DNA of 40,128 nucleotides from Rhizobium sp. (GTDB taxonomy: Bacteria > Pseudomonadota > Gammaproteobacteria > Xanthomonadales > Xanthomonadaceae): positions 1 through 40,128 of the forward strand of contig JAIBEO010000122.1 of NCBI GenBank assembly GCA_019459185.1, read 5' to 3'. Within the stretch, counting starts at the first letter, position 1, and every line of letters begins with the position of its first letter. Position numbers and translations under genes: made by a program. Below are positions 1 to 40,128 of this stretch, piece by piece. The notes below the pieces were generated by a model. It saw nothing but the letters and a program-made list of their open reading frames with translations, was not told the DNA's origin and made no database searches.

Positions 1-1165
1 GGGGGGGCGGGCGGGGGGTGTTTCTTGCGGGCGGCGCCCGGGCGCCCCCGACGCCCAGCTGGCCGTCGGCGAAATTCTCGAAGCCCAGGCGCGTTTCATC
101 GGCCAGCTCGAAGGCGCTGCCGGCGGTGAACGTGAGCGCGCCGTCGCCGGGCCGCGCCTGCCAGCGCGCGTCGAGGCCGCGGTAGTCGCGGTCGAGGTCG
201 ATCACGCCGCCGCCGGAGGTGGGGCTGGCCTGCGCCGCCACCGGCACCGACAGGCCCTGGAAGGTTCGCCTGCGCCCGGCGTAAGCCACCAGCGCCAGCT
301 CCTGCCATTCGCCCAGCGGCTGCACGAAACGTGCGCCGAGCTGCTGCTGTTGCACCGTCTTGCGGGTGTCGAACAGCAGGGCGCCGGGGCTGGACGCGCG
401 GCGGTCGCGCGCGAGTTCGGCGGCGGTGAGACCCTGCGGATCGTCGGCGGCCAGGTCGAGGTGGTTCAGCAGCACCGTCAGTTCGCCGCCGCCCGCCAGC
501 GTCGCGCGCAGCTGCGCCTGCGCGGCGTCGCGGCGCCAGGCGGAATGGCGGCGGTAACCGTCGGCGGCGGCGCGCGCGGCGTCCACGCGCAGGCCGGTGT
601 TGGCGGTGATCGGGCCGCGCCAGGAAACGCCCGCGCGCCACAGCCCGTCGCTGCCGGCCAGCGCATCGGCTTCCAGTTCGGACGCCCGCGGCGGCGCTTC
701 GCTGAAAACCGAAATCACGCCACCGGCGGAGTTGCCATAAAGCGCCGAAAACGGCCCGCGCAGCACTTCCACCCGCTCCGCCGCGCCCAGCGCGAAATGC
801 GAGACCTGGCCCTGGCCGTCCGGCATGGTCGCCGGAATGCCGTCGGCGTACAGGCGCAGGCCGCGCACGCCGAAGCTGGCGCGCGCGCCGAAGCCGCGGA
901 TGGAAATCTGCAGGTCCTGCGCCTGGTTCTGGCGGTCGCGCACCACCACGCCGGGCACCCGCGGCAGCGCTTCGGCCAGGCCCAGCGCGGGGCGGGCACG
1001 GCGCAGCGTGGTGGCGTCGAGCACGTCGAGCGACGCGGGCACGTCGGTGAGCGGGCGCGCGTCGCGGGTGGCGGTGACCACCACGGGCCCGAGCCGCACC
1101 GGCGGCGTGGTTTCGGCGGCGAACGCGGCGAGCGGCGCCAGCAGCAGGCAGGGCAGGATTTTCAC
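1..1165 (-). CDS. TonB-dependent outer-membrane receptor, N-terminal part (truncated by window edge)
   Basis: This frame stays open from a GTG at 1165 to the window edge (about 388 codons), so the C-terminal barrel is missing. It starts with a signal peptide (VKILPCLLLAPLAAFAAE), then a TonB-box-like stretch (LGPVVVTATRD), then a plug domain with the family signatures ISIRGFGARASFGVRG, LYADGIPATMPDGQGQ and RVEVLRGPFSALYGNSAGG at about residues 85-150. The first barrel strands follow. Such receptors import a scarce ligand across the outer membrane using TonB/ExbBD energy. The plug wording resembles YncD/PqqU-type receptors, but the ligand cannot be read from this part. It is the last visible gene of a minus-strand cluster, 46 nt after the small membrane protein. 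The final ~15 codons (bases 1-45) no longer look like a receptor and are probably poor contig-end sequence. Confidence 0.9.
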   Translation of the reverse strand, partial: MKILPCLLLAPLAAFAAETTPPVRLGPVVVTATRDARPLTDVPASLDVLDATTLRRARPALGLAEALPRVPGVVVRDRQNQAQDLQISIRGFGARASFGVRGLRLYADGIPATMPDGQGQVSHFALGAAERVEVLRGPFSALYGNSAGGVISVFSEAPPRASELEADALAGSDGLWRAGVSWRGPITANTGLRVDAARAAADGYRRHSAWRRDAAQAQLRATLAGGGELTVLLNHLDLAADDPQGLTAAELARDRRASSPGALLFDTRKTVQQQQLGARFVQPLGEWQELALVAYAGRRRTFQGLSVPVAAQASPTSGGGVIDLDRDYRGLDARWQARPGDGALTFTAGSAFELADETRLGFENFADGQLGVGGARAPPARNTPRPPP

Positions 1166-1211
1166 CGGCGCAGTGTGCCACCGCAGCCCGTGAACGCCCC
1201 GCCAGCGCGGC

Positions 1212-1724
1212 TCAGCCCACCACGAAACGCAGCGGCACCGAGGCCAGCTTCTGCAGCAGGCCGCGCTCGATGCGGCTTTCCCAGGAATCGAAGCCGATGG
1301 TTTCGATCGGCCGCCACAGCGCCACCCAGGCCAGGATCAGCAGGCCCTCCGACAGCACTTCGCCGAACGGCGCCGGCACCATGGCCAGCCAGTGCCGCGC
1401 CACCAGCACCGCGGCCAGCGTGAGCGTGCCGGCCAGGATGGCGAAGCGGCCCACGCGCCGGCGGCGGCGGTGGCGGCGCTCGGCCTGCGCGTGCGCCAGC
1501 GCGAAGTGCGCGTGGATGGCGTCGGCCATCTCGCCCAGGCGCGCTTCCAGCGTCGGTGGCCCGTGCAGCACCACCGTGAGCGGCTCGCGATGGCCGTGCT
1601 CGCCGGCGCTTTCGACCAGGTAGGCCTCGACGCGGCGGTCGAGCGCCTTGGCGGGAAACGGTGCCGGGTCGAAACTGTCGTAGAGCTGGTCGAGGTGCTG
1701 CAGGCGCAGTTCGATCTCGGCCAT
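1212..1724 (-). CDS. Small two-helix membrane protein of unknown function
   Basis: This 170-residue protein is not assigned to a named family. The first ~85 residues are soluble and acidic/amphipathic (MAEIELRLQHLDQLYDSFDP...). A very basic stretch (ERRHRRRRRVGR, about residues 82-93) follows, then two hydrophobic segments (about 94-113 and 120-140), and a short C-terminal tail. The basic patch just before the first helix predicts that the N-terminal domain is cytoplasmic. It lies 27 nt downstream of the CHAD gene and 46 nt upstream of the TonB receptor on the same strand, so it is probably co-transcribed with both. Codon use matches the neighbours and the frame is uninterrupted. No catalytic motif is visible. 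Confidence 0.75.
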   Translation of the reverse strand: MAEIELRLQHLDQLYDSFDPAPFPAKALDRRVEAYLVESAGEHGHREPLTVVLHGPPTLEARLGEMADAIHAHFALAHAQAERRHRRRRRVGRFAILAGTLTLAAVLVARHWLAMVPAPFGEVLSEGLLILAWVALWRPIETIGFDSWESRIERGLLQKLASVPLRFVVG

Positions 1725-1751
1725 GGCGGGTTTTCCGGCGAAAAGGCGGAC

Positions 1752-2561
1752 TCAGTCCTGATCGTCGGCCAGCCCGCGCACCTGGCGCAAGCGTTGGGCG
1801 GCCAGTGCGCGCAACTCGCGCCGCAGCGGCGCCGGGAAAGGCGAACGGCGGCCACAGGCGCGCAGCAGCAGCACGTCGTCCTGGGCTTCACCGAGCGTGG
1901 TGGCTTCCTCGGTGGAAGCGCCCGACACCGGGCGCAATTCCGGCGCCAGCGTGGCCAGCAGATGGTCCTGCTGGCGCAGGCGGCGCAGGCGGCGGCGCAG
2001 CACGTGCCAGCGTTCGTCGTCGCCCGGGGCGCGTTCGGCGCGGCGGCGGGCCTTGGCCAGGCGGCGTTCGGAGCGCCCCACGCCTTTCGCCACCACGGTC
2101 TCGTCCACCGCGTCCCAGTCCAGCCGCGACAGCCGCGCGGCCAGTACCAGCAGGCGTTGGCGATGGCGTTCGAAGCCCGGGTCGCGCGCCAGCGCCGCAG
2201 CCATCAGCGCGTCGCGGCGGGCGCTGGCCAGGGCGATGGCGTCGGGCAGTTGTTCGCGCAATTGGGCGGGTGCCGTGGCTTCCAGCCGGGCCAGGGCTTC
2301 CACCAGCGCCTGGGCGTCGCGCAGGCCACACAGGCCGCGACAGGCCTGGCCTAGGGCGTCGTCGAGGCGGCGGCCGGTTTCGCCCAGCGGGCGCCGGGCC
2401 AGGGCCAGGGTGGCACGGGCGCGGCGCAGGCGCTTGCGGGCCTGGTGCACACCGGCATGCCGGGCCTCGCCCTCGCGGGCCAGCTGTTCGGCGGCCCCGG
2501 CCAGCTCGGACAGGGCGTAGTCGCGCAATCGCAAACCCAACGGGCCCTGCAGGTTCGGCAT
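1752..2561 (-). CDS. CHAD domain-containing protein
   Basis: A 269-residue, almost entirely alpha-helical protein, very rich in Arg and Ala, with the conserved-histidine pattern of CHAD domains: HAGVHQARKRLRRARATLAL near residues 34-55, and a second repeat with DDERWHVLRRRLRRLRQQDHL near 175-200. CHAD domains are known to bind inorganic polyphosphate through basic helices and are often found with CYTH/triphosphatase proteins or at polyphosphate granules; no CYTH gene is visible here. The start at 2561 is preceded by a good ribosome-binding site (GGAGG, 7 nt upstream). An FNR-like dyad (2614-2627) lies about 60 nt upstream, which suggests oxygen- or nitric-oxide-responsive control of this gene and those downstream. 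Confidence 0.88.
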   Translation of the reverse strand: MPNLQGPLGLRLRDYALSELAGAAEQLAREGEARHAGVHQARKRLRRARATLALARRPLGETGRRLDDALGQACRGLCGLRDAQALVEALARLEATAPAQLREQLPDAIALASARRDALMAAALARDPGFERHRQRLLVLAARLSRLDWDAVDETVVAKGVGRSERRLAKARRRAERAPGDDERWHVLRRRLRRLRQQDHLLATLAPELRPVSGASTEEATTLGEAQDDVLLLRACGRRSPFPAPLRRELRALAAQRLRQVRGLADDQD

Positions 2562-2613
2562 GGGGTGCCTCCAACCAAGGCCCCCAGCCTAGGCCCGGCG
2601 GATGACGCCGCCG

Positions 2614-2627
2614 TTGACTTGCATCAA
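2614..2627 (-). promoter_or_regulatory. FNR/Anr/Dnr-type binding box upstream of the CHAD gene
   Basis: The site reads TTGACTTGCATCAA on plus and TTGATGCAAGTCAA on minus, a 9/10 match to the FNR-family consensus TTGAT-N4-ATCAA. Its centre (2620.5) is about 41 nt upstream of a plausible start point near 2579, with a weak -10-like TAGGCT at 2592-2587 on the minus strand. That is the geometry of a class II activator site. The box overlaps the stop codon of the sterol-desaturase gene (2624-2626). Confidence 0.5.
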
Positions 2628-3487
2628 CCGGGCGGCGGTTCCGCCAGCGGGCGCGGGTAATCCTGCTGGGAAAGGGCCCGCTCCGGTGGCCCGAACAGCT
2701 GCCCCAGCCGCTGCCAGCCCCGGGCCCGGGCGGTGTCGCGCAGCAGATCACCCCACTCGTGGAAGGTCAGCACCAGCGGGTTGTGCGAACGCACGGGTTT
2801 CACCAGGCCGTATTCGCAGGGCACGGCCGGGTCTTCCCCGGTGAAGGTGCCGAACAGCTTGTCCCAGACGATGAGTACGCCGGCGTAGTTGCGGTCGATG
2901 TACTTCGGATTGCGGGCGTGGTGCACGCGGTGGTGCGAGGGCGTGTTGAACACGTATTCCAGCCAGCCCAGCCGGTCCACCGCCTGGGTGTGCACGAAAA
3001 ACTGGAAGGCCAGGTTGATGGCCACCACGATGACGATGTGCGCGGGCGAAAACCCCAGCCACGCCAGCGGCAGCCAGAACAGCGACATGCCCGACACCGG
3101 GTAGGTGATGGACTGCCGGAACGCCGTGGACAGGTTCAGCCGCTCGGACGAGTGGTGGGTGACGTGCGAGGCCCACATCCAGCGCACGCGGTGGCTGAGC
3201 CGGTGCCACCCGTAGTAGGCGAAGTCCTGCGCCACGAACAGCAGCGCCACCGAGGCCCACGAGGCCGTCAGGTCGAACACGCGGAACTGGTGCACCCACC
3301 AGTAGGCGCCAATTACCGCGGCCCAGGCCAGCGCGTCGACGCCCTGGTGCATCAGCGCCAGCGCGGCGTTGGAGAGCGTGTCGCGCAGCGTGTACAGGCC
3401 GGGCCGCCGCTCGCGCCAGTACCAGGCTTCCCAGGCCACGAAGGCAAGGAACACCGGCGCCAGCGCCAGCAGCAGCCACTCGCCCAT
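2624..3487 (-). CDS. Sterol desaturase / fatty acid hydroxylase family membrane protein
   Basis: An integral-membrane di-iron oxygenase-family protein of 287 residues. The histidine clusters are in order: HRLSH (His95, His99), HVTHH (His108, His111, His112) and HHRVHH (His185, His186, His189, His190), plus His166. Together they form the usual HX3H, HX2HH, HX2HH metal-binding set. Several hydrophobic helices lie between residues 3 and 165. Bacterial members hydroxylate or desaturate lipids (sterols, carotenoids, fatty acids, alkylglycerols); the substrate cannot be inferred here. I placed the start at 3487 rather than further upstream because this ATG overlaps the stop of the SRPBCC gene by one base (TGATG), a translational-coupling arrangement, and gives the expected hydrophobic N-terminus. 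Confidence 0.9.
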   Translation of the reverse strand: MGEWLLLALAPVFLAFVAWEAWYWRERRPGLYTLRDTLSNAALALMHQGVDALAWAAVIGAYWWVHQFRVFDLTASWASVALLFVAQDFAYYGWHRLSHRVRWMWASHVTHHSSERLNLSTAFRQSITYPVSGMSLFWLPLAWLGFSPAHIVIVVAINLAFQFFVHTQAVDRLGWLEYVFNTPSHHRVHHARNPKYIDRNYAGVLIVWDKLFGTFTGEDPAVPCEYGLVKPVRSHNPLVLTFHEWGDLLRDTARARGWQRLGQLFGPPERALSQQDYPRPLAEPPPG

Positions 3488-3969
3488 CAGGGCGCCGCGG
3501 GCACCGGTTCGGCCAGCGCGCGCGCCATGTTCTTCAGGCAACGGTGCATGGCGCGGCGCATGAACAGCTGCAGCATCAGCGCGGTGACGGGCGCCAGCCA
3601 GCGCCGCGCCAGGGTGAACTCGTAATCCCAGCGCACGCGCGAACCGAACTCGTGGCCGGCGAAAGTCCAGTTCGCCTCGCCCTGCGTGACCAGCCAGGAA
3701 AACGGCGGGCGGAAACCGGTGAGCACGTAGGCATGGCGCACCGGCGGGTCGAGCACGGTGACGCGTTCGCTGAGCACGGTGCCGTCGGCCTGGTGCACGC
3801 GGCGCGTGCTGCCCACCGAAAGCGGCGCGTGCAGGCGGATACCGCTGATGGCCGGGACAGGGCCAAAACCGGTGAAAAAGGCCGGGAAACGTTCGGGGCT
3901 GGTGGCCATCCGGAACGCCACTTCGGGCGTGCAGGGCAGGCTGCGTTCGGCGGAAACGTTCAGTCGCAT
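3487..3969 (-). CDS. SRPBCC (START/polyketide-cyclase-like) family protein
   Basis: This 160-residue protein has the pattern of the SRPBCC helix-grip fold: an N-terminal strand (MRLNVSAERSLPCTPEVAFRM), the helix with SPERFPAFF, mid-domain strands, and a closing C-terminal helix (ALMLQLFMRRAMHRCLKNMARAL). Members bind hydrophobic ligands in a deep cavity; no catalytic residue can be assigned. It is translationally coupled to the sterol-desaturase-family gene, so a lipid-related role is a reasonable but unproven inference. The region upstream (3970-4152) is shared with the divergent glucan synthase and probably holds both promoters; I could not identify convincing -35/-10 pairs in it. Confidence 0.8.
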   Translation of the reverse strand: MRLNVSAERSLPCTPEVAFRMATSPERFPAFFTGFGPVPAISGIRLHAPLSVGSTRRVHQADGTVLSERVTVLDPPVRHAYVLTGFRPPFSWLVTQGEANWTFAGHEFGSRVRWDYEFTLARRWLAPVTALMLQLFMRRAMHRCLKNMARALAEPVPAAP

Positions 3970-4152
3970 GGGTGCAATTCTGGCCGCTGGCGACGCCGGG
4001 TGTCCATCTCAGCCACCCTGTTTGCGCCGCTGCAGCGCCAGCCAGGGCGAAGGCCAGGTGGTGGCCCAGCAGCGTGCACGGGCAGGGGCCGCCGTCATTA
4101 CGCCTTTCGTGGAACCACCGGCTGCCGCCGGGACCGGGTGTATCCTGCGGGA

Positions 4153-7100
4153 ATGCGCGGCCCCCATGCCTTCTCCCGGTTCCTCGGGCCCCTGCGCGGC
4201 CACGGCCAGGGGCTGGCGTCCGGAACGGCCCCCCCGCCCGCGGAAAGCCCGCTGCGCGCCCGCCTGCTCAGCGCCGAGCAGATGAAGCAGCGCGGCGCCG
4301 AACTGGCCCACGCGCACCCTATCCGCGCCCGGGCCGGGCCCGACTGCCTGCTGGGGCGCTTGGTCGAGAACGACCGCGTGATCACGCAGGCCGTGGACCT
4401 GCTCGAAGAAGTGGTGCAATCACAGCGGCGGCTCGCCCCCGCCGGCGAGTGGCTCATAGACAACGCGCACCTGGTGCACGAACAGATCCGCATCGCCCAG
4501 CGGCACCTGCCCAAGCACTACAGCCGCGAACTGCCGCAACTCGCATCCGGCCCCTCGGCAGGCCATCCCCGCGTCTACGACATCGCCCTGGCGGCGATCG
4601 CGCACGGCGACGGGCGCATCGACACCGAAGGCCTGAGCGGCCTGATCTCGGCCTACCAGTCCATCGCCCCCCTGCGCCTGGGTGAGCTGTGGGCGATCCC
4701 GATCATGCTCAGGCTGGCGCTGATCGAGAACCTGCGGCGCTACAGCGCGAAAGTCATCCTCGACCAGCAGAACCGCGACCTGGCCGATGCCTGGGCGGGC
4801 CGCCTCGCGGACATCGCCGAAAGCGACCCGAAGAGCCTGGTGCTGGTGCTGGCGGACATGGTGCGTTCCAAGCCGCCGGTGGCCAGCGCCTTCGTCGCCG
4901 AACTGACGCGCCGGCTGCAGGGCCGCAGCGCGGCCCTGGCGATGCCGCTGGACTGGATCGGGCACTGGCTCGGCGAAACCGGCCACAGCATCGAGGACAT
5001 GGTGCACGCCGAGAACCAGCAGCAGGCCGCGGACCAGGTTTCGATCAGCAATTCCATCTCCAGCATCCGCTACCTGTCGACGATGGACTGGCGCGATTTC
5101 GTCGAATCCCTGAGCGTCGTCGAAACCTGCCTGCGCGACGATCCCGTCGGCGTCTATGGCCGGATGGATTTCGCCACCCGCGACCGCTACCGGCACGTGG
5201 TGGAAAACCTCTCGCGCCGCAGCGGGCGCCCCGAGGCCGAGGTCGCGGAAGCCGCCATCGTGCTGGCCCGCGCCCGGGGAGGAAGCCATGACCCGGTGCA
5301 TGCGCACGTCGGCTACTACCTGGTGGACGAAGGCCTGGCCGACCTGCGGCGCGTGGTCGGCGCCCGCGCAAGCCTGGTCGAGCGCGAGGCCTGGACCACG
5401 GCGCTGCCGCTGGCCGTGCACCTGGTACCGACCGCGATGGCGGTGGTGGCCGCCTGCCTGGCCCTGGCCGCCACGGCCGGCGGGGCCATCGGCGCCGGCC
5501 TGCTGGCGGCACTGCTGGGCCTGGCCGCCATCGCCTTCAGTGAGCTCGGCATCGGCCTGGTGAACTGGGCCGCCACCCAGATCTCGTCGCCGCGCATCCT
5601 GCCGCGGCTGGATTTCTCCGCCGGCATCCCGGGCTACGCCCGCACCATGGTGGTGATGCCCACCATGTTCGGCGACACCCGGACCCTGGACCGGCTGCTC
5701 GAATCGCTGGAGGTGCATTACCTCGCCAACCGCGACGACAATCTTTACTTCGCACTGCTGACCGACTTCTTCGACGCCGATGCCGCGGTGCTGCCCGGCG
5801 ACGCGGCGCTGCTGGTGGCGGCGCGCGACGGCATCGGGGCGTTGAACCGGCGCCATGCCCCCGCGCAGGAAGACCGCTTCTTCCTGTTCCACCGGCCCAG
5901 GCTGTGGAATGCCCGCGAAGGCCGGTTCATGGCCTATGAACGCAAGCGCGGGAAGCTGTCCGCGCTCAACCGCTTCCTGCGGCGGGGCGGCACCGACGAC
6001 TTCCTCCTGGTGGCCGGGAACACCGACCGCCTGGGCCACGTGCGCTACGTGATCACGCTCGACACCGACACCCGGCTGCCGCACGACGCCGCGCGCAGGT
6101 TCGCCGGCACGCTGGCGCACCCGCTCAACCAGGCGCGTTTCGACGACTGCCGCAACTGTGTCACGCGCGGCTACGGCATCCTGCAGCCCCGGCTGGGCTC
6201 GGCCATCGGCGGCAGCAATGCGCTGTACTCGCGCATACACGGCGCCGAACCCGGCATCGATCCATACACGCGCGCGGTTTCCGACGTCTACCAGGACCTG
6301 TTCGCCGAAGGCTCGTTCGTCGGCAAGGGCATCTACGACGTGGACGCCTTCGAACACACGCTGCGGGGCCGCTTCCCCAACGACAGCGTGCTCAGCCACG
6401 ACCTGCTGGAGGGCTGTTATGCCCGCGCCGGGCTGGTGAGCGACGTCCAGCTGTACGAAGACTTTCCTTCGAGCTACCCGGTGGACGTCAAGCGTCGCCA
6501 CCGCTGGATCCGCGGCGACTGGCAGTTGCTGCCCTGGCTGCTGCCGCGGGTGCGGCGCCAGGACGGCACGCGCGAGCGCAATCCGCTTTCCAGGCTTTCG
6601 CGCCTGAAGATCCTCGACAACCTGCGCCGCAGCCTGGTGCCGCCGGCCATGCTGGCGCTGCTGCTGGCGGGCTGGTTCCTGCTGCCACGGCCGCTGGCGT
6701 GGACGCTGTGGGTACTGGCGATCCTGGTCATCCCGCCCCTGGTGGCCTCGCTGGCGGCCCTGCTCAGGCGGACGGCCGAGATGTCGCTGGCCGTGCACCT
6801 TCGGCAGGCGGGCACCCGCCTGGCCAACAACATCCGGCGCGCGCCGGTCGCGCTGGCCTGCCTTCCGCACGAGGCCTGGTTCTGTCTGGACGCGATCCTG
6901 CGCACGCTCTGGCGCCTGCTGGTGTCGCGCAGGCGGCTGCTCGAGTGGTCACCCAGCAGCGAAGTCGAACGCACGGCGAAAAGCGGCCAGGGGGCCCTGC
7001 TGCGGCTGATGTGGATGGGCCCGGTACTGGCGGTTTCGATCGCGGCCGGCCTGTTCGAATCCAACCCGGCGGCGCTGCCGGTGGCGGTGCCGGTCCTGCT

Positions 7101-10100
7101 GCTGTGGGCCGGCTCGCCGTGGCTGATGGAGTGGCTGGGCCGGCCACGCCGTCGCCGTGCGGCGGTGTTGTCGGCGCCGCAGCAGGTGTTCCTGGGCCGG
7201 CTGGCGCGCCGGACCTGGCGGTTCTTCGAAACCCATGTCGGCGCCGCCGACCATTGGCTGCCGCCGGACAACGTGCAGGACCACCCGGCGATCGTGGTGG
7301 CGCGGCGTACGTCGCCCACCAACATCGGCCTGGCGCTGCTGTCGAACCTGAGCGCGCTGGACTTCGGCTACCTCACGCCCGGCGGCCTGCTGGAACGCAC
7401 GGCGGCCACCCTGGCCACGCTGCAGCGCATGGAGCGGCATCGCGGGCACTTCTTCAACTGGTACGACACCAGCACCCTGGAGCCATTGACGCCGCGTTAC
7501 GTCTCCTCGGTGGACAGCGGCAACCTCGCCGGCCACCTCACCACGCTCCGCCAGGGCTTGCTCGAGTTCCCGGGCCAGCCGGTGGTCGCGCCGCGCGCTT
7601 TCCAGGGGCTGGCCGACACCTTCGAGGTGCTGGCCGAGTCGCTGGGGGCGGACCTTCCGGACCTGGTGCAGCAACTTGGCGCGGCCCTGCGGCTGGCCTG
7701 CGCGCAGCCGCCGGCGAACCTGGCGGACCTGTATGCCCGGCTCGCCGACATCACCCGCCGCGCCGTCGAGGCCAAGGCCCTGCTGGCGACGACCGGCGGC
7801 GAGCCGCTGGCCTGGGCCGGCCACCTGCTGGAGCAGTGCCTGCAGGTGCGCGAAGACCTGCTGCCGTGCGCGCCCTGGCTGGGGACGGGCGAGCCGGCGC
7901 CAGCCACGCCCTGGGATTCGCGCATTCCGACGCTCGCCGAGATCGCCGCCTCCCGGCCCGCCGCCGACGAGCCCCCTGACGGCCCGCTGGCGCATGTCCG
8001 CACCGCCGCCAGGTCGCGCCTGGAGGTGGCCGCGCGGCTGGCGGGCCTCGCCGGCGAGTTGGCGCGCATGGATTTCCGCTTCCTCTACGACCGGGGCCGT
8101 CACCTGCTGTCGATCGGCTACAACGCCGCCGACCACCGCCTGGACACGGGCTACTACGACCTGCTGGCCTCCGAGGCGCGCCTCGCCTATTTCGTCGGCA
8201 TCGCCCAGGGCCAGCTGCCGCAGGACAGCTGGTTCGCGCTGGGGCGGCTGCTGACGGAGGTCAATGGCAAGTCGGTGCTGTTGTCGTGGTCGGGCTCGAT
8301 GTTCGAGTACCTGATGCCGCAGCTGGTCATGCCCAGCTACGAAGGCACCCTGCTCGACCAGACCGCACGCACCGTGGTCGAGCACCAGGTCCGGTATGGC
8401 GGCCTCCGCGGCGTGCCCTGGGGCATTTCCGAGTCCGGCTACAACACCGTGGATGCGCAGCTCAACTACCAGTACCGCGCCTTCGGCGTGCCGGGGCTGG
8501 GCCTGCAGCGTGGCCTGGGCCAGGACCTGGTGGTCGCGCCCTACGCCAGCATGATGGCCCTGATGGTGGATCCCGAGCGGGCCTGCAACAACCTGCAGCG
8601 CCTGCACGAGGCCGGGCTCGGCGGGCGCTTCGGCCTGTACGAGGCCGTGGACTATTCGCCGGCCCGGCTTCCGCGCGGGCACAGGAACGCGGTGGTGCGT
8701 TCGTTCATGACCCACCACCAGGGCATGGGACTGCTGTCGCTGTCCTACCTGCTGCACGACCAGCCGATGCAGCGTCGTTTCCTGGCCGATCCGGAGTTCC
8801 AGGCAACCCTGCTGCTGCTGCAGGAGCGCATCCCGCGCACGGGCGCTTTCCGCCCGCACGAGGCCGGGCGCGTCGACGCCCTGGCCGCCCCGGAACCGCC
8901 GGCCACCCAGCTGCGCATCTTCCGCGACCCCGTGACGGTCCGCCCGGCGGTGCAGATGCTCTCCAACGGCCGCTACCACGTGCTGGTCACTGCGTCCGGC
9001 GGTGGCGGCAGCCGCCTGCACGACATGGCGGTCACGCGCTGGCGCGAAGACGCCACGCGCGACCACTGGGGCAATTTCTGCTACCTGCGCGACGTCGCCA
9101 GCGACGACTTCTGGTCGGTGGCGAGCCAGCCGACCGGGGTGCGGGTGGAAGGCTACGAGGCGATCTTCTCGGATGCCAAGGCGGAGTTCCGCGGTCGCCG
9201 GCGCGGCTTCGAGTTCCACGCCGAGATCGCGGTGTCGGCCGAGGACGACATCGAACTGCGGCGCCTGGTGCTCTGCAACCGGGGCGCCACCACCCGCGTG
9301 ATCGAAGTCACCAGCTACGCCGAGGTCGTGCTGGCGTCGCCGGTTTCGGACGAGACCCACCGCTCCTTCAGCAACCTGTTCGTGCAGACCGAACTGGTCC
9401 CGGACAAGCAGGCCATCCTCTGCACCCGGCGGGCGCGGGCGCCGGACGAAGTGCCGGCGTGGATGTTCCAGCTGACGGCCGTGCATGGCGCCGAAGTCGA
9501 GGCGATGTCCTACGAAACCGACCGCGCGCGCTTCATCGGCCGCTGCGGCGACCTGGCCCGCCCGGAGGCCCTGGCCGCGACCTCCGCCCTGTCGAACACC
9601 CAGGGCCCGGTGCTGGACCCGATCGTCGCCACCCGCAGCCGGATCGTGCTGGCACCGGAACAGGTGGCGACCGTCGACATGGTGATGGGCGTCGGCCGCG
9701 ACCGCGGCGACTGCCTGGCGCTGGTGGAAAAGTACCGCGACCGGCACCTGGCCGACCGCGTGTTCGACCTGGCCTGGACCCACAGCCAGGTGGTGCGGCG
9801 CCAGATCAACGCTTCCCAGTCCGACGCCCAGCTCTACGAACGCCTGGCCGGACTCGTGCTCTTCACGCACCCGGCGATGCGCGCGGACGGCTCGGTGATC
9901 ATGCAGAACCTGCGCGGGCAATCCGGCCTGTGGGGCCACTCGATCTCGGGCGACCTGCCGATCGTGCTGCTGAAGATCGCCGACGCCGCCAACATAGAAC
10001 TGGTGCGGCAGCTGGTGCAGGCGCACGCCTACTGGCGCCTCAAGGGCCTGGCCGTGGACCTGGTGATCTGGAACGAGGACCAGGCCGGCTACCGCCACGC

Positions 10101-12792
10101 GCTCCAGGACCAGATCATGGGCCTGATCGCCGCGGGCACCGAATCGCAGGTGTTCGACCGCCCGGGAGGCATCTTCGTCAGGCCGGCCCAGCAGATGTCG
10201 CAGGAGGACCGCGTCCTGCTCATGGCGGTCGCGCGCGTGATCCTCAGGGACGCCGATGGCAGCCTGCGCGAACAGGTGGAACGCCGCTCCCCGATGCCCG
10301 CGCCCATGCCGCCGCTGGTGCCCGCGGCCGCGCCTGGCCACGTCCGCAACGCCAGCCCGGCGCCGGCGCTATCGCCGCTGGAACCGCTGCAGTTCGACAA
10401 CGGCCTGGGCGGCTTCAGCGCCGACGGCCGCGAATACGTCGTCCGGTGCCTGCCCGGCGCGCCCACGCCGGCGCCGTGGTCGAACGTGCTGGCCAACGCC
10501 CGCTTCGGCTGCGTGCTCAGCGAGAGCGGGAGTGGCTACACCTGGGCGGAAAACGCCCACGAATTCCGCCTGACCCCGTGGCACAACGACCCGATCGGCG
10601 ATCCGAGCGGCGAAGCCTTCTACCTGCGCGACGAGGACACCGGCCGGTACTGGTCGCCCAGCCCGCTGCCGTGCCGCGGAGACGGTGAATACCGGACGCG
10701 GCATGGTTTCGGCTACACCGTCTTCGAGCACGTCGAGGACGGCATCGCCAGCGAGCTGTGGGTGTACGTGGACCGGTCGGAGGCCGTGAAGTTCTCCGTG
10801 CTGAAGCTGCACAACCTGTCCGGCCGCCCGCGCCGGCTTTCGGTGACCGGATATGTCGAGTGGGTGCTGGGCGACCGCCGCGGGCGGACCCAGGCGCACG
10901 TCATCACCGCGGTGGACGCGGCCAGCGGCGTGATGACGGCGCGCAACGCCTACAACAGCGAATTCAGCGGCCGGGTCGCGGTGTTCGACGCCGACATCGG
11001 CGCACACGGGCAGGAATTCGGCGGAGACATGCAGGCGCACAGCCTGACCGGCGACCGCCTGGAGTTCCTGGGGCCGCATGGCAGCCTCCGCGAACCGGCG
11101 GCGATGCGGCAGCAGGCGCTGTCCGGACGCGTCGGCGCCGGGCTGGACCCGTGCTCGGCGCTGCGCCTGCCGCTGGCGCTGGCGGCCGGCGCCCGGTGCG
11201 AGACCGTGTTCCGGCTGGCGGCCGGGAGCGACCTCTCCGAAGCCCTTGCGCTGGCAGGCCGGCATCGTGGCCTGGACGCGGCCCGCGCCGCGCTCGAGTC
11301 CGTGCGCGGGTACTGGGACGAGGTGCTGGGCACGGTGCAGGTGCAGACGCCCGACCCGGCGATGGACCTGCTCGCCAATGGCTGGCTGCTCTACCAGACG
11401 ATCGGCTGCCGGTTCCTGGCCCGCAGCGGCTATTACCAGTCTTCCGGCGCCTATGGCTTCCGCGACCAGCTGCAGGACACGATGGCGATGGTGCATGCGC
11501 AGCCGGAGCTCGCGCGCGAGCACATCGTGCGCTGCGCCGCGCACCAGTTCCCGCAGGGCGATGTCCAGCACTGGTGGCATCCGCCGCTGGAGCGCGGCGT
11601 GCGCACCCACTGTTCCGACGACTACCTGTGGCTGCCCCGGGCCGTCTGCCGGTACGTCGAAACCACGGGCGACCTTTCGGTGCTGGACGCCGGCGCGGCC
11701 TATCTCGAAGGGCGCCCGGTGCGGGCCGACGAGGAGTCGTATTACGACCTGCCCACCCGGCTCACCGACAGCGTGGGCGTGTACGAGCATTGCGTGGTCG
11801 CGCTGGAGCGCGGCATGGCGCTGCTGGGCGGGCGCGGGCTGCCGCTCATGGGCACCGGCGACTGGAACGACGGCATGAACCGCGTGGGCAAGGACGGGCG
11901 CGGCGAAAGCACGTGGCTGGGCTTCTTCCTGCACGACTGCCTGGCGCACTTCGCCCCGCTGGCCCGGGCGCGCGGCAACGATGGCTTCGCCGACCGCTGC
12001 CTGTCCGTCGCCGGGCTGCTCCGGGAGAACCTGGAACGCCACGGCTGGGACGGCGACTGGTACCTGCGCGGCTGGTTCGACGACGGCACGCCGCTGGGTT
12101 CGGCGGTGAGCCTGGAGTGCCGCATCGATTCCGTGGCGCAGAGCTGGTCGGTGCTTTCCGGCGCCGGCGACCCCGCGCGCCGGCGCCGCGCCATGGATTC
12201 GCTGGACACGCACCTGGTGCGGCGCGACGTCGGCATCGTGCAGCTGCTGGAGCCGCCGTTCGACCGCACGGACAAGGACCCGGGCTACATCCGCGGCTAC
12301 GTGCCCGGCGTGCGCGAGAACGGCGGCCAGTACAACCATGCCGCGATCTGGGCGGCGATGGCCTTCGCCGAGCTGGGCGACGCCACGCGTGCCTGGGAAC
12401 TGGCGCGCATGGTCAGCCCGGTCCACCGCAGCCTGGACGCCGGCCAGGTGGCCACCTACAAGGTCGAACCCTACGTGGTGTCGGCCGACATCTATGCCGT
12501 CGACCCACACGTGGGGCGCGGTGGCTGGAGCTGGTACACGGGCTCGGCCGGCTGGATGTACCGCCTGCTGGTGGAATCCCTGCTCGGCTTGGGCCGCGAG
12601 GGCGACCTGCTGCGGCTGCGACCCTGCCTGCCGGCCGACTGGCCCGGCTATACGTTGCGCTACCGCCATCGGGGCCAGGTACGGGCGCTGGTGGTCACGC
12701 GCGCCGCGGACGGTACGCTGCGCCTGGCGGTGGACGGCGTGCCGCAGGAGACCTTCGAGGTGTCCCTGCGCAACGCCGGCCCGCCGGCGTAG
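4153..12792 (+). CDS. ndvB: Cyclic beta-1,2-glucan synthase (NdvB/ChvB-type, GT84 + GH94)
   Basis: A giant inner-membrane enzyme of 2,879 residues, the usual length for the family. It makes cyclic beta-1,2-glucans from UDP-glucose for the periplasm, acting in osmoadaptation and host interaction. Order: a helical N-terminal region; membrane helices at about 415-473; a GT84 domain with the nucleotide-sugar motif TLDTDTRLP near residue 637, LSHDLLEG near 753 and the acceptor motif RRHRWIRGDWQ near 781; membrane helices at about 827-870 and 950-996; a glycoamylase-like middle part (FMTHHQGMG near 1518); then two GH94 phosphorylase-like sections, with the catalytic-Asp motif GTGDWNDGMN near 2568, for chain-length control. 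The frame is open further upstream, but that part overlaps the antisense SRPBCC gene. The ATG at 4153 has only a GCGGGA directly before it, so initiation may be weak or leaderless. The large antisense open frames are shadows. Confidence 0.93.
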   Translation: MRGPHAFSRFLGPLRGHGQGLASGTAPPPAESPLRARLLSAEQMKQRGAELAHAHPIRARAGPDCLLGRLVENDRVITQAVDLLEEVVQSQRRLAPAGEWLIDNAHLVHEQIRIAQRHLPKHYSRELPQLASGPSAGHPRVYDIALAAIAHGDGRIDTEGLSGLISAYQSIAPLRLGELWAIPIMLRLALIENLRRYSAKVILDQQNRDLADAWAGRLADIAESDPKSLVLVLADMVRSKPPVASAFVAELTRRLQGRSAALAMPLDWIGHWLGETGHSIEDMVHAENQQQAADQVSISNSISSIRYLSTMDWRDFVESLSVVETCLRDDPVGVYGRMDFATRDRYRHVVENLSRRSGRPEAEVAEAAIVLARARGGSHDPVHAHVGYYLVDEGLADLRRVVGARASLVEREAWTTALPLAVHLVPTAMAVVAACLALAATAGGAIGAGLLAALLGLAAIAFSELGIGLVNWAATQISSPRILPRLDFSAGIPGYARTMVVMPTMFGDTRTLDRLLESLEVHYLANRDDNLYFALLTDFFDADAAVLPGDAALLVAARDGIGALNRRHAPAQEDRFFLFHRPRLWNAREGRFMAYERKRGKLSALNRFLRRGGTDDFLLVAGNTDRLGHVRYVITLDTDTRLPHDAARRFAGTLAHPLNQARFDDCRNCVTRGYGILQPRLGSAIGGSNALYSRIHGAEPGIDPYTRAVSDVYQDLFAEGSFVGKGIYDVDAFEHTLRGRFPNDSVLSHDLLEGCYARAGLVSDVQLYEDFPSSYPVDVKRRHRWIRGDWQLLPWLLPRVRRQDGTRERNPLSRLSRLKILDNLRRSLVPPAMLALLLAGWFLLPRPLAWTLWVLAILVIPPLVASLAALLRRTAEMSLAVHLRQAGTRLANNIRRAPVALACLPHEAWFCLDAILRTLWRLLVSRRRLLEWSPSSEVERTAKSGQGALLRLMWMGPVLAVSIAAGLFESNPAALPVAVPVLLLWAGSPWLMEWLGRPRRRRAAVLSAPQQVFLGRLARRTWRFFETHVGAADHWLPPDNVQDHPAIVVARRTSPTNIGLALLSNLSALDFGYLTPGGLLERTAATLATLQRMERHRGHFFNWYDTSTLEPLTPRYVSSVDSGNLAGHLTTLRQGLLEFPGQPVVAPRAFQGLADTFEVLAESLGADLPDLVQQLGAALRLACAQPPANLADLYARLADITRRAVEAKALLATTGGEPLAWAGHLLEQCLQVREDLLPCAPWLGTGEPAPATPWDSRIPTLAEIAASRPAADEPPDGPLAHVRTAARSRLEVAARLAGLAGELARMDFRFLYDRGRHLLSIGYNAADHRLDTGYYDLLASEARLAYFVGIAQGQLPQDSWFALGRLLTEVNGKSVLLSWSGSMFEYLMPQLVMPSYEGTLLDQTARTVVEHQVRYGGLRGVPWGISESGYNTVDAQLNYQYRAFGVPGLGLQRGLGQDLVVAPYASMMALMVDPERACNNLQRLHEAGLGGRFGLYEAVDYSPARLPRGHRNAVVRSFMTHHQGMGLLSLSYLLHDQPMQRRFLADPEFQATLLLLQERIPRTGAFRPHEAGRVDALAAPEPPATQLRIFRDPVTVRPAVQMLSNGRYHVLVTASGGGGSRLHDMAVTRWREDATRDHWGNFCYLRDVASDDFWSVASQPTGVRVEGYEAIFSDAKAEFRGRRRGFEFHAEIAVSAEDDIELRRLVLCNRGATTRVIEVTSYAEVVLASPVSDETHRSFSNLFVQTELVPDKQAILCTRRARAPDEVPAWMFQLTAVHGAEVEAMSYETDRARFIGRCGDLARPEALAATSALSNTQGPVLDPIVATRSRIVLAPEQVATVDMVMGVGRDRGDCLALVEKYRDRHLADRVFDLAWTHSQVVRRQINASQSDAQLYERLAGLVLFTHPAMRADGSVIMQNLRGQSGLWGHSISGDLPIVLLKIADAANIELVRQLVQAHAYWRLKGLAVDLVIWNEDQAGYRHALQDQIMGLIAAGTESQVFDRPGGIFVRPAQQMSQEDRVLLMAVARVILRDADGSLREQVERRSPMPAPMPPLVPAAAPGHVRNASPAPALSPLEPLQFDNGLGGFSADGREYVVRCLPGAPTPAPWSNVLANARFGCVLSESGSGYTWAENAHEFRLTPWHNDPIGDPSGEAFYLRDEDTGRYWSPSPLPCRGDGEYRTRHGFGYTVFEHVEDGIASELWVYVDRSEAVKFSVLKLHNLSGRPRRLSVTGYVEWVLGDRRGRTQAHVITAVDAASGVMTARNAYNSEFSGRVAVFDADIGAHGQEFGGDMQAHSLTGDRLEFLGPHGSLREPAAMRQQALSGRVGAGLDPCSALRLPLALAAGARCETVFRLAAGSDLSEALALAGRHRGLDAARAALESVRGYWDEVLGTVQVQTPDPAMDLLANGWLLYQTIGCRFLARSGYYQSSGAYGFRDQLQDTMAMVHAQPELAREHIVRCAAHQFPQGDVQHWWHPPLERGVRTHCSDDYLWLPRAVCRYVETTGDLSVLDAGAAYLEGRPVRADEESYYDLPTRLTDSVGVYEHCVVALERGMALLGGRGLPLMGTGDWNDGMNRVGKDGRGESTWLGFFLHDCLAHFAPLARARGNDGFADRCLSVAGLLRENLERHGWDGDWYLRGWFDDGTPLGSAVSLECRIDSVAQSWSVLSGAGDPARRRRAMDSLDTHLVRRDVGIVQLLEPPFDRTDKDPGYIRGYVPGVRENGGQYNHAAIWAAMAFAELGDATRAWELARMVSPVHRSLDAGQVATYKVEPYVVSADIYAVDPHVGRGGWSWYTGSAGWMYRLLVESLLGLGREGDLLRLRPCLPADWPGYTLRYRHRGQVRALVVTRAADGTLRLAVDGVPQETFEVSLRNAGPPA

Positions 12793-12804
12793 CCAGCGGC
12801 TACA

Positions 12805-12831
12805 CTCACCGGGTCACGGGTACACGGTGAG
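12805..12831 (+). promoter_or_regulatory. Hairpin in the leader of the hybrid kinase gene, touching its ribosome-binding site
   Basis: Seven-base arms CTCACCG (12805-12811) and CGGTGAG (12825-12831) are perfectly complementary around a 13-nt loop. The right arm runs into the purine-rich ribosome-binding site (GAGGGGG, 12829-12835), a few bases before the GTG at 12841. TACACT at 12801-12806, a common -10 form in this bacterial group, may mark the promoter. Any regulatory effect is inference. Confidence 0.3.
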
Positions 12832-12840
12832 GGGGCTGGC

Positions 12841-15800
12841 GTGATCCCAGGCTGGATCCTGCTGCTGGTGTCGGTGGGCTACGTCGGGCTGCTGTTCGGC
12901 GTGGCCTGGCTGGGTGACCGCAAACCCCTGTACCCGGGCCGCGACTGGCTGCGGCCCATCGTGTATTCGCTGGCGCTGGCGGTGTACTGCTCGTCGTGGA
13001 CCTTCTATGGCGCGGTGGGCACGGCGGCGAAATCGGGGCTGGGTTTCCTGCCGATCTACCTGGGGCCGATCCTGCTGTTCCTGTTCGGCTGGCGCATCCT
13101 GGAGCGGCTGGTGCTGGTGGCGCGCGAGCAGAGCACCGTGTCCATCGCCGATTTCCTGGCCGCCCGCTACGGCCGCGCGCAGAACATCGCCGCCATGGTG
13201 ACGCTGGTGGCGGTGATCGCCGCCATTCCCTACATCGCGCTGCAGTTCAAGGCGGTGGCGATGAGCATCGAGGTGCTGTCGGGCGTCGATTCCGACGCGG
13301 GCATCGGCGCGCTGGCCGATCCGGCGCTGTATTCGGCGCTGCTGCTGGCGCTGTTCGCCATCCTGTTCGGCACCCGCGAGATCGACGCCACCGAACACCA
13401 CCACGGCATGATCCTGGCGGTGGCGCTGGAGTCACTGGTGAAGCTGGTGGCCTTCGTGGCGGTGGGCGTGTTCGCGCTGGGCCACCTGCCGGGCAGCGAA
13501 GACCTGCTGACGCGCTTCCAGGCCGCCACCCGCGACTTCGTGGCGCCGGGCATCCCGCAGGGTTTCATGGCGCAGACGCTGCTGGCCTTCGCCGCCATCG
13601 TCTGCCTGCCGCGCCAGTTCCACGTGGCGGTGGTGGAATGCGGCGACGTGGCCGACGTGCGTCGCGCACGCTGGCTGTTCAGCGGCTACCTGGTGGTGAT
13701 CTGCCTGTTCGTGGTGCCCATCACCGCAAGCGGCCAGGCCCTGCTGTCGACTGCGGGCGTGGCGCCGGACACCTACGTGCTGGCGCTGCCCATGGCCATG
13801 GACAACACCGCGCTGGCGCTGGCGGCCTTCGTGGGCGGCTTCTCGGCGGCCACCGGCATGGTGATTGTGGCGTCGGTGGCGCTGGCGACGATGGTGAGCA
13901 ACGACCTGGTGATGCCGCTGCTGTGGCGCGGCAGCCTCACCGACCCCGACGAGCGCCAGCACCTGGGCCGGCGCGTGCTGTGGGTGCGGCGCATCGCCAT
14001 CGTGGCCATCGCGCTGCTGGCGTATGCGTATTACCGCGGCGCAGGTGAATCCGGTTCGTTGGCGGCCTTCGGCCTGCTGGCGTTCGCGGCGGTGGGGCAG
14101 TTCGCGCCGGCGCTGATCGGCGGCCTGTACTGGCGCGGTGCCAGCCGCCGCGGCGTAATGGCGGGCCTGGTGGCCGGATTTGTGCTGTGGGCTTACACGC
14201 TGCTTCTGCCCACGCTTTCGCGCGCGGGCTGGTTCGACACCGCCTGGCTGCACGAAGGCCCGCTGGGCATGGCCTGGCTGCAGCCAGAAAGCCTGTTCGG
14301 ACTGCGCGGCTGGGACGCCATCACCCACGGCACCTTCTGGTCGCTGCTGGTGAACATCCTGGCGCTGCTGGTGGTGTCGGCGCGCTATCGGCCCAGCCTG
14401 GAAGAGCGCCTGCGCGCCACGCCGTTCCTGGACCCGTACGCAGCCAAGCCGCTGGCCTCGGCCGGTGGCTGGCAGGGTTCGCTGAGCACCGACGACATGC
14501 TGGCGCTGGCCACCCGCATCGTTGGCGAACGCGCCGCGCGCCGCGCCTTCGCCGAGTACGCCGCCGCCCAGGGCCGCGAGCTTTCGCCCAGCGCGCCCGC
14601 CGACCGCGCCCTGATCCAGTTCACCGAACGCCTGCTGGCCGGCGCCATCGGCGCGGCCTCGGCGCGCCTGACCCTGACCACCGCGCTGCGCGGCTCGGGC
14701 ATGGAGCTGGGCGAGGTGATGAGCCTGCTGGACGAAGCCAGCCACGAGCTGCGCTTCAACCGCGAGATTTTGTCGGCCACGCTTGAAAACCTGTCCCAGG
14801 CCGTGAGCGTGGTGGACCGCGACCTGCGCCTGGTGGCCTGGAACCGCCGCTACCAGCAGATGTTCGAATACCCCGACGGCATGCTGTACGTGGGCCGCCC
14901 GGTGGCCGACCTGATCCGCTACAACGCCGAGCGCGGCGAAATGGGCCCGGGGCCGGTGGAGGAGCAGGTGGCCAAACGCACCACCTACCTGCGCGAAGGT
15001 TCGCCCTACGTGTTCGAACGCGTGCGCGCCAACGGCCAGGTGATAGAAATGCGCGGCCAGCCGCTGCCGGGCGGCGGCTACGTCACGACCTACAGCGACA
15101 TCACCGACTACAAACGCGCCGAGCAGGCCCTGCGCGAATCGAACGAAACGCTGGAACAGCGCGTTGAGCAGCGAACCCGCGAAGCCGCCGAGGCCAACCT
15201 TTCCAAGACGCGCTTCCTGGCCGCCATCAGCCACGACGTGCTGCAGCCCATCAACGCCGCGCGCCTGTTCACTTCGGCCCTGCGCGACAGCGACGAGGCC
15301 GCCGAGCAGCGCCGCCTGAGCGAGCGCGTGGATGCATCCCTGCGCGACGCCGAAGAGCTGCTGGACGGGCTGCTGGACATTTCACGCCTGGACGCCGGCT
15401 CGCTCAAGCCCGAGCTCACCGTGTTCCGCCTGGACGAGCTGATGGCCAGCGTGGCTGCGCAGTACGCGCCGCTGGCGGCCGCACGCGGGCTGCGCTTCCG
15501 CGTGCATGCCAGCCGGCTGTCGATACGCAGCGACCGCCGCCTGTTGCGACGCGCGCTGCAGAACTTCGTGGCCAATGCGCTGCGCTACACCAAGGAAGGC
15601 CGGGTGGTGATCGGCGCGCGGCGGCGCGGCGGCGGCGTGGACATCGAGGTGTGGGACAGCGGCCCGGGCATCCCGCCGCACCACCTGGCGCAGATCTTCG
15701 AGGAATTCCGCCGCTTCGAGCAGCCGTCACCCTGGGGCGAACGCGGCCTGGGCCTGGGCCTGAGCATCTGCCAGCGCGTGTCGCGCATGCTCGACCACCC

Positions 15801-16290
15801 CATCAGCGTGCGCAGCTGGCCGGGGCGCGGCAGCGTGTTCGCCATCCGCGTGCCCGTGGCCGACACCCCGGCGCCCGCCAAGCCGCCGCGCGCGCCGGTG
15901 GCGCACGGCGACCTTTCCGGCCTGAAGGTACTGTGCCTGGACAACGACCGCGAAATTTTGGACGGCATGGAAGCCCTGCTGGGCCGCTGGGGTGTGGACG
16001 TGCGCGTGGCGGAAACCGTGGCCGCGGCGCTTTCGCTGGCGAAAGCCGACCGCCCCGACGTGCTGGTGGCCGACTACCACCTGCACGATGAACTCGACGG
16101 CCTGGGCGCGCTGCAGGCCCTGCGCGAAGTGTGCGGCGCGCACACCCCTGCCGTGCTGGTGACCGCCGACGGCAGCGACACGCTCAAGCGCGCGGCGCGG
16201 GATTTGGGCCTGCCGGTGCTGACGAAGCCGGTGAAGCCGGCGAGTTTGCGGGCGTTCCTGGCGGCGCAGCAGCGGCGCGTGGGGGCCTGA
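12841..16290 (+). CDS. Hybrid sensor histidine kinase with sodium/solute symporter-like sensor (SSS-STAC-PAS-HK-REC, CrbS/MxtR-like)
   Basis: 1,149 residues. Residues ~1-500 form a multi-helix SSS (PutP-type) transporter-like module. A STAC-type helical linker (LSTDDMLALATRIVGE ... RLLAGAIGAASARLTL) covers ~546-620. A PAS domain begins near 645 (AVSVVDRDLRLVAWNRRYQQMF), then a coiled coil (ALRESNETLEQRVEQRT). The kinase has the H-box SHDVLQPINAARLF (His798), N-box NFVANALRYTKEG, G1 WDSGPGIP and G2 GLGLGLSI. A C-terminal receiver has its phospho-acceptor Asp near 1078 (LVADYHLHDELDG). This is the architecture of CrbS (Vibrio) and MxtR (Pseudomonas), which with CrbR/ErdR control acetate use through acs. 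A CrbR-like regulator sits beside acs at 34218-34880, so pairing is plausible but unproven. The GTG start at 12841 follows a purine-rich site (GAGGGGG). CbrA is an alternative relative, but it lacks the receiver. Confidence 0.9.
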   Translation: MIPGWILLLVSVGYVGLLFGVAWLGDRKPLYPGRDWLRPIVYSLALAVYCSSWTFYGAVGTAAKSGLGFLPIYLGPILLFLFGWRILERLVLVAREQSTVSIADFLAARYGRAQNIAAMVTLVAVIAAIPYIALQFKAVAMSIEVLSGVDSDAGIGALADPALYSALLLALFAILFGTREIDATEHHHGMILAVALESLVKLVAFVAVGVFALGHLPGSEDLLTRFQAATRDFVAPGIPQGFMAQTLLAFAAIVCLPRQFHVAVVECGDVADVRRARWLFSGYLVVICLFVVPITASGQALLSTAGVAPDTYVLALPMAMDNTALALAAFVGGFSAATGMVIVASVALATMVSNDLVMPLLWRGSLTDPDERQHLGRRVLWVRRIAIVAIALLAYAYYRGAGESGSLAAFGLLAFAAVGQFAPALIGGLYWRGASRRGVMAGLVAGFVLWAYTLLLPTLSRAGWFDTAWLHEGPLGMAWLQPESLFGLRGWDAITHGTFWSLLVNILALLVVSARYRPSLEERLRATPFLDPYAAKPLASAGGWQGSLSTDDMLALATRIVGERAARRAFAEYAAAQGRELSPSAPADRALIQFTERLLAGAIGAASARLTLTTALRGSGMELGEVMSLLDEASHELRFNREILSATLENLSQAVSVVDRDLRLVAWNRRYQQMFEYPDGMLYVGRPVADLIRYNAERGEMGPGPVEEQVAKRTTYLREGSPYVFERVRANGQVIEMRGQPLPGGGYVTTYSDITDYKRAEQALRESNETLEQRVEQRTREAAEANLSKTRFLAAISHDVLQPINAARLFTSALRDSDEAAEQRRLSERVDASLRDAEELLDGLLDISRLDAGSLKPELTVFRLDELMASVAAQYAPLAAARGLRFRVHASRLSIRSDRRLLRRALQNFVANALRYTKEGRVVIGARRRGGGVDIEVWDSGPGIPPHHLAQIFEEFRRFEQPSPWGERGLGLGLSICQRVSRMLDHPISVRSWPGRGSVFAIRVPVADTPAPAKPPRAPVAHGDLSGLKVLCLDNDREILDGMEALLGRWGVDVRVAETVAAALSLAKADRPDVLVADYHLHDELDGLGALQALREVCGAHTPAVLVTADGSDTLKRAARDLGLPVLTKPVKPASLRAFLAAQQRRVGA

Positions 16291-16305
16291 AGCAGGCGTG
16301 CGGAA

Positions 16306-16767
16306 TCACCCCGGCCGCGGCAGGCGACCGGTCTTTTCGGCAAGCGGGCCGGCGATGGCCTCCAGCAGGCTGCGTGCCGCCTCGACCTGGCGCGCGCCGT
16401 GGCGCGTGGCCAGGGCCTGTTCGTACTTGCGGTGGAAGCGGCGCGCCCTCGCCAGCGCGGCGCGGCCGCGGGCGGTGAGCTCGAGCAGCTTGACGCGCCC
16501 GTCGCTTGTGTCCTGGCGGCGCAGCACGTAGCCCTTGGCCACCATGTCGTCGACCACCTTGAGCGCGCCCGGCGCCGTCATACCCAGCTGCTGCGCCAGC
16601 TCGCTGAGGCTGCACGGCCGTTCGGCCAGCAGGCGGAAGACGTAGCCGAACGAGGTGCCGATGTCGTCGAACCCGGCCTTGGCGAGTTCATCGTCCAGCG
16701 CCTGCCTGAACGCGCCGAAGGCGAGGTTGAGCAGGATGCCGAAGTCCTGGGGGTCTTTGTTTGACAT
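16306..16767 (-). CDS. MarR-family transcriptional regulator
   Basis: A 153-residue winged-helix regulator with the MarR layout: N-terminal dimerisation helices, the recognition region CSLSELAQQLGMTAPGALKVVDDMVAKGYVLRRQDTSDGRVKLLELTARGRAAL (wing DTSDGRVK, about residues 93-100), and closing helices. It is divergent from a small cupin gene. Its start codon (16767) is touched by the left arm of a 10-bp inverted repeat (16766-16801), so it probably represses both itself and the cupin gene and is relieved by a small ligand. No clear ribosome-binding site precedes the ATG, so translation could be leaderless. Its 3' end converges with the hybrid kinase gene, leaving 15 nt between stops. Confidence 0.92.
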   Translation of the reverse strand: MSNKDPQDFGILLNLAFGAFRQALDDELAKAGFDDIGTSFGYVFRLLAERPCSLSELAQQLGMTAPGALKVVDDMVAKGYVLRRQDTSDGRVKLLELTARGRAALARARRFHRKYEQALATRHGARQVEAARSLLEAIAGPLAEKTGRLPRPG

Positions 16768-16801
16768 AATTAACCGCTGTAAATAATCTGTGGTTAATTA
16801 T
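16761..16801 (+). promoter_or_regulatory. Sigma-70 promoter of the cupin gene overlapped by a MarR-type operator
   Basis: A perfect -35 TTGACA (16761-16766), a 17-nt spacer and a -10 TAATCT (16784-16789) drive the plus-strand cupin gene. A perfect inverted repeat, ATAATTAACC (16766-16775) and GGTTAATTAT (16792-16801) with a 16-nt spacer, covers the -35/spacer and the expected start point. It also abuts the MarR start codon. This is what an operator for divergent autorepression by the adjacent MarR protein would look like. Assignment to that protein is inference from position. Confidence 0.75.
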
Positions 16802-16817
16802 ATCGTGGATTCCCGCC

Positions 16818-17192
16818 ATGGCACTGCTTGCCCGCTGCGACGCCCCCACCTTCACCCTGCCCGGGGTCCACTTCACTACGCTCTCGGCGCCCAGCCGCGG
16901 CGCCCGCGAGAACGCCGTGTGGGAGGTGACGCTCGAGCCGGGCGTCGCCGGCTCCCCGCACGTGCTGACGCGCGAGGAGACTTTCGTGGCCCTCGAGGGC
17001 TCGGCGGTGGCCGACATCGACGGCGAGCGCTGCGAGTTGGCCGCGGGTAGCGCCCTGGTGGTGGCGCCCGGCCGCCGGTTCTCGCTCTCGAACCCCGGGC
17101 CGGCGTCTTTCCGCGCGCTGGCAGTGTTCCCGGTAGGCGGCCAGGTGCAGGTCGAGGGCAAGCCGCAGTTCACGCCGCCCTGGGCGGCCTGA
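16818..17192 (+). CDS. Small single-domain cupin protein
   Basis: A 124-residue single beta-barrel cupin. Motif 1 is PGVAGSPHVLTREETFVALEGSAVADIDGE (about residues 45-75) and motif 2 is LAAGSALVVAPGRRFSLSNPGP (about 76-97). The usual metal-ligand set (two His, Glu, His) is only partly kept: one His (PHVLT) and one or two Glu (REETF) are visible, but motif 2 has no His, so metal binding is uncertain. It could be a ligand-binding or isomerase-like cupin; the substrate is unknown. It is transcribed from a near-consensus promoter under a probable MarR operator, which suggests induction by whatever the MarR protein senses. The next gene converges on it, 46 nt away. Confidence 0.82.
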   Translation: MALLARCDAPTFTLPGVHFTTLSAPSRGARENAVWEVTLEPGVAGSPHVLTREETFVALEGSAVADIDGERCELAAGSALVVAPGRRFSLSNPGPASFRALAVFPVGGQVQVEGKPQFTPPWAA

Positions 17193-17238
17193 AGCGCTGT
17201 CTCCCATCTGCCGGCGGCTCAGGCACCCGGCGGCGGCT

Positions 17239-17649
17239 TCACCGCGGCTTGAGCGCAGAGGCGTCGAAAAAGACTTCGTTCCGGAAGATCAGCCCGTCGC
17301 GGAGGCGGACGACGCACACGCCGTCGAACCGGCTTTCTTCGCTGCCATCGACGGTGGCCGACCAGTAGTTCAGGAAGCCATCCGGCACCGGTAGGCTGCG
17401 ACGGTGGGTCCAGATCCAGCGGGGGTAGCGGGCGAGCAGCCTGGAGAAATACCCGAGCAGCGCATCGCGCCCCTCGATGCCCGCGGGCCGGGCCGGATCG
17501 GAATAGAACGCATCTTCGGTATAGAAGCTGGCCAGCCGCTCCGGGTCGTTGCCGGTCCACGCCGGAAGCCAACGGCTGCAGAACTCGGCCGCCGCCTGCG
17601 CGTCGTAGCCCGTGAGCAGAGCCTGGGGGTTACCGCCGCTGGACGCCAT
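17239..17649 (-). CDS. NTF2-like (SnoaL-type) small protein
   Basis: A 136-residue protein with the NTF2-like cone-fold pattern: helix AEFCSRWLPAWTGNDPERLASFYTEDAFYSDPARP (about 16-50), GRDALLGYFSRLLARYP (about 60-76), then beta strands ending VCVVRLRDGLIFRNEVFFDAS. FYTEDAFYSDP is a typical pocket motif of SnoaL-type enzymes and unknown-function relatives. The reaction is not predictable from sequence. The ATG at 17649 has GAGGGTGG a few bases upstream and a possible -10 (TACCAT, 17689-17684, minus strand). It is flanked by a convergent cupin gene and, upstream, by a 257-nt gene-free stretch ahead of the HigA-like gene. Confidence 0.8.
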   Translation of the reverse strand: MASSGGNPQALLTGYDAQAAAEFCSRWLPAWTGNDPERLASFYTEDAFYSDPARPAGIEGRDALLGYFSRLLARYPRWIWTHRRSLPVPDGFLNYWSATVDGSEESRFDGVCVVRLRDGLIFRNEVFFDASALKPR

Positions 17650-17906
17650 GTCGTGCCACCCTCGGTTGCCGATAGTCCCGCCATGGTAGCCATGCCGGCG
17701 CCCGGGGAAAAACGCGGACGCGCCCGCGCGGGATGGGAATGACTCCGCCGTGGACGATTTCCTGGACTCGTAGCGTCGTCAGGTCGCAGGCGCGAAGTCT
17801 CGAGTCCTTTCCCAAGGGTGTAGTTCAATCGGGATTCCCTCCCTTGCAGGTCCTTCGGCACGCATGCCGAACATGACCGCATCGATGCCGCCGCCGTGGA
17901 GAAGTC

Positions 17907-18248
17907 ATGAACATCCATCCCATCCGCACCCGGAAGGACTACCAGGCCGCCTTGCGCGAACTGTCGGCCTACTTCGACAACGAGCCGGAACCGGGAACCG
18001 AGGACGGCGATCGCTTCGATATCCTGTCGACGCTGGTCGAGGCCTGCGAGGCCAAGCACTTTCCCATCGAGGCGATTCGCCACCGCATGGAACAGGGTGG
18101 GCTGACCATGAAGGACCTGGTTCCCTCCATCGGGAGGCCCAACCGCGTCCATGAAGTTCTGAGCGGAAAGCGCGGCCTCACCATCGAGATGATCCGCAAC
18201 CTGCACCGAAACCTGGGCATCCCCGCGGAAAGCCTCATCGGGGCGTGA
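17907..18248 (+). CDS. HigA-like antitoxin / helix-turn-helix regulator without a visible toxin partner
   Basis: A 113-residue protein of the HigA type (COG5499-like). The N-terminal part begins MNIHPIRTRKDYQAALRELSAYFDNEPEPGTEDGDRFDILSTLVEACEAKHFPIE. A C-terminal helix-turn-helix follows: LTMKDLVPSIGRPNRVHEVLSGKRGLTIEMIRNLHRNLGIPAESLIG (about 66-112). Such proteins usually neutralise a HigB/RelE-family mRNA interferase encoded next door and repress their own operon. No toxin gene is visible upstream (17650-17906) or downstream, so this is an orphan or solitary regulator. GGAGAAG precedes the start. Upstream arms CAAGGG (17813-17818) and CCCTTG (17841-17846) could be an operator. Its 3' end overlaps the convergent rhomboid gene by 14 bp. 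The DNA here looks less GC-rich than the neighbours. Confidence 0.82.
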   Translation: MNIHPIRTRKDYQAALRELSAYFDNEPEPGTEDGDRFDILSTLVEACEAKHFPIEAIRHRMEQGGLTMKDLVPSIGRPNRVHEVLSGKRGLTIEMIRNLHRNLGIPAESLIGA

Positions 18249-18882
18249 TGGCGGGCGAGCCAGCCGGAGTATTAGCTGCATTTCGGCAAAGCGATGCGAT
18301 GAACAAGCCGAGCAGCACGCCCGCGACATGTCCGGGTTTCGGATGGTAGACATGAACCAGGTCGATCGCGAAAGCCAAGGCTATCGAGAAGGCGACCGGC
18401 AGAATAAGCGACTTTGAGCGGTCGACGCCGGTCAGCACCAGCCAAAGCCCGGCGCCGGCAATCGCCATGATTGCCTGGGAGGACCCGGTACCGAGATTCC
18501 ACGGCGGAGGTACGAACAGCGTGCTGAACAGGGTTGCCAGAGAGCCGCCGACCAGCCAGAGCAAGAGCAAGCGGATGAAGCCCACGCGTTGCTCAACGGC
18601 CGCGCCGACCCACAGCAGACAGAACACGTCCGACAGCGTGTGTAGCTGCTTGACATGGACGAGCTGTGATGTGACCAGCCGCCAGAGTTCGAGATCCTGG
18701 ATATGCCCGAAGCGCACACCGTAGTCCTCCAGCTGGACGATCCTGACCGGCCCCCTCCACGATCCGCTGATCTCGATCGCCGCGTGAACGCTCAGGACGG
18801 CGGTTGCCGTGCTCAGCAGCAGCGCGCCCCAGGCAATGCGGCGCGACACCGCCGGTGCGGCGTCAGGTTGCGAATGGGTCAT
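18235..18882 (-). CDS. Rhomboid-family intramembrane protein with divergent active-site motifs
   Basis: A 215-residue membrane protein with about six hydrophobic segments and a rhomboid-like order of motifs: LWRLVTSQLVHVKQLHTLSD after the first helix, GTGSSQAIMAIAGAG with the candidate nucleophile serine, and KPGHVAGVLLG with the candidate catalytic histidine. Rhomboids cut transmembrane substrates with a Ser-His dyad. Here the usual GASG is GTGSSQ and the usual AHxxG is GHVAG, so it may be a divergent protease, a rhombosortase-like enzyme or an inactive relative. I chose the ATG at 18882 because AGGAG lies 6 nt upstream; a longer form from 18903 is possible. It overlaps the HigA-like gene tail to tail. 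The 274-nt stretch to the next gene (18883-19156) holds no convincing gene. Confidence 0.78.
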   Translation of the reverse strand: MTHSQPDAAPAVSRRIAWGALLLSTATAVLSVHAAIEISGSWRGPVRIVQLEDYGVRFGHIQDLELWRLVTSQLVHVKQLHTLSDVFCLLWVGAAVEQRVGFIRLLLLWLVGGSLATLFSTLFVPPPWNLGTGSSQAIMAIAGAGLWLVLTGVDRSKSLILPVAFSIALAFAIDLVHVYHPKPGHVAGVLLGLFIASLCRNAANTPAGSPAITPR

Positions 18883-19156
18883 GCTAACTCCTGTTGGAAG
18901 CATTGCCCCGCTCCCGTGGCGAGCAGGCTTGTGCAGAGCGGCGTGTCCGCAAGCTGATGCTTCGGTCGGCCCTCGCTGCGTCGAGACTCAAGCAGGCCCA
19001 TGGCTTTTTGCGGGCAAGGTTGTGGCTTCTTCGAGGCAGGCGTCGCTCAGTCGCTTCGTGTGGGCCCACTCCTGATCGACAGCGGACATTCGGGGCCAAT
19101 TTGAATCCCGGCACATGTGGGTAGACCATGCTGATTCTCCAGGCTCGGACACCCCC

Positions 19157-19816
19157 ATGCCCCTGACCCTCTACGGCCACCCCTTCTCCTCCTACACCCA
19201 GAAGGCGATCATCGCCCTCTACGAGAACGGCACGCCTTTCGAATTCCGCTGCATCAGCCCCGACCACCCGCAGCACGCCGCCGAGTGGCTGCAGCTGTGG
19301 CCGCTGCGCAAGTTCCCGCTGCTGGTGGACGGCGGGCGCGACGTGGTGGAGACCAGCATCATCATCGAGCACCTGCAGCTGGCGCACCCGGGGCCGGTGC
19401 GGCTGGTGCCGGCCGATGCCATGGCGGCGCTCGAGGTGCGTTTCATGGACCGCTTCTTCGACCTGCATGTGATGCTGCCGGTGCAGGACGCGGTGGCCGC
19501 CGCCATCACCGGCAACGCCGCCTGGCGCGAAGACGCGCTGGCCGCCACGGTGGAAAAGCTCGAGCGCGCCTACGACTGGCTGGAAACCCGCCTGGCCGGA
19601 AAAACCTGGGCCACCGGCGACGACTTCACCCTGGCCGACTGCGCGGCCGCGCCTTCGCTTTTCTACGCCGACTGGGTGCACCGCATCGGCGAACACTACC
19701 CGGTGCTGCACGCCTACCGCGCCCGCCTGCTGGCGCGGCCTTCGTTCGCGCGCGCAGTGGACGAAGCGCGGTCCTACCGGCACCTGTTTCCGCTGGGCGC
19801 GCCGGACCGCGACTAG
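19157..19816 (+). CDS. Glutathione S-transferase family protein
   Basis: A 219-residue protein with both GST domains. The N-terminal thioredoxin-like half is MPLTLYGHPFSSYTQKAIIALYENGTPFEFRCI, with Ser/Tyr residues near 11-13 where the catalytic residue usually lies, and the cis-proline motif FPLLVDGGRDVVETSIIIEHL (about 53-73). The all-helical C-terminal half contains TWATGDDFTLADCAAAPSLFYADWV, the N-capping box typical of GSTs. It probably conjugates or reduces electrophiles with glutathione in the cytoplasm. The ATG at 19157 gives the canonical N-terminus. Its stop is 4 nt from the convergent anti-sigma gene end. Confidence 0.9.
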   Translation: MPLTLYGHPFSSYTQKAIIALYENGTPFEFRCISPDHPQHAAEWLQLWPLRKFPLLVDGGRDVVETSIIIEHLQLAHPGPVRLVPADAMAALEVRFMDRFFDLHVMLPVQDAVAAAITGNAAWREDALAATVEKLERAYDWLETRLAGKTWATGDDFTLADCAAAPSLFYADWVHRIGEHYPVLHAYRARLLARPSFARAVDEARSYRHLFPLGAPDRD

Positions 19817-19820
19817 CGCC

Positions 19821-20570
19821 TCAGATCTTGTCCAGCAGCGCCGGCAGCCACCGCGCCGAAGGGTCGGCGGCGGCGCTGACCACCGCGAAACTCAGGTCTT
19901 CGCGCGACCAGTAGCGCGCCAGCAGCTCGCCGTCGCGGCGTTCGCCGTCGCCGGCCAGGCGGCCGCGCGGGCGCAGGTAGAAGCCCACGCGCGCGCCGTC
20001 GGCGTCGGCATACACCAGCATCGCCGCCGGGCCCTGTTCGGTGGACAGCAGCCGGCCGCCTTGCAGCGAGTAGCCGGCCGGGCTGAGGTCGGGCACGCGG
20101 CCGGCGTCGCCGAAGTTCCGCGCCAGCCAGGCTTCCAGCTCGGCGGCGCGAGCGGCGTCGAATTCCATCGGCGGCGCGTCGGCATCCACGAACTGCCGGT
20201 AGGCGGCCACGGCGTCGGCCATGGGCAGCGGCGCGGGCGATTGCAGGGCGCGCGCCTGCCAGCCGAACATGCCACCCACGCCCAGCGCCACCAGCAGCGA
20301 CGCCGCCATCGCCAGGCCGCGCGTGCGCCGGGCACGCAGGCGCTGGCGGATGCGCGCGGGATCGAGCGCGGGGTTGGCCGGCCAGGCTTCGGGTTGCGCC
20401 AGCAGGGAACGCAGACGGTCGGCGTCGCGTTTCCAGCCGCGCACTTCGTCGGCGCGCGCGGGGTTCGCGGCCAGCCACGCCTCGACCGTGGCGCGGCGCG
20501 CGGGCGGCAGCTGGCCGTCCACGTAGGCGTGCAGTTCGTCGTCGCCGGGTGAGGTCGTTTCGTCGTTCAT
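19821..20570 (-). CDS. Anti-sigma factor (membrane-anchored) for the adjacent ECF sigma factor
   Basis: A 249-residue protein. The cytoplasmic N-terminus (DDELHAYVDGQLPPARRATVEAWLAANP, about 10-37) matches the anti-sigma domain of this group. A single membrane helix (GLAMAASLLVALGVGGMFG, about 84-102) leads to a periplasmic domain of ~145 residues. The N-terminal domain has no cysteine, so the HxxxCxxC zinc motif of redox-sensing ZAS proteins is absent, and release is more likely by an envelope signal or proteolysis than by thiol oxidation. Its ATG overlaps the sigma-factor stop as ATGA, implying coupled translation. The divergent catalase and cytochrome b561 genes are the likely targets of the pair. 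Confidence 0.9.
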   Translation of the reverse strand: MNDETTSPGDDELHAYVDGQLPPARRATVEAWLAANPARADEVRGWKRDADRLRSLLAQPEAWPANPALDPARIRQRLRARRTRGLAMAASLLVALGVGGMFGWQARALQSPAPLPMADAVAAYRQFVDADAPPMEFDAARAAELEAWLARNFGDAGRVPDLSPAGYSLQGGRLLSTEQGPAAMLVYADADGARVGFYLRPRGRLAGDGERRDGELLARYWSREDLSFAVVSAAADPSARWLPALLDKI

Positions 20571-21097
20571 CTCAGCACCTTCAGTGCAGGGCGGCGGCCC
20601 GCGTCTTCGTCTTCCATTCCCCGCAGCGCCCGGCGTGCGCGCGACAGGCGCGACATCACGGTGCCTATCGGGATGCCCAGCACCTCTGCGGCCTCGCGGT
20701 AGGCCAGGCCTTCCACGCTCACCAGCACCAGCAGCGCGCGCTGTTCGTCCGGCAGCCGGGCCAGTTCGGCCAGGGCGCGGCGCGTTTCCAGGATGTCGTC
20801 GGGCCGCGGCACCTGCGCTTCTTCATCGGCGGCGAACAGGCGCGCGATGCGGCGCCAGCGGCCGGCGCGGCGGTAGTCGTCCACGAACTGGCGGTACAGC
20901 ACGGAAAACAGCCAGGGCTGCAGCGCTTCGTCGTCGCGACGCTGGCCGCCGTGGGTAAGCGCGCGCTCCAGCGCCGCCTGCACCAGGTCGTCGGCGGCGG
21001 CCGGCTCGGCCACCAGGGTGCGCGCGAAGCGACGCAGGCGCGGGATCAGTTCGCGCAGCGTGTCGTCATCCAGCGGGGTCGGGCGGGGCAAGGGCAT
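20567..21097 (-). CDS. ECF (extracytoplasmic function) RNA polymerase sigma factor
   Basis: A 176-residue sigma-70-family factor with only regions 2 and 4. Region 2 includes TLVAEPAAADDLVQAALERAL and LQPWLFSVLYRQFVDDYRR. Region 4 is LPDEQRALLVLVSVEGLAYREAAEVLGIPIGTVMSRLSRARRALR. I chose the ATG at 21097 because AGGAAA lies about 6 nt upstream and it gives the compact ECF N-terminus; the open frame extends further but without similarity. A promoter of the form GGGAATAA-N15-CGTC lies upstream on the minus strand (21149-21123), and an identical one drives the divergent catalase, so it probably controls itself and that operon. The gene is coupled to its anti-sigma factor by an ATGA overlap. Confidence 0.93.
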   Translation of the reverse strand: MPLPRPTPLDDDTLRELIPRLRRFARTLVAEPAAADDLVQAALERALTHGGQRRDDEALQPWLFSVLYRQFVDDYRRAGRWRRIARLFAADEEAQVPRPDDILETRRALAELARLPDEQRALLVLVSVEGLAYREAAEVLGIPIGTVMSRLSRARRALRGMEDEDAGRRPALKVLR

Positions 21098-21122
21098 GGC
21101 GGTTTCCTGGCTTCCCGGGAAT

Positions 21123-21149
21123 GACGAACGGCGTCGCCCGATTATTCCC
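21123..21149 (-). promoter_or_regulatory. ECF-type promoter of the sigma/anti-sigma operon
   Basis: On the minus strand a -35 GGGAATAA (21149-21142) is followed by 15 nt and a -10 core CGTC (21126-21123), placed 25 nt before the sigma-factor start codon. The same two boxes with the same spacing occur on the plus strand in front of the catalase gene. Shared, divergent, identically spaced boxes are strong evidence for recognition by one ECF sigma factor. Confidence 0.75.
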
Positions 21150-21182
21150 GATGCCCGCCACGGGTGCATGGGGCGGCAGCGT

Positions 21183-21209
21183 GGGAATAAACCGGCCAGC
21201 CCGGACGTC
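21183..21209 (+). promoter_or_regulatory. ECF-type promoter of the catalase / cytochrome b561 operon
   Basis: GGGAATAA (21183-21190), a 15-nt spacer and CGTC (21206-21209) lie 31 nt before the catalase start at 21241. The layout is identical to the promoter on the opposite strand (21149-21123) ahead of the ECF sigma gene. The target sigma factor is inferred to be the adjacent ECF. Confidence 0.75.
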
Positions 21210-21240
21210 CCATGACCAGTCCACCCCGCGAGACCCACTC

Positions 21241-22323
21241 ATGACCGAAGTCCAAGCTCCCGTCCCGCCCCGCTGGCGGCCCCTGGCCCCGCTCGCCGGC
21301 ATCGCCGCCCTGGTGGCGGTGCTGGCCACGGCCTTTGCCTTTACCGCCGGCTGGCTGCCGCCGGCGCGGCTGACGGCACCGCGCCTGGTCGACACCATCG
21401 AGGGTGGCAAGCCCCAGCCCGGGTTCCGCCGCGCCCATGCCAAGGGCGTGTGCGTGGAAGGCTACTTCGAACCCACGGCGGAAGGCGCGGCCTTGTCGAA
21501 GGCCCGCGTGTTCAGCCAGGCGCGCACGCCGGTGCTGGGCCGGCTGTCGATCGGCGGCGGCGACCCGCACGGCATGGAGGCGCAGGCGCGCGTGCGCAGC
21601 GTGGGCCTGCTGCTGCAGACCGACGATGGCCAGCAGTGGCGCATGGCCATGAACAGCTTCCCGTTCTTCATCGTGGCTACGCCGCAGGCCTTCGCCGAGC
21701 AGATCGTGGCTTCGCGCCCCGACCCGGCCACCGGCAAGCCCGACCCGGCGCGCATGCAGACCTTCCTGGAGCGCCACCCCGAAGCGGCGAAGTTCATGGC
21801 CTGGGCGAAGTCGGCGCCGTGGTCGAACAGCTGGGCCAACACGCGGTTCAACGGCGTGAACGCTTTCCGCTTCATCGATGCCGGCGGCGGCACGCGTTTC
21901 GTGCGCTGGTCGCTGGCGCCGCAGGCGCCGTTCGAGCCGTTCGACGAGACCACGCGGCAGTCCGCCGATGCCGGCTACCTGGCGCAGGACCTGTCGGCGC
22001 GCCTGGCGCAGGCGCCGGTGCGCTGGACGCTGGAAGTCACCGTGGCTGAACCGGGCGACGCGGTGGACGATCCGTCGCAGCCCTGGCCAGAAGAACGCCC
22101 GCACGTGGCCGCCGGCACGCTGGTGCTGGAACGCGCCACGCCGCAGGCCACCGGCGCCTGCCGCGACGTGAACTTCGACCCGACCCTGGTGCCCGACGGC
22201 ATCGCGCTGTCGGGCGACCCGGTGCTGGCCGCGCGCGCCGGGGCCTATTCGGCGTCGTTCAACCGCCGCCAGCGCGAGGTCGCCGCCGGCGCCTGGCCGC
22301 TGGTCAGCGTGGGTGACGAATGA
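21241..22323 (+). CDS. Membrane-anchored catalase-family (SrpA-like) heme peroxidase
   Basis: A 360-residue catalase-core protein, much shorter than true catalases, as in the SrpA-like catalase-related peroxidases. After a single N-terminal membrane helix (about 16-37) comes the heme-pocket motif RRAHAKGVCVEGYF with the essential histidine (His66). Further signatures are GRLSIGGGDPHG, WRMAMNSFPFFIVATPQAF with the pocket asparagine, and NTRFNGVNAFRF. The helix would place the enzyme in the periplasm. It probably reduces peroxides with electrons from the coupled cytochrome b561. The start at 21241 was chosen because it follows the ECF promoter and begins the anchor; the open frame upstream runs through that promoter. 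Its stop overlaps the cytochrome start. Confidence 0.9.
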   Translation: MTEVQAPVPPRWRPLAPLAGIAALVAVLATAFAFTAGWLPPARLTAPRLVDTIEGGKPQPGFRRAHAKGVCVEGYFEPTAEGAALSKARVFSQARTPVLGRLSIGGGDPHGMEAQARVRSVGLLLQTDDGQQWRMAMNSFPFFIVATPQAFAEQIVASRPDPATGKPDPARMQTFLERHPEAAKFMAWAKSAPWSNSWANTRFNGVNAFRFIDAGGGTRFVRWSLAPQAPFEPFDETTRQSADAGYLAQDLSARLAQAPVRWTLEVTVAEPGDAVDDPSQPWPEERPHVAAGTLVLERATPQATGACRDVNFDPTLVPDGIALSGDPVLAARAGAYSASFNRRQREVAAGAWPLVSVGDE

Positions 22324-22853
22324 TGGAAGCGCCCAAGACCTTCGACCGCACCACGCGCTGGCTGCACTGGTCCATGGCGGTGATGATCCTGGCGATGCTG
22401 TTCATCGGTGTCGGCATGGTGGCCTCGCTGTCGCTGCGGCCGCTGCTGCTCGACATCCACCGGCCGCTGGGCCTGGCGATCCTGGTGCTGGCGCTGCTGC
22501 GCCTGCGCCACCGTCGCCGGCATCCACCGCCGCCGCTGCCCGACTCACTGCCGGCGCCGCAGGCAATGGCCGCGCGCGCTTCGCACTGGCTGCTCTACGG
22601 CTTGATGCTGGCGATGCCGCTGCTGGGCTGGGCGATGTCTTCGGCCGGCGGCTACCCGGTGCCCTTGCCCGGCGGCTGGGTGCTGCCGGCACTGGCGCCG
22701 CAGGACCCGGCGCTCTACAGCGCGCTGCGCAGCGCCCACGGCGCATTGGGCTACGGCCTGTTCGCGCTGGTGCTGGTGCACCTGGCGGCCGCGCTGCACC
22801 ACGCCTGGGTGCGCCGCGACGGGGTGTTCGAGGCGATGACGGGGCGGTCCTGA
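22320..22853 (+). CDS. Cytochrome b561 family membrane protein
   Basis: A 177-residue four-helix membrane protein starting FDRTTRWLHWSMAVMI, typical of bacterial cytochrome b561. Candidate heme-ligand histidines are His16 (RWLHW), His47 (DIHRPLG), His140 (RSAHGALGY) and His154 (LVLVHLAAALHH). It would carry electrons from the quinone pool across the inner membrane, here most likely to the catalase-like peroxidase encoded just upstream. The two genes overlap (ATGA, 22320-22323), so they form one transcription and translation unit under the ECF promoter at 21183-21209. The 52 nt to the next, convergent gene show no clear terminator. Confidence 0.92.
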   Translation: MMEAPKTFDRTTRWLHWSMAVMILAMLFIGVGMVASLSLRPLLLDIHRPLGLAILVLALLRLRHRRRHPPPPLPDSLPAPQAMAARASHWLLYGLMLAMPLLGWAMSSAGGYPVPLPGGWVLPALAPQDPALYSALRSAHGALGYGLFALVLVHLAAALHHAWVRRDGVFEAMTGRS

Positions 22854-22905
22854 CCCTACGGCAGGCGTTCCGGCCCGTGCACCGGGCATCGATGGGCGGC
22901 GCGCC

Positions 22906-23928
22906 TCAGCGCACGCCGCCCTTCGGCATCGCCTTCTCGAAGAAGGCCAGCACGCTCGCATTCATGGCCTCGTGCGCGGCGGCGCGGTCGAAGCCTTCGC
23001 CGTCGCGGCACAGCGCCGGCGGACCGATCAGCCCGCAGGGCGGCAAGAACGACAGGTGCCCGGCGCCGGCGATGCGATGTGATTCGGCGCGGCCGGCGAG
23101 TTCGTGCTCCACCACCGCGGCGTTGGTTTCGTAAGGCACGGCTTCGTCCTTCTCGCCGCTCCACACCTGCACCGGGATGGCCACGTCGGCCAGGCCGCCG
23201 TTGGCGAAGGTGAAACCCAGGCCCGGCGCCGCGACGACGGCGGCGCGCAGGCGCGGGTCGGGCAGGAAGTCGCCGGCACCGTCGGGCCCGTCCACCAGCG
23301 GCGACTTCGTGGCGCGCAGCACGTCGCAGATGAATTCGGGCGACTGCTGGCAGTGCGTGGGGATGGCGGCCATGTCGGGGTGGCCGCCTGCCAGTGTCAG
23401 CACGGTGAATCCACCGGCCGAAAAACCGAAGGCGCCGACGCGCGTGGCATCGATGCGGCCGGCGTCTTTCCAGCCTTCGAGCGCGAAGTCCACGGTGGCG
23501 CGCAGCTGCGCGGCGCGCTGGCTGAACAACGCCGGCGAGCCCTGGCGGCTGGTGTCGGCGTAGTTGTCGCCTGCGTGCGTGGGCGCCATCACCACGTAGC
23601 CGGCGCTGGCCAATGCCAGTGCCAGGTCGGTGTGGCTGAAGGCGGCGCCGCTGTTGCCATGCGACAGCACCACCAGCGGCAGGCCGTCGCCCTTCACCGG
23701 CCCGTCCTTGGCCACTTCCAGCAGCTGCGCCCCGATGAGCGTGGTAGGCCAGGCGCGCGCCGTGGTGGGGTACCAGATGGCCACGGCTACCGGGCCGTCG
23801 GGGGTTTCCACCCGCGCCACCTGCTGCCCCACCGGGTTCTCGCCGCGGCGTGCGCCGATCACCAGCACCACCGCAAGCACGAGCACCAGCAACGCGAGTG
23901 CGGCGGCAATTCGCTTCAACCACTTCAT
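22906..23928 (-). CDS. Membrane-anchored or exported alpha/beta hydrolase (dienelactone hydrolase / PAF-acetylhydrolase-like)
   Basis: A 340-residue alpha/beta-hydrolase. An N-terminal hydrophobic segment (about 4-26) acts as signal anchor or signal peptide. The oxyanion motif is LSHGNSG (His90-Gly91); the nucleophile elbow is GFSAGG (Ser170); the probable acid is Asp261 (SGEKDEAVPYET) and the catalytic His is His291 (GAGHLSF). Four cysteines in the mature part (near 193, 201, 298 and 308) fit an exported protein. Family members cleave esters, lactones or phospholipid acyl groups; the substrate cannot be assigned. It is transcribed alone on the minus strand, convergent with cytochrome b561 and about 110 nt downstream of the CPBP-fusion gene. 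Confidence 0.85.
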   Translation of the reverse strand: MKWLKRIAAALALLVLVLAVVLVIGARRGENPVGQQVARVETPDGPVAVAIWYPTTARAWPTTLIGAQLLEVAKDGPVKGDGLPLVVLSHGNSGAAFSHTDLALALASAGYVVMAPTHAGDNYADTSRQGSPALFSQRAAQLRATVDFALEGWKDAGRIDATRVGAFGFSAGGFTVLTLAGGHPDMAAIPTHCQQSPEFICDVLRATKSPLVDGPDGAGDFLPDPRLRAAVVAAPGLGFTFANGGLADVAIPVQVWSGEKDEAVPYETNAAVVEHELAGRAESHRIAGAGHLSFLPPCGLIGPPALCRDGEGFDRAAAHEAMNASVLAFFEKAMPKGGVR

Positions 23929-24037
23929 GGCGTCCTCCAGGGGACAGTTTGGGCGGACCGTAACACGGCCCTTGATGGCCGGCTCAGGGCCGGATGGCAG
24001 GGGTTCCGATGAAGCACCGCGATTCCCGGAAAGGCGT

Positions 24038-26374
24038 TCATGGCGCGTCTTGATCGGCGATCCGGCGCGCCAGGTTCGCGCCGCCGGGGAAATGCAGTTC
24101 GATGAGGCTGGCGCCGCCGGCGCGTGCGTCCACCTGCGTCGCCACCAGCCGCATGCCGCTGTCGGGCGAGAGCAGTTCGTGCGTGCGGGTGGCCACCAGG
24201 TCGCGACGCTGCCGGCCTTCGCGCGACCAGGCCAGGCGGCCGTCTTCGCGCGCGGTCACTTCGAAGCGTTCGGCCGGGAAATCGACGAGTTCGTAGCGTC
24301 CCACGAAACGCGCGGCAATGGCCGGCGTCATGGCTATGGCCGTGGCGCGCTCGGAGGCCATCGGTTCGGGCCAGCGCCGCGTGTCGGCGATGGCGCGCGC
24401 GATTTCATACGCCAGCGTCATGCCTTCGTCGGCATTGGTCATGATGGTGGCGCCCTGGCAGGTGTCGGGGTACATCAGCCACAGCGTGCGGAAGCCCACC
24501 GGCGCACCGGTGTGGCTGAACTTGCGCGGCTCGCTTGCGGGCGAAATTTCCACGCCCAGGCCCCAGGCGTCGGCCTGGCGGCGCAGCATGTCTTCGGCCG
24601 TGGCCTGGCGCAGCAGCGCGCCGGGCTCGCCGCGCAGCGAACGCACCAGCGCGATGGCGAAGCGCGAAAGGTCCGTCGGCGTCGTCCACAGACCCGCCGC
24701 AGCCTGTTCGGGGTAGAGGCGCCAGCCGCCGGGAATGGCCGTGCCGTCGGCCAGCGTGCCGGTGGCGGCGCGGGCGCGGCGCGTGGCGTCGCCCGGCGGC
24801 AGGTAATCGCTGTCGGCCATGCCGGCGGGGCGCAGCACCTGCGTGCGCAGGTAGTCGGCGAAGGATTGGCCGGCTGCGCGTTCCACCAACCGCTGCACCA
24901 GCACGAAGCCACCGCCGGAGTAACGCCAGCCCGAGCCGGGCGCGTGTTCCACCTGCAGGCGCGCGGTGTTGGCGGGCGACGCGCCTTCGAACACCTGGCG
25001 CAGGCGTGGCACTGCCGCGCCCTGGTCGTAACCCTTGAAGCCGGGCACGTTGATGCCGGCGGTGTGCGTGAGCAGGTGGCGCAGGTGCACGGGCGCCTTG
25101 CCGGCGGCGGGCGCACGCGGCAGGCGCCAGTCGCCGAGCAACGGCGCGATGTCGGCATCGAGCGGCAGCACGCCTTGCTCGACCAGCCGCAGGGCGCCCG
25201 CGGCGGCCACTACTTTGCTTACGGAACCGACCTGGAACAGCGTGGCGACATTCACCGCACGGCCCGCCGGGTCGGCCTGGCCGAATCCCCGCACGTCCAC
25301 CACACGGCAGCCTTCCACGATGGCCACGCCCACGCCCGGCACGACGTAGTGCCGCATGCGCTGCGCGATGGTGAAGCGTTGCGGGCCTTCGCCTTCGACG
25401 AGCACCTTGCGGCGCAGCGCGTTCGCGTAGTCGGGCACGTCGACGGCGCGGGCTTCGTTCGCTGCCGGCACGCAGGTCAGCAGCAGCGCCAGCGCGGCAA
25501 TCATTGGCGCACCCGCGCGCCTGCGCACCGCACGCGACCACGCGAACAGCAGCCCCGCCAGCAACACGGCGATGGCCATGAAACCGGGCACGCTCGCTTC
25601 CAGCCCGAAGGCCCCGCCGTGCCAGGCCAGCATTTCCGCGTCGGCCGCGGGAATCCAGGCGCTTTCACCGGCCTGTCCGCTGACGCCGAAACCCAGCACC
25701 GGCCCCTGCAGGAAGTTCAGCCCGAAGTGCAGGGCGATCGGCAGCGCCAGCGAACGCGTCGCCAGGAAGGCCGTGCCGAACACCAGCCCGGCCAGGAAGA
25801 TGTTGGCGCCCGCCAGCCACTGCAGTTCGCCGGCGCCGGCCAGCCCTTGCGAGTGCGTGAGCACGAAGTACGCCGCCATCAGCAGCTGCGCGAGCCAGGC
25901 GCCCACGCCGTCCACCAGGCGCTGGAAGACGAAGCCGCGGAACACCAGTTCTTCAAGCACCGCCACCACCAGGGCGCTGGCGGCGCCCTGCAGCAAGGCC
26001 GGCCCGGGCGCCGTGCCCGGCTGCCAGTGCACGGCACCGGCCAGCCACGCGGCGGCGGCCACCGCGCCCCAGGTGCCGGCCGCCAGCGCCAGGCCCAGCG
26101 GCACGCCGCGCACCCAGTCGCGCCGCCGGCCCAGCAGCGTGGCGAACGATTCGCGGCGCAGGCGCAGGCAGGCGGCGGTGACAACGAGCACCAGCACCGT
26201 CTGCACCACCGGCGACACGCCGCCCGGTCCGCCGGGCAGCGCGAGCGTCGTGCCCACCAGCATGGCCGCGAGCAGCAGGTAGAACGCCAGGATCCACCAA
26301 CCATTTCTCAGCCGTCCGTTGGTGCCGCGGAAGGCGAAGCGCGAGATGCGCGCGGCGAAGTTTCGGGAAGTCAT
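24038..26374 (-). CDS. Fusion of a CPBP (Abi-type) intramembrane protease and a class-C beta-lactamase-like serine hydrolase
   Basis: A 778-residue two-part protein. Residues ~24-290 are multi-helix CPBP glutamic protease with EELVFRG (Glu141, Glu142, Arg146), His174 (FVLTHSQG) and LHFGLN (His216, Asn220), the three CPBP motifs. Residues ~315-690 are a beta-lactamase/esterase (serine-hydrolase) domain with SVSK (Ser384-Lys387), YSG (Tyr485) and HTG replacing KTG, followed by a ~90-residue beta-rich tail. Between them, a last helix (~289-304) would put the hydrolase in the periplasm. It may trim a membrane protein and hydrolyse a peptide or ester; substrates are unknown. The ATG at 26374 has GAGG upstream and lies 10 nt after the stop of the barrel gene, so it is third in an operon with that gene and the MFS pump. 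Confidence 0.87.
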   Translation of the reverse strand: MTSRNFAARISRFAFRGTNGRLRNGWWILAFYLLLAAMLVGTTLALPGGPGGVSPVVQTVLVLVVTAACLRLRRESFATLLGRRRDWVRGVPLGLALAAGTWGAVAAAAWLAGAVHWQPGTAPGPALLQGAASALVVAVLEELVFRGFVFQRLVDGVGAWLAQLLMAAYFVLTHSQGLAGAGELQWLAGANIFLAGLVFGTAFLATRSLALPIALHFGLNFLQGPVLGFGVSGQAGESAWIPAADAEMLAWHGGAFGLEASVPGFMAIAVLLAGLLFAWSRAVRRRAGAPMIAALALLLTCVPAANEARAVDVPDYANALRRKVLVEGEGPQRFTIAQRMRHYVVPGVGVAIVEGCRVVDVRGFGQADPAGRAVNVATLFQVGSVSKVVAAAGALRLVEQGVLPLDADIAPLLGDWRLPRAPAAGKAPVHLRHLLTHTAGINVPGFKGYDQGAAVPRLRQVFEGASPANTARLQVEHAPGSGWRYSGGGFVLVQRLVERAAGQSFADYLRTQVLRPAGMADSDYLPPGDATRRARAATGTLADGTAIPGGWRLYPEQAAAGLWTTPTDLSRFAIALVRSLRGEPGALLRQATAEDMLRRQADAWGLGVEISPASEPRKFSHTGAPVGFRTLWLMYPDTCQGATIMTNADEGMTLAYEIARAIADTRRWPEPMASERATAIAMTPAIAARFVGRYELVDFPAERFEVTAREDGRLAWSREGRQRRDLVATRTHELLSPDSGMRLVATQVDARAGGASLIELHFPGGANLARRIADQDAP

Positions 26375-26384
26375 GCGGAGTCCC

Positions 26385-27749
26385 TCAGTAGCGCCAGGTG
26401 AGATCGAGGAAGGCGGCACTGGCCGAACCGTGTCCGGCGCGGCGCAGCACGCCGCCGGCGTGCAGGTGTTCGAAGGCGAGGCGCAGGCCCAGGCGCGGGC
26501 TGGGCCGCCAGGTGCCGGCCACGCGCAGCAGTTCGCCCACGTGGCGGCCCGAAGTGGCCTGCGTGCCTGCGTAGGTTCGGGTGGCCGTGGCGTACACGGC
26601 GTCGTCGGTCGCCAGCCGGCGCACGTGGCCGATTTCGGCGCTGAGCGTGGTGCGTGGCGTGGGCGAAAGCGTCACGCCGGGCGCGAGGATGGCCACGTTC
26701 GCGAGCGCCAGCAGCTGCCCTTCGGACACGTAGCTGGACCTGGCGTACAGCGGGTGGAAGCTGCGCACGGCGCCGGTGCCCCAGGCGCCACCGCCGGACG
26801 CCAGGTCCAGGCGCGCGGTGAGGCGCGGCCTCCAGCCTGCGTCCGTCAGCGCCAGGCCATGCGTGGCGAACAAGCCCCAGGCATCGATGTCGCGGCCGCC
26901 GACGGTGTGGCCGGATTGGCGCGCCAGCGTGGCGTCGAACGTCCACGCGCCGCGGCTGCCCCACGCGCGCAGGCCGGCAGTGTTTCGTTCGTCGCGGCCC
27001 GCCGCGCCGGCCACGCGGTAGGCGGGCTGGGTGCTGCGGAGCCAGAACGGCTCGACGAACATCGTGCCGCGCTCGCCCACGACGAAGCCGGCGTTGAGGC
27101 CGCGCAAGGTTTCGCGCGGGTCGATGCCGTCGTCGAAGGTGCCGGTGCCCAGGCGCGTGGCGCGCAGGTCGAAGGCGCCCAGGCGCCAGCGTCCGGCGTG
27201 CACGTAGGCGCGCAGGCCATTCCAGCTGCGGTGCAGGTTGGGGCCGTCGCTCAGGCTCAGCAGCTGGCGCGGGCCGTCGGCGAACTCCTGTCGCCCGGCC
27301 ATCACGCCGGCGAGCGCCGTTCCGACGGGGCGGCGCAGTTCGACGAACAGTTGTTGCACCGACAGCGCGTTGCGGAAATTCGGCGGCGCGACGTCGGCGC
27401 CGCGCGTGACGTCGCCGCTGGCCAGTTCGCCGTAGAAGCGCAGCGCGGGCAGCGGCCGCCAGTCGGCGCCGAGCACGGCGCGCAGCTGGCCCTGGTCGGT
27501 GGTGCCCTTGGCCGGCGCATCGCGCCATGCGGCTTGCCGCAGGCGCAGTCCGGCGTGCAGCGCGAACTTCTCGCCTGGCGGCAACGGTTCGGCCCAGCGG
27601 CTGGCCATGCGGCCTTCGCCCAGCGACGGGCCCCAGCCGGCGGCGGCTTGGGGGTATGGGTCGGCCAACGTCGCCGAGGCGCGGGCATTCGCCGCGTGCA
27701 GCGAGGCCAACGCAAGCGCAAGCAGCGCGAAGCGCAGCGGCGCGTTCAT
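26385..27749 (-). CDS. Alginate-export-family outer-membrane beta-barrel
   Basis: A 454-residue outer-membrane protein. It has a signal peptide (MNAPLRFALLALALASLHAANARA) and then alternating amphipathic strands throughout, ending in an aromatic C-terminal strand (FLDLTWRY), as barrels do. Segments such as LRFYGELASGDV, LFVELRRPVGTALAGVMAGRQEF, LSLSDGPNLHRSWNGLRAYV and RHVGELLRVAGTWRPSPRLGLRLAFEHLHAGG match the alginate-export (AlgE-like) domain family, whose members let anionic sugars or other solutes cross the outer membrane. No alginate genes are nearby, so the real solute is unknown. Its start overlaps the MFS stop (ATGA) and the CPBP-hydrolase gene follows after 10 nt, so this is the middle gene of a compact operon. 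Confidence 0.82.
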   Translation of the reverse strand: MNAPLRFALLALALASLHAANARASATLADPYPQAAAGWGPSLGEGRMASRWAEPLPPGEKFALHAGLRLRQAAWRDAPAKGTTDQGQLRAVLGADWRPLPALRFYGELASGDVTRGADVAPPNFRNALSVQQLFVELRRPVGTALAGVMAGRQEFADGPRQLLSLSDGPNLHRSWNGLRAYVHAGRWRLGAFDLRATRLGTGTFDDGIDPRETLRGLNAGFVVGERGTMFVEPFWLRSTQPAYRVAGAAGRDERNTAGLRAWGSRGAWTFDATLARQSGHTVGGRDIDAWGLFATHGLALTDAGWRPRLTARLDLASGGGAWGTGAVRSFHPLYARSSYVSEGQLLALANVAILAPGVTLSPTPRTTLSAEIGHVRRLATDDAVYATATRTYAGTQATSGRHVGELLRVAGTWRPSPRLGLRLAFEHLHAGGVLRRAGHGSASAAFLDLTWRY

Positions 27750-29155
27750 GCGCGCCCTCTTTCCACCGCCGCGGCGCGCACCGGCGCCAAGGCCACCGCG
27801 AAGGCGATGGCCACCAGCAGCGCAGCCGCGGCGAAGGCCACGCGCGTGCCCGCGGCGACGGCCGCGGCGTCCGCCTGCGCAAGCGCGGTGGCGCCGGTGC
27901 CCGCCAGGAACACCGCGCCCATCGCCGACGCGCCGGTCACCAGGCCCAGGTTACGCGACAGCGTGAGCAGCGCCGACACCAGGCCGCGCTGCGGCGCCGG
28001 CATGGCCATCACCACGGCGGTGTTGTTGGCCGCCTGGAAGGTGGCAAAGCCTGCCGTGGTGAGCACCAGGGGCAGCACGTAGCTGGCGACGCCGAAATCC
28101 ATCGGGATCGTTGCGAACGCGAGGCAGCCAGCCACCATCGCCAGCAGGCCAAGGCGCATCACGCGGCGGCTGCCGAAGCGGTCCACGGCACGCCCGGCCG
28201 GCACGCCGGCCAGCGCCGCCATCGCCGGCCCCGCCGCCATGGCCAGGCCCACCGCCGCCGGCCCCAGGCCCAGCGCGCGCGCCAGGTGGAAGGGCCCGAC
28301 CACCACCGTGGTCATGGCCACGGTGTTGGCCAGCACGCTCATGGCGAAGCCGGTGCCGATGCCGGGTTCGCGGAACAGGCCCAGGCGCAGCAGCGGCGTG
28401 GCGGTGCGCGATTCGACGACGACGAAAAGCGCCGCCAGCACCAACGCCAGCACCAGCAGCGCGACGCGCAGCGTGCCGGTGTCTTCGCCGGGCAGGGTCA
28501 TCGACAGCGCGTACGCGGCGAGCGCGGCGGCAAGCAGCGCCGTGCCGGGCAGGTCGAAGGCTTGCAGGCGGGCCGGCGTGGCCTCTTGCGGCAGGTGCCG
28601 GGCGGCCAGGACGAACGCGAACGCGCCCAGCGCGGCGGTGAAGAGGAAGATCGAAGGCCAGCCCAGCGTGGCCACCAGGCCGCCGCCCAGCGTCGGACCG
28701 AGCGCGGTGCCCACCGCCGACATCGTGCCGAGCAGGCCCATGGCGCGGCCGGTGTTCGCCTTCGGAACCGAGTCGCCCACCAGGGCCATGGCCAGCGCCA
28801 TCATCACGGCGGCGCCGAGGCCCTGCACCACGCGGGCGGCAACCAGCCAGGCCAGGCTGCCCGAGGCGGCAGCCGCCAGCGAACCGACCACGAACACCGC
28901 CATGCCGGCCAGCATCAGCCGGCGCCGGCCGAACAGGTCGCCCAGCCGGCCGACGAGCACCAGCGCGGTGGTCACCGCCAGCAGGTAGGCCAGCACCACC
29001 CACTGCACGGCCGGGAAGGAGGCGGCGAAGTCCCGCGCGAAGGTGGGCAGCGCCACGTTGGCGATGCTGGTGCCCAGCGAGGACAGGCCCATGGCCAAGG
29101 CCAGGCTGGACAGGCGCCAGGGGCTTGCGGTGGGTTCGGTGGGGGTCGGGTTCAC
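27746..29155 (-). CDS. MFS transporter, DHA2 (EmrB/QacA-like) family
   Basis: A 469-residue membrane protein with about 14 hydrophobic helices, as in drug:proton antiporters of the DHA2 type. Motif A is GRLGDLFGRRRLML (after helix 2), and motif C-like sequence is GLLGTMSAVGTALGPTLGGGLV in helix 5. DHA2 proteins export toxic compounds or metabolites with proton influx. I take the GTG at 29155 as start: the open frame is longer but the family's N-terminus begins just after this codon. It is the first gene of a minus-strand operon with the alginate-export-like barrel and the CPBP-hydrolase fusion, and is divergent from a LysR gene that probably regulates it. Confidence 0.88.
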   Translation of the reverse strand: MNPTPTEPTASPWRLSSLALAMGLSSLGTSIANVALPTFARDFAASFPAVQWVVLAYLLAVTTALVLVGRLGDLFGRRRLMLAGMAVFVVGSLAAAASGSLAWLVAARVVQGLGAAVMMALAMALVGDSVPKANTGRAMGLLGTMSAVGTALGPTLGGGLVATLGWPSIFLFTAALGAFAFVLAARHLPQEATPARLQAFDLPGTALLAAALAAYALSMTLPGEDTGTLRVALLVLALVLAALFVVVESRTATPLLRLGLFREPGIGTGFAMSVLANTVAMTTVVVGPFHLARALGLGPAAVGLAMAAGPAMAALAGVPAGRAVDRFGSRRVMRLGLLAMVAGCLAFATIPMDFGVASYVLPLVLTTAGFATFQAANNTAVVMAMPAPQRGLVSALLTLSRNLGLVTGASAMGAVFLAGTGATALAQADAAAVAAGTRVAFAAAALLVAIAFAVALAPVRAAAVERGRA

Positions 29156-29234
29156 GGCGGGGCTCGGGCAGGTGCGGCGCGGGGATCGCGGTACTGGCGG
29201 CCATCCTCCGCCGCGGTTTGGCATGGCGGAAGAC

Positions 29235-29258
29235 GCACTGATTGCAATTGATTCGTGC
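29235..29258. promoter_or_regulatory. Possible LysR operator between the MFS operon and the LysR gene
   Basis: An imperfect dyad with outer arms GCAC (29235-29238) and GTGC (29255-29258) around ATTGCAATTGAT lies in the 139-nt divergent intergenic region. It contains the T-N11-A layout typical of LysR binding sites and is the most AT-rich part of the region. Assignment rests on position and partial symmetry only. Confidence 0.35.
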
Positions 29259-29294
29259 ATGAAACGCCATGACTGGCCGATTTCGTGGTAGACC

Positions 29295-30197
29295 ATGCTC
29301 ATGGCCATGCCCGACCTGAACCTGCTGGTGACCCTGGACGTGCTGCTGGGCGAAGGCAGCGTGGTGCGCGCCGCGCAGCGCCTGCAGCTGAGCCCGTCGG
29401 CGATGAGCCGCGCGCTGGCCCGCCTGCGCGAAGCCACTGGCGACCCGCTGCTGGTGCGCGCCGGCCGCGGGCTTGTGCCCACGCCGCGTGCGCTGGAACT
29501 GCGCGACCGCGTGCGCCAGGTGGTGGGCGACGCCGAGGCCGTGCTGCGCCCGGCGCTGAAGTTCGATCTCCCTTCGCTGGAGCAGACCTTCCGCATCCGC
29601 AGCAGCGAAGGTTTCGTGGAAACCTTCGGCCCGCGGCTGATCGCCCGCGCCGCGCAGGAAGCGCCCGGCGTGCGGCTGTGGTTCGTGCCCAAACCCGACA
29701 AGGACAGCGCCGCGCTGCGCGAGGGCAGCGTGGACCTGGAAACCGGCGTCACCAGCCGCAGCATGGGGCCCGAGATTCACACGCTGGGGTTGTTCCAGGA
29801 CCGCTTCATCGGCGTGGTGCGCAAGGGCCACCCGCTGGCAAAAGGGCGCGTCACGCCGGAGCGTTATGCGGCGGCGGCGCACGTGCTGGTGTCACGGCGC
29901 GGGCTGGAAACGGGGCCGGTGGACGAGGCGCTGGCGGCGCTGGGGCTGGTGCGCAGCGGCGCGGCGACGGTGGGTGGTTTTGCTTCGGCCATCGCGCTCG
30001 CCGGCGCTTCCGACCTGGTGGCCACGGTGCCGGAGAAACACACGCGCGGGCTGTGCGGGGAGTTGCACGGTTTCGCGCTGCCCATGCCGGTGCCGGGCTT
30101 CACGGTGTCGCTGTTCTGGCACCCGCGGATGGACGCCGATCCGGCGCACCGCTGGCTGCGCGGCCTGTTCGCCGAAGCCTGCCGCGACGGGGAGTGA
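29295..30197 (+). CDS. LysR-family transcriptional regulator
   Basis: A 300-residue LysR regulator. The N-terminal winged helix-turn-helix is LNLLVTLDVLLGEGSVVRAAQRLQLSPSAMSRALARLREATGDPLLVRAGRGLVPTPRAL (about 6-66). An effector-binding type-2 periplasmic-fold domain follows and ends with VSLFWHPRMDADPAHRWLRGLF. It is divergent from the MFS/barrel/CPBP operon and most likely controls it. The start may be any of three nearby methionines (29295, 29301, 29307). Its stop codon, TGA at 30195-30197, is the first three bases of the 32-bp hairpin repeat, so the original gene end was probably replaced by the repeat. Confidence 0.92.
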   Translation: MLMAMPDLNLLVTLDVLLGEGSVVRAAQRLQLSPSAMSRALARLREATGDPLLVRAGRGLVPTPRALELRDRVRQVVGDAEAVLRPALKFDLPSLEQTFRIRSSEGFVETFGPRLIARAAQEAPGVRLWFVPKPDKDSAALREGSVDLETGVTSRSMGPEIHTLGLFQDRFIGVVRKGHPLAKGRVTPERYAAAAHVLVSRRGLETGPVDEALAALGLVRSGAATVGGFASAIALAGASDLVATVPEKHTRGLCGELHGFALPMPVPGFTVSLFWHPRMDADPAHRWLRGLFAEACRDGE

Positions 30198-30226
30198 ACC
30201 AGGTTGATTTTATTGAACCAGGTTCA
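30195..30226 (+). repeat. 32-bp hairpin (REP-like) repeat, copy 1, at the end of the LysR gene
   Basis: An imperfect palindrome with outer arms TGAACC and GGTTCA, inner arms GGTT and AACC, one A-A mismatch and a ten-base loop rich in T. It is followed by TTTCTT, so it could act as a terminator. It is identical over all 32 bases to copies 2 (33357-33388) and 3 (34199-34230, opposite strand). The first three bases are the LysR stop codon. This copy is not next to a transposase. Confidence 0.95.
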
Positions 30227-30241
30227 TTTCTTGGTGCGGAC

Positions 30242-30272
30242 ATCGCGCTCACCGGCGATTCCAACCTGGCGG
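30242..30272 (+). other. Degenerate short copy of internal LysR coding sequence
   Basis: Bases 30242-30272 match 29991-30021 inside the LysR gene in about 27 of 31 positions. Read in frame they give IALTGDSNLAA against IALAGASDLVA in LysR. The similarity stops on both sides. It lies just after repeat copy 1 and carries no gene. It may be a relic of a second LysR gene or of a local duplication. Confidence 0.4.
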
Positions 30273-30342
30273 CGGCGGGGGGCCGGCTGAACGCGCTGGA
30301 AGGGCGTATGGTTTCGGCTCCATCCCTTCCAGGAGTACCGCC

Positions 30343-30912
30343 ATGTCCCGGTTCAAGGTGGGTCACCTGATCGGCAGCCTGTCCAGCCAGTCGATCAACC
30401 GCAAGCTCGCCAAGGCGCTCATCCGGCTCGCGCCCGAAGGTTTGGAATTCCACGAAATCGCCTTCCGCGACCTGCCGCTGTACAGCCCGGATTACGACGC
30501 CGGCTTTCCGCAGGTGGCGCTGGACTTCAAGGCATCCATCGCGGCCGCCGACGCGGTGCTGTTCGTCACGCCCGAATACAACCGTTCCATCCCGGGCGGG
30601 CTGAAGAACGCCATCGACTGGGCCACGCGCCCGTCGGGTGCGAATTCCTTCGCGCGCAAGCCGTCGGCGGTCATCGGCACCTCGCCCGGCGCCATCGGCA
30701 CGGCCATCGCGCAGCAGAGCCTGCGCGGCGTGCTGGGCTTCTGTAATTCGCCGCAGATGACCTCGCCCGAGGCGTATATCCAGTTCAAGCCGGGCATGAT
30801 CACCGACGAGGGCGAAGTGACGGTGCCCGGCACCGAGGAATTCCTGCGCAAGTACATGGCCGAGTTCCATGCCTTCATCGGCCGGGTGCTCACGGTGTTG
30901 CCGCGGCAATGA
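30343..30912 (+). CDS. NADPH-dependent FMN reductase family protein
   Basis: A 189-residue flavodoxin-fold reductase. It begins FKVGHLIGSLSSQSINRKLAKAL, where the GSLSSQSINRKL loop binds the FMN phosphate. It continues with DAVLFVTPEYNRSIPGGLKNAIDWATRP (about 71-98), the signature of this family (ChrR/YieF-like, SsuE-like), and SAVIGTSPGAIGTAIAQQSLRGVL. It reduces FMN or quinones, and often chromate or azo compounds in vitro, with NAD(P)H in the cytoplasm. The start at 30343 is preceded by a purine-rich CCAGGAG. The DUF3147 gene starts 31 nt downstream and may be co-transcribed. Confidence 0.92.
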   Translation: MSRFKVGHLIGSLSSQSINRKLAKALIRLAPEGLEFHEIAFRDLPLYSPDYDAGFPQVALDFKASIAAADAVLFVTPEYNRSIPGGLKNAIDWATRPSGANSFARKPSAVIGTSPGAIGTAIAQQSLRGVLGFCNSPQMTSPEAYIQFKPGMITDEGEVTVPGTEEFLRKYMAEFHAFIGRVLTVLPRQ

Positions 30913-30943
30913 CGGCCGCGGCCTGTCTGGAAAAGGAGACCTG

Positions 30944-31294
30944 ATGGCCTGGCTGATAACGAAGTTCGCCGTCACCGCCGCCGTGATCGTGCTGGTGTCG
31001 GAAGTAGCCAAGCGCAGCGACAAGGCCGGGGCGCTGGTCGCGGCCTTGCCGCTGGTCACGCTGATGGCGCTGGTATGGCTGCACGTCGAGGGCCAACCGC
31101 AGGAGAAGGTGGCCAAGCACGCCTGGTACACGTTCTGGTACGTGCTGCCGACGCTGCCGATGTTCCTGGCGTTCCCGTACATGCTGCCGCGCATCGGCTT
31201 CTGGCCAAGCCTGCTGGCGAGCGCCGTCATCACCGTGGTTTCGTTCGGTGCCTTCGCCCTGGTGGTCCGGCGGTTCGGGATAGCCCTGCTTTGA
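30944..31294 (+). CDS. DUF3147-type small membrane protein
   Basis: A 116-residue protein with about four membrane helices. It contains the segment LVSEVAKRSDKAGALVAALPLVTLMALVWLHVEGQ, which I recognise as characteristic of the DUF3147 family; function is unknown. I chose the ATG at 30944 because AAGGAG lies about 7 nt upstream; a longer open frame from 30869 would overlap the reductase gene in another frame and add non-hydrophobic sequence. It probably shares a transcript with the FMN reductase. The 115 nt downstream, before the GAF-EAL gene, show no clear terminator. Confidence 0.85.
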   Translation: MAWLITKFAVTAAVIVLVSEVAKRSDKAGALVAALPLVTLMALVWLHVEGQPQEKVAKHAWYTFWYVLPTLPMFLAFPYMLPRIGFWPSLLASAVITVVSFGAFALVVRRFGIALL

Positions 31295-31409
31295 CCAGCG
31301 CAGCACAGGGGGCGGGCCCGTTGCCGGTTTCGTCACGGATCATCGTCTAACCAATGGATACCCCGGATTCCGCGGCCCCTGCCGCTCCCCTCCCAGGAGG
31401 CCCACTGGC

Positions 31410-32618
31410 ATGGCAAGCACCGACGCCCGTTTTTTCACCTGCGGCGATGTCATCGACCAGCTGCTGCAGGACGCCCTGCACGCCGTGCGTACCCACCTTG
31501 GCCTTGACGTGGCCTTCATCTCCCAGTTCACGGCCGGGCAGAGGGTGTTCCGGTACGTGGACTCGGATGCCGGATTCAGCCCCCTGTGCGTCGGCGACGG
31601 CGGCCCACTGGAAGAAAGCTTCTGCCAGCGCGTGGTGGACGGCCGCCTGCCACCGCTGATTCACGACGCCCGCGACCATGCCGAGGCCATGGCCCTGGCG
31701 GTGACGGCGCAGCTGCCCGTGGGCGCCCACCTGAGCGTGCCGATCAGCTTGGACGGCGAGGTATTCGGCACCTTCTGCTGCTTCAGCCGGGAGGGCAAGC
31801 CCACGCTGGATGGCCAGGACCTGGCCCTGGTGCAGTGTTACGCCAATTTCGTCTCGCGCATCTTCGCCAGGATCGCCAGGGAGCGGCACAAGAACCTGGA
31901 GCGCCATGCCCGCGTGCGCGGGGTGCTGGAAGGGCAGCTTTACCACATGGTTTACCAGCCCATCTTCCATATCGGCACGGGCCAGGTGGTTGGCCACGAG
32001 GCGCTCACCCGTTTCAATGCCGAACCCCAGCGCTCGCCGGACAAGTGGTTCAACGAGGCGGCGGAAGTGGGGCTGCAGGACGATTTGGAACTGGCGGTGA
32101 TCCGGCGGGCGCTGGCCGACCTCGACCAGTTTCCCGAGGGCAGCTACGTGTCCTTCAACATCTCGCCGCAGACCATCCTCAAGCACCCGCTGCTCGAGGC
32201 TTTCACCAGCCACCCGCTTGATCGCATCGTGCTGGAAGTGACCGAGCACGCGTCGATCGACGACTATGGCGTCATCGCCGACGCGCTGGCGCCCCACCGC
32301 CGGCGCGGGCTGCGCCTTGCCGTGGACGATGCCGGCGCGGGTTATGCCAGCTTCCGCCACATCCTCAAGCTCAAGCCCGACGTGATCAAGCTCGATTCGA
32401 CGCTGGTGGCGGCAATCGACAGGGACACCGGAATCCGCGCGCTGGCCTCGGCGCTGGTGCGCTTCGCCGAAGAAACCGGCAGCACGGTGGTTGCCGAGGG
32501 CGTCGAGAGCGAACAGGAGCTGCGCGTGCTTCACGACCTGCGGGTTGGAAACGCGCAGGGCTACCTGCTTGGTCGCCCCAGTCCGCTGTCGTCGCTGGCG
32601 ACGCTGCGCCGGCACTGA
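31410..32618 (+). CDS. GAF-EAL cyclic-di-GMP phosphodiesterase
   Basis: A 402-residue cytoplasmic signalling protein with no membrane helix. Residues ~10-160 form a GAF sensor domain (LDVAFISQFTAGQRVFRYVD ... LSVPISLDGEVFGTFCCFSRE). Residues ~170-400 form an EAL domain with the catalytic set intact: GHEALTRF (Glu197), FNISPQT, LEVTEH, VDDAGAGYASF, IKLDSTL and VAEGVES. It should therefore hydrolyse c-di-GMP to pGpG, favouring motile over biofilm behaviour, under a ligand or redox signal sensed by the GAF domain. A strong AGGAGG (31395-31400) fixes the start. The gene appears to stand alone. Confidence 0.94.
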   Translation: MASTDARFFTCGDVIDQLLQDALHAVRTHLGLDVAFISQFTAGQRVFRYVDSDAGFSPLCVGDGGPLEESFCQRVVDGRLPPLIHDARDHAEAMALAVTAQLPVGAHLSVPISLDGEVFGTFCCFSREGKPTLDGQDLALVQCYANFVSRIFARIARERHKNLERHARVRGVLEGQLYHMVYQPIFHIGTGQVVGHEALTRFNAEPQRSPDKWFNEAAEVGLQDDLELAVIRRALADLDQFPEGSYVSFNISPQTILKHPLLEAFTSHPLDRIVLEVTEHASIDDYGVIADALAPHRRRGLRLAVDDAGAGYASFRHILKLKPDVIKLDSTLVAAIDRDTGIRALASALVRFAEETGSTVVAEGVESEQELRVLHDLRVGNAQGYLLGRPSPLSSLATLRRH

Positions 32619-32634
32619 CGGCGCCCCGCCAAGC

Positions 32635-32665
32635 AAAAAAAACGGCGGGGAGCGCCCCCGCCGTT
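32635..32665 (-). terminator. Intrinsic terminator of the fasciclin gene
   Basis: On the minus strand a ten-base perfect stem (AACGGCGGGG / CCCCGCCGTT, 32641-32650 and 32656-32665) with a five-base loop is followed directly by a run of T (A-run 32635-32642 on plus). It starts 22 nt after the fasciclin stop. Transcripts of the GAF-EAL gene arriving from the other side meet the same stem without a T-run. Confidence 0.88.
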
Positions 32666-32687
32666 GCCATGCTTCCCTGCGAAAGCG

Positions 32688-33131
32688 TTACTGCTTGGTC
32701 ATCGGCATGTTGACCTTGTCGATGCCATGGAGCACGCCGTTGGACGAGGCGATGTCAGCGGTGGTCAGCTTGGCGCCGTCGATGCTGACCTTGCCGTCGC
32801 TGAGCTTGATGGGCGCGGACTGGCCGTTGACGGTCATGGCCTTCTCCCACTTGCCCACTTCATCGGCGCTCTTGCGGCCGCTGATGACGTGGTAGTTGAG
32901 GATGGAGGCGAGCTCGGCCTTGTTTTCCGGCTTCAGCAGCGTGTCGAGGCGGCCCGCGGGCAGCTTCTCGAAGGCCGCGTCGGTCGGCGCGAAGATGGTG
33001 AACGGGCCGGGGCCACGCAGCTTCTCGGCCAGGCCGGCCTTTTCCACCGCGATGCCGAAGGTCTTGAAGGAGCCGTTGGCGGCGGCGGTATCAAGGACGT
33101 TCTTGGTGGACGGATTCGCTTGGGTATTCAT
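32688..33131 (-). CDS. Fasciclin (FAS1) domain protein without signal peptide
   Basis: A 147-residue single FAS1 domain. The hallmark H1 region is FTIFAPTDAAFEKLPAGRLDTLLKPENKAELASILNYHVISGR (about 58-100) and the H2-like end is SNGVLHGIDKVNMPM. FAS1 domains mediate adhesion or protein interaction and are usually exported. Here the chosen start (33131, AGGGAA about 8 nt upstream) gives a hydrophilic N-terminus (MNTQANPSTKNVLDTA) with no signal peptide, so the protein would stay inside or use another route. An upstream extension to 33218 adds MLLPPAGALASAIPGSGA, which is not a convincing signal sequence. A strong terminator follows the gene. Confidence 0.9.
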   Translation of the reverse strand: MNTQANPSTKNVLDTAAANGSFKTFGIAVEKAGLAEKLRGPGPFTIFAPTDAAFEKLPAGRLDTLLKPENKAELASILNYHVISGRKSADEVGKWEKAMTVNGQSAPIKLSDGKVSIDGAKLTTADIASSNGVLHGIDKVNMPMTKQ

Positions 33132-33356
33132 GTGTGTGGTTCCCTGCATTGAGGGTCCGCGCATTGCGCCGGACCCTGGGATGGCCGAAGCCAAGGCTCC
33201 CGCCGGAGGCAGGAGCAAGGGGCTCAGTTGCGGAGAGTGGATGGAAGTGCAGCGCGGCTGAGTGGCCGTTACGACCTTGCGTCGTAGTGCAGGCGGAGCA
33301 TGCGCCTTTCGCCGTTACCCGTGTGTTACGACCGCTGGTCCGGTTCATAAACCCGG
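33132..33356. other. Gene-free region upstream of the fasciclin gene, with a repeated 9-mer
   Basis: No credible gene. The region should contain the minus-strand fasciclin promoter. The 9-mer GTTACGACC occurs twice on the plus strand (33268-33276 and 33325-33333), and the first copy is part of a small dyad TACGAC-N5-GTCGTA. These could be regulator sites or chance. Repeat copy 2 begins at 33357, and the stretch from there to the transposase start (33494) holds only that repeat and its leader. Confidence 0.4.
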
Positions 33357-33388
33357 TGAACCAGGTTGATTTTATTGAACCAGGTTCA
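33357..33388 (+). repeat. 32-bp hairpin (REP-like) repeat, copy 2, left end of the transposase unit
   Basis: Identical over 32 bases to copies 1 and 3, and followed by TTTTCTTC. It lies 105 nt upstream of the transposase start, in the same orientation as the gene. Together with copy 3 it frames the transposase as an inverted pair. Confidence 0.95.
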
Positions 33389-33493
33389 TTTTCTTCGGCG
33401 GGTGTTGCTCCGACAACGGGTGGCGGAACTGTCGGATTTCCCGGCACGCCGCGGCTCGGGCCAACTCGGGCCTCGCCCACGAAGGACATCGCC

Positions 33494-34201
33494 ATGCCCG
33501 CCATCCCCCGGCTCGACCTCGCCAACGTGCCCAAGCACATCATCCAGCGCGGCGTGAACCGCACGCCCTGCTTCGTGCACCGGGCGAACTACTGGAAATA
33601 CCTCGACGAACTGGCGCTGGCCGCCTCGCAAACCGGCTGCGCCGTCCATGCCTACGTGCTGATGACCAACCACGTGCACCTGCTGGTGACGCCGCCGGAA
33701 GACGGTGCCACCAGCCGCATGATGCAACAGCTCGGGACGCGCTACGTCAGGTACTTCAACGCCATGCACCAGCGCACTGGCACCCTTTGGGAAGGTCGCT
33801 TCCGTTCCTGCCTGGTCAGCGCCGACGACTACTTCCTCACTTGCCAGCGTTACATCGAACTCAACCCGGTTCGCGCCGGCATGGTGTCTCAGCCCGCCGA
33901 CTACCGATGGTCCAGCTACCACGCCAACGCCCAGGGGCGCATAGATCCCCTGGTGAAGCCGCACCCGGTCTACCTAGGCCTCGCGGCGGACGCGCCGATG
34001 CGCTGGCAGGCCTATGCGGCCCTGGTGGCGAGCGGGATAAGCGATGCCCAGCGCGAGGAGATCTCGCGCTGCACGCACCAAGGGCGAGCCTTTGGTCCGC
34101 CGGCCTTCCAGCGCCAGGTGCGTCGCGAGCTTGCCGCGGAAACCCGTCTACGAAAGCGGGGGCGGCCGCTCGGCAGTCGTGGCAGCACCTTAATAAAATG
34201 A
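33494..34201 (+). CDS. REP-associated tyrosine transposase (RAYT, IS200-like Y1 family)
   Basis: A 235-residue HUH/Y1 transposase. The N-terminus LANVPKHIIQRGVNRTPCF, the metal-binding HUH motif MTNHVHLLVTP (His60, His62), GTLWEGRFRSCLV, and the catalytic tyrosine helix YFLTCQRYIELNPVRAGMV (Tyr120) are all intact, as is the DYRWSSYHANA motif. A basic C-terminal tail (RLRKRGRPLGSRG) may bind the repeat. It should nick and rejoin single-stranded repeat DNA. I chose the ATG at 33494 as the family's usual N-terminus; the frame is open upstream through repeat copy 2. Its TGA (34199-34201) is the first three bases of repeat copy 3. The gene is convergent with the response regulator. Confidence 0.92.
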   Translation: MPAIPRLDLANVPKHIIQRGVNRTPCFVHRANYWKYLDELALAASQTGCAVHAYVLMTNHVHLLVTPPEDGATSRMMQQLGTRYVRYFNAMHQRTGTLWEGRFRSCLVSADDYFLTCQRYIELNPVRAGMVSQPADYRWSSYHANAQGRIDPLVKPHPVYLGLAADAPMRWQAYAALVASGISDAQREEISRCTHQGRAFGPPAFQRQVRRELAAETRLRKRGRPLGSRGSTLIK

Positions 34202-34230
34202 ACCTGGTTCAATAAAATCAACCTGGTTCA
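34199..34230 (-). repeat. 32-bp hairpin (REP-like) repeat, copy 3, inverted, shared 3' end of transposase and response regulator
   Basis: Inverted copy of the 32-bp repeat, identical to copies 1 and 2. It supplies stop codons on both strands: the transposase TGA (34199-34201, plus) and the response-regulator TGA (34220-34218, minus). In the direction of the response regulator it is followed by TTTTATT. It could therefore serve as a two-way terminator between convergent genes. Confidence 0.95.
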
Positions 34231-34880
34231 TTTGATTCAGGGTCTACGGCCAGGCGGCCGGCCATGAGGACGGCCTGGGTGCGGTTGCTGGCGCCGAGTT
34301 TGCGCAGGATGGCGGTCATGTGGGCTTTCACCGTGGCCTCGGAGACGCCCAGGGCGTGGGCGATCTGTTTGTTGAGCAAGCCGCTGCCCAGCATGCCCAG
34401 CACGCGGAATTGCTGCGGCGTCAGTTCGGCCAGGCGGCGGGCCACCTGCGCTTCCTCGGGGTGCAGGCCGTCGGCGGTCTCGGCCTGCGGCGGCGCCCAC
34501 TGGCCGCCTTCGAGCACGGTGCCGATGGCCTCGCGGATCGTGCCCGGGTCGGAAGATTTCGGGATGAAGCCGGCGGCGCCGTGCTCCAGCGCGCGCCGCA
34601 CCACCATGGGCTCCTCGCGCGCCGACACCACCACGATCGGCAGCTGCGGCTGCACCGCGCGCAGGTGCACCAGCGCGCTGAAGCCGTGCGCGCCGGGCAT
34701 GTTCAGGTCGAGCAGCAGCAGGTCGGCTTCGGGGTGGGCCTCGGCGCTGGCGAACAGCGCGTCGGCACTGTCGGACTCCACCAGCCGCGCCTGCGGCAGC
34801 AGCTTCGACACCGCGCCCTTGAGCGCCTCGCGGAACAGCGGGTGGTCGTCCGCGACCAGGATGGTGGGCGCGGGCGACAC
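34218..34880 (-). CDS. NarL/LuxR-type response regulator (CrbR/ErdR-like) downstream of acs
   Basis: A 220-residue response regulator. The receiver domain contains ILVADDHPLFREAL, the phospho-acceptor Asp58 (LLLLDLNMPG) and Lys108 (FIPKSSDPG). A LuxR-type helix-turn-helix lies near 150-207 (LTPQQFRVLGMLGSGLLNKQIAHALGVSEATVKAHMTAILRKLGASNRTQAVLM). The GTG at 34880 lies 2 nt after the acs stop, so it is probably translated from the acs message; the frame is open through acs only as a shadow. In Pseudomonas (ErdR) and Vibrio (CrbR) such regulators activate acs. The last residues NEPG and the stop are encoded by the inserted hairpin repeat, replacing the original end; the DNA-binding domain is untouched. 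Confidence 0.9.
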   Translation of the reverse strand: MSPAPTILVADDHPLFREALKGAVSKLLPQARLVESDSADALFASAEAHPEADLLLLDLNMPGAHGFSALVHLRAVQPQLPIVVVSAREEPMVVRRALEHGAAGFIPKSSDPGTIREAIGTVLEGGQWAPPQAETADGLHPEEAQVARRLAELTPQQFRVLGMLGSGLLNKQIAHALGVSEATVKAHMTAILRKLGASNRTQAVLMAGRLAVDPESNEPG

Positions 34881-34882
34881 CC

Positions 34883-36844
34883 TCAGCGCACCTGCCGCTC
34901 GCGCACCAGAGACTCCACCACGCCCGGGTCGGCCAGCGTGGAGGTGTCGCCCAGCCCGGCGCGGTCCACGCCCTCCGGCCCGGCTTCGGCGATCTTGCGC
35001 AGGATGCGCCGCATGATCTTGCCGCTGCGGGTCTTGGGCAGGCCCGGCGCCCACTGCAGCCAGTCGGGCGCGGCGATGGGGCCGATTTCGTGGCGCACGT
35101 GCTGCACCAGCTCCTTGCGCAGCGCCTCGGTGGGCTCCACGTCGGCCTTCAGCGTCACGTAGGCGTAGATGCCCTGGCCCTTGATGTCGTGCGGCGCGCC
35201 CACCACCGCGGCCTCGGCCACGGCGGCATGCGCCACCAGCGCGCTTTCCACTTCGGCCGTGCCCATGCGGTGGCCGGAAACGTTGATCACGTCGTCCACG
35301 CGCCCGGTGATCCAGTAATAGCCATCGGCATCGCGGCGGCAGCCATCGCCGGTGAAGTACATGCCCGGGTAGGTCTTGAAATAGGTGTCGATGAAACGCT
35401 GGTGGTCGCCGTACACGCTGCGCATCTGGCCCGGCCAGGAATCCTTGAGCACCAGGTTGCCTTCGGTGGCACCCTCGAGCACGCGGCCTTCCGCGTCCAC
35501 CAGCGCCGGCTGCACGCCGTAGAAGGGCAGCGTGGCCGAGCCCGGCTTGGTGGCCACGGCGCCCGGCAGCGGCGAAATCAGGATGCCGCCGGTTTCGGTC
35601 TGCCACCAGGTGTCGACGATGGGGCAGCGCTCTTCGCCGACGACGCGGTTGTACCACTCCCAGGCCTCGGGATTGATGGGCTCGCCCACCGTGCCCAGCA
35701 GGCGGATCGACGTGCGCTTGCTGCGCTTCACCGGCGCGTCGCCCTCGCGCATCAGCGCGCGGATGGCGGTGGGTGCGGTGTAGAAGATGCTCACCTGGTG
35801 GCGGTCGCACACTTCCCAGAAGCGGCCCGGGTCGGGGTAGGTGGGCACGCCCTCGAACATCAGCGACGTGGCGCCGTTGGCCAGCGGGCCGTACACCACG
35901 TAGCTGTGGCCGGTCACCCAGCCCACGTCGGCGGTGCACCAGAAGACGTCGTCCTCCTTCAGGTCGAACACGCATTCATGGGTGTAGCTGGCCCAGGTGA
36001 GATAACCACCACTGGTGTGCAGCACGCCCTTGGGTTTGCCGGTGCTGCCCGAGGTGTAAAGGATGAAAAGCGGGTCTTCCGCGTTCATCGGCCTGGCGTC
36101 GTGCGTGGCCGGCTGGCTTTCCACCACGGCGTCGTACCAGCGGTCGCGCGGCATCTGCATGGGCACGCCGCCGCCGGTGTGGCGCACCACCAGCACGGTT
36201 TCCACGGTGTTGGTGCCGGCCTTGCGCAGGGCCTCGTCCACGTTGGCCTTGAGCGGGATGGTCTTGCCGCCGCGCAGGCCTTCGTCGGCGGTGATCACCA
36301 GCTTGCTGGCGCAGTCGGCGATGCGGTTGGCGATGGAATCGGGCGAAAAGCCGCCGAACACCACCGAGTGGATGGCGCCGATGCGGGCGCAGGCCAGCAT
36401 GGCCACCGCGGCCTCGGGGATCATGGGCAGGTAGATGGTGATGCGGTCGCCCTTCACCACGCCCAGCGATTCGAGCGCGTTGGCCAGCCGGCAAACCATG
36501 CCGTGCAGCTCGCGGTAGGTGATACGGCGCGGCGGCGTGGCCGGGTCGTCGGCTTCCCAGACGATGGCCACCTTGTCGCCGCGTTCGGCCAGGTGGCGGT
36601 CGAGGCAGTTCACGCTGACGTTGAGCTCGCCGTCGGCATACCAGCGGATGTGGAAGTCCTTGAGGTCGTAGCTGGTGTCCTTGGCCCGGGTGTAGGGCTT
36701 GTCCCACTGCAGGCGCCGGCCCACCTTCGACCAGTAGGCCTCGGGGTCGTGCACGGAGGCGGCGTAGTCGCGCTCGTAGTCGGCGCGCTTGATGGCGGCG
36801 GCGGCTTCGAAGGTCGGGGGAACGGGAATGATGCGCTCGGACAT
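34883..36844 (-). CDS. acs: Acetyl-CoA synthetase (AMP-forming)
   Basis: A 653-residue enzyme that makes acetyl-CoA from acetate, ATP and CoA via acetyl-AMP, letting cells grow on or reclaim acetate. Length and sequence are typical. Motifs: [22 protein letters not shown] (phosphate-binding loop), [10 protein letters not shown] (adenine/acetate pocket), [36 protein letters not shown] (hinge and CoA region), and [11 protein letters not shown] with Lys609, the site that in other bacteria is acetylated by Pat-type enzymes to switch the protein off. AGGAG precedes the ATG. It is divergent from a porin/transporter pair over a region with a perfect dyad (36932-36947) and is followed by a CrbR-like regulator. 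Confidence 0.97.
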
Positions 36845-36931
36845 GGGGGCTCCTGCGGCCTCGGGCCGCGCAGGTTCATTACAAGATTACTCGCCTGCGG
36901 CTCATTCTGGGGCAGCGCCCCCCGTGCCCAA

Positions 36932-36947
36932 TTAGACCTTGGTCTAA
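36932..36947. promoter_or_regulatory. Perfect dyad TTAGACC-TT-GGTCTAA between acs and the porin gene
   Basis: Seven-base perfect arms with a two-base centre, in the 205-nt region between the divergent acs and porin genes (88 nt from the acs start, 103 nt from the porin start). A second symmetric site, GACCA-N8-TGGTC (36964-36968 and 36977-36981), repeats the GACC/GGTC half-site. The likely ligand is the response regulator encoded after acs; this is inference from position. Confidence 0.6.
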
Positions 36948-37049
36948 ACCCGCCCCGGCCTTCGACCAATGGGTAATGGTCCCTGCCCCGGGACCGCCAC
37001 AGACTCGGCCCGCCAACGTGGCAACGGTCCGAATTCCGGGAGGGGAAGG

Positions 37050-38384
37050 ATGAACCGATTCAACCTTAAACAGCGGTCCACGCTGTCGCTCGCCGTCTTG
37101 CTGGCGATCGCGGCGCCGGGCCAGGTGCTGGCGCAGGACGCCGGCGCGCAGGACCTCGAGGCGCGCATCGCGCAGCTCGAGCAGATGGTGGGGGCGCTCA
37201 AGTCGGAACTCGAGGCGCAGAAAGCCGCGGCCGCCGCGGCCCAGGCCGCGAAACCGACGCCGCCGGCGCAGCCGATCCAGGCCACGGCGATCATGCCGGG
37301 CGCCAACCCCGGCACGCGCTTCAGCTTCGGTGGCTTCATCAAGCTCGACGCCATGATGACCGACACCAGCGACGGCGAGATCGCCGACAGCTCGGTCGGC
37401 CGCCTGTTCTACCTGCCCAGCGCGACACCGGTGGGCGGCGTGGACGAAGAATCACCCGACTTAGACGCCCATGCGCAGTTCTCGCGCGTGTGGTTCGGCG
37501 CCGACACCGACCTCGACGGCCACAAGATCAAGGCCTACCTCGAGATGGACCTGTTCGGCGGCGCGCTCGGCAACGAAGTGGCCACCAACACCTACGGCGT
37601 CACCATCCGCCACGCCTACGTGGCCTGGGACAAGTGGCTGGCCGGCCAGACCTGGTCGAACTTCCAGGACGTGGCGGCGCTGCCCGACGCGGTGGACTTC
37701 ATCGGCCCGACCGAAGGCACCATTTTCGTCCGCCAGGCCCAGCTGCGTTACACCAACGGCGCCTTCTCGGCCTCGCTGGAGAACCCGGAGACCACGTTCA
37801 CCGGGTACCTCAACGGCGCGCGCGGCTCCAGCGACGACAACTCGGTGCCCGACCTGACCCTGCGCTGGCTGCACAAGGCGAACTGGGGCCATTTCACCGT
37901 CGCCGGCCTGGTGCGCCAGCTGAAGGTGGAAAGCGCCGCCACCAGCGAAAGCGACACCGCCTTCGCGCTCAGCGTCTCGGGCAAGTGGAACCTCGGCCCC
38001 AGCGACGACATCCGCTACATGGCCAGCGCCGGCAGCGGCATCGGCCGCTACCTCGGCCTGGGCCTGGGCCCGGACGCCATGGTGGCCGCGGACGGTTCGC
38101 TCGACGCGCTCGACGGCTACGGCGGCTTCATAGCCTGGCGCCACGCCTTCAGCCCGAAGCTGCGCGGCAACGTCTTCTATTCGATGGCGCAGTTCGACAA
38201 CAACCCGCTGCTGACCGGGCTGGCCGTCACCGAATCGGCGCGGTCGTTCCACGCCAACCTGATCTACTCGCCGCTGCCCAAGGTCGACATCGGCGCCGAG
38301 CTGATCTGGGGCAACCGCGAGATCGAGAGCGGTGCCGACGGCGACCTCCGCCGCCTGCACATGCACGTCAAGTACAGCTTCTGA
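37050..38384 (+). CDS. DcaP-like trimeric outer-membrane porin
   Basis: A 444-residue outer-membrane protein: signal peptide (NRFNLKQRSTLSLAVLLAIA, cleavage near VLA-QD), a short periplasmic coiled coil (DLEARIAQLEQMVGALKSEL, about 33-58), an Ala/Pro linker, and a barrel beginning FSFGGFIKLDAMMTD and ending LRRLHMHVKYSF. This matches DcaP-like porins, which pass small carboxylates and similar anions. AGGGGAAGG just before the ATG fixes the start; the open frame upstream is intergenic. The divergent acs gene and the MHS transporter 15 nt downstream suggest uptake of acetate or another short acid, with the porin and transporter as one operon. Confidence 0.88.
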   Translation: MNRFNLKQRSTLSLAVLLAIAAPGQVLAQDAGAQDLEARIAQLEQMVGALKSELEAQKAAAAAAQAAKPTPPAQPIQATAIMPGANPGTRFSFGGFIKLDAMMTDTSDGEIADSSVGRLFYLPSATPVGGVDEESPDLDAHAQFSRVWFGADTDLDGHKIKAYLEMDLFGGALGNEVATNTYGVTIRHAYVAWDKWLAGQTWSNFQDVAALPDAVDFIGPTEGTIFVRQAQLRYTNGAFSASLENPETTFTGYLNGARGSSDDNSVPDLTLRWLHKANWGHFTVAGLVRQLKVESAATSESDTAFALSVSGKWNLGPSDDIRYMASAGSGIGRYLGLGLGPDAMVAADGSLDALDGYGGFIAWRHAFSPKLRGNVFYSMAQFDNNPLLTGLAVTESARSFHANLIYSPLPKVDIGAELIWGNREIESGADGDLRRLHMHVKYSF

Positions 38385-38399
38385 CCGGGGACCAACAGC

Positions 38400-40067
38400 A
38401 TGGCAACCATTTCAAGCGCAACCCACGACGCCAACGGCGTTCCGCTCACCCGCGGCCACAAGAAGGTCATCTTCGCCTCCAGCCTGGGCACGGTGTTCGA
38501 GTGGTACGACTTCTACCTGTACGGCTCGCTGGCCGCGATCATCGCCGCGCAGTTCTTCAGCGGGGTGAACGAGACCACGGGCTTCATCTTCGCGCTGCTG
38601 GCCTTCGCGGCAGGTTTCGCGGTGCGGCCGTTCGGCGCGGTGGTGTTCGGCCGCATCGGCGACATGATCGGGCGCAAGTACACGTTCCTGGTCACCATCG
38701 TGATCATGGGCATCTCGACTTTCCTGGTCGGCATCCTGCCCAGCTACGGCAGCATCGGCATCGCCGCGCCCATCATCCTCATCGTGCTGCGCCTGCTGCA
38801 GGGCCTGGCGCTGGGCGGTGAGTACGGCGGCGCAGCCACCTACGTGGCCGAGCACGCACCGCACGGCAAGCGCGGCCTGTACACCAGCTTCATCCAGACA
38901 ACGGCCACCATCGGCCTGCTGCTGTCGCTGGTGGTGATCCTGGTGGTGCGCGAGTCGATCGGCGTCGAGGCCTTCAACGCCTGGGGCTGGCGTATCCCGT
39001 TCCTGCTCTCGATCGTGCTGCTGGGCATCTCGGTGTGGATCCGTCTGCAGCTGTCGGAATCGCCGCTGTTCCAGCAGATGAAGGACGAGGGCAAGCTGTC
39101 GAAGGCGCCGATCAGCGAGAGCTTCTTCTCGAAGAACGGCCGCATCGTGCTGCTGGCCCTGCTGGGTGCCACCGCCGGCCAGGCGGTGGTGTGGTACGCG
39201 GGCCAGTTCTACGCCATGTACTTCCTCACCCAGTCGCTGAAGGTGGACAGCACCACCACCTGGATGCTGATCGGCGGCGCGCTGGTGCTGGGCACGCCGT
39301 TCTTCGTGTTCTTCGGCTGGCTGTCGGACAAGATTGGCCGCAAGCCCATCGTCATGGCCGGCTGCCTGGTGGCTGCGCTGACCTACTTCCCGCTTTTCCA
39401 GGGCCTGACCCACTACGCCAACCCGGCGATCGGCGAGGCTAGCCGGGCCGCCCCGGTGGTGGTGGTGGCGGACCCGGAGACCTGCAGCTTCCAGTTCGAT
39501 CCGGTGGGCAAGAAGAAATTCACCAGCTCCTGCGACATCGCCACCGCCGCCCTGGCCAAGGCGGGCGTGCCCTACACGGTGCGCAAGGCCGACCCCGGCA
39601 CCGTGGCGTCGGTGATGGTGGGCGAGACGGCGGTGCAGAGCTACGAGGGCACCGGCCTAGACGCCGCCACCGCCACGGCCAGCGGCGCCGAGTTCGGCAC
39701 GGCCATGAAGGCCGCGCTGACCAGCGCGGGCTACCCCGAGAAGGCCGACCCGGCGCGCATCAACAAGCCGATGGTGCTGGCCATCCTGACCCTGCTGGTG
39801 ATCTACGTGACCATGGTCTATGGACCGATCGCAGCCTGGCTGGTGGAACTGTTCCCCACCCGCATCCGCTACACCTCGATGTCGCTGCCCTACCACATCG
39901 GCAACGGCTGGTTCGGCGGCTTCCTGCCCACCATCTCGTTCGCGCTGGTGGCGGCCACGGGCAACATCTACTACGGCCTGTGGTACCCGATCGTGATCGC
40001 GCTGATGACCTTCGTGGTCGGCACGCTGTTCCTGCGCGAGACCAAGGACGTCGACATCCACCATTGA
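38400..40067 (+). CDS. MHS-family MFS transporter with a large periplasmic insertion
   Basis: A 555-residue major-facilitator protein of the metabolite:H+ symporter type, with 12 helices. Helix 1 is SSLGTVFEWYDFYLYGSLA. Loop 2-3 carries motif A (GRIGDMIGRKYTF), loop 8-9 has WLSDKIGRKP, and the helix-4 region has LRLLQGLALGGEYGGAATYVAEHAP. Between helices 9 and 10 an extra ~120 residues (about 337-457) with two cysteines (PETCSFQFD ... TSSCDIA) should lie in the periplasm. The substrate is probably a short carboxylate, judging from the acs/porin context; ProP- or KgtP-like substrates remain possible. It starts 15 nt after the porin stop and is followed by a terminator. Confidence 0.9.
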   Translation: MATISSATHDANGVPLTRGHKKVIFASSLGTVFEWYDFYLYGSLAAIIAAQFFSGVNETTGFIFALLAFAAGFAVRPFGAVVFGRIGDMIGRKYTFLVTIVIMGISTFLVGILPSYGSIGIAAPIILIVLRLLQGLALGGEYGGAATYVAEHAPHGKRGLYTSFIQTTATIGLLLSLVVILVVRESIGVEAFNAWGWRIPFLLSIVLLGISVWIRLQLSESPLFQQMKDEGKLSKAPISESFFSKNGRIVLLALLGATAGQAVVWYAGQFYAMYFLTQSLKVDSTTTWMLIGGALVLGTPFFVFFGWLSDKIGRKPIVMAGCLVAALTYFPLFQGLTHYANPAIGEASRAAPVVVVADPETCSFQFDPVGKKKFTSSCDIATAALAKAGVPYTVRKADPGTVASVMVGETAVQSYEGTGLDAATATASGAEFGTAMKAALTSAGYPEKADPARINKPMVLAILTLLVIYVTMVYGPIAAWLVELFPTRIRYTSMSLPYHIGNGWFGGFLPTISFALVAATGNIYYGLWYPIVIALMTFVVGTLFLRETKDVDIHH

Positions 40068-40090
40068 CCTCCCCCACGGGCGGTCCACCT

Positions 40091-40128
40091 GGCCCGGGCC
40101 GCCGCGCGCCCGCGGGGTTTTTGTTTTT
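40091..40128 (+). terminator. Intrinsic terminator after the MHS transporter gene
   Basis: A GC-only hairpin (CCGCG 40102-40106, loop CGCC, CGCGG 40111-40115) is followed by GG and TTTTTGTTTTT to the end of the window, 35 nt after the transporter stop. It is the expected end of the porin-transporter transcript. Confidence 0.8.

Follow-up and report, generated by a model that had tools for sequence, protein, structure and literature searches.

A terminal inverted repeat of a Y1 transposase in Arenimonas often lies in base-exact register with the stop codons of neighbouring genes

The window, the whole stretch of 40,128 nt that was analysed, holds three exact copies of a 32-mer, TGAACCAGGTTGATTTTATTGAACCAGGTTCA, against a mean of 0.00 in 100 dinucleotide shuffles; the three identical copies noticed in a preliminary description of this DNA are thus confirmed. 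It forms the core of the terminal inverted repeat (TIR) that belongs to a resident Y1 transposase unit. The transposase gene is enclosed by a 39-nt, 97% inverted repeat with copies 2 and 3 at its ends (36 bp in the comparison of TIRs between G000, the window's own genome, and other genomes). The features of the locus are listed below, G011 and G021 being two further genomes of the same genus.

29295-30197, + strand: LysR-type regulator gene (Pfam LysR_substrate, HTH_1), ending on copy 1
30195..30230, + strand: copy 1, a lone TIR core (32-mer at 30195-30226); the LysR-type gene stops at its first TGA
33348..33356, + strand: decayed tip of copy 2, TAAACCCGG; its counterpart in G011 is CGAATCCGG
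33357..33392, + strand: copy 2, upstream TIR of the transposase unit (32-mer at 33357-33388), opposite no gene end
33494-34201, + strand: Y1 tyrosine transposase gene of RAYT/TIRYT type, 235 aa (PF01797, E 4e-12), with its stop inside copy 3
34195..34230, - strand: copy 3, downstream TIR (32-mer at 34199-34230), providing stops for two genes
34231..34239, - strand: tip of copy 3, the 9 nt TGAATCAAA, outside the core (TGAATCCGG in G011, TGAACCAAC in G021)
34218-34880, - strand: LuxR-family response regulator gene, its C-terminal tail encoded by the element (...VDP-ESNEPG, then stop)

Read in its own direction, the 32-mer carries TGA in two of the three frames, the remaining frame being open, and a run of T's follows each copy, both as described beforehand. 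The hairpin also has the outer (TGAACC/GGTTCA) and inner (GGTT/AACC) arms that were first drawn, but its predicted single-stranded DNA fold is weak (-6.8 kcal/mol; z-scores of -1.95 for copy 2 and -2.61 for copy 1). In copy 3, the TGA at 34199-34201 (+) stops the transposase gene, which therefore does take its own stop from the TIR, as had been claimed; the second TGA, at 34220-34218 (-), stops the convergent response regulator gene. This latter stop, that of the LysR-type gene in copy 1 and the 9-nt tip are additions to the earlier picture. Gene calling relied on a codon model that had eight of the window's long ORFs as its training set, and Pfam domains were present in all ten neighbour genes tested. 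Two weak sigma-70-like promoter matches, with TAAAAT as second hexamer, lie at or in copy 3 (34170-34218; 0.4 expected).

When the outer sides of the repeats from three genomes are aligned, the TIR extends nine bases beyond the core, with a tip that mostly reads TGAAnCnnn and is followed by [TCG]GAACC. The working end of the TIR consists of TGAAnC, three variable bases and the hairpin [TCG]GAACC-A-GGTTS.... Taking the core's first TGA as offset 0, 33 of 85 ends have a TGA at -9, where every other offset between -14 and -4 has 0 to 3; here and below, counts out of 85 omit two 2-mismatch matches inside the transposase gene, neither of them gene-facing. That the tip belongs to the TIR is seen in G011, whose 44-bp inverted repeat reaches the GAA of the tip, and in a further genome, G003, in which the sequence common to both TIRs starts at CTGAA. 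Tips vary in a fourth core-bearing genome, G023; at two of its nine places (among the matches listed) TGAATCAAA stands on both sides, giving a TGA at both tips and a 31-bp palindrome, TGAATCAAATGAACC-A-GGTTCATTTGATTCA. Separately, a GDPD-family gene on contig C222 of G000 includes two core repeats in a stop-free frame (L030, 1392-1426); they encode RNEPGSRNEPGS near the C-terminus, a candidate in-frame repeat-encoded peptide.

The transposase carries the motifs NHVH (N59-H60-V61-H62), W99-E100 and Y120-IELNP, invariant in three orthologues. The sole solved relative found is TnpAREP (4er8, E 7e-5). Against the NCBIfam equivalog NF047646 (REP_Tyr_transpos) the protein scores 75.3 bits (E 4.5e-21), below the curated cut-off of 80. 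For the C-terminal helix-turn-helix (HTH) domain that goes with TnpAY1 subclass 2.1, no Pfam HTH match was reported even at E 10, and the structure model is poor (mean pLDDT 42.8, three orthologues). Contigs C201 and C241 of G000 encode at least two more Y1 transposases, with identities of 52% and 45%.

We searched 100 genomes, G000 included, with a strict 17-base core, TGAACCNGGTTNATTTT. Its exact form occurs in four of them, all of one genus: G000, G011, G021 and G023 (three strand-matches). The transposase in the first three is 100, 93 and 76% identical, and in G023 it is in two pieces (71% over residues 1-115, 50% over 164-225). Some homologue of the transposase is found in 82 of the 100 genomes; among the matches listed, the others reach at most 54% over at least 200 residues and up to 63% in shorter pieces. 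Because the core occurs only with the closest homologues, the repeat tracks one transposase lineage and not Y1 transposases generally. The tie between copies and transposase that had been anticipated is therefore borne out: the strict core is confined to genomes with this lineage, intact or broken. Inverted TIRs enclose the transposase in G000, G011 and G003, while G021 has the core on both sides; G003 lacks the exact core and holds a frame-broken transposase at the same response-regulator locus, with diverged inverted TIRs. On a wider scale, a 19-base pattern run against 84,980 species genomes matched 17 stretches, nine in Arenimonas and eight in unrelated taxa. More than one matching place was found only in Arenimonas (sp. 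SCN 70-307, UBA12134), the unrelated taxa having one match each. The window is accordingly assigned to Arenimonas.

Within genomes the search tolerated up to two mismatches. It gave 23 annotated places in G000, some of which are marginal in that they have a GGTACC head or fall within a gene, and in addition a single 13-mer on contig C43. An uptake-sequence-like signal was considered and rejected: the places are too few and bound to one transposase lineage. At the same tolerance G023 has 47 + 47 strand-matches, more than the genomes with an intact transposase (places L426-L434). In another genome, G019, contig C168 (L233) shows a decayed-looking element relic at the C172 locus, and its own transposase homologues are at most distant; this suggests loss of the enzyme and decay of the repeats. 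The convergent junction of rpiA and a Crp-rhodanese gene (L171-L185) carries different repeats by species: some have the TIR described here, G022 has an inverted pair of GGGGACGGGTGCATTT type, G012 and G016 have GTAGGAGCGCCTTCAGGCGCGA repeats, and G026 and G023 have repeats of AGGAAATAGTGAAGAGGAGATAGG type. It is perhaps a landing hot spot.

We then placed gene ends relative to the outer ends of the repeats in three genomes (n = 87), calling an outer end gene-facing if a gene 3' end lay within -40 to +60. Fifty-two outer ends face a gene 3' end, and 35 of these 52 genes stop at exactly two offsets: 20 at the tip TGA (-9) and 15 at the core's first TGA (0). Six stop deeper, three of these being the response regulator's TGA at +10, and 11 are scattered upstream. 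By ortholog group, 21 of 28 have a stop at -9 or 0 in at least one genome. Under an even spread over 101 positions the probabilities are ~1e-43 (35/52) and ~1e-26 (21/28), figures to be read with caution since an even spread is crude, the offsets were found by looking and the three genomes share descent. Where a gene-facing end has a TGA at 0 but not at -9, that TGA is used in all 15 cases, and of the 26 with a TGA at -9, 20 use it; 28 of 85 ends have no TGA at either offset. In G023, which lay outside the set used to find the rule, five of nine facing gene ends (nine places among the matches listed, 20 of 94 strand-matches) stop at -9 or 0. TGAA follows suit, at 46/59 element-side gene ends versus 19/110 others (TGA: 52/59 versus 87/110), an excess that is partly built in, as the core itself reads TGAACC. 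In four ortholog groups, some species have the -9 form and others the 0 form. Copies are thus placed non-randomly relative to stop codons, as the preliminary description had supposed.

Are these stops native to the genes or supplied by the element? Both occur, judging from comparisons between species, whose DNA is roughly 75-97% identical, so that later indels can mimic junctions. At six junctions the TGA is the native stop, its position unchanged relative to relatives without the element. At C139, where G019 is element-free, the stop sits just where G019 has it for the left gene in G000, G011 and G021 and for the right gene in the first two; the right gene in G021 ends on a TGA four bases before the tip. 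The native position is also kept at C172 (right), at C91, by the Crp-rhodanese gene in G021 and by rpiA in G011. The base after the native TGA in G019 is C, G, C, T and T at five comparable junctions, C172 being omitted for the element relic it carries in G019; at the element junctions it is A. This A seems to be element-derived, which places the junction at the TGA.

At four places the gene end is trimmed or replaced: the response regulator, rpiA, the Crp-rhodanese gene and probably the LysR-type gene; two of them show both outcomes depending on the species. In G019, without the element, the response regulator ends in ...VDPGSLQAEGDAGA; in G000, G011 and G021 its last 11 residues are replaced by E(S/P)xEPG and a stop. 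Compared with G019, the Crp-rhodanese gene lacks two codons in G000 and G011. In rpiA the stop comes one codon early in G000, and the gene runs on into the element in G021. The C-terminus of the LysR-type regulator is ~4 aa shorter than that of a 76%-identical homologue in G002.

The repeat had been presented beforehand as a portable gene end, and this holds in part: it describes the response regulator, some rpiA and Crp-rhodanese genes and probably the LysR-type gene, and fails at the six junctions that keep their native TGA. As an explanation of the register, it would mean that the element has no preference for stop codons, that insertions into last codons survive through the element's TGA, and that selection does the rest. 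The replaced and shortened tails, and the read-in at rpiA, are what it expects. However, the native stop positions kept at both ends of C139, at C172 and C91, in the Crp-rhodanese gene of G021 and in rpiA of G011 are not, and it predicts that the TGA at +10 be used roughly as often as that at 0, whereas one ortholog group only uses it. We regard it as unlikely, although it is the strongest of the alternatives.

A stop codon plus terminator in one module had also been proposed; TGA in two frames is present and used, whereas the terminator half is unproven. A terminator consensus scan found 5 sites versus 4.0 in shuffles, none of them the repeat's own hairpin, one (33342-33362) overlapping the first bases of copy 2. 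A canonical terminator thus has no support. As RNA, lone copies fold moderately (-14 to -23 kcal/mol), and three inverted pairs give -65.2, -44.8 and -57.7 kcal/mol (z -12.7, -7.2 and -10.0). This strong folding, and the position of several elements between convergent genes, would suit paired TIRs that the host keeps as bidirectional terminators, the transposase having only made them. We consider this improbable: in the pairs the T-run lies inside the stem and not behind it, no repeat hairpin is listed by the consensus scan, the genes on either side of some copies run in the same direction (C83, C91, C31), copy 2 is upstream of a gene, and at C172 only a decayed relic is left in G019. Least probable of all is a spread of copies by recombination or gene conversion among intergenic palindromes with the enclosed transposase incidental, since, for all that one site bears differently edited elements in G000, G011 and G021 and that the two registers alternate at four ortholog groups, inverted TIRs bound the transposase in G000, G011 and G003, the core flanks it in G021, and the two co-occur in 4/100 genomes.

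Cleavage and joining by Y1 transposases take place on single strands, at a short motif beside a hairpin; in REPs this motif is GTAG. We now propose that the repeat is the TIR of a TIRYT-kind Y1 unit that inserts at TGA(A), a sequence that stop codons provide, and give this reading a probability of roughly 0.55, slightly better than even. Mobility itself, cleavage and target specificity are inferred from the sequence comparisons. Lone TIRs and inverted TIR pairs would be copied around the genome by a transposase that works on hairpin-folded single strands and cuts 3' of TGA(A). The cut end would be joined to a target TGA, making TGA the cleavage motif and the target motif at once. As TGA(A) is available at the tip, and also at the core where the core starts with T, cutting at either could produce the two registers; given their alternation between species, loss of the 9-nt tip may be a second source of the 0 forms. 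Copies would accumulate at stops because TGA is the commonest stop in this GC-rich genome (87/110 gene ends away from elements at the loci compared) and an insertion behind a stop is harmless. Finally, where an insertion or a later loss fell just inside a gene, the element's TGA, present in two of three frames, would end it. Counting against the TGA(A) proposal are the non-native stops, the 28/85 ends without a TGA at -9 or 0, the right end of C139 in G021, and the absence of the strict core from G003 despite the broken transposase at the locus.

The reach of the register was gauged in other families. At least 8 of 27 homologues outside the window's lineage end on a TGA of their own downstream TIR (L075-L078, L083, L085, L092, L093). 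We searched two other TIR types, ACTCTGACCCC and GTGAACCTGACCCC, in 14 genomes (12 with a match), with the Arenimonas-trained gene caller applied to other genera, and read 103 distinct sites of 121 matches and 71 of 72, respectively. Same-direction genes stop at the TGA at 4/103 ACTCTGACCCC sites, three of them transposase genes, and at 3/71 GTGAACCTGACCCC sites, two of them transposase genes. A stop register general to the transposase subclass was rejected on these counts at dispersed copies; the dispersed ACTCTGACCCC and GTGAACCTGACCCC copies lack neighbour-gene stops, as the TGA of these types is directed inward. Among the families compared, the register is a feature of the palindromic, TGAA-tipped Arenimonas one.

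Why REP-like repeats sit at gene 3' ends is an old question, and the usual answer is selection against insertions elsewhere. A stronger form of our proposal is that the transposase targets stop codons by sequence, its motif being TGA(A), so that the end of the element is written onto the stop and the element spreads without breaking genes; we hold this to be possible, though rather doubtful. If it is true, and if the gTAG published for REPs is taken into account, this may be why a stop codon is contained in the foot motifs of RAYT-type transposases, and it would explain the crowding of their repeats at gene 3' ends. Since the register is exact to the base, choice of TGA by the enzyme and selection among random insertions can be told apart by test. 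An enzyme that chooses TGA would be a natural safe-site integrator with the stop codon as its address. Even without targeting, this is a clean case of a mobile element that shares or supplies stops and rewrites C-termini in conserved genes (rpiA, LuxR-type response regulator).

IS200/IS605 elements, which have a short fixed target motif adjoining the element end, share the HUH/Y1 domain (PF01797) with the Arenimonas unit. They differ in the catalytic motif, Y[IV]ENQ in TnpA of subclass 1.1 versus YIELNP here, and in the long TIRs found here. G000 also holds no near-identical second transposase, the next copy being 52% identical.

With GTAG REPs and their RAYTs the element has in common a hairpin repeat, a dedicated RAYT, inverted pairs and proximity to gene 3' ends (Nunvar 2010, PMC2817692; Di Nocera 2013, PMC3733652). 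However, an ordinary GTAG REP was rejected, as the TIRs have no GT[AG]G foot: the single GT[AG]G match near copy 3 is a GTAG within the coding sequence of the response regulator, and reads GTCG in G021. The stop is instead a TGA at two exact offsets. RAYTs of subclass 2.5 carry DH[LF]H/YI[VI]ANP (PMC6006769), whereas the NHVH/YIELNP of the Arenimonas transposase marks another subclass. The preliminary description is upheld in that the transposase is of RAYT type and its cognate repeat differs from GTAG REPs.

The closest published system is that of the TIRYT 'TIRtrons'. Quentin 2018 (PMC6006769, Table 1) gives NHVH, WE and YIELNP as the signature of TnpAY1 subclass 2.1, with a median length of 238 aa, and considers this subclass probably the same as the TIRYTs of Di Nocera 2013. 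NHVH, W-E, YIELNP, 235 aa and flanking TIRs with dispersed copies are all found here; as in TIRtrons, the dispersed TIRs are moderately abundant and come as singles, pairs and clusters. In the sections of Di Nocera 2013 at hand, self-complementary TIRs are described, as are TIRs that overlap an end of their transposase gene, and the motif GGGGWSAS is found in some TIRs but not all, so that it is not strictly defining. This motif has no match in the TIRs of G000 or G011 on either strand. The Arenimonas TIR further differs in its TGAAnC tip and in the stop-codon register of its dispersed copies, of which those same sections make no mention.

Supply of stop codons by mobile repeats has precedents. 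The termini of GTAG REPs supply TAG stop codons to neighbouring genes (Di Nocera 2013), REPs lie very close to, or immediately downstream of, the stop codons of rayt genes (Nunvar 2010), and a review (PMC2229807) covers MITEs that bring stops in every frame, as well as in-frame fusions; the passages of PMC10969869 hold nothing on point about stop-codon-supplying elements. Searches of the main text of open-access papers turned up neither a TIR with a TGAA tip nor a stop register exact to the base. Altogether, stop supply by GTAG REPs is already known, and what seems to be new in the Arenimonas element is a TGAA-tipped TIR combined with this exact register.
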